Virus record (IMG/VR): IMGVR_UViG_3300042402_004657
Location: 1 to 46,650 of that record
From: a virus
DNA length: 46,650 nucleotides
Direction: 5' to 3' (one strand)
Shown here: piece by piece, positions 1 to 46,650 of the stretch
Numbering within the stretch: position 1 is the stretch's first letter
Layout: every line of letters starts with the position of its first letter
Program-made: the position numbers and the translations under genes
Notes under the pieces: model-generated
What the model saw: the letters and a program-made list of their open reading frames with translations, nothing else
Told to the model about the DNA's origin: nothing
Databases searched by the model: none

Positions 1-1138
1 CATCGATAGACCTAAATGTTGTTACAATTTTTCTTATTTCGCCTCTCTTTATTTTTTCATTTAGTTTTATACCAAAAAATTGAACAGAATATCTTTCTAG
101 TTCTTTAATGTTTTCACCAACGCTAAAGTTGAATGTGTATGGTTTTGGTACAAATTTCTGTATAACCGGATTAATACCTACACCGTCAAGAATCAAGCCT
201 TTCCATTTATCATAATAAAACCTTTTCCCATCACATAATAAGCCGTTTAATCCAAATGTTACCTTATAGACTCCTTTCTTTATTTTTTTTGTAGTAAGGT
301 TACCTAACCCAGGAAGAACCGCCCCATTTGCATCTGTTATGTCAACAGTTGGAAGTGTGCCCAGATTATAAAAATTGTTTCCCTTGTTTACATATAGGTA
401 TAAATTTTGATTTACGTTTTCAATGAAATTTTGTCTATTATCATCAATAGTGTCCTCAAAATGTGTTTCAACAAATGGCTCGAAGAATGTTTGTGTATAT
501 TTTGTGAAAAATGCAACAGATTGATCAACTTCGGCATCAATGTCTTGATATAAAACAGAAAAAGCTAGCCCCATTCCATGATCAGTATTACCTGAGACAA
601 TAATGCTGTTTACATAGTTTGTAATATCTGCTTTAATATCTTCATTTCCGTTATCAAAATGAATAGTTTTAATTATAACCGGTGCATTAGAATATATACC
701 ATCTGCACCCCATTTATCAAGTGTTGTTCTATTGAACCAATTTGACGGTCTTTCATCAAAGGTATTGTTACCATCAGCAAAGTCATAAACTTGGGCTTCG
801 TAATCAAAACCAATACCTTCATCCCAATATTCCGGGACTTTGAATACAATTAAATCAAATGAAGTTGTTCTGTCTCTTCCTCTACCATTTTTCTGTCTAA
901 GTAGAGTTTCGTCACCAAAAATGGTATTTGTTAAATGTAGGGTATGTGTTGTACCACTAGTAACAACATATTCACCAGAACTTACTTTTCTTTTCAAATC
1001 GGTAAAATCTACCTTAAATATAAATTTAGAAAAGGTTGACCCATATATAAGTTCAGTATTAGGGTTCTTCGAGGTGTTAACCTGAGAATCCTTTAAAATG
1101 GTGTTGTTTTTCTCAAAATAAGAGCGAAAATATGACAT
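1..1138 (-). CDS. Virion structural protein, probably baseplate or tail (3' end cut by window)
   Basis: An open frame of 379 codons runs from an ATG at 1138 to the window edge with no stop, so the C-terminus is missing. The protein starts MSYFRSYFEKN and is rich in Asn, Thr and aromatic residues, with beta-rich composition and no membrane segment. No catalytic motif is visible. I do not recognise a named family with certainty. It is the first gene after the baseplate genes to its right on the same strand and has the TATTTAT late-type motif 11 bases upstream, which fits a late structural gene. A tail or baseplate component is the best guess from context. Confidence 0.6.
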   Translation of the reverse strand, partial: MSYFRSYFEKNNTILKDSQVNTSKNPNTELIYGSTFSKFIFKVDFTDLKRKVSSGEYVVTSGTTHTLHLTNTIFGDETLLRQKNGRGRDRTTSFDLIVFKVPEYWDEGIGFDYEAQVYDFADGNNTFDERPSNWFNRTTLDKWGADGIYSNAPVIIKTIHFDNGNEDIKADITNYVNSIIVSGNTDHGMGLAFSVLYQDIDAEVDQSVAFFTKYTQTFFEPFVETHFEDTIDDNRQNFIENVNQNLYLYVNKGNNFYNLGTLPTVDITDANGAVLPGLGNLTTKKIKKGVYKVTFGLNGLLCDGKRFYYDKWKGLILDGVGINPVIQKFVPKPYTFNFSVGENIKELERYSVQFFGIKLNEKIKRGEIRKIVTTFRSID

Positions 1139-1149
1139 CTTTTTATTTA

Positions 1150-1158
1150 ATAAATATC
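1150..1158 (-). promoter_or_regulatory. Late-promoter-like motif GATATTTAT
   Basis: Sense-strand GATATTTAT, 11 bases before the ATG at 1138. It shares the TATTTAT core with 14 other sites in front of genes in this window. Confidence 0.45.
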
Positions 1159-1161
1159 AAA

Positions 1162-2646
1162 TTAATTTATTCTTATCGAAGAATTAATCATATCTATTTT
1201 TGCACGCTCTATTAGGCGCTTTAAGCTGTCTGTTGTGGCTTTAAAATACTTTGGTGGTGTGATAATACCATGAGTGTGATTTAAGAGGATTAGAGTAATA
1301 AGCTCAAGGACCTCAATCAATTTTTCACCCCTAACAGAAGAAAATGTGTTTGGTAAGATTCTCATTAAATAATCTTCTTGAGTGTACTCATATTTGTCCA
1401 GAGCACCGAAATCAATGTTCTTACCATCAACGCCACTATTTGTTGTTGACATATGAACAATATGATCGGCAGTAACTGCAGCAAATGTTTGATCCGTCTC
1501 ACTAACTTTTTTAAGATATGGAACCTCTTTTTTCTGAGAAATAATTGGAACCTCTAACGAAGTCCTACTATAAACTAACCCGAAACCGTTAGTTCTAGTC
1601 ATATAATATACATTAGTTAAAAAATCCGTAGACCCGTTTTGGTTTCTTAGTTCACTCTTTGGTCTAAAGTAAAATGGGTGTGCTGGAAGATCCGGAAGGG
1701 TGGGTTCAGTAATTATTAAATTTTCCCTATCAACTCTAGAAATAAAATCTCTAATTAGAATATATGCTTCTTGTTGTTTATTACTAGATTCTAATGTTTG
1801 AGTATCTTCGTAAACCAATTCAGCGGAATTTGGTATATCTAATTCTGTGTTTATACCGAAAACATCTGTTTTATATTTTTCACCAAATGTTTTATTAATT
1901 CTATAAATGTATATTGTTAATTCTGTTGGTGATAAAACATTATCTAATTTATATTCAATAACATGCTTTATATCTGTTCTTGCAATAACATCATCAACAA
2001 TTATTTTTTTATCTAATTGTAATGTTTGTGGAAACTTTTTTAAACTTATTCTAGACTGTTTTTTAGAATAAATTGGATACTTTGATAATTCGGTTTTAAA
2101 CTTTGGATTTGTTGCGAACTTGTCAACAAGTTTACCGGCTCTAAGTTGTACCCCATGTTCTGTTAATATGATATCTGAACCGTAATTACCAACAAGACCA
2201 ATATCATTTAATTTTGGTAATGTACCAACTGATTCAGCTCTAATAAATCCATCATCAAACGATTTTTTTTCACCAGTAAATGATTTAATTGCTGGAGATT
2301 TTTCAGATCGTTTTGCATATGTTGTTTCTGTTAATTGTGATAATTCATTTTGATATGTGTAATCAAAGGTTGTTGTAAATGGACCTGGAATATATTCTTG
2401 ATTCTGTAAATCCTTTTCATTATCATATCTAATTATTTTAACAGCTTGTTCTTTTTGTGGAATAATATTAATATGCGTTGGTAGAAATGGTGAGTAAACA
2501 TACGGATCGTTTTTACTCCATCGTTCCCATACTGGTATAGACTCAGATCTATCACTTTCTGTTTCAGAAATATCTCTAACTCTAATTCTACCTATACCTC
2601 TAGGATCTTTGTTATCAGTACAGATACCAATATTTACTATTTTCAT
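1162..2646 (-). CDS. Baseplate central spike/hub protein with gp5-like N-terminal OB-fold
   Basis: 494 residues. The first ~95 residues follow the pattern of the T4 gp5 OB-fold domain: a short strand, then D-P-R-G-I-G-R-I-R-V-R at 14-24, then a tryptophan-containing stretch and a strand with P-Q-K-E-Q-A-V. In T4, gp5 forms the trimeric spike at the centre of the baseplate that pierces the outer membrane. No lysozyme domain is visible in the remaining ~400 residues, so any cell-wall hydrolase is elsewhere. A second region (about 330-450) with H-I-V-H-M-S and G-F-G-L-V-Y may belong to the beta-rich spike body. The start overlaps the upstream gene by 4 bases (ATGA type), indicating translational coupling. 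The gp5 relation is inferred from pattern, not alignment. Confidence 0.6.
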   Translation of the reverse strand: MKIVNIGICTDNKDPRGIGRIRVRDISETESDRSESIPVWERWSKNDPYVYSPFLPTHINIIPQKEQAVKIIRYDNEKDLQNQEYIPGPFTTTFDYTYQNELSQLTETTYAKRSEKSPAIKSFTGEKKSFDDGFIRAESVGTLPKLNDIGLVGNYGSDIILTEHGVQLRAGKLVDKFATNPKFKTELSKYPIYSKKQSRISLKKFPQTLQLDKKIIVDDVIARTDIKHVIEYKLDNVLSPTELTIYIYRINKTFGEKYKTDVFGINTELDIPNSAELVYEDTQTLESSNKQQEAYILIRDFISRVDRENLIITEPTLPDLPAHPFYFRPKSELRNQNGSTDFLTNVYYMTRTNGFGLVYSRTSLEVPIISQKKEVPYLKKVSETDQTFAAVTADHIVHMSTTNSGVDGKNIDFGALDKYEYTQEDYLMRILPNTFSSVRGEKLIEVLELITLILLNHTHGIITPPKYFKATTDSLKRLIERAKIDMINSSIRIN

Positions 2647-2840
2647 TTATATCTTTTATTTAATTCGCCATTAATATTATTATATAATAATTCTATTGAT
2701 TCTAATTGTCTTGTTAACTCAATTATAATTTCTTTTGTTTTATCAAATTCACCAATTAAAAAATCTCTAGAATCAACAAGGTCTTTGTTACTAGAGTTTA
2801 CAACGTCATTACCAATTTCTATTACTTTATTTAATTCCAT
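2643..2840 (-). CDS. Small coiled-coil protein of the baseplate cluster, unknown function
   Basis: 65 residues, acidic and strongly helical, with heptad-like Leu/Ile spacing from about residue 25 to the end (L-I-G-E-F-D, then I-I-I-E-L-T-R-Q-L). No Cys and no membrane segment. It sits tightly between the gp5-like gene (4-base overlap) and the 627-residue structural gene (1-base gap), so it is almost certainly co-transcribed with both. A small assembly factor or helical linker is possible, but nothing in the sequence identifies it. Confidence 0.6.
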   Translation of the reverse strand: MELNKVIEIGNDVVNSSNKDLVDSRDFLIGEFDKTKEIIIELTRQLESIELLYNNINGELNKRYK

Positions 2841-2841
2841 A

Positions 2842-4725
2842 TTATGTTAATTTACCATGAGCTCTTAAAAGTCCTGGAGGTATTATAGCCGCACCGCCTC
2901 CTGGCGCAACGGGTATTTGTGCATAATCTAAACTAACTTGTACAAATGAATTTTGATCCATTTCTTTTTGGTGCCCTTTAATTATTGAAGAGAAGAATGC
3001 AACAACATTATTGTCTTGACCATATAGATCACCAGTTGGTATACCATTTGCTTCTAGTAGTTCACCAATATTCATAATTGCTCTATCTTCACTATAACCT
3101 GGAAGTCTTTTTGATAATTGTAATAGTAATCCAGGTATTTTTTGGGATATACCAACTTTTAATTGATTTAATAATGCTAAAATAGCATTGTAAAAATCAT
3201 CACATGATGCAATGCCAATAAATGGAATTAACGCTGCTAAAATATCAATCAATGCTGTTAATATTACTAGATATCTCTTTTTAGAATTCTTTAAAATTCT
3301 TTTTGCTAAATCTTTTAATATTAATGCTAACTGTGGTTTAACTTTTGTCCAAAAAACAGTTAAAAATTTATTAAAAATGTCTTTAATAACATTATACATC
3401 ATTTTAGTTAAATTCTTAATTATTGTTTTTATTGATGTAATGGCATTAATCGCAGTAGATTTTATTATCTTCCAAAGAATAACAATTGGAAAAAACATTT
3501 TTGCTGAAAATATAGAAGATATTAATGCTTTAGGTAAATTTTTTAAAGAATTAAAATCTAGATTTGCTGCAAATTGTGGATACGGTATTGATAAGTTTTG
3601 GCTTGCTGCGTCTTTTGCAACCTTTGATAACGCGCTGTTATATAAATCAGTAATATCATTCTTGGTTGTAGAAAAAAATGCAAAATCTTCAACGATACCT
3701 TGATTGACTGGGATTGTAAAATTATTACAATCAGTAAATTTTAAAACTTTTTGATATCTTAAGTTCTCATCATCAATGTCAATACCCTCAACATCATCAA
3801 AGTTAAAAAACGCCCCGAAATCCACATCATTCTCATTAAACTGATCAGCTGGGTTTTGTTTTAATTCATTATTTTGTGGCTTAGCACAAACTGCACAAAT
3901 CTTATCAATAACTCTAGTTAATTTATTTAAATTAACATCATAGCTACCATTGGTCACGTTTATTCCACCAGCTGGAATTAACATAGAAAAACTATTTTTT
4001 AGTACATCTGATATTTTTGGGAATTCAATTGTTTCATAGTATTTTGTGATAAATTGATCAATTGTTGTTCCGCCTCCTTGAAGTCCCTCTATTTTATATT
4101 TCTGAATTGCACTATCCCATTCCATAGAAAATAACTGACTTTCATCTATTGACTGAAATATATAAACACCACCGCCGAACTTCTCGTAAAATATTTTATT
4201 CATTTTTACTTTATTACCGCTAGCTTGTGGGCCTTCATATATTATCTTACCTAAACCTGTTTGTGGATCTGTTTGTAGCATATCTAAAAGATCAAACTCT
4301 TTTGGTGATATTGTTAAACCGCTAACCGGCATAGGTGTGGTTGTTCCACAGTTCATATCACTGTCGCTAGCAAAAAACAACTTTCTAACATTGTCTAAAA
4401 AAATTGGCTTGATTGATTCGGTTGTTTCTTTTACAGATTCTCTGGTAATCCTTCTTAACATGCTTTCTCCGTCCTTTTGTTTAACGGGAAGTATTTTTTG
4501 TAGATCTGTGGTTATTTTTTCAAATATATTTTCAACGTTAGGTAGTTTCTGTTTTGCTTTATCTGCATAGCTTTCTAAGGTACTACCAATTTGTCCTTGT
4601 AAATTTTCTAAGGTATCGTCATATTTCTTCAATAGATCATCAACGCCTTTTTTTGTATCATTGGCTTGTTGAATAATTTTAAACTTGGATTTAATCTCCC
4701 TTTGTTTAGTTTTTAAATCTATCAT
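2842..4725 (-). CDS. Large virion structural protein, likely baseplate/hub associated
   Basis: 627 residues. The N-terminal ~60 residues are a charged coiled coil (Lys/Asp/Glu heptads). The middle is mixed alpha/beta with a C-A-V-C pair near residue 275. Residues about 400-510 form long amphipathic to hydrophobic helices rich in Ile, Leu and Lys that could insert in or associate with a membrane. The C-terminus is Pro/Gly-rich. I do not recognise a family. It starts with a TAATG overlap with the 124-residue gene upstream and lies one base from the small coiled-coil gene downstream, in a cluster with the gp5-like spike. A tail or baseplate role, perhaps ejected or membrane-contacting, is inferred from context only. 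Confidence 0.6.
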   Translation of the reverse strand: MIDLKTKQREIKSKFKIIQQANDTKKGVDDLLKKYDDTLENLQGQIGSTLESYADKAKQKLPNVENIFEKITTDLQKILPVKQKDGESMLRRITRESVKETTESIKPIFLDNVRKLFFASDSDMNCGTTTPMPVSGLTISPKEFDLLDMLQTDPQTGLGKIIYEGPQASGNKVKMNKIFYEKFGGGVYIFQSIDESQLFSMEWDSAIQKYKIEGLQGGGTTIDQFITKYYETIEFPKISDVLKNSFSMLIPAGGINVTNGSYDVNLNKLTRVIDKICAVCAKPQNNELKQNPADQFNENDVDFGAFFNFDDVEGIDIDDENLRYQKVLKFTDCNNFTIPVNQGIVEDFAFFSTTKNDITDLYNSALSKVAKDAASQNLSIPYPQFAANLDFNSLKNLPKALISSIFSAKMFFPIVILWKIIKSTAINAITSIKTIIKNLTKMMYNVIKDIFNKFLTVFWTKVKPQLALILKDLAKRILKNSKKRYLVILTALIDILAALIPFIGIASCDDFYNAILALLNQLKVGISQKIPGLLLQLSKRLPGYSEDRAIMNIGELLEANGIPTGDLYGQDNNVVAFFSSIIKGHQKEMDQNSFVQVSLDYAQIPVAPGGGAAIIPPGLLRAHGKLT

Positions 4726-5099
4726 TATATCTCATACTTTTGATCTTGTCCCTTATCGTCGTTTCCAACTAGTTTTTCAAGCAACTCTCTATCCTCGTCA
4801 GTAAGTGTCATCTTTCCACCTGAAAACTTATCTCCAGATGCTGCACCTTTTTGAATTAGGGTATTTTGAATCTTAACCAAAGAGATTTTCTTTTCGGTAC
4901 ATTCATTTAAAATCTTTTGTTGCTCTTTAATTACCGGGCCTATAACGGACATGTCTTCAGATTCTTTCATAAAAGAAAGCATCTTTTTCATTATCAATGT
5001 GGCAGTATTCTTTTGCTCCACAATGTCAAAATAGATTTCTTGCATTAATGATAGTGCAGAGTCTGTATCTAGCGCTAAATTTTTCTTCGGTGGTCTCAT
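4725..5099 (-). CDS. Conserved-looking hypothetical protein, helical, late operon leader
   Basis: 124 residues, predicted all-helical: Met/Leu-rich helices (S-L-M-Q-E-I-Y-F-D-I-V-E) and an acidic C-terminus (D-E-D-R-E-L-L-E-K-L). No catalytic motif is seen. A TATTTAT motif lies only 3 bases before the ATG, so it probably heads the late operon running down to the gp5-like gene. A small structural or chaperone protein is possible; the function is unknown. Confidence 0.6.
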   Translation of the reverse strand: MRPPKKNLALDTDSALSLMQEIYFDIVEQKNTATLIMKKMLSFMKESEDMSVIGPVIKEQQKILNECTEKKISLVKIQNTLIQKGAASGDKFSGGKMTLTDEDRELLEKLVGNDDKGQDQKYEI

Positions 5100-5102
5100 A
5101 CT

Positions 5103-5111
5103 AATAAATAG
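5103..5111 (-). promoter_or_regulatory. Late-promoter-like motif CTATTTATT
   Basis: Sense-strand CTATTTATT, 3 bases before the ATG at 5099. With T4-like spacing the transcript would begin at or within the start codon. Confidence 0.5.
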
Positions 5112-5114
5112 GGT

Positions 5115-5813
5115 TTACTCTAAAAATCCACCTAAAACACCATCATATAGTAATTTGTATCGTTTAAGCGATATTCTAATTTCTTTTGTTGATAATGATG
5201 TCATTTCCCTTAAAGATAGGAGGATTAAATTTTTATTAAACTTGTTACCATCACCAATTTGAAAAATTTGATCAAAATTGCTGAATATTTCTAAAAGAGC
5301 GTAACCTAGTTTTTTTTCATTATCTGTTAATTCTTCCGTTTCAATAAAATCTTCAAGCTTGTTTGTTAAATTAATTATGACGTTAGTGTAATCAATATGA
5401 TATTCATCAATCGTGTATGAGAACTCTACTCTACTCTCAATATCCTCGGAAATGTCTTCATAAGAAACACTTCTATTTTGGTCTTTTGTATCTTTTTGGA
5501 TAGCACCCATCAAATAGTTCTTACAGATGGTTCCAAAATAGGAGTATGCTTTATGGTTTTTTGTATGGTCAAACTTATTAATCTTGGTTATAAGAAAGGA
5601 CATTGTATCGGTATGTAGGTCCTCAAATTCAAAATCTTTTCTATATAACTTGTATCTTCTTATGATACTTTCAACCATTATAATTAGGGGTTCTCGTAAA
5701 TATTCATTGAATATCTTGTTTCTTTCTGCATCGTCATTACTTTCTAAGTACTTAACTACCGCCTTCTCTTGATCCTCCCCAAAATAAACTTTTTGGGTAC
5801 GTTTTCTTGGCAT
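5115..5813 (-). CDS. 55: gp55-like late-transcription sigma factor
   Basis: 232 residues (T4 gp55 is 185). The region around residues 60-115 matches sigma-70 region 2 as seen in gp55: F-E-D-L-H-T-D-T, then K-I-N-K-F-D-H-T-K, then A-Y-S-Y-F-G-T-I-C-K-N-Y-L, which is the core-binding and -10 recognition helix. The C-terminal half is helical with no obvious region 4, as in T4, where gp55 relies on the sliding clamp and gp33. It would direct host RNA polymerase to late promoters; the TATTTAT motifs in this window are the candidate targets. Its start overlaps the stop of the preceding GT2-like gene by one base (TAATG). I see no gp33 or clamp gene here. Confidence 0.8.
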   Translation of the reverse strand: MPRKRTQKVYFGEDQEKAVVKYLESNDDAERNKIFNEYLREPLIIMVESIIRRYKLYRKDFEFEDLHTDTMSFLITKINKFDHTKNHKAYSYFGTICKNYLMGAIQKDTKDQNRSVSYEDISEDIESRVEFSYTIDEYHIDYTNVIINLTNKLEDFIETEELTDNEKKLGYALLEIFSNFDQIFQIGDGNKFNKNLILLSLREMTSLSTKEIRISLKRYKLLYDGVLGGFLE

Positions 5814-6598
5814 TAATTTTCATTATATATTACTTCTCGTTTATTTGTGAAGAAAAATTCTTTCTTGGCTGTTTCCACCCAAAATTTAGCTTCGTTCTCA
5901 GCAAGTTTTGTTTTTTCATCATTTTTGTATAACCAGAATAATGAGTCTTCTCTTAAATTAACGTGTCTGTAACCAATTCTAGGTACAACCATAACTTTTG
6001 AACCGTTGTGTGTTAATCTTAATAAGAATTCATATCCAAATGTTAATTTAATGTTTTCTTTAAAACCACCATTCTCATTAACAACTTTAGTTTTATATAG
6101 ACCGCCACTAATTTGATAGCTTTGGTATTCAATTAAAACCTCATTATCTAAAACACCTTGTTTTTCAGAAAACCCATATGCCCAAACTGATTCATTTGTG
6201 AAGTTTGTAAAATTACCTTCTTCATCAACATCTTTAACGATTGGTAAGAAAACATCAACATCTGGATATTCTTTAACATATTGATTAATAGACTTTAACC
6301 ATATTTTTTGGTACTCATCATCAATCTCTAAAATAGAAAACCATTCTGTTGTACAGCTTTTAACTCCTTCATTCACTTGTGAACAGAAATCAGTTTCTCC
6401 GTTATGAAGTTTATATTCTACTTCTATTTTTTTACCTAAATCAACAGTATCAAGTTCAGCTTTTAAATTTGCTGGCGCGACGATCATTAACTTAACATCA
6501 TTATAAAACTCTTTCGCTGATTCAACAGCTTTTTGAAGCATTAATTTATAATCATCATTTAATTTATGTACTGGTAAAATTATTGTTATATTTTTCAT
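5813..6598 (-). CDS. Glycosyltransferase, GT2-like (GT-A fold)
   Basis: 261 residues. The start I-T-I-I-L-P-V-H-K-L is the typical first strand of family 2 glycosyltransferases. A stretch near residue 105 (E-W-F-S-I-L-E-I-D-D-E-Y) occupies the place of the metal-binding DxD. A later G-G-L-Y-K-T and a C-terminal R-I-G-Y-R-H fit the acceptor side. These enzymes transfer sugars from nucleotide-sugar donors. The substrate is unknown: phage DNA, virion protein or host surface glycan are all possible. It overlaps the upstream GT-B gene by 4 bases, so the two are translated together. Confidence 0.7.
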   Translation of the reverse strand: MKNITIILPVHKLNDDYKLMLQKAVESAKEFYNDVKLMIVAPANLKAELDTVDLGKKIEVEYKLHNGETDFCSQVNEGVKSCTTEWFSILEIDDEYQKIWLKSINQYVKEYPDVDVFLPIVKDVDEEGNFTNFTNESVWAYGFSEKQGVLDNEVLIEYQSYQISGGLYKTKVVNENGGFKENIKLTFGYEFLLRLTHNGSKVMVVPRIGYRHVNLREDSLFWLYKNDEKTKLAENEAKFWVETAKKEFFFTNKREVIYNEN

Positions 6599-7662
6599 AC
6601 TGTTTCTTCTTGTTTTAATTTTTCTAATCCTTTTGTAATCGTTTCTTTTCTTTTAGAATTAAATGATTCAAAAATGTTAATGGTATTATTTTTAGTAATC
6701 TCTTTGTTATATGGTAATAATGTTTCTTGCATTTTTTCTTTTACCTCGTCATTGATCTCAACACCATCTAGCCAAGCTAAACAATATGTTCCTAATAATT
6801 CAACAAGTTTACTTTCGTCATAAGTCCACATACCGTTTTCAGCTAGCCAATCTGGTTCTGTCATTGGTATTTTACCAATAATTGGTACATTAGATTTCAT
6901 AGATTCTAATGGGAAAGTTCCAAATGTACTATCATCATCTAACCATAGTGAAACAAAACATTCTTTTAAACTATCAGCAAACTCAGTGTTTGACATCTGA
7001 ACCATATCTCTAAATGTAACCCATCTTAATTGTGGATATTTTAAATAAAATTCAGAAATTAATTTTCTATGTTTAACTCTGTCTCTACAGCTAATAGCAA
7101 TAAAAGGTTTTGTGGGTTTTTCGTTCTTAGCAAAATAGTCTTCGATAACTGGAGGAATAATAAAAACTAAAGACTCTGGAAAATATTCTAAAATATATTT
7201 TTTAGCGGCCTCAGTTGTTGTAATAACTTTATCAAATCCAAATTCACTAAATCTACTACCGATTGATAATGTATCAAACATGTATTCTTTTTGTTGAACT
7301 AACATTATTTTAGTACATCTAACATTTGCTAGTTGTTGTAAAACATTTGCATAGCTTTCTGGTACAACAAGAATATCATCAATACTCATTTCTACTTTAT
7401 CTTCTTTTATTGATACCACCGGTATTTCATTATACCCGTCTCCAAGCCATGCTGAAACTCCGCTGTATTTTGAATCCTCAACAAGAATTTTTGAATTCAT
7501 TCCTGCTTGTTTTAGGTACAATGCCATATCATAGATATGTTTTACAGAAGCTCTTGCGTTTCCTTTTGTGTCATAGCACAAAAAATAAATCCCATTTTCT
7601 TTAGATTCGATTCTACCTAAAGCGTCTTGTAATTTTTCGATGTTTTTTAATTTTTCACTCAT
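6595..7662 (-). CDS. Glycosyltransferase, GT-B fold (family 1/4-like)
   Basis: 355 residues. Two Rossmann-like halves are visible: an N-terminal half beginning I-Y-F-L-C-Y-D-T-K-G, and a C-terminal half with F-I-A-I-S-C-R-D near 190, then the donor-site segment F-P-L-E-S-M-K-S-N-V-P-I-I-G, which has the conserved Glu of GT-B enzymes. The W-L-D-D-D-S-T-F-G just before it is the usual loop. The cytoplasmic enzyme probably uses a nucleotide-sugar; the acceptor is unknown. It is coupled by overlap to the GT2-like gene downstream and separated by 4 bases from the small gene upstream. Confidence 0.7.
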   Translation of the reverse strand: MSEKLKNIEKLQDALGRIESKENGIYFLCYDTKGNARASVKHIYDMALYLKQAGMNSKILVEDSKYSGVSAWLGDGYNEIPVVSIKEDKVEMSIDDILVVPESYANVLQQLANVRCTKIMLVQQKEYMFDTLSIGSRFSEFGFDKVITTTEAAKKYILEYFPESLVFIIPPVIEDYFAKNEKPTKPFIAISCRDRVKHRKLISEFYLKYPQLRWVTFRDMVQMSNTEFADSLKECFVSLWLDDDSTFGTFPLESMKSNVPIIGKIPMTEPDWLAENGMWTYDESKLVELLGTYCLAWLDGVEINDEVKEKMQETLLPYNKEITKNNTINIFESFNSKRKETITKGLEKLKQEETV

Positions 7663-7666
7663 TTTT

Positions 7667-7951
7667 TTATATTTCTTCGTTTATTATTCCGTTTTGTATT
7701 AGGGTATTAAAAGCTAAGTTAAATGATAGAGATCCTGTGGTATCTTTTAAAGATGATAACATATCATCCTCTCCGGCGTCATCGAATTCATTTAGAACTC
7801 TTTCTAACATCATTTTAATTAACTCATACTTAAAGACATTTATTTCAATAACATCTTTACCATCCTCATCACTTATTGTACCACCTGTTTTACATTTTTC
7901 GACAATACCGTCTATATCAATGTAATAATCTTTTCCGTAAAATTTATGCAT
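7667..7951 (-). CDS. Hypothetical protein of the glycosyltransferase cluster
   Basis: 94 residues, acidic. The start M-H-K-F-Y-G-K-D-Y-Y-I-D-I-D-G has an I-D-I-D-G stretch, but the rest is helical (Y-E-L-I-K-M-M-L-E-R-V-L-N-E-F-D-D) and too short for an enzyme domain. It overlaps the upstream HAD-like gene by 8 bases and lies 4 bases before the GT-B gene. No function can be given. Confidence 0.55.
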   Translation of the reverse strand: MHKFYGKDYYIDIDGIVEKCKTGGTISDEDGKDVIEINVFKYELIKMMLERVLNEFDDAGEDDMLSSLKDTTGSLSFNLAFNTLIQNGIINEEI

Positions 7952-8579
7952 CTAATAGTTTTTGTTCTTCTTCTTTATTAAAAGTTATTTGATTTTGATC
8001 ATTAATAACAATATCACTTAATTTATTGATTTTTTTCTCATAAGTAAAGAAATTGTTATAGGTTGTTTCAAACAATATAAACTCTTTGTTTTCTGGTTTT
8101 AATTCTAATATTTTTTTATTATCTGATATCCACACATCAGCTTTATTCCATTCTTCAGAAATATTTTCAGATAAAATAAATTTAATATTATTTGGCATAA
8201 ATCCGCTCCTAGCTAAAAAGAAAAAAGTTGCTGGTTTTGCTTTAGCAAATTCATCTAATCCAACTAAAAAGATTTGATGGTCTTTGTAATCATAAACAAA
8301 TTTGTTGAATTCATTATATACATTAGGATAACTAACTGGAGAATGACCATAAAGTTCCATCGGGTATTCAACATACTGAAAATAATCAGCTTGTTCTTTT
8401 GATTGAAAAATAAAATGATCAGAAATGTTTAAATTGGTTATAGGCTCAATAACTTTGTACTCAAAGGTATCTGTTGACTCTTCATCAACGTCAACATTAA
8501 TATAGGCGTTTTCATAATGGTAATGAAACCTGTTTATGAAATTACGCAAAACCCCATCGATTGAAATATAGATATTCAT
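7944..8579 (-). CDS. HAD-like protein with the catalytic aspartate missing
   Basis: 211 residues. The N-terminus I-Y-I-S-I-D-G-V-L-R-N-F has the layout of HAD motif I (hhhhDxDGVL), but the nucleophile is Ser6; only Asp8 remains. A strand H-Q-I-F-L-V-G-L-D-E near 100 and A-D-V-W-I-S-D-N near 150 sit where motifs II and IV are expected, and the latter also lacks the usual D-D. It is probably a non-enzymatic or altered HAD relative. No late-type motif precedes it. It is followed by the small gene and two glycosyltransferases. An unrelated fold is possible because only the N-terminal motif is clear. Confidence 0.55.
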   Translation of the reverse strand: MNIYISIDGVLRNFINRFHYHYENAYINVDVDEESTDTFEYKVIEPITNLNISDHFIFQSKEQADYFQYVEYPMELYGHSPVSYPNVYNEFNKFVYDYKDHQIFLVGLDEFAKAKPATFFFLARSGFMPNNIKFILSENISEEWNKADVWISDNKKILELKPENKEFILFETTYNNFFTYEKKINKLSDIVINDQNQITFNKEEEQKLLDA

Positions 8580-8622
8580 ATTTCAAAAGATAGGGTTTAT
8601 TTTAATGAAAGTAAATGAGTTA

Positions 8623-9351
8623 TTACTCGTATCTGTTTAAAATTTCACCAATAATTGGATTTCTAACAATATCTTCTGGACCAAATTCAAAAATACCGAT
8701 TCCTCTTACTCCGTTAAGTCTTTTCTTGGCGTCATATAAACCAGATTTAGTTTTATCTTTGAATTTATCTGATTGCTCTAGATCACCAGATAAAAAGAAC
8801 TTAGAGTTAAAGCCTATGCGTGTTAGTAATAATTTAATTTGTGCAGGAGTTGCATTTTGAGCCTCTTCAAAAACTAATATGGTATTATCTACGTTCCACC
8901 CTCTCATATATGCCAATGCAGCAACTTCGATATAACCTTCGTCTTTTAATTGTTCTCTAGCTTCTTTACCAATTATTTTATTTAACAAATAATAAGATGG
9001 ATAAATGTATGGATCTAATTTTTCTTCCAAGCCACCTGGTAACGAACCTAATTTTTCTTCAGCTTCAACCGCTGGTCTAACAATAATAATTTTTTCATAC
9101 TTGTTATCATCATCATGCAATAAATCAACAGCTCTTTTCATTGCAATATATGATTTACCAACACCGGCTGGACCAAAACAAAGGGTGATTTGATTATCCC
9201 CTAATATATTCCAATATGTTTCTTGATTTTTGGTTAAAAATTTTTCTTTTGGTTTTTTTATTATTTCTCTGATCCTTTGCTTATGTGGTATCTTTTTTTC
9301 TTCTACCGCAACTAATGGGTAGTTTCTTCCTGTTTTAGGTTTTAATGCCAA
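8623..9351 (-). CDS. phoH: PhoH-like P-loop ATPase
   Basis: 242 residues. Walker A is G-P-A-G-V-G-K-S at 60-67, Walker B is V-F-E-E-A-Q-N at 160-166, and a sensor-like stretch F-F-L-S-G-D-L-E-Q-S-D follows. The order and spacing are those of the PhoH family, which is common in T4-type phages; the family has predicted RNA-related ATPase activity. The start is not ATG: the first usable codon is TTG at 9351. The next in-frame ATG lies beyond Walker A and a stop lies five codons upstream of the TTG, so TTG (or the adjacent ATT) must be used. A TATTTAT motif overlaps the dUTPase stop codon 32 bases upstream. Confidence 0.9.
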   Translation of the reverse strand: MALKPKTGRNYPLVAVEEKKIPHKQRIREIIKKPKEKFLTKNQETYWNILGDNQITLCFGPAGVGKSYIAMKRAVDLLHDDDNKYEKIIIVRPAVEAEEKLGSLPGGLEEKLDPYIYPSYYLLNKIIGKEAREQLKDEGYIEVAALAYMRGWNVDNTILVFEEAQNATPAQIKLLLTRIGFNSKFFLSGDLEQSDKFKDKTKSGLYDAKKRLNGVRGIGIFEFGPEDIVRNPIIGEILNRYE

Positions 9352-9383
9352 AATATGTAGTTTTTAATAATCTTTTATTACCT

Positions 9384-9392
9384 ATAAATATC
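9384..9392 (-). promoter_or_regulatory. Late-promoter-like motif GATATTTAT
   Basis: Sense-strand GATATTTAT followed by A, 32 bases before the phoH TTG start. It overlaps the stop codon of the dUTPase gene. Confidence 0.4.
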
Positions 9393-10020
9393 ACTTAATT
9401 CCACTAGAATTAAAACCACCCTCTCCCCTGACTGTTTCATTAATCTCATCAGTTTTCCTTAAAATAACCCTACCCTCACCAAATACTGGCATAATAACAG
9501 CTTGAGCAATTCTATCACCTTTTTGGATTAAATAAGCCTCCTCTCCTAAATTAATTAATGGTACCTTAACCTCACCTCTATAATGGCTGTCAACTGTTCC
9601 TGGGGTATTTAACACAGTAATCCCGTGTTTTATAGCCAAACCACTTCTAGGTCTAACTTGTATCTCGGTACCTTTTTCAAGCTCAAAATATAGCCCGGTC
9701 GGTACTAATACACGTTTAAAAGGATCTAAAACTATATCACTTTCAATATCAGCTCTTAAATCGAATCCACTATCACCTTCGTATGCAAATTTAGGGTCTT
9801 CATTGGTTGATTTGTTAATGAATTTAACTGAGAGTTTTGAATACTCTTCTTTCTGAGCTTCATAAATTTCATTGTTTAATTCTTCTAATGTTAAATTTAT
9901 TTGTTCAGCTAATTTGTCATCAATGGTATCATCACTTTCGTCTGTTGATAACAATTTTTCATATTCTTTCAGTTTATCTAAAATTTCTTGAAAATTACCT
10001 TGTTCCATATTTTTCTTCAA
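9391..10020 (-). CDS. dut: dUTP diphosphatase (trimeric dUTPase) with N-terminal extension
   Basis: 209 residues. All five dUTPase motifs are present in order: D-S-G-F-D-L-R-A (83-90), P-R-S-G-L-A (124-129), N-T-P-G-T-V-D-S-H-Y-R-G-E (138-150), G-D-R-I-A-Q-A-V (168-175) and R-G-E-G-G-F-N-S-S-G (198-207). The enzyme hydrolyses dUTP to dUMP and pyrophosphate, keeping uracil out of DNA and supplying thymidylate synthesis. The first ~62 residues are an acidic helical extension not found in the minimal enzyme. The gene overlaps the HD-like gene upstream by 26 bases, or by 14 if the second Met (10008) is the start. Confidence 0.93.
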   Translation of the reverse strand: MKKNMEQGNFQEILDKLKEYEKLLSTDESDDTIDDKLAEQINLTLEELNNEIYEAQKEEYSKLSVKFINKSTNEDPKFAYEGDSGFDLRADIESDIVLDPFKRVLVPTGLYFELEKGTEIQVRPRSGLAIKHGITVLNTPGTVDSHYRGEVKVPLINLGEEAYLIQKGDRIAQAVIMPVFGEGRVILRKTDEINETVRGEGGFNSSGIK

Positions 10021-10564
10021 TTAATGCTAATTCAAAACCATGTTTCATAATCTGACTTAAAATCATTGAATACCATTTAGCCATCTTATCTTCAGAATCT
10101 TTGTCTATGTTTATGATAGCTTGATATTCATCTTCTTCTAAGTCACAACCAAATTTAGTTGCATAGTAGGCACTTCTTTCACCCACTTTCATTGCGGCCA
10201 TCCCTTCTGTTTTATAGACATACATTTTACCTAAGTTGGTTCTATGCCATTCGCTGTCGTTTAATTTAAAAAGAAAGACCTTTCCTATTTGGGATAGAAA
10301 AACGGTTTTTATTATTTTTTCTTTATTTAATTTTATTTTATCTGGTAGAATTTCGTTTATGTTTAATGAGTACTTACATACTTTCATTAAATGATCTAAA
10401 AGACCGCCAGGATAACATCCGTATAAATCTAAAGAAGGAGATGCTGGGGCATGGTAAAAATCATCCCCCAGAAACTCCTCCAGTTCTTTTGTAAAAATGG
10501 TGTATCTCTCGTTAGTTTCTTGAAATTTTTGTTTGTTTTTTTCAATTCTATCCTTTGAGATCAT
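9995..10564 (-). CDS. Degenerate HD-domain-like protein
   Basis: With the start at 10564, five bases after the upstream stop, the protein has 189 residues; a longer frame to 10633 would overlap the neighbour by 65 bases. The stretch C-Y-P-G-G-L-L-D-H-L-M-K-V (50-62) is the first-histidine helix typical of phage HD-domain proteins. At the position of the second motif (L-L-H-D-I-G-K) the sequence is F-L-S-Q-I-G-K (89-95), so both metal ligands His and Asp are replaced by Ser and Gln. It therefore probably lacks phosphohydrolase activity. It lies between a DUF4494-like gene and dUTPase, a nucleotide-metabolism setting. Confidence 0.6.
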   Translation of the reverse strand: MISKDRIEKNKQKFQETNERYTIFTKELEEFLGDDFYHAPASPSLDLYGCYPGGLLDHLMKVCKYSLNINEILPDKIKLNKEKIIKTVFLSQIGKVFLFKLNDSEWHRTNLGKMYVYKTEGMAAMKVGERSAYYATKFGCDLEEDEYQAIINIDKDSEDKMAKWYSMILSQIMKHGFELALIEEKYGTR

Positions 10565-10568
10565 ATTT

Positions 10569-10799
10569 TTACTTGTAATATTCTGGTGTGTTTTTTTCGT
10601 CAATAACACACTCAATTTGCATCTTAGCGACACTTAGGCTTTCGCTACCTCGAATATCACCTGAGCGATATTTTGCTGCAACAATTGTTGCTTCTTCAAC
10701 CGAGTTAGCTTGTAAAACATACTTAACTTTTTTAATTCTTGGGTTACCTTCTCTGTCCATTTGTTCAGTTTCGTAACCAATTGTAATTAGATAATACAT
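10569..10799 (-). CDS. Small DUF4494-like protein
   Basis: 76 residues. The pattern M-Y-Y-L-I-T-I-G-Y-E-T then K-V-K-Y-V-L-Q-A-N-S-V-E-E-A resembles the DUF4494 family, small proteins typical of Bacteroidota with a strand, a basic hairpin and a Y-L-V-x-A-x-S-x-x-E-A helix. No function is established for the family. It heads the dUTPase operon; no late-type motif precedes it. The family assignment is from memory of the pattern. Confidence 0.5.
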   Translation of the reverse strand: MYYLITIGYETEQMDREGNPRIKKVKYVLQANSVEEATIVAAKYRSGDIRGSESLSVAKMQIECVIDEKNTPEYYK

Positions 10800-10869
10800 A
10801 ATTTTTTATATTTTAATGTTCACTACTAATATAGTAAATAAACTTTGAAAAAACAAAAAACGGGTAAAA

Positions 10870-12099
10870 TTATTTATTTACAATCGATTTTAAGAACTGT
10901 ACCCTATCATTGCAGACCTTTTTTAAAGAATACGTGTCTTTAACTGTTTCATATAATCTGTTACCCAAATCCTCAACTAAAGCTGGGTTTTCAACTAATC
11001 TTTTCATGTGTTTAGCCCATTCTTTATGATTCTTTCTTTCAGGAACTAATAAAGCATTACCCTTATCATTATAGACACCACTATCAACAGCAGATACAAG
11101 ATCTATTGTATATGGACAAGTTTCACTTGCAATGATCGCCTTTTTATGGAATCCGGCTTCAATTACCTTTAATTGGGATTTACAAGAGTTAAAAAATGAT
11201 TCCACAAGTGGCGCTAATGATACATCAAAATAATTGTAATTCATTGCGTACTTGCTAATATCTTGTGTCCATCTTCTTATGTACGGGACATCCATTGATG
11301 GGTAATCGTTTTCTTTAAATGATGTTAAATGATTTTTGTAATCATCATCTAAAACCTTATATGAGTTAGTGAAAATACTCTCATATTTACTCCAAACTGT
11401 TTCATGTGGCATAATTGGTCTTTGTCTTTGTTGACCTGTAGCTCTATCTATTTCAGTAACTGTACCTCTTAAGTCAAATCCACATAAAACAAATTGTGTT
11501 TTATCCAAATAACTATTTTGAGTTGATTCGATACCAGATTTTAATAATTCAATATCATGTAAGTGAGATGAACCACCTAACCAACCAAATCTTAATCTAT
11601 CTGATTTAATTGGGTTTGGTTTAAATTGAGCTTCATTTTCGTCAACCGCATTTGGAAAAACAAAAACATTATCTTTTAACCCTAATCTTTTTTTAATTTC
11701 ATTTGCAAAGAATGATGTGGTGCAAGTAACATAATCTACCAACTTTAAAAGCTCTGCCTTTTTTTCACCAATTTTAGCAATTTTAATTTGTTCATACATT
11801 GGATGTCTTTGGTCAACAGTCCAAAAGTCATCGATATCCATTATTGTTTTTATTCCATTGCTTTTCAACCATTTAACTCTCTCAACATTTCTTTCGTGAT
11901 TAACTTGATGAATAAAACTGTGAAAAATAACAACATCATAATTGTTAAAAACATCATCATGATCCGCTAGATTCATAACAATATCTACATGAACATCTTC
12001 ATTAAAATTATTACCGATAAATTTGAATGGATCTAATACCCTATACTTACCAACACCGTGAGCATCTGAAGGAATAGCTAAAACTCTTAATTTTGACAT
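10870..12099 (-). CDS. Glycosyltransferase, GT-B fold (family 4-like)
   Basis: 409 residues. The N-terminal Rossmann half begins L-R-V-L-A-I-P-S-D-A-H-G-V-G-K-Y-R. A D-I-D-D-F-W near 95 follows a buried strand. The C-terminal half starts R-F-G-W-L-G-G-S-S-H-L near 170 and has the donor-binding segment L-K-V-I-E-A-G-F-H-K-K-A-I-I-A-S-E, which fits the E-x7-E motif of GT-B retaining enzymes. It is soluble with no membrane segment. It is unlike the other GT-B gene at 6595-7662 in sequence, so it is not a recent duplicate. No late-type motif lies upstream. The acceptor is unknown. Confidence 0.75.
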   Translation of the reverse strand: MSKLRVLAIPSDAHGVGKYRVLDPFKFIGNNFNEDVHVDIVMNLADHDDVFNNYDVVIFHSFIHQVNHERNVERVKWLKSNGIKTIMDIDDFWTVDQRHPMYEQIKIAKIGEKKAELLKLVDYVTCTTSFFANEIKKRLGLKDNVFVFPNAVDENEAQFKPNPIKSDRLRFGWLGGSSHLHDIELLKSGIESTQNSYLDKTQFVLCGFDLRGTVTEIDRATGQQRQRPIMPHETVWSKYESIFTNSYKVLDDDYKNHLTSFKENDYPSMDVPYIRRWTQDISKYAMNYNYFDVSLAPLVESFFNSCKSQLKVIEAGFHKKAIIASETCPYTIDLVSAVDSGVYNDKGNALLVPERKNHKEWAKHMKRLVENPALVEDLGNRLYETVKDTYSLKKVCNDRVQFLKSIVNK

Positions 12100-12147
12100 A
12101 TTTTTATATTATATGTCTATGATAAGAAAATAAAATATAAAAGTAAA

Positions 12148-12744
12148 TTATTTTGACTTATTAACACCAGTGATTTTACCCTTAAAAATTGAATCACCAA
12201 CTTTAAGAACTAAATTTTCGTTAATAGATTGTGTTTGTTGTGCGGATAAAATTTGATTTAATTTTTCATCCATCACTTTTCTAACAGTATTTTCAATAAT
12301 AACAGCAATTGAATTCATATCAACGTTTGATGTTTGCTGAGATGGTTTGCTTGCTGTTTGTTTACTTGCTTGCTTATTTGTTGACACGCCCTCGTTTTCC
12401 ATTAATCTCTTTGCACCCTTGATAAAATCCATATCTAACGTTTCACTTAATGAAATTTGTGGCATTTGTTCAATAGGATTTTCAATCATTGCTTTTTTGA
12501 TATTATCAGGTAGTCTTGAATTTTGAATTTTACTAATACTGGCTGGTGCTGTAACATTTTTTGTGGATGGTATTGAAACATTATTATTTTGAATATATTC
12601 TTCGGGATCATTTAATAACATACCTTCATTAATATGGCCTCTTTCAAAATTACCGCCATCTACTTTATTCATTACCTTTTTCGCTTGTGCCAATCTTTGC
12701 ATCAAATCATTTGAACTGATTGGGCCGTTATTTAATTGTGTCAT
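12148..12744 (-). CDS. Hypothetical virion-associated protein, Gln/Asn-rich
   Basis: 198 residues. Low-complexity segments rich in Asn, Gln, Ser and Thr (K-Q-A-S-K-Q-T-A-S-K near 125) link two helical parts, and a short beta-like tail ends L-K-V-G-D-S-I-F-K-G-K-I-T-G-V. No family is recognised. It is the last gene of the 12148-15688 run, which contains repeat and terminal-peptide proteins. It has its own TATTTAT motif 3 bases upstream, so it is probably expressed late. A structural or internal head protein is a guess. Confidence 0.55.
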   Translation of the reverse strand: MTQLNNGPISSNDLMQRLAQAKKVMNKVDGGNFERGHINEGMLLNDPEEYIQNNNVSIPSTKNVTAPASISKIQNSRLPDNIKKAMIENPIEQMPQISLSETLDMDFIKGAKRLMENEGVSTNKQASKQTASKPSQQTSNVDMNSIAVIIENTVRKVMDEKLNQILSAQQTQSINENLVLKVGDSIFKGKITGVNKSK

Positions 12745-12747
12745 ATT

Positions 12748-12756
12748 GATAAATAT
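12748..12756 (-). promoter_or_regulatory. Late-promoter-like motif ATATTTATC
   Basis: Sense-strand ATATTTATC, 3 bases before the ATG at 12744, predicting a leaderless transcript if T4-like spacing holds. Confidence 0.45.
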
Positions 12757-12781
12757 ATTCTAATTGTAACCAAAAATAAAG

Positions 12782-13789
12782 TTAAAAATATGAAATAAGT
12801 TTTTTAACTCGATGAACGAATGATTCATTTAAATCATATCGATTGTCATCTTCTGGTTTTTTATCTGGTTTTTCTATTTTTTTAGGTTCCGGTAATTTAC
12901 TTTTTTCTACCGATTGATTTGGTTCGTTTGGCTTTTTGGTTGGCTTCTTGCTTGGTTCTGGTATATTAATTTCAGGTTCATTTTTAATTGCTCTATTTGC
13001 ACTCTGAAATTTTTGAACATTAACATTGTTAGCGTCAACACCAGATATTGCAAATTGAGTAATCAAATCGTCGATCTTTTTTATTAACTCTTTTTTCTTA
13101 GCTGTTAAATCTTTTAATGTGTTTAATAAAGATTCGGCTTCTGGAGTATCTTTAACTTGTTGGTATTTTTCATTCGTAGATTTCATGTCTGAAACAACTT
13201 TAGCCAAATCATTTTGAGCTGTTGTTATTTCTTTATCGAAATTTCTGGTAACCTTTGTAATTCCGGGTTTTTTAGCTGGCTTTGTTGGTTCTGCTTTTGT
13301 AACCGTTTTTTGTGGCTCTTGTTTTACTTCTGGTTCTTTTAATTTACTAGAAAAATTAGTTGAGACATATGTCACACTCATTGATTTATCATCACCGCCA
13401 CCATTAAACTTTTCTCTAGGTACATCAAAGGTTTCTTTTGTAAGAACATCAATGCCAGACATTCTAGTAACCAAAAAGGTTCTCCATCCATAATTAGCTT
13501 TTTCATTACCAACATTAGATGGTGTACCTCTTTTAGACTTTGATGGATTATCAATCCACGCTCTAAGAACCAAATTACCTTTTTTATTTGAACCTAAAGC
13601 AACACCTTCTGCTTTAACACGGTAACCAGCTTTTACACTTTTTTTCTTTGGCTTTCTTGGACCACTATAATAAAATGTTATTGGGTGTCTTTTAATAATT
13701 GCATCAGACAATTGTTTAGTTCTAGTTGTCTTTGGCATTGAATTATCTTGCTCACTAATAAGATTATCAAATATATTATCTAAATTCAT
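12782..13789 (-). CDS. WYL-like domain protein with Lys/Pro-rich linker, probably virion-associated
   Basis: 335 residues from the ATG at 13789, one base after the upstream stop; an upstream ATG at 13837 would overlap the neighbour by 47 bases. Residues about 30-130 follow the WYL pattern: P-I-T-F-Y-Y, a basic loop, A-E-G-V-A-L-G, L-V-L-R-A-W-I, then W-R-T-F-L-V-T-R-M-S-G-I and F-D-V-P. WYL domains bind nucleic acids or ligands in bacterial regulators. A Lys/Pro/Glu-rich linker with a coiled coil follows. The first residues M-N-L-D-N-I-F-D-N-L-I-S-E look like a T4-type capsid-targeting peptide, and the C-terminus V-H-R-V-K-K-L-I matches that of a neighbour. No DNA-binding HTH is present, so a classical regulator is unlikely. 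Confidence 0.55.
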   Translation of the reverse strand: MNLDNIFDNLISEQDNSMPKTTRTKQLSDAIIKRHPITFYYSGPRKPKKKSVKAGYRVKAEGVALGSNKKGNLVLRAWIDNPSKSKRGTPSNVGNEKANYGWRTFLVTRMSGIDVLTKETFDVPREKFNGGGDDKSMSVTYVSTNFSSKLKEPEVKQEPQKTVTKAEPTKPAKKPGITKVTRNFDKEITTAQNDLAKVVSDMKSTNEKYQQVKDTPEAESLLNTLKDLTAKKKELIKKIDDLITQFAISGVDANNVNVQKFQSANRAIKNEPEINIPEPSKKPTKKPNEPNQSVEKSKLPEPKKIEKPDKKPEDDNRYDLNESFVHRVKKLISYF

Positions 13790-13790
13790 A

Positions 13791-14345
13791 TTAAAAATCT
13801 GGGTATCCCTTTGATCCATTGTACTTATTTGCGCCAATAGCGGCTGTTCTGGTTTTAATGTCGGTCAAAGAACCAATTCTACCACTATTTTCTCCTTTAC
13901 CTTTTTCATCACCATCTGATAATGCATTAGGATGTTTCTCGTTGTAGCTTTTTTCTCCGTTATAAAAATTTCTAGCTAAACTTTCTGTTCTTGTATTAAT
14001 ATCAGTTAATGATCCAACTTTACCACTGTTTTCTCCTTTACCTTTTTCATCACCATCTGATAATGCATTTGGGTTAGTTACATCATATCCTTTATTTTGA
14101 AAATATGTATTTCTAGCCAATAATTCATTTCTGGTTTTAATGTCAATAGATGATCCTATCGTTGCATTCTCACCCTTACCTTTTTCATCACCATCTGACA
14201 ATGCATTTGGATTTTTAGAATTATATTCATTGTTCCCAGAATATATGTTTTTTGCTAAACTATTAACTCTAGATTGTATATCTATTGATGAACCTACGGT
14301 TCCGGTTTCACCCTTACCTTTTTCATCACCATCTGACAATGCGTT
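13791..14345 (-). repeat. Four imperfect in-frame tandem repeats of about 138 bases
   Basis: Coding repeat within the gene above. The repeats preserve the reading frame (138, 138 and 141 bases between cores) and the protein core more strictly than the synonymous positions, so they are old and selected rather than a fresh slippage product. Confidence 0.85.
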
Positions 14346-14444
14346 TTCATGTGTAACACCATAGCCATTTTTATCTAAATATGAATTCCTTGTTAATAGG
14401 GTTTGTCTTTCTTTTTCAGCAATAATTTCTAATTGTGTTGGCAT
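13791..14444 (-). CDS. Tandem-repeat protein with 46-residue NALSDGDEKGKGE units
   Basis: 217 residues made almost wholly of a 46-47 residue repeat. The invariant core N-A-L-S-D-G-D-E-K-G-K-G-E starts at residues 34, 80, 126 and 173, each followed by a G-S-x-x-D-I-x-x-R segment and an L-A-x-N-x-Y-x-x-x-x-x-Y segment. A half unit is present at each end. The D-G-D-E-K-G-K-G-E core is rich in acidic and Gly residues and might bind cations, but this is speculation. It lies in a tightly packed set of virion-like genes (1-base gaps). I do not know a characterised homologue. Confidence 0.6.
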   Translation of the reverse strand: MPTQLEIIAEKERQTLLTRNSYLDKNGYGVTHENALSDGDEKGKGETGTVGSSIDIQSRVNSLAKNIYSGNNEYNSKNPNALSDGDEKGKGENATIGSSIDIKTRNELLARNTYFQNKGYDVTNPNALSDGDEKGKGENSGKVGSLTDINTRTESLARNFYNGEKSYNEKHPNALSDGDEKGKGENSGRIGSLTDIKTRTAAIGANKYNGSKGYPDF

Positions 14445-14445
14445 A

Positions 14446-14937
14446 TTACATTAATTTTTTAATTCTTTCAACTTGTTCAAATAAACCAGTTTGTTTTATT
14501 GATGAAACTGAATTTTCTTCAGAATTAGATTTTAATAAATTAACATAAGTTTTATTACTATCTTTTCTTTCACCTTCTTTTCTGAATGGATTTTTTCTTA
14601 AACCATTCATTCCTGTATTATTATTTATATTATGTGATGCTAATTTTTTAGATCTAACCAATTGTCTTTCACCATCTAAAAAAGTATTAGCCCATTTTTC
14701 CATCAATTCACCGCCATATAAATTATATCTAGCCTGTTCGGTATTTTTATCAAGATTTTTAATGTCATGTATAATCCTCTTTAACTGACCATATGTTACT
14801 TTTTTTTCTGAACAAAGTGTTTTTGCCCTTTTAATACCATGAGCGTCATTACCATCAGTACCGGCTAATGTTTGATTGATTTTTTGTATAACTTCTTCAG
14901 GTATGTCATATACCCTATCTTTTAAATCACTATTCAC
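14446..14937 (-). CDS. Hypothetical virion-associated protein with C-terminal VERIKKLM peptide
   Basis: 163 residues, basic and mostly helical in the N-terminal half, followed by an Asn/Ser-rich low-complexity region (about 110-150). It ends in an amphipathic peptide G-L-F-E-Q-V-E-R-I-K-K-L-M that closely matches the end of the WYL-like neighbour. The central part (K-V-T-Y-G-Q-L-K-R-I-I-H-D-I-K-N) is not assigned to a family. It overlaps the upstream gene by 8 bases and sits one base from the repeat protein gene. A packaged or capsid-associated protein is inferred from the shared peptide. Confidence 0.55.
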   Translation of the reverse strand: MNSDLKDRVYDIPEEVIQKINQTLAGTDGNDAHGIKRAKTLCSEKKVTYGQLKRIIHDIKNLDKNTEQARYNLYGGELMEKWANTFLDGERQLVRSKKLASHNINNNTGMNGLRKNPFRKEGERKDSNKTYVNLLKSNSEENSVSSIKQTGLFEQVERIKKLM

Positions 14938-15688
14938 CTTTTAATTGTTTTAATATTTTTTCTACTGGTATATTATTTTTAGATAAAGATTTTTTAAGTG
15001 ATTCTATTTGTTTTAAAATTAATGGGTTTACGGTCTGAGTTTCTTCCTTTTCAATAACATCAGAATCCCCAGATTTTTTAACCAAAACGCTTTCAATATA
15101 ATCTTCCATAAATTTTTTGGGATTTTCAACTAATCTAACCAATTCTTTTTCACCTTCAATATATCCCATTGCAGCTAATCTTTCTTTAGCCTCTTCTTCT
15201 GGTAAACCGAGTTCTTTTGTAAAATAATGATAAGCTTCCTCGTATGTTTTGTCATTACCCATGGTGTTTTCATATCCTAAAGTGTCATCCATAGCAATTT
15301 CTTTAACCTCTTGACCTTCAGCCCAGTATTTTAATGAGGTATGGGTACCATGAACACTATGTATACCCATAGCACCAGCAGCAGTTTTTACAACTTTATC
15401 AGTTCTTCTTTTTGAACCAATTAAAGATTTTTTTATTGATTTTGGTACATCACCTCTTTTTATGTTACCTTTTTCGTCAACAATTTCTTCAATATCCTTT
15501 TCTTTATTTTCAACCTTTTCTGGTATTTTTTCAAAATTAGTATCGCTAGAGAACTCACTAGCCCACTTTTTCCACTTTTTCTTTTCTTTCTTAGGTGCAC
15601 CCTTTTCATTGGCTTTAGCATAGAAATACCTTTGTTGAGCCTTTGATGCGAATTTTTCTTCTATTACCTGTTTTATAAAATCGTTCAT
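14930..15688 (-). CDS. SKAQQ-motif protein, DUF3008-like N-terminus, probably virion-associated
   Basis: 252 residues. Residues 11-35 (K-F-A-S-K-A-Q-Q-R-Y-F-Y-A-K-A) resemble the S-K-A-Q-Q-R motif of DUF3008-type phage proteins, then a strongly basic Lys-rich stretch follows. The first 11 residues M-N-D-F-I-K-Q-V-I-E-E resemble T4 capsid-targeting peptides that end in I-x-E. The middle is neutral with an Ala/Gly/His stretch (A-A-G-A-M-G-I-H-S-V-H-G-T-H), and the C-terminus is helical. It is the first gene of the minus-strand late block and has a TATTTAT motif 14 bases upstream. The function is unknown. Confidence 0.55.
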   Translation of the reverse strand: MNDFIKQVIEEKFASKAQQRYFYAKANEKGAPKKEKKKWKKWASEFSSDTNFEKIPEKVENKEKDIEEIVDEKGNIKRGDVPKSIKKSLIGSKRRTDKVVKTAAGAMGIHSVHGTHTSLKYWAEGQEVKEIAMDDTLGYENTMGNDKTYEEAYHYFTKELGLPEEEAKERLAAMGYIEGEKELVRLVENPKKFMEDYIESVLVKKSGDSDVIEKEETQTVNPLILKQIESLKKSLSKNNIPVEKILKQLKGE

Positions 15689-15702
15689 TGAATCTTTTTT
15701 AT

Positions 15703-15711
15703 ATAAATATC
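15703..15711 (-). promoter_or_regulatory. Late-promoter-like motif GATATTTAT (minus)
   Basis: Sense-strand GATATTTAT followed by A, 14 bases before the ATG at 15688. It faces away from a plus-strand copy 13 bases to the right, forming a compact divergent pair. Confidence 0.5.
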
Positions 15712-15724
15712 AAACGGTATGAAA

Positions 15725-15733
15725 GATATTTAT
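15725..15733 (+). promoter_or_regulatory. Late-promoter-like motif GATATTTAT (plus)
   Basis: GATATTTAT 6 bases before the ATG at 15740. It lies between two candidate in-frame ATGs (15719 and 15740), so if it is a promoter only the second ATG can be used on its transcript. Confidence 0.5.
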
Positions 15734-15739
15734 TTAAAT

Positions 15740-17197
15740 ATGAATAGCCAGAATATATTAAAGTTTTATGGTACAAGATTGGATGCCAAACTAGATTCGT
15801 CAGAATTTTATGATTATGAAATCACAAAAGTCGATAATGACTATAATACTGACGTTTTAGACTTATTTACACCAATTGTGTATGAAAGTTTAAAAATTAA
15901 TCAAAGTTTGACAAACCTACAGTGTGTAAAAAACTTAATTAACCTATCTGAAGACAATATTTCAGACTTGGTTAGTGGGTATACCTATTCTGGATTACAG
16001 ATGACACTTAACTATAATGATTTTACTAATCACATTGGATTAAACTATAAAAACACATTATTAGACTCGAATAGATATAAATTCACGTTAATTAGTGGTA
16101 GAACACATTATTTTAAAATAAATTCATATAATTTAGCCCTTTCGGATTCTAATGCTTTAACTGGTTATACTAAATCTCAATTAATATCTGGATTTACATC
16201 AGACGTATATAAATCAAGAAAAAACATTATTAATTCAAATGCCTGTTCACCTTTGGCACCAATTCAGGTTGTTAAGCCGTGGGCATATGATTTTAGTCAG
16301 GGTCAAGGAACAGATAGCTGTACACCAACATTAGCAAGAAGAACCGAAAAAGGTTGGACATTGGATTTTATTTTCAATCGAAATAGTTTAAGTTGGGCTT
16401 CTGGTGGAATATTTTATTACTGGGGTGTTAGGGGATCAAATAATGTTGATGATTATGCGGATAATAATTTATCTTTTGGTTTTACCTCTGATGGAAGGAT
16501 AAAATGGTCAGCGTATCGTTATTCTGGTGCATGTGTTAATGGTGCATATTCTGAATCATATTATCTATCTAGTGGACAAACACCTACATTATGTACAACA
16601 AACCCAATAAAAGATTTTAAAATAACAATTACATTTGACAGATATAAACATTATGATGGTTGTGATATAGAGAATGATGGCGGTTGGAATGATATGATTG
16701 GTTTTAGAACCGTGCCATATCAAAATACTGAAGTTACTGCAGTGACTTCAACACAATTATCTGTTTGGGACCCCGCCGAATCTTTAAGCCAAAAATGGGC
16801 AGATGAAAGACAAAGGAGGTTAGGAACACTTAAAATATACCTAAACGGTAGACCAATTTATAAGTTAGAGAATTGGGAAGAGGTAATTCCATCAAAAAGA
16901 GGTGAACAGCCGTTTATACAATCTTGGGGTGCGGGAACTGGGTTGATGAACAACATACATAGCGGTATTTGTTGTTTTAAAATGAAAAAAATAAAATATT
17001 ATGAGGAACCATTAGATTTTGTTCATGTTAGACATGATTTTTTAAATATTTTAGATGATTATGATTTTGAGATATGTGGTGTTGGTTGTATTGATAATTT
17101 AAGTAGCTTACCTACCGCAACTCCAACTCCAACAAGAACTAGTACACCAACGCCAACGCCAACGCCAACACCTACACCAACACCTACACCACAATAA
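15740..17197 (+). CDS. Structural protein with lectin-like (LamG/concanavalin-like) domain and Thr-Pro tail
   Basis: 485 residues from the ATG at 15740; an ATG at 15719 would add 7 residues but lies upstream of the promoter-like motif. Residues about 190-440 contain W-T-L-D-F-I-F-N, N-L-S-F-G-F-T-S-D-G-R-I-K-W and L-K-I-Y-L-N-G-R-P, the strands and hairpins of a laminin-G/concanavalin-like jelly roll used to bind glycans. The last ~25 residues are a (Thr-Pro)n run, a linker or glycosylation-type tail common in environmental phage fibre proteins. A tail fibre or decoration protein is likely. The BppU-like gene follows 23 bases later. Confidence 0.6.
   Translation: MNSQNILKFYGTRLDAKLDSSEFYDYEITKVDNDYNTDVLDLFTPIVYESLKINQSLTNLQCVKNLINLSEDNISDLVSGYTYSGLQMTLNYNDFTNHIGLNYKNTLLDSNRYKFTLISGRTHYFKINSYNLALSDSNALTGYTKSQLISGFTSDVYKSRKNIINSNACSPLAPIQVVKPWAYDFSQGQGTDSCTPTLARRTEKGWTLDFIFNRNSLSWASGGIFYYWGVRGSNNVDDYADNNLSFGFTSDGRIKWSAYRYSGACVNGAYSESYYLSSGQTPTLCTTNPIKDFKITITFDRYKHYDGCDIENDGGWNDMIGFRTVPYQNTEVTAVTSTQLSVWDPAESLSQKWADERQRRLGTLKIYLNGRPIYKLENWEEVIPSKRGEQPFIQSWGAGTGLMNNIHSGICCFKMKKIKYYEEPLDFVHVRHDFLNILDDYDFEICGVGCIDNLSSLPTATPTPTRTSTPTPTPTPTPTPTPTPQ
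17116..17193 (+). repeat. Microsatellite encoding Thr-Pro repeats
   Basis: Tandem ACN-CCN hexamers (variants of ccaacg, ccaaca, cctaca) at the 3' end of the lectin-like gene. They encode about 12 Thr-Pro pairs. The unit number is likely to vary by slippage without loss of frame. Confidence 0.85.
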
Positions 17198-17207
17198 AAT
17201 AAACAAA

Positions 17208-17216
17208 CTATTTATA
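17208..17216 (+). promoter_or_regulatory. Late-promoter-like motif CTATTTATA
   Basis: CTATTTATA 4 bases before the ATG at 17221, directly after the stop of the lectin-like gene. Confidence 0.5.
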
Positions 17217-17220
17217 ACAT

Positions 17221-17589
17221 ATGGAATTTTTTATAAGACAGGGCGCAACTGACCCAATATTAAAAATGAGATTGATTGATGACGGAAAAAATGATAAGTC
17301 GTCGTTCAATGATCTATTGGAGAATTCAGATATAACATTTGAAATGGTTGATCATAAAACTGGTGAACCAGAGATTTTAAATGGTACTTGTCTAATTACA
17401 ACCAGAAATAAGAAATACAATCAAACAACTGACGAATATTATATCACATATAGGTTTAAAAATGGACAGACAAACAAACCGGGCAAATATGAAGCTAAGA
17501 TAACAGTACAGTTTTTAGATGTATATTCTGCTTCAACAAACAAGCTGATATTACCTATCAGAGAAAAACTATTCATCAATATTATATAG
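17221..17589 (+). CDS. BppU N-terminal-domain-like tail/baseplate protein
   Basis: 122 residues. The pattern F-F-I-R-Q-G-A-T-D-P-I-L-K-M-R-L-I-D at the start, I-T-F-E-M-V-D-H in the middle, then T-N-K-P-G-K-Y-E-A-K-I-T-V-Q-F and a final strand is that of the small Ig-like domain at the N-terminus of BppU-type baseplate proteins, which attaches receptor-binding proteins to the tail. Here the domain stands alone. It follows the lectin-like gene and has its own late-type motif, consistent with an adaptor for a fibre. The family match is by pattern. Confidence 0.6.
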   Translation: MEFFIRQGATDPILKMRLIDDGKNDKSSFNDLLENSDITFEMVDHKTGEPEILNGTCLITTRNKKYNQTTDEYYITYRFKNGQTNKPGKYEAKITVQFLDVYSASTNKLILPIREKLFINII

Positions 17590-17641
17590 TTTTTTGTTTT
17601 TTTCATAAATTTTGTGTATTTTTATGGTTAATTAAGGCTAA

Positions 17642-17658
17642 TTACGGATTTTCCGTAA
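17642..17658 (+). promoter_or_regulatory. Inverted repeat upstream of the DNA polymerase gene
   Basis: TTACGGA, three T, TCCGTAA: a perfect 7-base stem 30 bases before the polymerase start. It is flanked by a direct repeat GCTAAT (17637-17642 and 17659-17664), with no T-run afterwards, so it fits an operator or RNA regulatory hairpin better than a terminator. Confidence 0.4.
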
Positions 17659-17687
17659 GCTAATGTGTCATCCATAAATTACAAATC

Positions 17688-20594
17688 ATGCAAGAGATTA
17701 TTTCTCAAGAAGTTATCGAAACTTTCTTGAACGGGTCCGATCCCGAAAGGTTTATTGTCGGTATTGAATATGACTACCGAAAAAACAAAATTTACAAAAT
17801 TATACAACATCCAGAAAGAGGTAAACTAGTTCTTGAAGATACGTTTACACCATTTCTTTGGGCCGGTGACTTATCTGGGTTTAACTTCTATAATGGAAGT
17901 AAGGAATTACAGAAAAAGAAGATGGGTCAATATGGTATTTTAAGTACTAAACTTGAGACCATGGGTAATGACAGGTTAGACGCTGGTTTAAAATATCTGG
18001 TTAAGAGTACAAATGGATACCAGGATTTAATCGCTTTTTTTAAAGATGGTGGTATAGATCCGTGGGGCGAAGATTTTAAATCACAATTTCAGATTTTATC
18101 ACCGGCAGAACAATATCTAATACAAAAGAAAAAAAGATTATTTAAGGGTATTGAAGATTACTCTGAAGTACATAGACTTGTATTTGACATTGAGACAACT
18201 GGTTTAGATCCTGAAACTACCAACATCATTTTGATAGGGGTTAAGGATAATAGAGGATATAGTAAACTATTGGATGCGTATGGTGAGGATGGTGAGAAAA
18301 GATGTATTGAAGAATTTTTTAAAATTATTAAAGAGTTAAAGCCAACAATCATTGGTGGTTATAACTCAGCGGCGTTTGACTTACCATATATTTTTAAAAG
18401 AGCAAAAATATTAGGTTTAGATATTTCATCATTAACTAAAATATTAAATAACAACCCCATTAGAATAAAAGAAGGTAAATTAAAACTAGCTAACGAGGTT
18501 GAACCATATCAACAATATGTTTTATGGGGATTTAATATTGTTGATATTGCACATGGTGTTAGAAGGGCACAAGCGATTAACTCTGAAATTAAATCTTGGG
18601 GATTGAAATATATCACCCAATATTTGGAGAAAGAAAAAGAAAATCGTGTGTATGTTGATGGCGCATTTATTTCTAAAATTTATTTAGAGAATGATAGCTA
18701 TTATATTAATCCAAAAACAGGAAAGTATAAAAAAATAGGTGAACCTGGTACCGATGGATTATTAGAAAAATATCCAGGTAAGTTTGAAATATGGCCAGGC
18801 CAAAGAATTGTTGAACAATATCTTGATGATGACTTGTATGAAACAATGGTTGTTGATGATTCATTTTCTCAATCAACATTCTTACTATCTAAAGTAATCC
18901 CAACAACATATGAAAGAATAGCAACAATGGGTACAGCAACTCTTTGGAAGATATTAATGCTTGCTTGGTCTTATGATAATAATTTAGCGATACCACTTAA
19001 AGATGAGAAGAGATCAATTACTGGTGGGCTTTCTAGATTATTAAACGTTGGTTATTCAAAAAACATTGTGAAGTTTGACTATGCGTCACTTTATCCATCA
19101 ATACAACTTGTGTATGATGTATTCCCAGAATGTGATGTTATGGGTGTTCAAAAATCTATGTTAAAATATTTCCGTAACATTCGCATCAAATACAAACGTT
19201 TAGCTGCGGACTTAAAAAGTACTAATCCTGTTGAATCGGAAATGTATGACCGTAAACAACTACCAATTAAGATTTTTATCAATGCATATTTTGGTTCATT
19301 ATCAGCACCACAAGTATTTCCGTGGGGTGATATGAATATGGGTGAAACGATTACTTGTACTGGACGTCAATGTTTAAGAATGATGATTATGTTCTTTCAA
19401 AGCAAAGGATATAAACCACTTGTAATGGATACAGATGGTGTTAACTTTGAAACACCAGAAGATATTAATGATCACAAATATATTGGTAAAGGTAATAATG
19501 AATTAGTTGATCTTGATAAAGAGTATATTGGTGTTGAGGCTGATACAGCTGAGTTCAATGATTTATTTATGAGAAACGAAATGGGGTTAGATATTGACTA
19601 CATGGCTCCAGCGTGTATTAATGTTTCAAGAAAAAATTATATTATCAAGTTAATTAAAAAGGGTAAAGAAAAAATTAAATTAACAGGTAATACTATTAAA
19701 TCTAAAAGGCTACAACAATTCGTTGTTGAATTTTTAGATGAAGGTTTAGTACATTTACTTAATGGTGATGGTCAAGCTTTTTTAAATTTATATTATTCAA
19801 CAATAAGAAAAATTTACAATAAAGAAATTCCATTAGCAAAGATTGCTAGTAAAGCTCGTGTTAAACAAAGTATTAGTGATTATAAAAAACATTGTAAAAA
19901 AGTAACTAAGTCTGGGTCAACAATGTCTCGTCAGGCTCATATGGAATTAGTTCTAGCAGGTAATTATCCAGCAACATTAGGTGAAACAATTTATTACATT
20001 AATAATGGTTCGAAGAAAGGTGACGGTGATGTTAAAAAAATAACAAAACCAACAAAGAAAGAGAAGGAAGATTATATGCTTAAGTATGGTGGTGAAATTC
20101 CAAAAGACTATATTCAAGTGAACTGTTATATGATACCTGAAAAAGAATTATCAAATAATCCTAATATGACTGGTGAATATAATGTCGCTAGAAATATTAC
20201 TACATTTAATAAAAGAATCGAACCTCTTTTAGTTGTGTTTAAACCTGAAATAAGAGAAAATATACTAATTGAAGATCCAGCTGACGAACAACAATTCACT
20301 AAAAAACAATCTGAACTAGTTTCAGGATATCCCTTAAAAGAAGGTGGTCAAGATAGTTTGGATGAGGTGATGACATTATCTGATGGTGAAGTTTTATTCT
20401 GGAATAGAGTGAATAAAGATCCTTTCTTTATGTATGTGGAAGATAGTTTAAATCATGTAGATCAGAAATGGGTTGAATACAACAGGAAGGTTGTTTCATT
20501 TCAAGCTGAAAGTGTTAAAGATATTCAAGATGATGAAATTATTGAGAATAATGCACATGATTATGCATACCACGCATCAATACCAATAGATTAA
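17688..20594 (+). CDS. 43: Family B DNA polymerase with 3'-5' exonuclease (gp43-like)
   Basis: 968 residues (T4 gp43 is 898). Exo I is F-D-I-E-T-T-G-L-D (about 165-173) and Exo II includes G-G-Y-N-S-A-A-F-D-L-P-Y. Polymerase motif A is D-Y-A-S-L-Y-P-S (about 463-470), motif B is K-x3-N-A-Y-F-G-S, and motif C is M-D-T-D-G-V (about 578-583). All catalytic acids are present, so both activities should be intact. It replicates the phage genome with clamp, helicase and SSB. No late-type motif lies upstream; an inverted repeat does. The stop overlaps the stop of the convergent gene by 4 bases. Confidence 0.95.
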   Translation: MQEIISQEVIETFLNGSDPERFIVGIEYDYRKNKIYKIIQHPERGKLVLEDTFTPFLWAGDLSGFNFYNGSKELQKKKMGQYGILSTKLETMGNDRLDAGLKYLVKSTNGYQDLIAFFKDGGIDPWGEDFKSQFQILSPAEQYLIQKKKRLFKGIEDYSEVHRLVFDIETTGLDPETTNIILIGVKDNRGYSKLLDAYGEDGEKRCIEEFFKIIKELKPTIIGGYNSAAFDLPYIFKRAKILGLDISSLTKILNNNPIRIKEGKLKLANEVEPYQQYVLWGFNIVDIAHGVRRAQAINSEIKSWGLKYITQYLEKEKENRVYVDGAFISKIYLENDSYYINPKTGKYKKIGEPGTDGLLEKYPGKFEIWPGQRIVEQYLDDDLYETMVVDDSFSQSTFLLSKVIPTTYERIATMGTATLWKILMLAWSYDNNLAIPLKDEKRSITGGLSRLLNVGYSKNIVKFDYASLYPSIQLVYDVFPECDVMGVQKSMLKYFRNIRIKYKRLAADLKSTNPVESEMYDRKQLPIKIFINAYFGSLSAPQVFPWGDMNMGETITCTGRQCLRMMIMFFQSKGYKPLVMDTDGVNFETPEDINDHKYIGKGNNELVDLDKEYIGVEADTAEFNDLFMRNEMGLDIDYMAPACINVSRKNYIIKLIKKGKEKIKLTGNTIKSKRLQQFVVEFLDEGLVHLLNGDGQAFLNLYYSTIRKIYNKEIPLAKIASKARVKQSISDYKKHCKKVTKSGSTMSRQAHMELVLAGNYPATLGETIYYINNGSKKGDGDVKKITKPTKKEKEDYMLKYGGEIPKDYIQVNCYMIPEKELSNNPNMTGEYNVARNITTFNKRIEPLLVVFKPEIRENILIEDPADEQQFTKKQSELVSGYPLKEGGQDSLDEVMTLSDGEVLFWNRVNKDPFFMYVEDSLNHVDQKWVEYNRKVVSFQAESVKDIQDDEIIENNAHDYAYHASIPID

Positions 20595-21706
20595 ATAACG
20601 TTAAATGGACTTGGCATGGCTCTGTATTTCAGGGCCTTGTTTAAGTTCTCTGCTTCATTACCTTTTCTCTCAAGCATTTTATCAGGACGAAGTCTTTCTA
20701 GTCTTAGCATTAATTCTTCATTAAGCTTCATTCTTTCGTCTTTTGCTTCAGTAAGTAATGATGTGTAATCTAATTTAACATCACTATCTGGTACCTTAAG
20801 ATCACCAGAGAATTTACCATATATTCTACCAAGAGATTCTTTACAGTATGTTGTAAGATACTTTCTAACCCAGTTTTGTGCTGGTCTATTTAATTCATCC
20901 CAAGCTAATTGTTGTGTCATAACATCAGATGGTAGTTTAATAACATCTTTGTTTGCTTCTAAACAAGTGTCTCTATCCATCGTGTCATAATACCAATACC
21001 ATACCTTCATATTGTATTTTGAGGCATTGTTGAAATCAAATCTACCACCAGGAACGTTAGATAAATGAATATTTTTTGTACCATTTGGACCTGCAGTTAT
21101 TCTATACGTTAAATCACCACCAATCATTCTATTTTTGATGTTTCTATCTTGCATTCTAAGTAGCAAGTCAAATGCTGGTAACATGAAATAAGAGCCAGAT
21201 GAACCAACTTGAGCAAAACCGCCCACACCACCAAAACCAACACCACCTAGACCACCAAAACCACCTAGAAATGGATCTACAATAGAGTCAGTTAATTCTG
21301 CTCTTGTAAACCATAGTAATTCGTTTAATTCACGACCCGCAGGTATTTGATAAATTTGTTGATTACGAACTAATTCAAAATAATCTTTCTTAAGCTCCCA
21401 TGGACCGTCAGCTTGTAAACCAACAATTTTAGAATAAGAATATGTGTATTGATTTTCAAAGTTCATATCCCTAGTTGTAAAAGCTCTAGTTAATGACTCG
21501 TTGTCAACATCTAAACCAATTAAAGATGACCATTGTGATTCTATTAGCCAATCGCTAACAAATTGTTCATATTCATTCATTGACAACTCCAAAAAAGAGT
21601 CCATTTGCTCTTCAGTTAGTTCTACACCTCTAACAGGCATACCTAATAAATGTAGAATTTGGCTATAAAGTTTTTCTTTTTCTGGATTGCTAATTACAGT
21701 ACTCAT
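20591..21706 (-). CDS. Probable neck/head-tail connector protein (gp13-like position)
   Basis: 371 residues. The N-terminal ~50 residues (M-P-V-R-G-V-E-L-T-E-E-Q-M-D-S-F-L, then S-M-N-E-Y-E-Q-F-V) form helices like those of head-tail adaptor proteins. A Gly-rich loop of about 25 residues (near 150) interrupts the middle; the C-terminal half is charged and helical (E-E-L-M-L-R-L-E-R-L-R-P-D-K). A TATTTAT motif is 16 bases upstream, supporting late expression. Together with the gp14/gp15-like genes on the other side of the helicase it would complete a neck set, but this assignment rests on position and general pattern. Confidence 0.45.
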   Translation of the reverse strand: MSTVISNPEKEKLYSQILHLLGMPVRGVELTEEQMDSFLELSMNEYEQFVSDWLIESQWSSLIGLDVDNESLTRAFTTRDMNFENQYTYSYSKIVGLQADGPWELKKDYFELVRNQQIYQIPAGRELNELLWFTRAELTDSIVDPFLGGFGGLGGVGFGGVGGFAQVGSSGSYFMLPAFDLLLRMQDRNIKNRMIGGDLTYRITAGPNGTKNIHLSNVPGGRFDFNNASKYNMKVWYWYYDTMDRDTCLEANKDVIKLPSDVMTQQLAWDELNRPAQNWVRKYLTTYCKESLGRIYGKFSGDLKVPDSDVKLDYTSLLTEAKDERMKLNEELMLRLERLRPDKMLERKGNEAENLNKALKYRAMPSPFNVI

Positions 21707-21722
21707 TGAGATTTGCTTTTAT

Positions 21723-21731
21723 TATAAATAC
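21723..21731 (-). promoter_or_regulatory. Late-promoter-like motif GTATTTATA
   Basis: Sense-strand GTATTTATA, 16 bases before the ATG at 21706, in the 41-base gap after the helicase gene on the same strand. Confidence 0.45.
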
Positions 21732-21747
21732 CGGATTTATTATAAAA

Positions 21748-23499
21748 CTATAATAAATTCTTAAGTAACTCGCTAGCAAAAGTGTCGCTATATTCTCCGT
21801 CACCCATAACCTGGTCAATAATCCCCTTTTTCTTTTGTAAAATATTGTATACTTGGATTTCTATAGTATTTTCAAAAACGGGGTAATAAACCAAGACACT
21901 GTTTTTTTGACCATATCTATATGCCCTATCTTCCGCTTGTGAGTGGTCTGCGGGTACAAAAGATAAATCATTCATTATTACCGTTTCAGCGGCTGTTAAA
22001 GTGATACCAACACCTCCGGCCTTAATGTTTGAAATGAATATTTTGATTTTATCATTATTTTGAAATTTGTCAACACTCTCTTGTCTTTTTTCTTTACTCA
22101 TTCTACCATCCAAAATAACAGAATTCTTTTTGTATTTCTCGTGTAACATATCTAAAGATGCTGTAAAGTTTGTAAACACAATAACCTTCTTGTCTTGTTC
22201 AACAAACTTATCAATAAACTCACAAGTATATGGAACTTTTTCAATAGCAATTAATTGTCTAAGTTTCATTAATCTATTTAATGTTACTGAAACACTTTCG
22301 CTCTTTCTATTCTCTTTTGATATTCTAATAAAGTCCTCTAGTTCGTGATCATAAAATCTACTTTGGAGCTCTAGATAAACAGGAGTGATGATTTTTTCTG
22401 GTAAATCCAGAATATCTGTTTTCATTCTTCTTAAAACAAGATTCTTAGTCTTTTCCCTTAATTCATCTAGATTTGACGCCCCACTTGTATTCCAAACTTT
22501 TCTATTACCAACCCTAAATTGATAACCGGCACAATATCTAAACACGTAACTTTGCCAGTTTAATGTCAAAGGAGATTCAACTATTTTAAGTAAATTGTAA
22601 TAGTTGATTGGCCTAGATGTCATTGGGGTTCCTGTTAGTAACCACACTTTAGGTATTTTACTAAGGATGTCATTTAGTAGTTTAGTTCTTTGTGCCGTTG
22701 AGTTTGATATATAATGTGCTTCATCCACAATAGCCAAATCAAAGCCAGCATTTGCAATTAATTGATATGCTTCACTGTCCTCACTTTTATCTGTTGTGTG
22801 GAAGTTTTTTAATATATCATAGTTGATAATATAATAATCGAAAGTAGATCCCCATTTTTTACCTTCAATAAGTAAAATTCTTCTATCTGTATAATTTTTA
22901 ATTTCTCTTTCCCAGTTTATCTTTAACGATGCTGGGCAAACAATTAAAATTTTCTTTGCTCCACTTTCTAATGAACCAATTACAGCCGCAGTTGTTTTAC
23001 CTAACCCCATATCATCAGCAAGTATAAACTTATCATTTGCTAATAATTTTTCAATTGCAATTTTCTGATGTTCCATTGGTGGTCTAACATCATATGGTGA
23101 ATAATCAATCTCTCTATCTAATTTTTTTTCTTCTTGAATGATTGCCATTTTAGGAAGCCAGAAAGAATGCATTTGATCAGACTCTAAAATCTTACCCCAT
23201 ATGTGATATGCTTTTTCTGTTTCACACAATAGCTTCTCAACCCAAATCTCTTCAGGGGATTTTGGTAATAATCTTTCTTCCATTATTTTATCAGCAAAGG
23301 AAGAAAATAATTTAACCTTTTTTCTAGCAACCTTGGGTATTGTCTTTTCATGCTTGATTATATAATCAGCCTGTGTTCTACTTAAAGAAAAGTTCTTACT
23401 CTCTAAAAGTCTCTTTTTGAGTTCTAATAGATGGTTGTTCGAACCAGCATATGAAAATAATATTTCTCTAGCTACTATTTCTGGTATTTTAGTTTCCAT
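21748..23499 (-). CDS. SNF2-family DNA translocase/helicase
   Basis: 583 residues. Walker A is D-D-M-G-L-G-K-T-T (162-170), DEAH box at 259-262, motif III L-T-G-T-P-M (288-293), and the C-terminal helicase half has K-V-I-V-F-T-N-F, A-G-G-V-G-I-T-L and the motif VI stretch Q-A-E-D-R-A-Y-R-Y-G-Q. The D-D-M-G-L-G-K-T and R-A-Y-R-Y-G-Q signatures identify SNF2-type ATPases, which translocate on duplex DNA and can remodel forks. The first ~135 residues are a separate helical domain. It may fill the role that UvsW, a different SF2 branch, has in T4. No late-type motif precedes it. Confidence 0.88.
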   Translation of the reverse strand: METKIPEIVAREILFSYAGSNNHLLELKKRLLESKNFSLSRTQADYIIKHEKTIPKVARKKVKLFSSFADKIMEERLLPKSPEEIWVEKLLCETEKAYHIWGKILESDQMHSFWLPKMAIIQEEKKLDREIDYSPYDVRPPMEHQKIAIEKLLANDKFILADDMGLGKTTAAVIGSLESGAKKILIVCPASLKINWEREIKNYTDRRILLIEGKKWGSTFDYYIINYDILKNFHTTDKSEDSEAYQLIANAGFDLAIVDEAHYISNSTAQRTKLLNDILSKIPKVWLLTGTPMTSRPINYYNLLKIVESPLTLNWQSYVFRYCAGYQFRVGNRKVWNTSGASNLDELREKTKNLVLRRMKTDILDLPEKIITPVYLELQSRFYDHELEDFIRISKENRKSESVSVTLNRLMKLRQLIAIEKVPYTCEFIDKFVEQDKKVIVFTNFTASLDMLHEKYKKNSVILDGRMSKEKRQESVDKFQNNDKIKIFISNIKAGGVGITLTAAETVIMNDLSFVPADHSQAEDRAYRYGQKNSVLVYYPVFENTIEIQVYNILQKKKGIIDQVMGDGEYSDTFASELLKNLL

Positions 23500-23538
23500 A
23501 CAATAATAAAATATAAGTAATTACAAACACTTTCTAAA

Positions 23539-23547
23539 CTATTTATA
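23539..23547 (+). promoter_or_regulatory. Late-promoter-like motif CTATTTATA
   Basis: CTATTTATA 6 bases before the ATG at 23554. It would start the tail-module transcript, divergent from the helicase gene. Confidence 0.5.
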
Positions 23548-23553
23548 GATATT

Positions 23554-24066
23554 ATGGACAACAAATTACCGATAACTAGAATGAGCAAATTCTTTTCTGA
23601 AGAGGATTTTAGCCTACAGGTTCAAATAGGCCAAGAGTATTTGCATGGAGATTTAAACATGAAATTGGTACTTTATAGGGTTGATAGACAAAAAACCGAT
23701 AAAGACGATGTATATGGGGAAGTTGGTAAGGATGAAATAAAATATTTCCCACCAATAGAGTTTAATGCTTTAGTTAAGGTTGAAGAACCTAAAAATGCAT
23801 CATATAAAGGTGGTATGCTTCGTTATCTAGAACCGGGTAATTTACTATTATCAGTTTATATTAAACATTTAGAAGAATTGGGAGTCGATATAAAGTATGG
23901 GGATTACATTGGTTATCCAGAATCTGAAGAAAAAGTTAGATTCTATACTGTAACAAACGACGGTAGAGTAACATCAGACAATAAACATCATCTATTTGGT
24001 TTTAAACCATATTATAGAACGATTACTTGTGCAATAGCTCAAGAACAAGAATTTAGAGGAGTATAA
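23554..24066 (+). CDS. Probable neck protein (gp14-like position)
   Basis: 170 residues, beta-rich. Notable segments are Y-G-D-Y-I-G-Y-P-E and a C-terminal G-F-K-P-Y-Y-R-T-I-T-C-A, which recall the C-terminus of T4-type neck proteins. No catalytic residues or membrane segment are seen. It is separated by one base from the tail-terminator-like gene and starts the plus-strand tail module. In T4, genes 13-14-15 precede the sheath and tube genes, and this gene occupies the gp14 place. Homology is not proven. Confidence 0.45.
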   Translation: MDNKLPITRMSKFFSEEDFSLQVQIGQEYLHGDLNMKLVLYRVDRQKTDKDDVYGEVGKDEIKYFPPIEFNALVKVEEPKNASYKGGMLRYLEPGNLLLSVYIKHLEELGVDIKYGDYIGYPESEEKVRFYTVTNDGRVTSDNKHHLFGFKPYYRTITCAIAQEQEFRGV

Positions 24067-24067
24067 A

Positions 24068-25303
24068 ATGGGAGTACCTAAAAGAAAAACAGATATTCAG
24101 ATTTACAAGGGTAAGCAACTTACCGAAAGAAGACAAGAATTATTGGAAAAAATAACCAAGTCAGATTCTTATCTTCCAGATTCTGTTTTACATGATGACT
24201 TAGATTCTGGAATGTTAGACTTTATTAAGAATAATTTTGTTGTTATTTCTGATGGTAGTCAAATCCCAGTAATTCCAAAGATATTAACAATTCAAAGATG
24301 GGCTCAAATTATGAATACCTGGGAGTTTTCAGATGATGACGGTAATTTAAAGGTACCATTTGTTGGTGTGATTAGAAGACCGGATGTTCAACCTGGGACA
24401 AATCCATCTGTAATTAGAACAATACCAGATAGACTTCAGTTTCATTATGCTTCAGTAGCCACTTGGAATGGGACACAAATGGGTGCGGACGTATACAAAA
24501 TACCACAACCCGTTGCAGTAGATATTACATTTGAGGTGACAATAGTTTGTACAAAACTTAGAGAATTAAATAGATTTAATAAAATTGTTCTTCAAAAATT
24601 TGCATCTAGACAAGCATATACTGTTGTAAAGGGTCATTATATTCCAATTATAATGGATAAGATTGAAGATAATTCACCTATTGATCAAATAGACGGACGT
24701 AGATTTTATATGCAAACATATCAATTTACAATGCTAGGATTCCTTATTGATCAAGAAGAGTTTGAGGTTAAGCCAGCCGTTAGTAGATTCTTTTTAATGA
24801 ATGAATTTGCTAAAAACACAAACTACCAGAAAAAATATATTAATAAAACTATTGATATAACGGTCGCTTCATTTAATGCAGATGGTTTACAAACCGCATT
24901 TAGCGTTGGGGAAAGTATTGGTATTTTATTTAACGTTACCATTAATGGTATCTTACAAGAAAGAGACATTAACTTCTTCCATATAGCTGGTACATCCAAG
25001 ATTACTTTCCCAGACGCACCATATGAGGATAGTGTTGTGACAATAACATACTTTAAAGGTAGAAACAGTGTGTTTATCGACAATTATGGTAAACCAATTC
25101 AAGTAACCACAGAACACCGAATATATGATGGTTCAACATTAGTTTTTACAACAATGAACGCAATTAACAGTGTGGTAACTGTAGATATTAATGGTCTTGC
25201 TGACGAAGAGGGTACCGGTTATAATATTACTGGTGAAAATGAGATAACTTTAACTGCTCCTCCGGTTCTTGGTTCTAGAATTGGTATAAATTATCTTTAT
25301 TAA
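24068..25303 (+). CDS. Tail completion/terminator-like protein (gp15 position) with C-terminal beta repeats
   Basis: 411 residues. The region around 110-245 (V-A-V-D-I-T-F-E-V, L-R-E-L-N-R-F-N-K-I-V-L, Y-T-V-V-K-G-H-Y-I-P-I-I, R-R-F-Y-M-Q-T-Y) has the look of tail terminator proteins that cap the tube under the neck. After ~265 come two similar beta units (V-T-I-N-G-I-L-Q...V-V-T-I-T-Y, and V-T-V-D-I-N-G-L...G-I-N-Y-L-Y), an extension not found in the ~270-residue T4 gp15. It is followed after a gap by the sheath gene, the T4 order. The assignment is moderate for region, low for exact homologue. Confidence 0.5.
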   Translation: MGVPKRKTDIQIYKGKQLTERRQELLEKITKSDSYLPDSVLHDDLDSGMLDFIKNNFVVISDGSQIPVIPKILTIQRWAQIMNTWEFSDDDGNLKVPFVGVIRRPDVQPGTNPSVIRTIPDRLQFHYASVATWNGTQMGADVYKIPQPVAVDITFEVTIVCTKLRELNRFNKIVLQKFASRQAYTVVKGHYIPIIMDKIEDNSPIDQIDGRRFYMQTYQFTMLGFLIDQEEFEVKPAVSRFFLMNEFAKNTNYQKKYINKTIDITVASFNADGLQTAFSVGESIGILFNVTINGILQERDINFFHIAGTSKITFPDAPYEDSVVTITYFKGRNSVFIDNYGKPIQVTTEHRIYDGSTLVFTTMNAINSVVTVDINGLADEEGTGYNITGENEITLTAPPVLGSRIGINYLY

Positions 25304-25458
25304 TCTTCACCATAAAGATCTGTTTTTTTAGGTTTACAAACCTCTTCTATTAGTTTTTCTAAAATTTTATAAATTTTTAATCCTTTCTTATCACAATAAG
25401 ATTTGAGCATTTCGTGATGTTTTTCACTGATTTTTACGTTTTTAGTTTTGTTTTCCAT
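25300..25458 (-). CDS. 52-residue ribbon-helix-helix-like protein, antisense in the tail module
   Basis: An ATG at 25458 opens 52 codons ending in TAA at 25300-25302, which overlaps the stop of the tail-terminator-like gene on the other strand. The start K-N-V-K-I-S-E-K-H-H-E-M-L-K-S-Y is a beta strand followed by a helix, and G-L-K-I-Y-K-I-L-E-K-L-I-E-E-V is a second helix. This is the layout of ribbon-helix-helix (Arc/MetJ-type) DNA-binding proteins. A small repressor-like regulator is the best inference. A TATTTAT motif lies 7 bases upstream on its strand. It is the only minus-strand gene between 23554 and the right end. Confidence 0.6.
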   Translation of the reverse strand: MENKTKNVKISEKHHEMLKSYCDKKGLKIYKILEKLIEEVCKPKKTDLYGED

Positions 25459-25465
25459 GTGTAAA

Positions 25466-25474
25466 GATAAATAA
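25466..25474 (-). promoter_or_regulatory. Late-promoter-like motif TTATTTATC
   Basis: Sense-strand TTATTTATC, 7 bases before the ATG of the 52-residue gene. One of the weaker copies. Confidence 0.35.
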
Positions 25475-25538
25475 TGATAAAAAAGGATAAATTACTATCT
25501 AAATACAGAAAATTTGAGAAATCTTTGCTGAAAACAAA

Positions 25539-25547
25539 GATATTTAT
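25539..25547 (+). promoter_or_regulatory. Late-promoter-like motif GATATTTAT before the sheath gene
   Basis: GATATTTAT 37 bases before the sheath ATG, leaving a short A/T-rich leader. Confidence 0.5.
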
Positions 25548-25584
25548 TTGGTAAGAATAAAATTATTTAACCAAACATTTATCA

Positions 25585-28422
25585 ATGGCAAATTCAAACA
25601 GAGTATTCGTGTCTCCGGGTGTGTACACATCAGAGAAGGATCTAACATTCGTAGCGCAAAGCGTTGGAGTTACAACATTGGGTCTAGTAGGTGAGACTTT
25701 AAAAGGTCCAGCATTCGAGCCAATCTTGATTTCTAATTTTGACGAATTTAAAACATATTTTGGTACTACCAGTCCAGCAAAATACGGAGATGGTAACCCA
25801 AAATACGAACTTCCATATGTCGCTAAATCATATTTACAAGAATCAAATCAATTGTTTGTAACTAGAGTTTTAGGATTAACTGGTTACAAACCAGGCAAAA
25901 CCTATGGAATTAAAACATTAGGCGGTGTTACTGTTGATCTAACAAGTACACCAACAACAAGCGGTAGCACATTAAATCCTACATCTTTAACAACAATAAC
26001 AGGTTCAACATTCTATGGTGAGCTTTCAGGTAAAACATCAACAGAAGGTACATCAATTACTGATTATATTCTTGCTGGATCAAATTCTAATGGAGCATAC
26101 TCTGTTAACGGATGGTTTACAATCGGTACAGTACCTGCATCTGCAACAAGTGGATTAACTGGAACACAGTTATTATCACCAATTGGAAATGCTAACAAAA
26201 ACTGGTACAACAACTTCTTTGTAAAAAGCGGTTCTACTGATTCAACAATTCATGGTGTTTATTCATACCTTTTTGTTTTAACTGGTGCATCTTCATTTAG
26301 TGTTACAAGATACAAGTATTCAGCTTCATTAAATGCTGATTATGCTGGTAGAACTGTATGTTTATTAAGATCTAGAGGTTCATACATATCAAATGCTCTT
26401 GTACATAGAGTAACTGGATCAACAGCTGTTCAAATTACGGGAGCAACTATTGATACCAACCCATTATCTGAATTTAACTTATCTGTTACTGATATTGCAT
26501 CAGTTGCACATAGCTTTAACTGTTCATTTGACATGTCTTCTTCAAAATACATTACCAAAATACTTGGTACAGATGTTTTTGATAAGAATATTATTGAATA
26601 CCCAGTTTATGTTCATGAAGTATATCCAAATTTAATAAACAACTTGTTTGAACAAGGTTTAATTAGAGGTTTAAGTACAGATGAACAAGTTTTAACTGAA
26701 AGTGATAACTTTGTTACACAATGGGATATGGCTGGATCATCAACAGTAGTTTCTGAAGTTAGAGGTGGAAAAGTTTTCGATCTATTCAATTTCTTAACTG
26801 TATCAGATGGAGACGCTTCTAACTATGAGGTTAAAATTACAATTGCAAATATTGACATTGACACAGCAGAATTTGATATTCTTGTTCGTGATTTTAATGA
26901 TACTGATGCAAATCCAGTTGTTTTGGAGAAGTTTACAAGATGTACAATGAATCCAGATCTACCTGGTTATGTTGGTAGAAAGGTTGGTACATCTGACGGT
27001 GAATACGAATTAAGATCTAAATATATTATGCTTGTTTTAGCTGAAGAACATCCAACAGATGCATTCCCAGCTGGTTTCAAGGGTGTAACAACAAGATCTG
27101 AAATAGGCGAGATTCTTTATAAAACAAAATATTATGATGCAGGTGATGTATTATATTATGATGCTAGCGGAAATCCAAACACAACAAATGGTGATAAAGT
27201 TAAAAAAGTTACTTTAGGTTTCTCTACTGATAATCACTTTGAATATGATAGAGATATGTTGAAATTTAAAAGCAGTAATGCTGCTGGAGCCACATTTGGT
27301 TTCCACTTATCAACAAATGCTTCTACAATAACTGGTATAACTGGTCATTACTTGTTTAAAACAACAGCATATGATTTAGAAGGAACTAGTAAAGGTAAAT
27401 TAGCAACTACACCATATAGAAAATTCACAATGCCAGTATTTGGTGGTTTTGATGGATGGGACATCTACAGAAACACTAGAACAAATGGTGACGGTTATAT
27501 ATTTGGTAAGTCAACTTATGTAAGTGGTCACACTGGTAATGGTGGTGTATTCAGCAACGCTGTTGGAAACTCAGATTACTATGCATTCTTACAAGGTATT
27601 GAAACATACGCAAACCCTGAAGCAGTAGATATTAACATATTTGCAACTCCAGGTATTGATTGGAATAACCACAGTTCTTTAGTAAATCAAGCAATTGATA
27701 TTATTGAGAATGATAGAGCTGACTCATTATACATTGTTAACTCGCCTAATTACACAACAGCAGATGAAACAATATCATCTCTAGATGATTTAGGTCTTGA
27801 TAGTAACTATTCAGCAACTTATTGGCCTTGGATTCAAGTAAGAGATACTGATAACGCAACACAACTTTTCATTCCACCAACAGGTGAAGTATTGAAGAAC
27901 ATTGCATTAACAGATAATGTTTCTTACCCTTGGTTTGCAGTCGCTGGTTACTCAAGAGGTCTTGTTAACGCTATTAAAGCTCAAAAGAAACTTACTCTTG
28001 ATGAAAGAGATGATCTTTACAAAGCTAGAATCAACCCTATTGCAACATTCTCTGATACAGGTACAATTATCTGGGGTAACAAAACGTTACAAGTTAGAGA
28101 ATCAGCTTTAGATAGAATCAACGTGAGAAGATTATTATTAAGAGCTAGAAAGTTAATTTCTGCAGTAGCTGTAAGATTATTGTTTGAACAAAACGATGAG
28201 CAAGTTAGACAAGAATTCTTAAGATTGGTTAATCCAATTCTTGAGTCAATTAAGAAAGAAAGAGGTTTATATGACTTCCGTGTAAGTGTATCAAACGATC
28301 CAGAAGATATTGATGCAAACACATTGAGAGGTAAAATTTATATCAAACCTACAAGAGCATTGGAATTTATTGATGTAGAATTCATCATCACTCCAACAGG
28401 TGCTTCTTTTGAAAATATCTAA
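25585..28422 (+). CDS. 18: Contractile tail sheath protein (gp18-like)
   Basis: 945 residues (T4 gp18 is 659). The N-terminus R-V-F-V-S-P-G-V-Y-T-S-E and the later V-A-K-S-Y-L-Q-E-S-N-Q-L-F-V-T-R-V are the conserved sheath start. The last ~200 residues carry the sheath core: W-F-A-V-A-G-Y-S-R-G, L-Y-K-A-R-I-N-P-I, V-R-R-L-L-L-R-A-R-K and R-G-K-I-Y-I-K-P-T-R-A. The sheath forms the contracting outer tube of the tail. Residues about 110-330 are Ser/Thr/Gly-rich, an expansion probably exposed on the outside. A strong terminator follows and the tube gene comes next, as in T4. Confidence 0.92.
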   Translation: MANSNRVFVSPGVYTSEKDLTFVAQSVGVTTLGLVGETLKGPAFEPILISNFDEFKTYFGTTSPAKYGDGNPKYELPYVAKSYLQESNQLFVTRVLGLTGYKPGKTYGIKTLGGVTVDLTSTPTTSGSTLNPTSLTTITGSTFYGELSGKTSTEGTSITDYILAGSNSNGAYSVNGWFTIGTVPASATSGLTGTQLLSPIGNANKNWYNNFFVKSGSTDSTIHGVYSYLFVLTGASSFSVTRYKYSASLNADYAGRTVCLLRSRGSYISNALVHRVTGSTAVQITGATIDTNPLSEFNLSVTDIASVAHSFNCSFDMSSSKYITKILGTDVFDKNIIEYPVYVHEVYPNLINNLFEQGLIRGLSTDEQVLTESDNFVTQWDMAGSSTVVSEVRGGKVFDLFNFLTVSDGDASNYEVKITIANIDIDTAEFDILVRDFNDTDANPVVLEKFTRCTMNPDLPGYVGRKVGTSDGEYELRSKYIMLVLAEEHPTDAFPAGFKGVTTRSEIGEILYKTKYYDAGDVLYYDASGNPNTTNGDKVKKVTLGFSTDNHFEYDRDMLKFKSSNAAGATFGFHLSTNASTITGITGHYLFKTTAYDLEGTSKGKLATTPYRKFTMPVFGGFDGWDIYRNTRTNGDGYIFGKSTYVSGHTGNGGVFSNAVGNSDYYAFLQGIETYANPEAVDINIFATPGIDWNNHSSLVNQAIDIIENDRADSLYIVNSPNYTTADETISSLDDLGLDSNYSATYWPWIQVRDTDNATQLFIPPTGEVLKNIALTDNVSYPWFAVAGYSRGLVNAIKAQKKLTLDERDDLYKARINPIATFSDTGTIIWGNKTLQVRESALDRINVRRLLLRARKLISAVAVRLLFEQNDEQVRQEFLRLVNPILESIKKERGLYDFRVSVSNDPEDIDANTLRGKIYIKPTRALEFIDVEFIITPTGASFENI

Positions 28423-28440
28423 TATTACAATAGAAATAGA

Positions 28441-28470
28441 AATGGGGACGGCTAAAAACCTCCCCATTTT
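28441..28470 (+). terminator. Rho-independent-type terminator after the sheath gene
   Basis: Stem AATGGGGA with TCCCCATT (8 pairs), extended by two GG-CC pairs past a bulged C, A-rich loop, then TTTTTATTT. It starts 18 bases after the sheath stop. Confidence 0.8.
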
Positions 28471-28495
28471 TATTTATTATATTGAATATCAGTAA

Positions 28496-28601
28496 ATTAG
28501 AATTATTAGAATAAAAGAATATTAGAACAATAGAATACAAGAATATTAGTACATTAGTATATTAGTAGTATTAGTATATTAGTATTTTAGTAAGTTAGTA
28601 G
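28496..28601 (+). repeat. Tandem array of an 8-base unit (ATTAGTAT/ATTAGAAT)
   Basis: About 13 octamers. From 28545: ATTAGTAC, ATTAGTAT, ATTAGTAG, one extra T, ATTAGTAT, ATTAGTAT, TTTAGTAA, GTTAGTAG. Before these are ATTAGAAT, AAAAGAAT, ATTAGAAC, AATAGAAT and ACAAGAAT in phase from 28505, and one more ATTAGAAT at 28496. The T-A-G starts keep 8- or 9-base spacing. The array fills the noncoding gap between the sheath terminator and the tube gene promoter motif. No gene is seen in the 293-base gap (28423-28715) other than these elements. Confidence 0.85.
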
Positions 28602-28670
28602 CAAAAAGCTAACGAAAAAAAACGAGAAAATCAAGTATTTCGGTAAATAAATTTTATTTCACATATTGAT

Positions 28671-28679
28671 ATATTTATA
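28671..28679 (+). promoter_or_regulatory. Late-promoter-like motif ATATTTATA before the tube gene
   Basis: ATATTTATA 36 bases before the tube ATG. With the terminator upstream, it gives the tube gene its own transcription start. Confidence 0.5.
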
Positions 28680-28715
28680 GGAAAGAAATAAACACAAAAA
28701 CATAATACAAAAACA

Positions 28716-29204
28716 ATGGCAGATTTATTAATGAAAATGCCGGTTCCATATGAACCGAAACGTAAAAATAGGTTTATCTTAAGATTCCCATCATCTTTAG
28801 GTATTAACGAATGGTATGTAACATCTACTGCTCGTCCTAGTGCTAAAATTAACTCAACAGAAATACCATTTTTAAATACTTCAACATATGTAGCTGGTAG
28901 ATTCACTTGGGACCCAATCAAGGTTACATTTAAAGACCCAATTGGTCCTTCAGCATCACAAGCTCTTATGGAATGGTTCCGTCTTCATGCTGAATCCGTA
29001 ACCGGTAGAATGGGCTACGCCGCTGGTTATAAAAAGAATGTAGAATTAGAAATGTTAGATCCAACAGGAGTAGTAGTCGAAAAATGGATTCTTGAAGGTT
29101 GTTTTCTGACTAGTCTAAACTTTGGTGATTTGAACTATTCTCAAGATGAATTAGCAACAATTGATGCTGAATTGAGAATGGATAGATGTATCCAAGTATA
29201 CTAA
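28716..29204 (+). CDS. 19: Tail tube protein (gp19-like)
   Basis: 162 residues, the same length as T4 gp19 (163). The features of the tube family are present: K-R-K-N-R-F-I-L-R-F-P near the start, W-Y-V-T-S-T-A-R-P, F-T-W-D-P-I-K-V-T-F-K-D-P, A-L-M-E-W-F-R-L-H, and the final L-T-S-L-N-F-G-D-L-N-Y with a closing strand. The protein stacks as hexamers to form the inner tail tube. A strong terminator follows, so it appears as its own transcription unit, consistent with high copy number. Confidence 0.92.
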   Translation: MADLLMKMPVPYEPKRKNRFILRFPSSLGINEWYVTSTARPSAKINSTEIPFLNTSTYVAGRFTWDPIKVTFKDPIGPSASQALMEWFRLHAESVTGRMGYAAGYKKNVELEMLDPTGVVVEKWILEGCFLTSLNFGDLNYSQDELATIDAELRMDRCIQVY

Positions 29205-29229
29205 TATTAATTTTAAAATAGATTTATTT

Positions 29230-29262
29230 AAATCCATCATCCCTTTTGGGTGGTGGATTTTT
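29230..29262 (+). terminator. Strong terminator after the tube gene
   Basis: 13-pair stem (two G-U pairs) between bases 29230-29242 and 29248-29260, 5-base loop, followed by T's. It begins 25 bases after the tube stop. Confidence 0.8.
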
Positions 29263-29263
29263 C

Positions 29264-29277
29264 GTTCCACGTGGAAC
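29264..29277. promoter_or_regulatory. parS-like 14-base palindrome GTTCCACGTGGAAC
   Basis: Perfect palindrome directly after the tube terminator. It matches the inner 14 bases of the bacterial parS consensus TGTTNCACGTGNAACA at all defined positions; the outermost pair is C/C instead of T/A. The rest of the gap 29278-29344 is A/T-rich with no recognisable element. Confidence 0.55.
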
Positions 29278-29344
29278 CTTTTCTATAATCCATTGATTTT
29301 CTAATAAATTATACTTATATTAATACAAACTAATTTAATTTATT

Positions 29345-30085
29345 ATGGATAATATTAACCCAATGGTTGCATATGATGTGGTATCTCTACCATCACAAGG
29401 TGTACACTATTCCAATGGAAAGAAAACATTAAGAGTAGCTTATCTTACAGCTGCTGATGAAAATATTCTAATGTCACCAAATTTAATACAATCTGAAACG
29501 GTAGTTGATGAATTGTTAAAAAGAAAGATATTAGATAAAGATCTTAGTTATGATGATCTTGTTGAGGAAGATAAACAAGCTATTTTAATCTTTTTAAGAA
29601 ATACTGCGTTTGGTACGGAATATACATTAACATTAACAGATCCGGCAACCAAGAAATCTTTTGAAGGAACATTGGATTTATCAGTATTAAAAGTTAAAGA
29701 ATTTAAATTAGTTGCAGATTCAAATGGTGAATATTCATATATATTACCAATGTCTAAGAAAAATATAACATTCAACTTCTTAACAAACACACAAGAAAAA
29801 GAATTACAGAATATTAAAGATTCAAGCGGAACAACAGTTTCACCACTCAACACTAAAAAACTTGAAATGATGATTAAATCTGTTGATGGTCAGCGAGATC
29901 AAATGGCAATATATCAATTTATTCAAAATCTACCAATCAAAGATTCACAAGATTTTAAAAAGTTTGTTTCTGAAAATAAACCAGGTTTAGACCTAATAGT
30001 TGATGTAATCGCCCCGTCAGGAGAAAAAGTCCCAGTTTTGGTTGACTTTGGGGTGGAGTTTTTTCGTCCCTTCTACGGAATATAA
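29345..30085 (+). CDS. 26: Baseplate hub assembly/tail chaperone protein, T4 gp26-like family
   Basis: 246 residues. The start (V-S-L-P-S-Q-G-V-H-Y, then L-R-V-A-Y-L-T-A-A-D-E-N-I-L) is the signature of the T4 baseplate protein family that includes gp26/gp28 (LPS-x-G-x-x-Y and LT-x-x-D-E-x-I-L). The C-terminal part has I-Q-N-L-P-I-K-D-S-Q and V-P-V-L-V-D-F-G-V-E-F-F. It lies between the tube and tape-measure genes, the usual place of tail assembly chaperones. Near its end is TTT-TTT-C, followed by a +1 frame open for 47 more codons without any ATG, so a longer product by frameshift is likely. No late-type motif was found upstream. Confidence 0.8.
   Translation: MDNINPMVAYDVVSLPSQGVHYSNGKKTLRVAYLTAADENILMSPNLIQSETVVDELLKRKILDKDLSYDDLVEEDKQAILIFLRNTAFGTEYTLTLTDPATKKSFEGTLDLSVLKVKEFKLVADSNGEYSYILPMSKKNITFNFLTNTQEKELQNIKDSSGTTVSPLNTKKLEMMIKSVDGQRDQMAIYQFIQNLPIKDSQDFKKFVSENKPGLDLIVDVIAPSGEKVPVLVDFGVEFFRPFYGI
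30059..30067 (+). promoter_or_regulatory. Candidate +1 programmed frameshift site TTT-TTT-CGT
   Basis: In the zero frame the codons are GAG TTT TTT CGT. The Phe tRNA on the second TTT (30062-30064) can move forward one base to TTC, still fully cognate, and read GTC next. This joins codon 240 of the gp26-like gene to the +1 frame that stays open to 30209. Confidence 0.55.
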
Positions 30086-30209
30086 GAAAAACCAAATACA
30101 GATTATTTTATTTCTTTTAACAAAAGGATTTACCTATCAAGACATATTAATATTACCAATACACGAAAGAAGTAATATCATTAATGCTTTATTAGAAAAT
30201 AACGGATAA
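30066..30209 (+). CDS. +1-frame extension of the gp26-like protein (frameshift product, 47 codons)
   Basis: The frame reads V-P-S-T-E-Y-K-K-N-Q-I-Q and continues with I-I-L-F-L-L-T-K-G-F-T-Y-Q-D-I-L, I-L-P-I-H-E-R-S and N-I-I-N-A-L-L-E-N-N-G, then TAA at 30207-30209. It has the helix-turn-helix look of tail chaperone C-termini and normal codon use. The frame is open back to 30009 but contains no ATG; only TTG codons at 30042 and 30048 could start it independently. The fused product would have 287 residues. It ends 15 bases before the tape-measure start. The alternative is a separate gp51-like small protein started at TTG. Confidence 0.55.
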   Translation, partial: VPSTEYKKNQIQIILFLLTKGFTYQDILILPIHERSNIINALLENNG

Positions 30210-30211
30210 AA

Positions 30212-30220
30212 CTATTTATA
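30212..30220 (+). promoter_or_regulatory. Late-promoter-like motif CTATTTATA
   Basis: CTATTTATA 4 bases before the tape-measure ATG and 2 bases after the stop of the frameshifted frame. Confidence 0.5.
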
Positions 30221-30224
30221 TAAT

Positions 30225-32174
30225 ATGGCAGAAGATAGAAAAGGGTTTTATGAGTATCTCAAAAGTTTAGGTATCGCAGATGATGATGCAAAAGCAGGTG
30301 CAGATAGGTATCAAAAATCTATTGATGAAGTAGCATCAAAAGCAGCTAGATCATCTAGATCAACAAGCACCACTAGTGGTACTGGTAGTGTTATTAATGC
30401 ATTAGGTGCCGGTTTTATTGACCAACAAGTAAATACATTAGGTAGAATTAGTACAAGTACAGGTAAGGCAATACTTGAGGGTATTACCAAAAGCGCTTCA
30501 CTTAATCCAGTAACAATTATAAAAGGTGTATTAGATGGTGCATTAAAAGGTGGTGAAGCCATACTTGGGGATTTAGCTGAATTAGACAAAGAATTACTAG
30601 AACGAGTTAGAGGTGCAGGAGGATATGTGGGGGATGCTGCAACAGACATGATGAGATCAGTTAGGGTTGCCATGATTGCAGCTCAAGAAGCTGGAGCATC
30701 TACAGATGATACATTAGGGGCAGTAAAAAGCCTAATGGAAAACTCTGAAAGAATGTCTATCTATGCAGAAAAAACAATTTCAGATGGAATGCTAGCTTCC
30801 GTTGCTTTTACCAAAAATGCTAGAACAATATTAGAAAATGCTGAAAACTTTAGAAACGTTGGTATAGGTTTAGATGATGCATCTAAATCAATTACAGCCA
30901 TAGGTATGGATTCGGTAAAGTTAGGTTTAAGCGCTAAAGCAACTTCTGAAACATTAATTAAAAATTTAGGTAGCTTAAATGCATACGGATTCCAAAACGG
31001 AATTAAAGGTTTAGGTAAAATGGTCCAAGAGGCACAATCACTTAAAATCAATATGGATGATGTGCTAAAGGTTGCTGATAAATTATATGATCCAGAAAGT
31101 GCAATTAACCTTGCTGCAAATCTACAAGTTGTTGGAGGTGCGTTTGGTGATTTAGGTGACCCAATTAAATTAATGTATGATGCTACAAACAATGTTGAAT
31201 CATTACAAACAAGTATTATTGGTGCAGCTAGAAGTTTAGCAACATATAATGTTGAACAAGGTAGGTTTGAAGTAACAGGAGTCAATTTAAGACGTGCTAA
31301 AGCTATGTCTGATGCTTTAGGTATATCAATGGGTGAATTAACTAATATGGCTGTTAAAGGGGCTGCCAAGTTTGAAGCGATGAGTCAATTAGACATATTC
31401 CCATCTTTAAATGATGAACAAAAAGAATTTGTTTCAAATTTAGCCACAATGAAAGATGGTAAAGTTGGTTTTGATATTCCTAAAAGTATGGTCGAAAGAC
31501 TTGGTTTAGATAACGTTAAAGATGGTTTCGTTGGATTAAGTGATTTATCAGATAAACAAATTGTGCAACTACAAGCGATGCAAAAAAGTGCAGCAGATGA
31601 AAAACCAATAGACATCGCAAGAAATCAATTTAATGAAACAACAAAAATATTAAATGTTGCAACAGCAATTTACTTAAGGATGATGGATGATGGAAGAAAG
31701 GGACCAATAGGTCAAACAGCATCAAAAGGTATGGAAGCAGCAGCTAATTTTATGCAAAAAACATTTAACCCATCTGAAGATAGTAGTGGAGAAACGGTTA
31801 AAAAATTAGCTGGCGCAGCAATAGATGCTGGTGGTGAGGCAATGTCTGCAGTTGCAGATTATATGAAAAATTTAAGTCCAGAGATGATGGAAACACTTGG
31901 TTTACTTAAGAAAAAACTTAGTGAAGCAGCAAAAGATATAAATGTTGAAGATCTTAAAAATAAAGGAGGAAATATGCTTGAAAAGGGAGGTGAAAAAGTA
32001 AAAGAAGCATATGATGAAATTAAAAAATTCTTTGGTGAACTTACTGTAAAAGTTGATATCAACAGCAATAGTCCTGAATTAGCTGGTATTGTGGTTAACG
32101 AAATAGACAGAAACCCACAATTAAAAGCTACTCTAGCTTCTAATATAGTTAAGAGTACTAACAACTACACATAA
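30225..32174 (+). CDS. Probable tail tape measure protein
   Basis: 649 residues, long helical, Ala/Gly/Lys-rich, with repeated short motifs such as L-K-G-G-E-A-I-L-G-D-L and G-A-K-F-E-A-M, and no Cys. The central region (A-T-S-E-T-L-I-K-N-L-G-S-L-N-A-Y, D-P-E-S-A-I-N-L-A-A-N-L) resembles tape measure proteins. By the usual rule of about 1.5 angstrom per residue it would measure a tail near 97 nm, close to T4 (gp29 has 590 residues). It follows the tube and chaperone genes, the standard order. The C-terminal ~60 residues end in a beta-like segment. Confidence 0.65.
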   Translation: MAEDRKGFYEYLKSLGIADDDAKAGADRYQKSIDEVASKAARSSRSTSTTSGTGSVINALGAGFIDQQVNTLGRISTSTGKAILEGITKSASLNPVTIIKGVLDGALKGGEAILGDLAELDKELLERVRGAGGYVGDAATDMMRSVRVAMIAAQEAGASTDDTLGAVKSLMENSERMSIYAEKTISDGMLASVAFTKNARTILENAENFRNVGIGLDDASKSITAIGMDSVKLGLSAKATSETLIKNLGSLNAYGFQNGIKGLGKMVQEAQSLKINMDDVLKVADKLYDPESAINLAANLQVVGGAFGDLGDPIKLMYDATNNVESLQTSIIGAARSLATYNVEQGRFEVTGVNLRRAKAMSDALGISMGELTNMAVKGAAKFEAMSQLDIFPSLNDEQKEFVSNLATMKDGKVGFDIPKSMVERLGLDNVKDGFVGLSDLSDKQIVQLQAMQKSAADEKPIDIARNQFNETTKILNVATAIYLRMMDDGRKGPIGQTASKGMEAAANFMQKTFNPSEDSSGETVKKLAGAAIDAGGEAMSAVADYMKNLSPEMMETLGLLKKKLSEAAKDINVEDLKNKGGNMLEKGGEKVKEAYDEIKKFFGELTVKVDINSNSPELAGIVVNEIDRNPQLKATLASNIVKSTNNYT

Positions 32175-32190
32175 TAAAATTATAAATTAT

Positions 32191-32199
32191 CTATTTATT
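32191..32199 (+). promoter_or_regulatory. Late-promoter-like motif CTATTTATT
   Basis: CTATTTATT 14 bases before the ATG at 32214. Confidence 0.45.
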
Positions 32200-32213
32200 A
32201 GATAAACGAATAG

Positions 32214-35200
32214 ATGCCAAGCTACTTAGATTTCAATGCAACAAAAAAGTTTAGGGATGAATTATTATTAAAAACCCTAAACGTTCCCAATGGTCCTCAG
32301 ACTTTTGGTAGCACAAACTATTCTATCCAAAAAACCAACAGTTTTTCTAATAAGGATCAAGGTGATGTTGTTTTAAATTCAGAGACATCTAGAGATAAAC
32401 AAATAATAGCAACAGAAAACAGTAATAGATTTAGTCCTGAAGAAAGTAATTATGTTGTTGTTGAAAATGTTAGAAACATTGTATCTACTGACAATGTTGG
32501 TGTATATCCATACTTCCCAATTGCTGGAAACATATTAGGTAGAGGCTTAATAGGTGCGTTAGATACCAAAAACTACGAATTTGAATCTAAATTAGCAAAA
32601 TTTGCAAACTATCATTTATCTGAAAGTCCAGATGGACCAGTTCAAGCTAGAATTAGACAAAACTTAGAAACCGCAACATTAGGAAGAGTTAGAGCATTAG
32701 ATGCTTTAAATGGTAATTTATCTACAGCAATTAATATAGTAACAGGTAAAGAAAAACTAATTGAAAGAAATTATAAAATAACTGTTGCAAAAACATTAGC
32801 TGGTAAAGCTATTGATTTTGTTCAAACAGTCGCTGGTGTAGAATTTCCATTTTCTGAAATACCTGGTGATTACTTAAGTAACCCAGCAAATCCCGTTATT
32901 AATAGACCAGTTCCAAAAAGTGAATTAGGTAAAATATTTCAAGATGCAACTGGTGTACTAGGTTCTTTATTAGGTATTCAAAGAAGACCAAAAGCTAGTA
33001 GAAAACCATCAGACTTGATGATTGAATACTTAAGTGATGGTCAAAAAGGTATATTATATGATAACTTATCTTTTTCAACATATGCACCAAACTATACAAC
33101 AACAGCTAGATCACAAAACTCTAGTAAATTATTTAATTTTGTAGATAAGGTTGCTGCTGGAATTAATAAAGTTATAGGTAGAGAAGCACCAGCAGGTAAA
33201 GCATACATTGGTGATGATAGAGGGAATGATGTAAAAGATACAATAGCAGACTTTAATGGTAATAAAACAAGAAGTCCATATTATCTCTCATTACTATTTG
33301 ATGAAACTGCAACAAGATTATTTCATAGTGAAAGAAACATTTCAGAAAGAGGAGCAATACCTGGTAAGTTAACATGGTACAGTCCTAATAGTAAAAATAA
33401 ATTAGGTGTACATAATCTAGAATATCAAAGTGAGAGCTCTGTATTTGAAGGTACATTATCTACGAAACACACTTTCAGAGATGATTCTATTTTAGGTAAA
33501 ACACAAGAGTTATTAAATTCATTACCTAAAGATGGTGGTCAATCAAGGTCACATGTTGCTAATGTTATTGATCAAACAAGTAGAATATTCAGAGAAGGTG
33601 ATACATTTATTTCTAGAGGTTCTGCAATAAAATATATTGACAAAGCAACAGGTAAACAAGACGGTACTGAATATTGTAGAGTATGGACAAAGGATAGATC
33701 TTACATGAACTATTCTGATACAATGAAAAGAACTGGGTTAATAAGAAAAGTAGAAGATAGTGTTTTATCGACACCTTGGAATTTGAATATAGCCCCAATG
33801 TCTAATGGTAATGGTTCTTTTGATAAGAGTTCAACTAATATTGATGCCGTTGCAGGTAAGGTTAAAAAATATATGTTTTCTCTTGAGAATCTTTCATGGA
33901 AAACATCAAACAAGTTTGGTTATACATATGATGATTTACCATATTGCGAAAGAGGTCCAAACGGTGGACGTGTAATGTGGTTTCCACCATATGATTTAAA
34001 AGTTAATGAAACAAATAGTGTCAATTGGGATAAAAATAGTTTTTTAGGTAGACCAGAACCAATATACACATATCAAAATACAGAAAGAAGTGGAACAGTA
34101 TCATTTAAAGTTATTGTTGACCATCCAAGTATATTAAATTTATTAATAAAAGAAATAACGGACGAACAAGCAGAAGAATATTTAAATTCTGTCTTTGCTG
34201 GCTGTCAAGATATTGATTTTTATACATTAGTTAGAAAATATACAACATTAGATAGAAGTGATTTAGAATTAATACAAGCATATCTTGAATATTATAGAGA
34301 CGGTAAAACAGTTGATGAATTAGATTCTATTGAATTTAGAAAGATTGCTGGAGAATCAACAACAACACCAGGAACAAAAACAGAAGGAAAAGAAGCTAGT
34401 GAAGAACTTCCTACACCAATCAAATATACTGGCTTTTTATTTTTCCCTAATGACATACCATTTCCACAAGACGACATCTATGCTAATCAGACTTATGGTG
34501 ACGTCTATTCTGGTTATACAAAAGCGGAGACTAAAACATTATTTAATACAAAACTTAATAGTGAATTAACTCAGATATTAACAGTTAACACACCAAATAA
34601 TATTTCAGATAGAAAAACAATTTATGGTGAAGTACCAACAGGAACAGTAGCAGATTTAGTTACAAGAACTCAAGGTCAAATAACATCTGCGTTTCAATTA
34701 CTAGAAGGTAACTATACATCATTAACAACAACATTAAATGCAATAAAAGCTGAATTAGTAAAAAATAATTTAAAAAGTATTGAGATTGATTTGGAATCAT
34801 CAACATCATTTGTTGCTGATGATAAGTATAATATTAAATTATCATACAGAAGATCAGATAGTATTGTTAAACACATTTTAAAAACATTATCAAAAAATAA
34901 TGATGTACCATCAACTCTTTCCAAATATTGGACAAAAACTATAAGTGAATTAAACTCAAATCCAGCACAAACTAAAGAAAAGAAAATATTAAATTTAAAA
35001 GATTTGGGTTATGGTGAAGATATGAATGGTGATATTATTATTAATTTCACAAACAAAGGAGAAAATGCAACAAGAACAGGACCGGAAGGTTATGATTGTC
35101 ACAAACAAGAAATAAAAAATACTGGAGGGTTAAAAAAATATGCACCAGTAACATTTTATTGTAGATCGGTTGATGTTAAAATTAATGCGTATACTAAACC

Positions 35201-36986
35201 AACACAAATTCCAGCTAAACCAGGAACTGAAACCCCAGGTACAACATCTGTTGGTTCAGAAACAATTGATATAACCGTTAACAAGGTACCAAAAAATAGA
35301 AAACCACCTTTAGATATTGTTAAGAAATTAATAATGAAAACATTATCTGAATGTTTTTACTTTAAGAAATTAGAAGAAACAGATCCTGTTGTTTTTAATT
35401 CACTTAAACAAAAGTTTAGATACTTTCATCCAGCATTTCACTCAATGACACCTGAAGGTTTAAATACTAGATTAACATTCTTACAACAATGTATTAGACC
35501 GGGTGACACAATACCAATTAAAGGGTTAAGCGCTGAAGGTAATGGTGGATCTCTTGATGCTAGAAATACAACATTTGGACCACCACCAGTATGTGTTTTA
35601 AGAATTGGTGATTTTTATCATTCAAAAATTGTAATAACAAACCTAAACATTACATTTGAAAACTCTACCTGGGATTTAAATCCTGAAGGTATTGGTGTTC
35701 AACCAATGATTGCGGATGTGACATTACAAATAAACTTTATTGGTGGTCAAGGTATTAAAGAACCAGTTGCAAAATTACAAAATGCATTAAGTTCTAACTT
35801 CTATGCTAATACTGAAATATATGACTATAGAGCAGATTCAACAGTAAATCAAAAAGATCTACAAGCATTCAATATAGACTTCTTAGAAAAATTAATAGGT
35901 AAAGTTGAAACACCAAAAATACCTGGAATCAATACATCACAAAACCCTAAAAAAGAAGGAAAATATATTGGTACTTTATCAGCAGCGCAAATGAGTTACC
36001 AGCAAAATAGAGACAATTTATTAGCTGCAACAAATGAGTATTTTGATAAATTTAAAGAAACGTATAATAAGTTATTAAAAACATATGGTAATGAAATTCT
36101 ACCTTTATTTATTTCACCAACATATAGAACAACAAATCAATTAGATGTTCAGGATACTCTTAACACAACAACACAAATAACCTTATTAGGAAACTATAAG
36201 AAGACAAGAGATTTTATAAACTTATATGGTAGATTAGAAACAAAGCTTTTAGAAAAAGTTTCAGCATCTGATCATAATATTATTTTAGACTTGGATATGG
36301 ATTCTGGTTCTACAAAATACGAAAGATCAAGAGCGATTATTGACCCATATATTAAAAAAACGGTAACTGAATTCTTAAACAGTATTAAGGATGAACAAAT
36401 GATAAAAGAACTTGAAACTAATAGAAACAAATTCATTGAATTAGTTGATGGTTTTAATTTTATTATGGAAACAAATGGTAAAGATGCAAGAATAGACGGA
36501 GAAACACCAACTATTGTTAGCTTAACAGATTTTAACGTTCAAAAATTCTATGAACAGTATGATGAAGCAATTAAACTTGTAAAAGATAAACATTCAATGT
36601 TTACCGCTGAATTAAATACATCAATTGATTTTGCTGACCCATCATTTACAGACGACCTTTATAAACAACTATTGGCGTTCATAATTAAAAACAACGTTGA
36701 TAAAATTTTAAAAGAATACGAGAATTCACCAGATAATAAATTATTTGATAAAAATGCTATTAACAAAATAGAAAGAAGATTAAATAAATTTATTAAAAAA
36801 GCATTAGATATTGACGAGAAGAAATTTAAATATAAAAAGGTACAGAATAAAAAGGATTTTAAACCATACGCAGTTACAATTACTGGATCAATAACAGGTC
36901 CACAACAAGAAAAACTGAACAACGTACATGGTTTAAAAGATAATTCAACAGAATCAAAGTTAAACTTTTCTAAAGTTATTAAGTAA
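32214..36986 (+). CDS. Giant baseplate protein with an OmpA-like domain
   Basis: 1590 residues. No single T4 counterpart is recognised. The region about 735-1005 has the order of an OmpA-type peptidoglycan-binding domain: L-F-F-P-N-D-I-P-F, then I-E-I-D-L-E-S-S-T-S, then Y-N-I-K-L-S-Y-R-R-S-D-S-I-V (the N-x-x-L-S-x-R-R-A-x-x-V signature), L-G-Y-G-E-D and R-S-V-D-V-K-I. A later conserved-looking block (about 1075-1185) includes W-D-L-N-P-E-G-I-G-V-Q-P. The C-terminal ~250 residues are Lys-rich helices. It sits between the tape measure and gp53-like genes, hence a baseplate or wedge component. The stop overlaps the next start (TAATG). Confidence 0.6.
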   Translation: MPSYLDFNATKKFRDELLLKTLNVPNGPQTFGSTNYSIQKTNSFSNKDQGDVVLNSETSRDKQIIATENSNRFSPEESNYVVVENVRNIVSTDNVGVYPYFPIAGNILGRGLIGALDTKNYEFESKLAKFANYHLSESPDGPVQARIRQNLETATLGRVRALDALNGNLSTAINIVTGKEKLIERNYKITVAKTLAGKAIDFVQTVAGVEFPFSEIPGDYLSNPANPVINRPVPKSELGKIFQDATGVLGSLLGIQRRPKASRKPSDLMIEYLSDGQKGILYDNLSFSTYAPNYTTTARSQNSSKLFNFVDKVAAGINKVIGREAPAGKAYIGDDRGNDVKDTIADFNGNKTRSPYYLSLLFDETATRLFHSERNISERGAIPGKLTWYSPNSKNKLGVHNLEYQSESSVFEGTLSTKHTFRDDSILGKTQELLNSLPKDGGQSRSHVANVIDQTSRIFREGDTFISRGSAIKYIDKATGKQDGTEYCRVWTKDRSYMNYSDTMKRTGLIRKVEDSVLSTPWNLNIAPMSNGNGSFDKSSTNIDAVAGKVKKYMFSLENLSWKTSNKFGYTYDDLPYCERGPNGGRVMWFPPYDLKVNETNSVNWDKNSFLGRPEPIYTYQNTERSGTVSFKVIVDHPSILNLLIKEITDEQAEEYLNSVFAGCQDIDFYTLVRKYTTLDRSDLELIQAYLEYYRDGKTVDELDSIEFRKIAGESTTTPGTKTEGKEASEELPTPIKYTGFLFFPNDIPFPQDDIYANQTYGDVYSGYTKAETKTLFNTKLNSELTQILTVNTPNNISDRKTIYGEVPTGTVADLVTRTQGQITSAFQLLEGNYTSLTTTLNAIKAELVKNNLKSIEIDLESSTSFVADDKYNIKLSYRRSDSIVKHILKTLSKNNDVPSTLSKYWTKTISELNSNPAQTKEKKILNLKDLGYGEDMNGDIIINFTNKGENATRTGPEGYDCHKQEIKNTGGLKKYAPVTFYCRSVDVKINAYTKPTQIPAKPGTETPGTTSVGSETIDITVNKVPKNRKPPLDIVKKLIMKTLSECFYFKKLEETDPVVFNSLKQKFRYFHPAFHSMTPEGLNTRLTFLQQCIRPGDTIPIKGLSAEGNGGSLDARNTTFGPPPVCVLRIGDFYHSKIVITNLNITFENSTWDLNPEGIGVQPMIADVTLQINFIGGQGIKEPVAKLQNALSSNFYANTEIYDYRADSTVNQKDLQAFNIDFLEKLIGKVETPKIPGINTSQNPKKEGKYIGTLSAAQMSYQQNRDNLLAATNEYFDKFKETYNKLLKTYGNEILPLFISPTYRTTNQLDVQDTLNTTTQITLLGNYKKTRDFINLYGRLETKLLEKVSASDHNIILDLDMDSGSTKYERSRAIIDPYIKKTVTEFLNSIKDEQMIKELETNRNKFIELVDGFNFIMETNGKDARIDGETPTIVSLTDFNVQKFYEQYDEAIKLVKDKHSMFTAELNTSIDFADPSFTDDLYKQLLAFIIKNNVDKILKEYENSPDNKLFDKNAINKIERRLNKFIKKALDIDEKKFKYKKVQNKKDFKPYAVTITGSITGPQQEKLNNVHGLKDNSTESKLNFSKVIK

Positions 36987-37306
36987 TGAATCAATATTTT
37001 AACAGATATGAGTATTTCTTAGAGGACGGTGAATTTAAAATTGTACCAGGAATTGAAATATCAGCAAAATCAACCGATAAGTACGTAAAGTATATAAAGG
37101 GTAAAGATAGATTAGATAAGATGTCTCAAGAATACTATAATACACCACTTTTTGGTTGGTTAATTATGCTAGCCAATCCAAAGGTTGGGTCTATTGAGTT
37201 TGACATCCCAGATAATTCAATAATCAGAATTCCGTTTCCTCTTATTAATTCTTTACAAGAATACAAAAAGAACGTAGAATTGTATAAACTATATTATGGG
37301 GAATAA
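36986..37306 (+). CDS. 53: gp53-like baseplate wedge protein (LysM-like)
   Basis: 106 residues. The core G-K-D-R-L-D-K-M-S-Q-E-Y-Y-N-T-P-L-F-G-W-L-I-M-L-A-N, then P-D-N-S-I-I-R-I-P, follows the pattern of T4 gp53 and tail protein X (a LysM-like fold: D-x-L-x-x-I-A-x-x-x-Y-G-x-x-x-x-W-x-x-I-x-x-A-N, then L-x-I-P). T4 gp53 links neighbouring wedges in the baseplate. It is shorter than T4 gp53 (196), essentially the domain alone. It is coupled to both giant baseplate genes: TAATG overlap upstream and 11-base overlap downstream. Confidence 0.72.
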   Translation: MNQYFNRYEYFLEDGEFKIVPGIEISAKSTDKYVKYIKGKDRLDKMSQEYYNTPLFGWLIMLANPKVGSIEFDIPDNSIIRIPFPLINSLQEYKKNVELYKLYYGE

Positions 37307-40300
37307 TAAAATAAGTCAGAATGAAAACATACTTGTAGTAGTCGATCAACAGAATGTAGTTCACGTTGACCCTAATACAGTATTGGATCAAGATGGTCAG
37401 TTACAAAGTAGATTGGTTGATCATGAGAATCTAGTTATGTATGTTAATTTGGAAGCTGATTTAGTTCCCAGAAGTGTTCTTTATTCTGAATCCGAAAAAA
37501 GTACATTAACATCATTAGCATCTGGTACATTTAATATGATGAGAAACCAGGGTGATAAAGATGAGTTTCAAAACAACTTTGATACAAACTGGACCGAAAC
37601 GTTTGTTCCAATATCATCAAAGCAAGATGCAATAAATGCTGTGGTAAATGCATTTGCGGGAACTAATTTAAATAGAGCAAAAAGCTACGATCCAACTGCT
37701 CAGACATTTGGAATTGAAAGTATTAATATTGTTGTTAAGGGTGCTAGTAATATACCGCAAGTATCAATTAACTTTATTGATGTAAGAGGTAAAACATTAT
37801 TTGACTCACCAGAGAATTCTCCATATAAAGCGTTTTTTCACCAACCTTGGCCAATATTTTATTTAACGGTTAAAGGGTATTATGGTAAAGCTATTAGATA
37901 TAGAATACAACTTGTTGATTTTAAAACCAGATTTAATGGTAACACCGGTAACTTTGAAATATCAACAAAATTTGTTGGTTCAACATACGCTTTTCTAAAT
38001 GACATATTACTTCAGAACATTGTTAATGCACCATATATGTATATGGTTGAATCAACTGAGCCATATAAAACAAATCCCAAGACAGGATTTGTAGAAAAGA
38101 AAATATCTAAAACTACAAAGGGTTATTCTATTTTAAAATCGGTTTATTCTGATTATAAAGCAAAGGGATATATCGACAAAGATTTTCCGGTTAAAACACT
38201 TAGAGAACTTTTAATGACAGCCAGCGGCTTAGAAAGTATAATTGAATCAACATTGTTTTCAGAAACTGTTAATCCAAATGTTTTAAGTGATGTGGCAGAA
38301 TATGATAAAGTGTTAGATAACCTAGAAAAAAGAATTATATCATGGGGTAATAGATATTTAAATTCCACTGATACTGTTAAAGAAGATGGTGATGTTATTT
38401 ATTATGCTTTAAATAAAGTAACAAATGATAGAACACAAACATCAAACGGAGCTGCAAGCGCGGATATTATTACTGGAACAACAAATAACCTTTCATTAAA
38501 AAGTATTATAGATAAAGGTATTGCTGATTTAGAAAACAATTTGGCGTTTGGTAAAAAAATTGAAAACAAAAAAGAAATTAAAACAAAAACAATATCATTA
38601 GATTCAATAAGAAATATAAAAGATTTTTATACAACAGAAGGTGGTAAGTTTGGTGTTGCTAATGAAAAATTAATACAAAGAATTAAAGATATACAAAACG
38701 CATTCATTAAAAGTAGAGACAATGTTGAAAAAGCTGTTGAAGCTAAAATGAATGAGGTTATTAGAAATAATGACAATGGATTTGGTTTTGACCCAACAAT
38801 AAGAAACATTTTTGCTGTTATTTTGGCCAATGCTGACACTTATATTAGATTAATGCAGGATGTGCATAGAAAAGCAATTCAAAGATCTAATTTTAGAAAA
38901 GAAGCAATCGTTGGCGAAATCAGCAATAATAAAAATGAAGTTATATATCCTTGGCCAGAAGTTAAGAAAAAGGGTAACAAAGAATCATATACACACTATT
39001 ATCCAGCAGATACTGAAGTTATAAAAACAACGCAAGGTAATAATTTTTCACTTTGGCCAGAAGTTGAGTTTATTGAAACATATAACAGTGTAGCAACCAA
39101 ACGAGTTGATGCTGAAAGCGGTAAAGAAATATTCCCATCAGATTTAATGTTTGTATTTGATGGTAAGGACGAAAAAAGAGAAGTTAGAAATGTAAGTACT
39201 TTATTTAAAATTGGTGAAAAATATCCATATACTGATAAATCATTAGCATCTATATTTTATGAAATATTTGAAAGAGCACAATATATAACATCATATAGTA
39301 ATTTTATATATGATAAAGGATTAGATGAAATTTGCGCTAAAGAATTTGAAACATTAGATAGCGCAATTGAAAGTGATATTGATGTTAGAGAGGTGTTAAA
39401 TCAACAAGTTAAGAGTACACAAACTTTAGTTAATTTTATGTATTCATATTCACAGAGAGAAAGGTATCCATATTATCAAGATAGGTTACCAACAGTTGAG
39501 TATATAAAAGAATTTGTTGATAGAGATTTTGATATTGTAGAATATAATAATGTTGTTTCAGGTAGCACTACCGATACAACATATACAAAATTACAAGCTG
39601 CTCTTGACGATTATAAAATTGATCCATATAGATTAAAAGAGTTTCCATTTAATTCAGAGTTATATCAATCATATCTTGGTAATAAGGTTTTAAATACTAA
39701 TGATTATAAGTTCACGAATATCTTTAAGGTAAATCAGAATGACAATTTCATTAGTTCACCTATTAATTCAGAATCCTGGATATTAAGTGCATATACTAAA
39801 AATATATTTAGTCAAAAAATAACACTTAGTGGCCAAACAAGAAACTTATTAAACACACCATACTTTCACAAACAATTATTTAATGACTTCTTCAAGGGAG
39901 GTGTTTCTGAAAGATATGTTGGTTCTGCTTACATTTTATTAAATTCTTTGCCATATAAAGATCTGGACGATGTTATTGAATTTGATGGTAATAAGGTTCT
40001 TATGTCATCTTTATTTAAAGAGGTTGCAGCAACACACTATGTTCCATATTACTTAATGTTAAAATGGGGTGCGATATATCATAGATATAAAAAATACCTT
40101 AAAGAAGGTGTTGACATTTTAAGTGGGGTTACTGTTTCAATAAATGGATCAACGTTTTTTGACAACGGGACAAACGTACCGTTTAATCTTAGTGCCGTTA
40201 CCCCATCAATGAGTGCTGTCACATATTCATCAAATTCTTATGTTGGGGTTTATCCATATTATCATGGTATATTCCATCAAATAGTAAATGGGTATAGTTT

Positions 40301-43085
40301 TTATAACCCATCTGGATTTACAAAAACAAGTGCAACAGCTGTTAACGCAAGTTCACAATATAATAGTGCAGTTGCAACTGGAATTACAAAATATATTTTA
40401 GAGAAACCAACAAGCAAAAGTGGATTCACATTAACATCTTTAGTGGATAATTCAAGGTTTAAAGCTACAGATAATAGGTATACAATTTTACCATCTAATG
40501 GCGCATCAAAAATTAGCAATATAGTTGATAGTTTTCCAAGTCTATTACAGGATTCTTTTAGAATTATATTGGACGATAGCGATTTAACTAAACATCCAAC
40601 ATATAATGTTTTATACTTCCCAGGACCTGATGAAATGTTCAAAACAACTAGAAACTTATTTTCATTAACAGGTAATAAGAAAAAAGTAATTGATTTAATT
40701 GCCACTTTCAGTCCAAAATTATTGGATGAGTTCGAGTCTATGTTTTTAGAGTACTCATCTTTAGATTTAGATGTTGACTCCTTAAAAGGTAGTACCCACG
40801 ATTATACTTCTTTTCAAGAAATATTAAAAGAAATATGTAGTATAGAAAAAACGGGTATTAACCTAGCAGTTGATGGTGCCAGAGAAAAGGTTATTGATGC
40901 ACAAAAAACAAAACTAGAAGCTTTGACAAAAAGCATGTTAGATAATAAAAATTTAAGAAAATTAGTTATTGGTAACCCAAAACAAATTGATGATTATATA
41001 ATTAATGGGTTTGTTGGTAATTCAAAATCATATTTACCAAACAAATATGATGTTTCACAACTAACAACTGGCTCAACAATTGGCGGTGTGTACACTCCAG
41101 GAACAAAAGACTTAATAAAATTATATATTGGTCAAAATATAACTGGTACAACATATAGTGGTATAACAAACCTATATGAAAACTTTTTCCAAGTAAGTAA
41201 CATTGAGGTAACTGAAGAAAATATATACTCGCACAGAGAATTGGCTAGAATATATGCTGGTTGGGTTAAAGATAATAAAACAAAAGATAACTTATTTGTT
41301 CCAAATTATAATGAATTTAAATTATATGTAAAAACAAATATATTTGATCCACAAGACAATAGGCTTTCAATTTTTTTACAAAATTTTATAAAGAAATTTA
41401 AAAATTTAGCACAAGAAAAAAAGAAAGAAAAAATCACCATATATCATGGTTATAATGAGGCGAAGACAACAAAGCTAGATTTATATCAATACTTTAAATC
41501 ATTTAATGACAAATGGATAGCAGGTAATGCTATTGGTCAAAGACATTTAATGGATGAGTTTTTATTTTTAGATAGAGCAAATAGAGATATTGGTAAAACG
41601 TCTTATATTAGTTTAGAGAGACTTATTTCATTGGGTAACGAAAGAAACGCCAAGATAGATTTATATAGCGCAATATCAACTTTAATTCAAGGTACTAATT
41701 TTGATATGAGACCTTTACCGGCTTACATTAATTTTTACGGAACAAATACAAGTAACAAGAAAAGAATAATACCGTCTAAGAATTTAGCCAGAAATTTATT
41801 TGGTACATTTTTAGATGTGGATTATCAAGAATCTTCACCAAAAATTATTTTACAATACATTAACAAGACATCACAATATTTGGATATGTCTAGAGTTAAC
41901 AAAGAATATAAATTTAAAAGCGATAGCTTTGATATTAAAGACACAAATAACAATCCTTTAATTGTTGAACCAAGAATATTCATGGAAACCGATACTGCTA
42001 ATTCAAATAGGGTTGTTTCATTTGAAGTTAATTTTGGTGATCAAGCACAAGGAGTTTTTAAAAGTATATCATTAGATCAAAGCACTTATAAAAATACAAC
42101 AGAAAGTGCACTTGCACAAGAAAGATTAGCCAGATCACAAGGTGGTGGTGGATCACATTCTGTTGATATTGGTTTATTTGACATTTACAAAACTGCGTCA
42201 TATCAATGTAGTGTAACTTGTATGGGTAATGTTATGTTACAACCAACAATGTACTTCTATCTAGCTAATGTCCCCATGTTTAATGGTACATACTTAATAT
42301 TTGATGTTAGTCATTCTATAAAAGCTGGACAGTTTGAAACATCATTTACTGGCGTCAGAATTTCAAACAGTAGCTTACCTTCATTAGACAGCACATTTAT
42401 GTCTAGCTATAGACCATTGTTTAGTAGATTACTATCATCGGCGGTTAAGAAGAAACAACAAACTAACCCAGGTGTTACAACGGAAAGAACAATAACAACA
42501 AAAGATAAACAAAGCTTTAGTATTGATCCAGGATCTGCTGTAGGTAATGAAGATTTATCAAAAATCATAGTTAATCAATCTGGATTGTTATATGATATGA
42601 TTCCATATAATGGTGCCAAGGTGGGCAGCGGAACAGAAAAGTATATTCAATATATTGAACCAGCTAAGGGTGAATTCTGGCTTAGAACTAGAGTAGTTTT
42701 ATTTGGCGGATCAAAGTATGATCCAACAGGTGAATTAGAGTTAGTTAGCGGATGGAAAGCATATCCAAATGTCATTAAGAAATATACCGACATTAAAGAT
42801 AGTCTTTATGATTATTATGCAGTTAGAATGGTTTTGAATAACAACAAAGAAGAAATTTTCAAATATGATACTGAGTTTTATAACCCTAGCTTACGTTTGA
42901 CTTACAAGTTAACAACAGATGTTAACCCATCAACTGGAAGATTTGACGGCCCCGTACACAATGGCCCATCAATAACAGACAGTAAAGCTAGTCAATACGG
43001 AATAGCAATGTCTGCTAAGCTTATGAAAAAATTAAAACTAAATGAAGGAGATGTGGTCTATTTTAGACTAAACATTAGAAAATAG
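37296..43085 (+). CDS. Giant baseplate/virion structural protein (1929 residues)
   Basis: The largest gene of the window. The N-terminal ~250 residues contain I-N-I-V-V-K-G-A-S-N-I-P-Q-V-S-I-N-F-I-D-V-R-G-K-T and W-P-I-F-Y-L-T-V-K-G-Y-Y-G-K-A, a block I associate with structural proteins of related environmental phages. The middle is a long mixture of helical and beta segments. The region about 1555-1710 (V-V-S-F-E-V-N-F-G-D-Q-A, Y-Q-C-S-V-T-C-M-G-N, G-T-Y-L-I-F-D-V-S-H) resembles hub-type beta domains. No hydrolase motif is visible. Its coupling to the gp53-like gene places it in the baseplate, perhaps replacing several T4 wedge proteins. Confidence 0.6.
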   Translation: MGNNKISQNENILVVVDQQNVVHVDPNTVLDQDGQLQSRLVDHENLVMYVNLEADLVPRSVLYSESEKSTLTSLASGTFNMMRNQGDKDEFQNNFDTNWTETFVPISSKQDAINAVVNAFAGTNLNRAKSYDPTAQTFGIESINIVVKGASNIPQVSINFIDVRGKTLFDSPENSPYKAFFHQPWPIFYLTVKGYYGKAIRYRIQLVDFKTRFNGNTGNFEISTKFVGSTYAFLNDILLQNIVNAPYMYMVESTEPYKTNPKTGFVEKKISKTTKGYSILKSVYSDYKAKGYIDKDFPVKTLRELLMTASGLESIIESTLFSETVNPNVLSDVAEYDKVLDNLEKRIISWGNRYLNSTDTVKEDGDVIYYALNKVTNDRTQTSNGAASADIITGTTNNLSLKSIIDKGIADLENNLAFGKKIENKKEIKTKTISLDSIRNIKDFYTTEGGKFGVANEKLIQRIKDIQNAFIKSRDNVEKAVEAKMNEVIRNNDNGFGFDPTIRNIFAVILANADTYIRLMQDVHRKAIQRSNFRKEAIVGEISNNKNEVIYPWPEVKKKGNKESYTHYYPADTEVIKTTQGNNFSLWPEVEFIETYNSVATKRVDAESGKEIFPSDLMFVFDGKDEKREVRNVSTLFKIGEKYPYTDKSLASIFYEIFERAQYITSYSNFIYDKGLDEICAKEFETLDSAIESDIDVREVLNQQVKSTQTLVNFMYSYSQRERYPYYQDRLPTVEYIKEFVDRDFDIVEYNNVVSGSTTDTTYTKLQAALDDYKIDPYRLKEFPFNSELYQSYLGNKVLNTNDYKFTNIFKVNQNDNFISSPINSESWILSAYTKNIFSQKITLSGQTRNLLNTPYFHKQLFNDFFKGGVSERYVGSAYILLNSLPYKDLDDVIEFDGNKVLMSSLFKEVAATHYVPYYLMLKWGAIYHRYKKYLKEGVDILSGVTVSINGSTFFDNGTNVPFNLSAVTPSMSAVTYSSNSYVGVYPYYHGIFHQIVNGYSFYNPSGFTKTSATAVNASSQYNSAVATGITKYILEKPTSKSGFTLTSLVDNSRFKATDNRYTILPSNGASKISNIVDSFPSLLQDSFRIILDDSDLTKHPTYNVLYFPGPDEMFKTTRNLFSLTGNKKKVIDLIATFSPKLLDEFESMFLEYSSLDLDVDSLKGSTHDYTSFQEILKEICSIEKTGINLAVDGAREKVIDAQKTKLEALTKSMLDNKNLRKLVIGNPKQIDDYIINGFVGNSKSYLPNKYDVSQLTTGSTIGGVYTPGTKDLIKLYIGQNITGTTYSGITNLYENFFQVSNIEVTEENIYSHRELARIYAGWVKDNKTKDNLFVPNYNEFKLYVKTNIFDPQDNRLSIFLQNFIKKFKNLAQEKKKEKITIYHGYNEAKTTKLDLYQYFKSFNDKWIAGNAIGQRHLMDEFLFLDRANRDIGKTSYISLERLISLGNERNAKIDLYSAISTLIQGTNFDMRPLPAYINFYGTNTSNKKRIIPSKNLARNLFGTFLDVDYQESSPKIILQYINKTSQYLDMSRVNKEYKFKSDSFDIKDTNNNPLIVEPRIFMETDTANSNRVVSFEVNFGDQAQGVFKSISLDQSTYKNTTESALAQERLARSQGGGGSHSVDIGLFDIYKTASYQCSVTCMGNVMLQPTMYFYLANVPMFNGTYLIFDVSHSIKAGQFETSFTGVRISNSSLPSLDSTFMSSYRPLFSRLLSSAVKKKQQTNPGVTTERTITTKDKQSFSIDPGSAVGNEDLSKIIVNQSGLLYDMIPYNGAKVGSGTEKYIQYIEPAKGEFWLRTRVVLFGGSKYDPTGELELVSGWKAYPNVIKKYTDIKDSLYDYYAVRMVLNNNKEEIFKYDTEFYNPSLRLTYKLTTDVNPSTGRFDGPVHNGPSITDSKASQYGIAMSAKLMKKLKLNEGDVVYFRLNIRK

Positions 43086-43096
43086 TAATTATTAAA

Positions 43097-43105
43097 GTAT
43101 TTATA
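43097..43105 (+). promoter_or_regulatory. Late-promoter-like motif GTATTTATA
   Basis: GTATTTATA 18 bases before the ATG at 43124. Confidence 0.5.
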
Positions 43106-43123
43106 GGTATATATTTTAACATT

Positions 43124-43321
43124 ATGGAAAAATTAAATAAATCAGTAGATCAGTTCTTAAACCCAAAGGTTTCTAGACAAGTATCAAATGACTCAATGGA
43201 AAGAGAGGAGTGCGATTTACAAACTGGCGAATGCTATGTTATTAGATCAAAAGACGGTATCGTTGAAAGAATAAATAAAAAATACATTACCGAAGACGGT
43301 AGACAATTATTACAAGACTAA
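43124..43321 (+). CDS. Small hypothetical protein of the late operon
   Basis: 65 residues with a helical start and a strand-rich second half (C-D-L-Q-T-G-E-C-Y-V-I-R-S-K-D-G-I). Two Cys seven residues apart flank a loop. It has its own late-type motif and lies 4 bases before the Ala/Pro-rich gene. No family is recognised. Confidence 0.55.
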   Translation: MEKLNKSVDQFLNPKVSRQVSNDSMEREECDLQTGECYVIRSKDGIVERINKKYITEDGRQLLQD

Positions 43322-43325
43322 TACT

Positions 43326-43970
43326 ATGTTAGAGCAAAAACTTTTAGAAGAAATCAATAGATATAAATCTATTAATAAAAATGCAAAATCACTTTATGTG
43401 ATTACTGAGCAAGAATTACCAGCAGCTCCAGCACCTACTGACGCCCCAGCAGAACCTGGTGCGGCTTTAGATATGCCACCAGCTGATCCAGCAGGAATGC
43501 CAGCAGACGCTCCAGCATTACCAGATTCACCAGAAGGTGCGGAAAATACTGAAGAAGTGGACGTTACAGATTTGGTTAATATGACCAAGAACATCAAAAA
43601 CGAATTAGAAGCTTCTAAAGGTGAACAAAGTGGTGTTATGCAACAAATGGATGCGGTATTCAGCAAACTAGATGATCTTGAAGCTAAATTAAGCAACATG
43701 GATGCGGTTATTGCTAAAATTGACCAATTAGGGGCAAAGATAGATGACGTTAAACCACAAACACCTCAAGAAAAATTAGAGATGCGTTCATTGGATTCAT
43801 ATCCTTTTAATGAAAAACCTCAAGAATTTTTCGCACATAAACAACAAGAAATGAGAGCTAGTGGTAAAAACGAATATGTTTTAACTAAGAGCGACATTGA
43901 AAATTATTCTAAAGAAGACTTAAGTCAGTCATTTAACCCTTATGAAGACGAACAACAATCTAGGTTCTAA
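43326..43970 (+). CDS. Ala/Pro-rich coiled-coil virion-associated protein with possible propeptide
   Basis: 214 residues. The first 28 residues are an amphipathic segment ending V-I-T-E, a good match to the I-x-E cleavage rule of T4-type prohead protease, followed by a low-complexity Ala/Pro/Asp linker (about 30-75). Residues about 80-150 form a coiled coil (V-F-S-K-L-D-D-L-E-A-K-L, V-I-A-K-I-D-Q-L-G-A-K-I). The C-terminus is charged. A scaffold-like, core or internal head protein is possible. The linker is richer in GC (GCA/CCA codons) than its surroundings. The next gene starts inside its 3' end. Confidence 0.55.
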   Translation: MLEQKLLEEINRYKSINKNAKSLYVITEQELPAAPAPTDAPAEPGAALDMPPADPAGMPADAPALPDSPEGAENTEEVDVTDLVNMTKNIKNELEASKGEQSGVMQQMDAVFSKLDDLEAKLSNMDAVIAKIDQLGAKIDDVKPQTPQEKLEMRSLDSYPFNEKPQEFFAHKQQEMRASGKNEYVLTKSDIENYSKEDLSQSFNPYEDEQQSRF

Positions 43971-44328
43971 TGTTAACCTATTTTTAGGTCTACAATGTCA
44001 ATTTAAGATAATGCATTGGCAGACAAAGGGTTATGCTAGACACATGGCTTTTGGTAACATATATGACACACTAGATGGTCTTATTGACCAATATGTAGAA
44101 ATATCGATGGGTAAGTTTGGAAGATTTACAATTGATGAATCAAATAGAACAATTGAAATTTTTAATTTATTAGACATTGAAATTGTTAAATTTTTACAAA
44201 AAATAAAAGAATTTTTAATCGGCTTAAGCTCAGAATTATCACCAGAAAGTGATACAGACTTATTAAACTTAAGAGATGAAATGCTTGGCGAGGTTAATAA
44301 ATTAGCCTACCTTCTAACTTTAGAATAA
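43942..44328 (+). CDS. Ferritin/Dps-like small protein (DUF5856-like)
   Basis: 128 residues, all-helical. The segment L-Q-C-Q-F-K-I-M-H-W-Q-T-K-G-Y-A-R-H, then Y-D-T-L-D-G-L-I-D-Q-Y-V-E, follows the spacing of the ferroxidase helices of Dps/ferritin-like proteins (H-W-x7-H, then Y-D-x-L-x4-D-x3-E) and of small phage proteins annotated as DUF5856. Whether it binds metal cannot be told from sequence. The ATG at 43942 is the only in-frame start before the conserved region and lies within the preceding gene (29-base overlap), so translation is probably coupled. Confidence 0.55.
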   Translation: MKTNNNLGSNVNLFLGLQCQFKIMHWQTKGYARHMAFGNIYDTLDGLIDQYVEISMGKFGRFTIDESNRTIEIFNLLDIEIVKFLQKIKEFLIGLSSELSPESDTDLLNLRDEMLGEVNKLAYLLTLE

Positions 44329-44341
44329 AACTATTTAAAAA

Positions 44342-44587
44342 ATGATATCAGGATCAGCAGCATTAACAGCATCAAATACAACAACCGGATCTCTTTCGTA
44401 TATTAACTCGTTAGTTACCGGTGCTACTTCACAAGGTCTATATAGAATTCTTGTTGGTAATAACCATATGAACGAGTCAATGGCGGATGAATTAAGAAAT
44501 ACATATGGTTATACCGTTACCGCTAAAAATTCTTTTATGGGTACTTATGATGATTATATTGTAAGTTGGGGTGATATTGATAGCTAA
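44342..44587 (+). CDS. Small hypothetical protein, end of the late operon
   Basis: 81 residues. Ser/Thr-rich start, then Y-R-I-L-V-G-N-N-H-M-N-E-S-M-A-D-E-L-R-N-T-Y-G-Y and a final Y-I-V-S-W-G. It looks like a small alpha/beta domain found as a short virion-associated protein in environmental phages; no function is known to me. A strong terminator follows, ending the tail module. Confidence 0.55.
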   Translation: MISGSAALTASNTTTGSLSYINSLVTGATSQGLYRILVGNNHMNESMADELRNTYGYTVTAKNSFMGTYDDYIVSWGDIDS

Positions 44588-44612
44588 CAAATAAAAAATT
44601 TAAAAAAATATT

Positions 44613-44643
44613 AAGCCCAGATTTTTTAATCTGGGTTTTTTTA
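44613..44643 (+). terminator. Strong terminator between the tail module and the gp32 gene
   Basis: CCCAGATT (44616-44623), TTTT loop, AATCTGGG (44628-44635), then eight T's. Additional A-T pairs flank the stem after a bulged G. Confidence 0.88.
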
Positions 44644-44687
44644 TGTATCTTTTATCATAAGATTATTAACAATTAAAAAAAACTATT

Positions 44688-45524
44688 ATGGCAACAGTAG
44701 ATTCAGTACTAGCACAGTACGAAAAAAACAAAAACGCTACAAGTAGCAACGCGAACAAGATTTCACAAGAAGACAGAATGAAAAAGTATTTTACAACTGT
44801 TCTTCCTAAAGGTTCTAAGTCTGGTGAAAGACGTATTAGAATCCTACCAACTAAAGATGGTGAAACACCATTTAAAGAAGGTTACTTCCACGAGATTCAA
44901 ATTGATGGTAATTGGACTAAATTATATGATCCAGCTCAAGAAGGTAAACGTTCACCATTAAATGAGGTTAAGGATGCATTATATGCTACTAAAGTTCAAT
45001 CTGATGCTGAATTAGCTCGTCAGTACCGTTCACGTAAGTTCTACATCGTTAAAGTTATTGATAGAGATAACGAACAAGACGGACCTAAATTCTGGAGATT
45101 TAAGCACAACGCTAAGGGTGATGGTATCATTGATAAGATCTTCCCGATTTTCCAAAAGAAAGGTGATATTACCGATGTTGAAACTGGTAGAGATTTAACA
45201 ATTTTCTTAACATTAACCAAGTCTGGTAACGGTAAAGAATATACTTCAATCAGTTCAGTAATGCCTGAGGATCCATCTCCATTACACACAGACGGAGCAA
45301 CAGCTAGTGCGTGGGTTAATGAAGAAACAGTATGGTCTGACGTTTATTCTAAGAAACCAGAGGAGTATCTTGAAATGGTTGCTAAGGGTGAAACTCCACG
45401 TTGGGATAGTGATACTAAGAAGTGGGTGTCTAACTCACAAGGTGAAGAGGTTTTCAAAGCACCTTCTGCACCAATCGAAGATCCACAGGAGGAAGATGAT
45501 GCGGACGAGAACTTACCGTTCTAA
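44688..45524 (+). CDS. 32: gp32-type single-stranded DNA-binding protein
   Basis: 278 residues (T4 gp32 is 301). The N-terminal basic region and the stretch K-Y-F-T-T-V-L-P-K-G-S-K-S-G-E-R-R-I-R-I-L-P match the gp32 start; K-F-Y-I-V-K-V-I-D-R, F-W-R-F-K and D-L-T-I-F-L-T are OB-fold strands. No Cys occurs in the protein, so the zinc site of T4 gp32 (His64, Cys77, Cys87, Cys90) is absent. The acidic tail ends D-E-N-L-P-F, like bacterial SSB tips. It coats single-stranded DNA during replication and recombination. A strong terminator upstream isolates it from the tail module. Confidence 0.9.
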   Translation: MATVDSVLAQYEKNKNATSSNANKISQEDRMKKYFTTVLPKGSKSGERRIRILPTKDGETPFKEGYFHEIQIDGNWTKLYDPAQEGKRSPLNEVKDALYATKVQSDAELARQYRSRKFYIVKVIDRDNEQDGPKFWRFKHNAKGDGIIDKIFPIFQKKGDITDVETGRDLTIFLTLTKSGNGKEYTSISSVMPEDPSPLHTDGATASAWVNEETVWSDVYSKKPEEYLEMVAKGETPRWDSDTKKWVSNSQGEEVFKAPSAPIEDPQEEDDADENLPF

Positions 45525-45532
45525 TTATACAA

Positions 45533-45564
45533 GGGGCGGAGATAACGTCACAAGCCCCATTTTT
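45533..45564 (+). terminator. Weak terminator or attenuator between gp32 and uvsX
   Basis: GGGGC (45533-45537) can pair with GCCCC (45554-45558) across a 16-base loop and is followed by TTTTT. The stem is short, so partial read-through into uvsX would be expected. Confidence 0.4.
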
Positions 45565-45578
45565 AAAAAAACTATAAC

Positions 45579-46592
45579 ATGGCTATTAAGAAAAAACAAT
45601 TTAACGACGAAGACATCCTGAAGGAGTTTTCAACGAAGACAAAATATAAAGAAACCAACTACTATTATTGTGGTCAAGCATTTTTAGATGCTTGTGGTAT
45701 GCCTGGTCCGGTTATGGGTGGTATTAACATGTTTCTAGGTCACTCTAACTCATCTAAGACAACAGCAATGATTTTAGCTGCTGTAGATGCACAAAAGAAA
45801 GGACACTTACCTGTTTTCATTATTACAGAAAAGAAATGGAACTGGGAGCACGCTGTTCAATTAGGTCTTCAAGCTGAACAAGATGAAGATGGAGAATGGC
45901 ATGGTAATTTTATCTTTAATGATGGATTTGATTACATTGAAGAAATTACAGATTTTATTAACAAATTAATTGATGCGCAGGCATCTGGTAAATTAAGTAA
46001 AAACTTATTGATTTGTTGGGATTCTGTTGGATCTGTTCCATGTAAAATGACCTTTGAAGGTAAAGGTGGTAAGCAACATAATGCATCAGCTTTAGCAGAT
46101 AAAATTGGTATGGGTATTCACTCAAGAATTTCTAAATCTAAAAAAGAAGATTATCCAACTAAAGAGAATCCGTTATACGTTACAATGATTGTTGTTAACC
46201 AACCATGGGTTGAGCTTCCTGATAATCCATTTGGACAACCAGAAATCAAAGCAAAAGGTGGTGAAGCATTATGGTTAGCATCATCAATTGTATTCTTATT
46301 CGGTAACCAAAAGAAAGCTGGTATCAATCACATTGATGCAGTTAAGGGTGGCAGAAAAGTTACATATGCAATTAGAACTAAAATCTCAATCCTTAAGAAC
46401 CACGTAAATGGTTTAGCATATAGAGATGGAAAAATTATTGCAGTACCACAAGGATACATCCACGATACGAAAGAAGCATTAGATACATATAAGAAAGATT
46501 ATTCTGATTATTGGAATCAAGTACTAGGTGGATTTGGTGATGGTGATATTGAATTTTCTGAATCTGAGGATGAAGAAATTGGTGGAGAATAG
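45579..46592 (+). CDS. uvsX: UvsX/RecA-like recombinase
   Basis: 337 residues (T4 UvsX is 391). Walker A is G-H-S-N-S-S-K-T-T (54-62), Walker B is L-L-I-C-W-D-S (143-149), and a Glu after the beta strand following Walker A (I-I-T-E-K-K-W) fits the catalytic residue. V-V-N-Q-P-W then G-G-E-A-L-W-L-A is the usual core end. The C-terminus is acidic (E-S-E-D-E-E-I). It forms filaments on single-stranded DNA and drives strand exchange, working with the gp32-type protein encoded just upstream, as in T4 recombination-dependent replication. Confidence 0.9.
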   Translation: MAIKKKQFNDEDILKEFSTKTKYKETNYYYCGQAFLDACGMPGPVMGGINMFLGHSNSSKTTAMILAAVDAQKKGHLPVFIITEKKWNWEHAVQLGLQAEQDEDGEWHGNFIFNDGFDYIEEITDFINKLIDAQASGKLSKNLLICWDSVGSVPCKMTFEGKGGKQHNASALADKIGMGIHSRISKSKKEDYPTKENPLYVTMIVVNQPWVELPDNPFGQPEIKAKGGEALWLASSIVFLFGNQKKAGINHIDAVKGGRKVTYAIRTKISILKNHVNGLAYRDGKIIAVPQGYIHDTKEALDTYKKDYSDYWNQVLGGFGDGDIEFSESEDEEIGGE

Positions 46593-46628
46593 TGTTTTTA
46601 TTTTTTAACTTTTAATACAATAGACGAA

Positions 46629-46650
46629 ATGTCTAAAACATTGTTGGTTG
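46629..46650 (+). CDS. Start of the next gene, cut by the window end
   Basis: An ATG at 46629 opens seven codons (M-S-K-T-L-L-V) to the window edge, 36 bases after uvsX. Too little is present to identify it. Confidence 0.3.

Follow-up and report, generated by a model that had tools for sequence, protein, structure and literature searches.

Evidence for a probable +1 programmed frameshift in the tail assembly chaperone gene of a T4-related phage

The window, by which we mean the whole 46,650-nt stretch of viral DNA analysed here, carries at positions 29345–30085 (+ strand) a gp26-like gene for a protein of 246 amino acids that reads as a short tail assembly chaperone (TAC-N). The protein matches PF12322 (T4_baseplate) with E = 2e-6 and 28.1 bits, above the curated cutoff of 24.5, and phrog_150 (baseplate hub) with E = 1.5e-10, which bears out the gp26-family assignment of an earlier note on this DNA. 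The upstream neighbours are identified by profile. They are a gp19-like tail tube protein (28716–29204, + strand; phrog_4542, E = 3.4e-29; PF06841, 28.9 bits against a cutoff of 28.2) and a tail sheath protein of 945 amino acids (25585–28422). The best matched stretches of the sheath lie at residues ~600–943, beyond a long N-terminal part. The downstream neighbour, a probable tape measure protein of 649 amino acids (30225–32174, + strand), is assigned by position only. It gave no phrog match at E 0.001 or 0.1 and no Pfam match above cutoff, and BLASTP did not relate it to the tape measure annotated in Flavobacterium phage immuto (E = 0.20); a BLASTP comparison of a 1590-residue downstream gene product with the same immuto protein returned nothing. 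Gene order is alike in immuto and SP-15, in which the gene after the TAC-C region is annotated as tape measure.

The 3′ end of the chaperone gene reads GAG TTT TTT CGT CCC TTC TAC GGA ATA TAA. It is overlapped by a +1 frame that is open from 30009 to 30206 and closes with TAA at 30207–30209, 124 bases beyond the 0-frame stop. This frame contains no ATG, and a TTG is present at 30042; its coordinates and phase are as the earlier note had given them. The candidate slip site, TTT TTT C, is located at 30059–30065 (+ strand) and is followed by the rare codon CGT in the A site. The note was right to single out this heptamer, which proved invariant in the close relatives, but placed it just before the overlap, whereas it lies inside. 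Translated from the slip site, the +1 frame gives FFVPSTEYKKNQIQIILFLLTKGFTYQDILILPIHERSNIINALLENNG, and the region 30066–30209 (+ strand) would encode TAC-C, the extension of a long form termed TAC-NC, an assignment based on conservation, pN/pS and a profile match.

A single open frame of 66 codons in DNA of 31% GC could be due to chance, but its conservation lifts it above that expectation. An IMG/VR scan with the window protein yielded relatives of 57–100% identity, and among the best 80 of 89 loci, 6 end before the stop codon and 74 are readable. The earlier note had proposed looking for decay of the +1 frame by stops in close relatives; in 73 of the 74 (best 80 of 89) the frame is open to 121–133 nt past the stop. 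The exception, locus L037, has a deletion (4680–5000) that begins at the end of the chaperone gene and runs into the following one, by which the extension and the next start are lost; it is probably a defective genome or a misassembled contig. A distant set was collected with the homologues from immuto and Microcystis phage Mel-JY01 as queries (at least 80 loci each, drawn from at least 600 stretches each). Three of its 160 loci among the matches listed end early, and in all 157 readable ones the +1 frame stays open beyond 75 nt after the stop, for some of them as far as the contig end. The pooled set comprises 230 loci among the matches listed, many of them near copies. Counted from the slip site, the extension is 48–52 amino acids long in the window clade and mostly about 70–90 in the immuto and Mel clades. 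The extension peptides share FF(V/A/G)(P/L)...Y, then a GF(T/S)-like turn and an MP(I/V)xxR-like motif, with variation. In the 73 intact loci (best 80 of 89), the −1 frame closes 11–65 nt beyond the 0-frame stop, so they have no −1 extension of the cyanophage type.

Substitution patterns support a coding role for the extension. For 35 representatives at 97% identity, drawn from the window and the 73 loci (best 80 of 89), the +1 frame beyond the 0-frame stop has a pooled pairwise pN/pS of 0.44, compared with 0.89 and 1.36 for the two remaining frames, in which each sequence has on average 3.7 and 3.6 stops; for the 0-frame gene itself the value is 0.36. Since pS over all pairs is high (0.76), the better number comes from the 16 closest representatives, with 0.27 for the extension and 0.23 for the gene. 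Judged from these comparisons, the extension is a conserved coding domain under purifying selection. The chance that the +1 frame stems from an artefact of annotation or sequencing, or merely happens to be open, is practically negligible: an open stretch of 41 codons is not rare in one AT-rich sequence, but here the finding recurs in over 200 contigs and isolate genomes, and the pattern is that of purifying selection.

The slip site is invariant in the close relatives. TTTTTTCG is found in 74/74 loci that reach the stop (best 80 of 89), all of them with TTT TTT C, and TTT TTT in 35/35 representatives of the window clade (best 80 of 89), followed by CGT (27) or CGC (8). In 157 distant loci among the matches listed, we find TTT TTT TGG CCT (113), TTT CTT TGG CCT (34), TTT CTA TGG CCT (4), CTT TTT TGG CCT (3), TTT TTT TAC CCT (2) and TTT CTT TAC CCT (1). 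Re-pairing in the +1 direction is possible at every one of these sites: at the window-type TTT TTT C in 74/74 loci (best 80 of 89), and in the distant loci among the matches listed through a second codon TTT or CTT followed by T in 153/157, while the 4/157 with TTT CTA need the first TTT for it. In loci L048 and L050–L053, a TAG in the +1 frame stands two bases before TTTTTTC, which leaves only the final 26 nt of the 0-frame gene for the frame change. The A-site codon is CGT or CGC, not a stop, in 74/74 loci (best 80 of 89). From its sequence, the shift would work like that of RF2 without being of the RF2 type, as the A site holds a sense codon.

The run of Ts, six in the window clade and seven in 115/157 of the immuto and Mel relatives (among the matches listed), would also permit transcriptional slippage to make the long form. 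We give this a very slim chance, since TTT CTT TGG in 34/157 loci (among the matches listed) and TTCTTTC in GXN1 contain no run of more than three Ts, and the Shine-Dalgarno (SD)-like and hairpin signals described below fit an effect on translation. Shifting by −2, which occurs in the tail chaperones of phage Mu, leads to the same frame as +1, and the window TTT at 30062–30064 could indeed move back two bases onto TTT. By eye, however, a −2 movement mispairs in GXN1 (TTC TTT CGT) and in the four TTT CTA TGG loci, where +1 gives UUC, and the spacing of the SD-like site fits +1; a slim chance is left for this mechanism.

Alternatively, the extension could be a separate small gene whose translation begins internally, at a +1-frame start codon with the SD-like AGGAG upstream to serve it. 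SD-like sequences do occur about 24–33 nt upstream of the slip site, TTG is present in the +1 frame at −17 (17/26) and −11 (16/26) of window-clade representatives, and small genes are annotated in this region in immuto and Mel-JY01. No start position is common to all loci, however. Between the +1 opening and 30 nt past the 0-frame stop, ATG is absent in 126/230 loci and all of ATG, GTG and TTG in 37/230 (among the matches listed), so that the separate ATG-started gene considered in the earlier note finds no consistent start codon. In 5/26, 9/44 and 28/58 representatives (90% identity), the +1 frame has no ATG, GTG or TTG between a point 45 nt upstream and one ~9 nt inside the slip region. In L048, the +1 stop sits just before the slip site and the next ATG in that frame comes 70 nt past the 0-frame stop. 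Internal initiation is disfavoured and keeps a small chance.

In the window, GGGGTG (30050–30055, + strand) ends 3 nt (GAG) before the first slip codon, and the window clade has GGGGTG or, in some rows, GGGGTT or GGGGTA at this distance from the first TTT. The GGG codon is retained in 35/35 representatives, though GGG is used at 3.9 and GGT at 41.7 per 1000 codons, and the 9-mer adjoining the slip site has a mean anti-SD energy of −6.2 kcal/mol in this clade, against −3.8 kcal/mol in synonymous shuffles. A second SD-like sequence, AGGAG (30019–30023, + strand), lies inside the RNA element described below: the motif TC(A/T)GGAGA occurs between the hairpin arms in 25/28 rows of alignment A1 (counted by eye), and the 9-mer whose last base lies 33 nt ahead of the slip site has a mean anti-SD energy of −7.2 against −4.1 in synonymous shuffles. 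Elsewhere the adjacent excess is small (−4.5 against −3.8 in the immuto clade, −3.6 against −3.1 in the Mel clade), and the main SD-like signal is found about 24 nt upstream (−8.5 against −5.6 and −5.3 against −1.9, respectively). The stimulators are therefore not uniform, with an adjacent anti-SD excess that is clear only in the window clade. The A-site codons are rare, at 2.5 (CGT) and 0.16 (CGC) per 1000 compared with 29.7 for AGA, although CGY rarity may be a by-product because the codon is also constrained by the +1 peptide.

According to a review (PMC5009743), SD-like sites stand 3 nt upstream for +1 shifts and 9–14 nt upstream for −1 shifts. GGGGTG followed after 3 nt by TTT matches the +1 spacing in the window clade, while the immuto and Mel clades match it weakly. 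S-PM2 and P-SSM2 match the −1 spacing, with GGAGGGA placed 9 nt ahead of the P-site TTT. The rule is not general among −1 phages, as the SD-like sites of phiN3, ValKK3 and avDM12 stand at different distances and no good SD-like site was found in Atu_ph07, PA5oct, XacN1 and RAS14.

Immediately upstream of the slip site, a candidate 5′ RNA element extends over 30010–30055 (+ strand), with an outer stem 30010–30015/30050–30055 (CGCCCC/GGGGTG) and an inner hairpin 30027–30031/30044–30048. The 51 nt before the slip site have a minimum free energy below that of synonymous-codon shuffles (p < 0.05) in 31/35 representatives, with a mean z of −2.78; eleven control blocks in 16 genes gave mean z values of −0.97 to +0.17. 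The structure pairs 88.5% of cells in 26 distinct rows, a value reached by 1/500 shuffles, and CCCC/GGGG is invariant in 26/26 distinct rows. Changes on both sides are seen at 3/11 of its pairs (13/500 shuffles as high), whereas further pair types are no better than in shuffles (392/500), and RNAalifold on A1 (28 rows) found no pair with double changes. The case from covariation is limited by the invariance of the four central C–G pairs, by codon constraint and by relatedness.

In other clades, the same adjacent block is weaker yet still the lowest (mean z −1.08 for 44 immuto-clade and −1.05 for 58 Mel-clade representatives). The signal depends on the measure used: the window hairpin has a z of only −1.19 against dinucleotide shuffles, next to the slip site in the window clade 24-nt blocks rank at 0.31 and 30-nt blocks at 0.09 (null 0.5), and in the immuto clade a second 30-nt block ranks as low (0.27) as the adjacent one (0.33). 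Downstream, the 85 nt that follow the slip site in the window show no unusual stability (z +0.53). As only 3 nt separate the element from the slip site, a ribosome must melt the hairpin to get there. The hairpin may help because it refolds once the ribosome has passed, or because it governs access to GGGGTG.

We compared 21 phage records for extensions in a shifted frame. An open +1 extension is present in seven (LIS04, SP-15, RM378, GXN1, Mel-JY01, immuto and LR756508) and a −1 extension in 13 (P-SSM2, S-PM2, phiN3, ValKK3, avDM12, Atu_ph07, PA5oct, RaK2, XacN1, RAS14, Astolliot, K475 and, less clearly, LR756511). Stenotrophomonas phage IME-SM1 has TAC-C in neither shifted frame and may use another solution. 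After TTT TTT TGG, Rhodothermus phage RM378 (3175 onward) has an open +1 frame, in an extension that lacks a clear TAC-C motif; this phage may make a different long form. RAS14 and XacN1, with −1 extensions, have a run of seven Ts ~35–45 nt before the 0-frame stop, earlier than in cyanophages.

By hhalign, the window-clade extension matches the immuto and Mel extensions (97.5%, E = 6e-12) and 11 −1-frame extensions of T4-like phages (94.3%, E = 1e-7), and the immuto/Mel profile matches the −1-frame extensions at 95.9%; the match of the window-clade extension to those of SP-15, LIS04 and GXN1 is low (35.8%). These profile matches suggest that the window extension is homologous to TAC-C of other T4-like phages. 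The −1 set in turn aligns to the C-terminus of T4 gp51 (58%, E = 1e-4), while direct matches to that region are weak (window 1.5%, E = 0.034; immuto/Mel 0.2%, E = 0.34), and adding the extension to the window protein did not raise its phrog_150 score (42.1 compared with 42.0 bits). T4 gp26 and gp51 both belong to PF12322 and phrog_150, and gp51, unlike gp26, extends to the C-terminus of phrog_150. It thus appears that T4 encodes the short form and the long form in separate genes. The apparent fusion of this domain to the chaperone domain in gp51 also argues against expression of the extension by internal initiation, with the caveat that the direct match between the window and gp51 is weak.

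A tree of 38 chaperone-domain rows places the +1 and −1 directions in blocks, with 2 changes per label compared with shuffled means of 11.6 and 10.5. Its details are unsure owing to the long branches of RM378, T4 gp26, gp51 and K475. When it was rebuilt without the T4 rows, the best tree again had 2 changes, and a tree with all −1 rows together fitted as well (p-AU 0.515; 0.547 when RM378 and K475 were also removed). The block structure and the unrejected grouping of −1 rows indicate that direction follows lineage and has changed at least once. We dropped the idea that direction flipped more than once, as a single change suffices under both rebuilds. A further alignment with the extension pieces kept separate (A2) was set aside because the pieces aligned poorly.

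An AlphaFold2 (AF2) model of the 0-frame protein (38 rows) reached a pLDDT of 86.9. The best two of 992 aligned PDB chains were 3klu (YqbN, Z 5.1) and 2ob9 (the HK97 tail assembly chaperone, Z 4.9). YqbN belongs to a chaperone family. A Z near 5 is weak and could reflect a common arrangement, though both top rows point the same way. Foldseek searches of BFVD with the TAC-N model returned SP-15 and several T4-like baseplate hub or hub assembly proteins, and a PDB sequence search with TAC-N found no relative (one de novo protein, E = 0.11). A single-sequence AF2 model of the fused 287-residue form had a pLDDT of 36.4 and was left unused.

Taken together, a +1 programmed frameshift is by far the best reading of the locus, ahead of its rivals. 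We interpret the locus as encoding a pair of tail assembly chaperones in a T4-related phage with a contractile tail, the long form being made by a +1 frameshift at TTT-TTT-C, with a probability of about 0.87, and the tail-chaperone and frameshift reading of the earlier note is supported by the comparative tests. In the mechanism that we infer, most ribosomes would stay in frame and stop at the normal end to give TAC-N (246 amino acids), while a fraction would shift by +1 at GAG TTT TTT CGT, the P-site tRNA-Phe re-pairing from UUU to the overlapping UUU or UUC. The shifted ribosomes would read the 47-codon +1 extension and produce TAC-NC (287 amino acids). Three features probably help the shift: pairing of GGGGUG with the 16S anti-SD at 3-nt spacing, slow reading of the rare CGY codon in the A site, and the hairpin immediately upstream. 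By analogy to lambda gpG/gpGT, TAC-N would coat the tape measure and TAC-C would recruit the tube protein.

More tentatively, a single chaperone family may have switched its direction of shifting and kept the same short and long products, using +1 with an SD-like site at 3 nt and an upstream hairpin in one lineage and −1 with an SD-like site farther upstream in cyanophages. The 5′ hairpin would in that case refold behind the ribosome and pull the mRNA forward. We regard this scheme as possible but doubtful; if true, the hairpin would be a new kind of +1 stimulator, in a large group of mostly uncultured phages.

Vladimirov et al. 2022 reportedly found frameshifting conserved in several T4-like groups. 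Later papers credit Vladimirov, Gautam and Davidson (2022) with T4 26/51 as chaperones and with frameshifting in T4-like phages (cited in PMC12846349 and PMC10885494), and mention T4-like phages that carry a short and a fused long chaperone gene (PMC10885494). The novelty expected in the earlier note for a shift in a gp26-type gene hence applies to the +1 direction, which seems unreported, and not to frameshifting in T4-like chaperones, which is known. We found no +1 shift in such a gene among the papers listed in a search of mainly open-access literature. Within that scope, what seems new is the +1 direction across a large clade, the occurrence of both directions in one family, and the upstream RNA element; the hairpin, the upstream SD-like element and the link to T4 gp51 had no place in the earlier note.

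The window shares PF12322, phrog_150 and the short/long architecture with T4 gp26/gp51 and T4-like chaperones, whose −1 extension profiles match its own. T4 uses two genes, cyanophages and others a −1 frame (in S-PM2 and P-SSM2 after T_TTT_TTC), whereas the window has a +1 frame, an SD-like spacing of 3 nt and an upstream hairpin. Lambda gpG/gpGT likewise derives a short and a long chaperone from one gene by a shift near the 3′ end, but in the −1 direction and at another slip site (PMC5009743). Bacterial RF2 (prfB) resembles the window in the +1 re-pairing of a P-site CUU or UUU with an SD-like site 3 nt upstream (PMC5009743, PMC8710568). The slip region of Flavobacterium johnsoniae prfB, AGGAGGUAUCUU UGA C, is like that of the window. 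In RF2, however, the A site holds a stop, whereas the window has a sense codon (CGY in the window clade) and its product is a phage chaperone.

Precedent for +1 shifting in assembly or structural genes of tailed phages is provided by the haloarchaeal myovirus HSTV-2, for which the review calls the +1 shift 'very likely', and by Listeria phage PSA, in which the shifts differ in taking place on proline codons in capsid and tail-shaft genes (PMC5009743). The chaperones of Vandenendeviridae and Andersonviridae are similar in that the shifted frame is open in all relatives and a poly-T motif is conserved, but their direction is −1 and the motif is GTTTTT (PMC12846349). For Bacillus phage 0305phi8-36, a two-gene tail chaperonin was proposed in 2007, with short and long forms made without frameshifting, as seems true of T4 (PMC2147016). 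The 2016 review describes tail-chaperone frameshifting as widely conserved except in T4 (PMC5009743).

Later work put the T4 pair in two genes, and to the −1 and two-gene states the present locus would add a third, a conserved +1. The three states form a natural experiment on what determines direction: SD spacing, A-site codon or upstream structure. None of the six annotated +1 records (immuto, Mel-JY01, GXN1, RM378, SP-15 and LIS04) links the two frames, and the proteins that they list therefore do not include the long form; LR756508 is unannotated.

A short element near the end of the extension is a separate observation. The sequence TATTTATA occurs nine times in the window, which is not above chance overall, and eight of the nine copies precede, by 4–36 nt, the start of an ORF that runs in their own direction (one of these starts being TTG). 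Copies are located at 17209, 23540, 28672, 30213 and 43098 on the + strand and at 9383, 15702 and 21723 on the − strand. From its sequence and placement TATTTAT looks like a late-promoter element, and it is found within 30 nt after the extension stop in 73/73 relatives (best 80 of 89).
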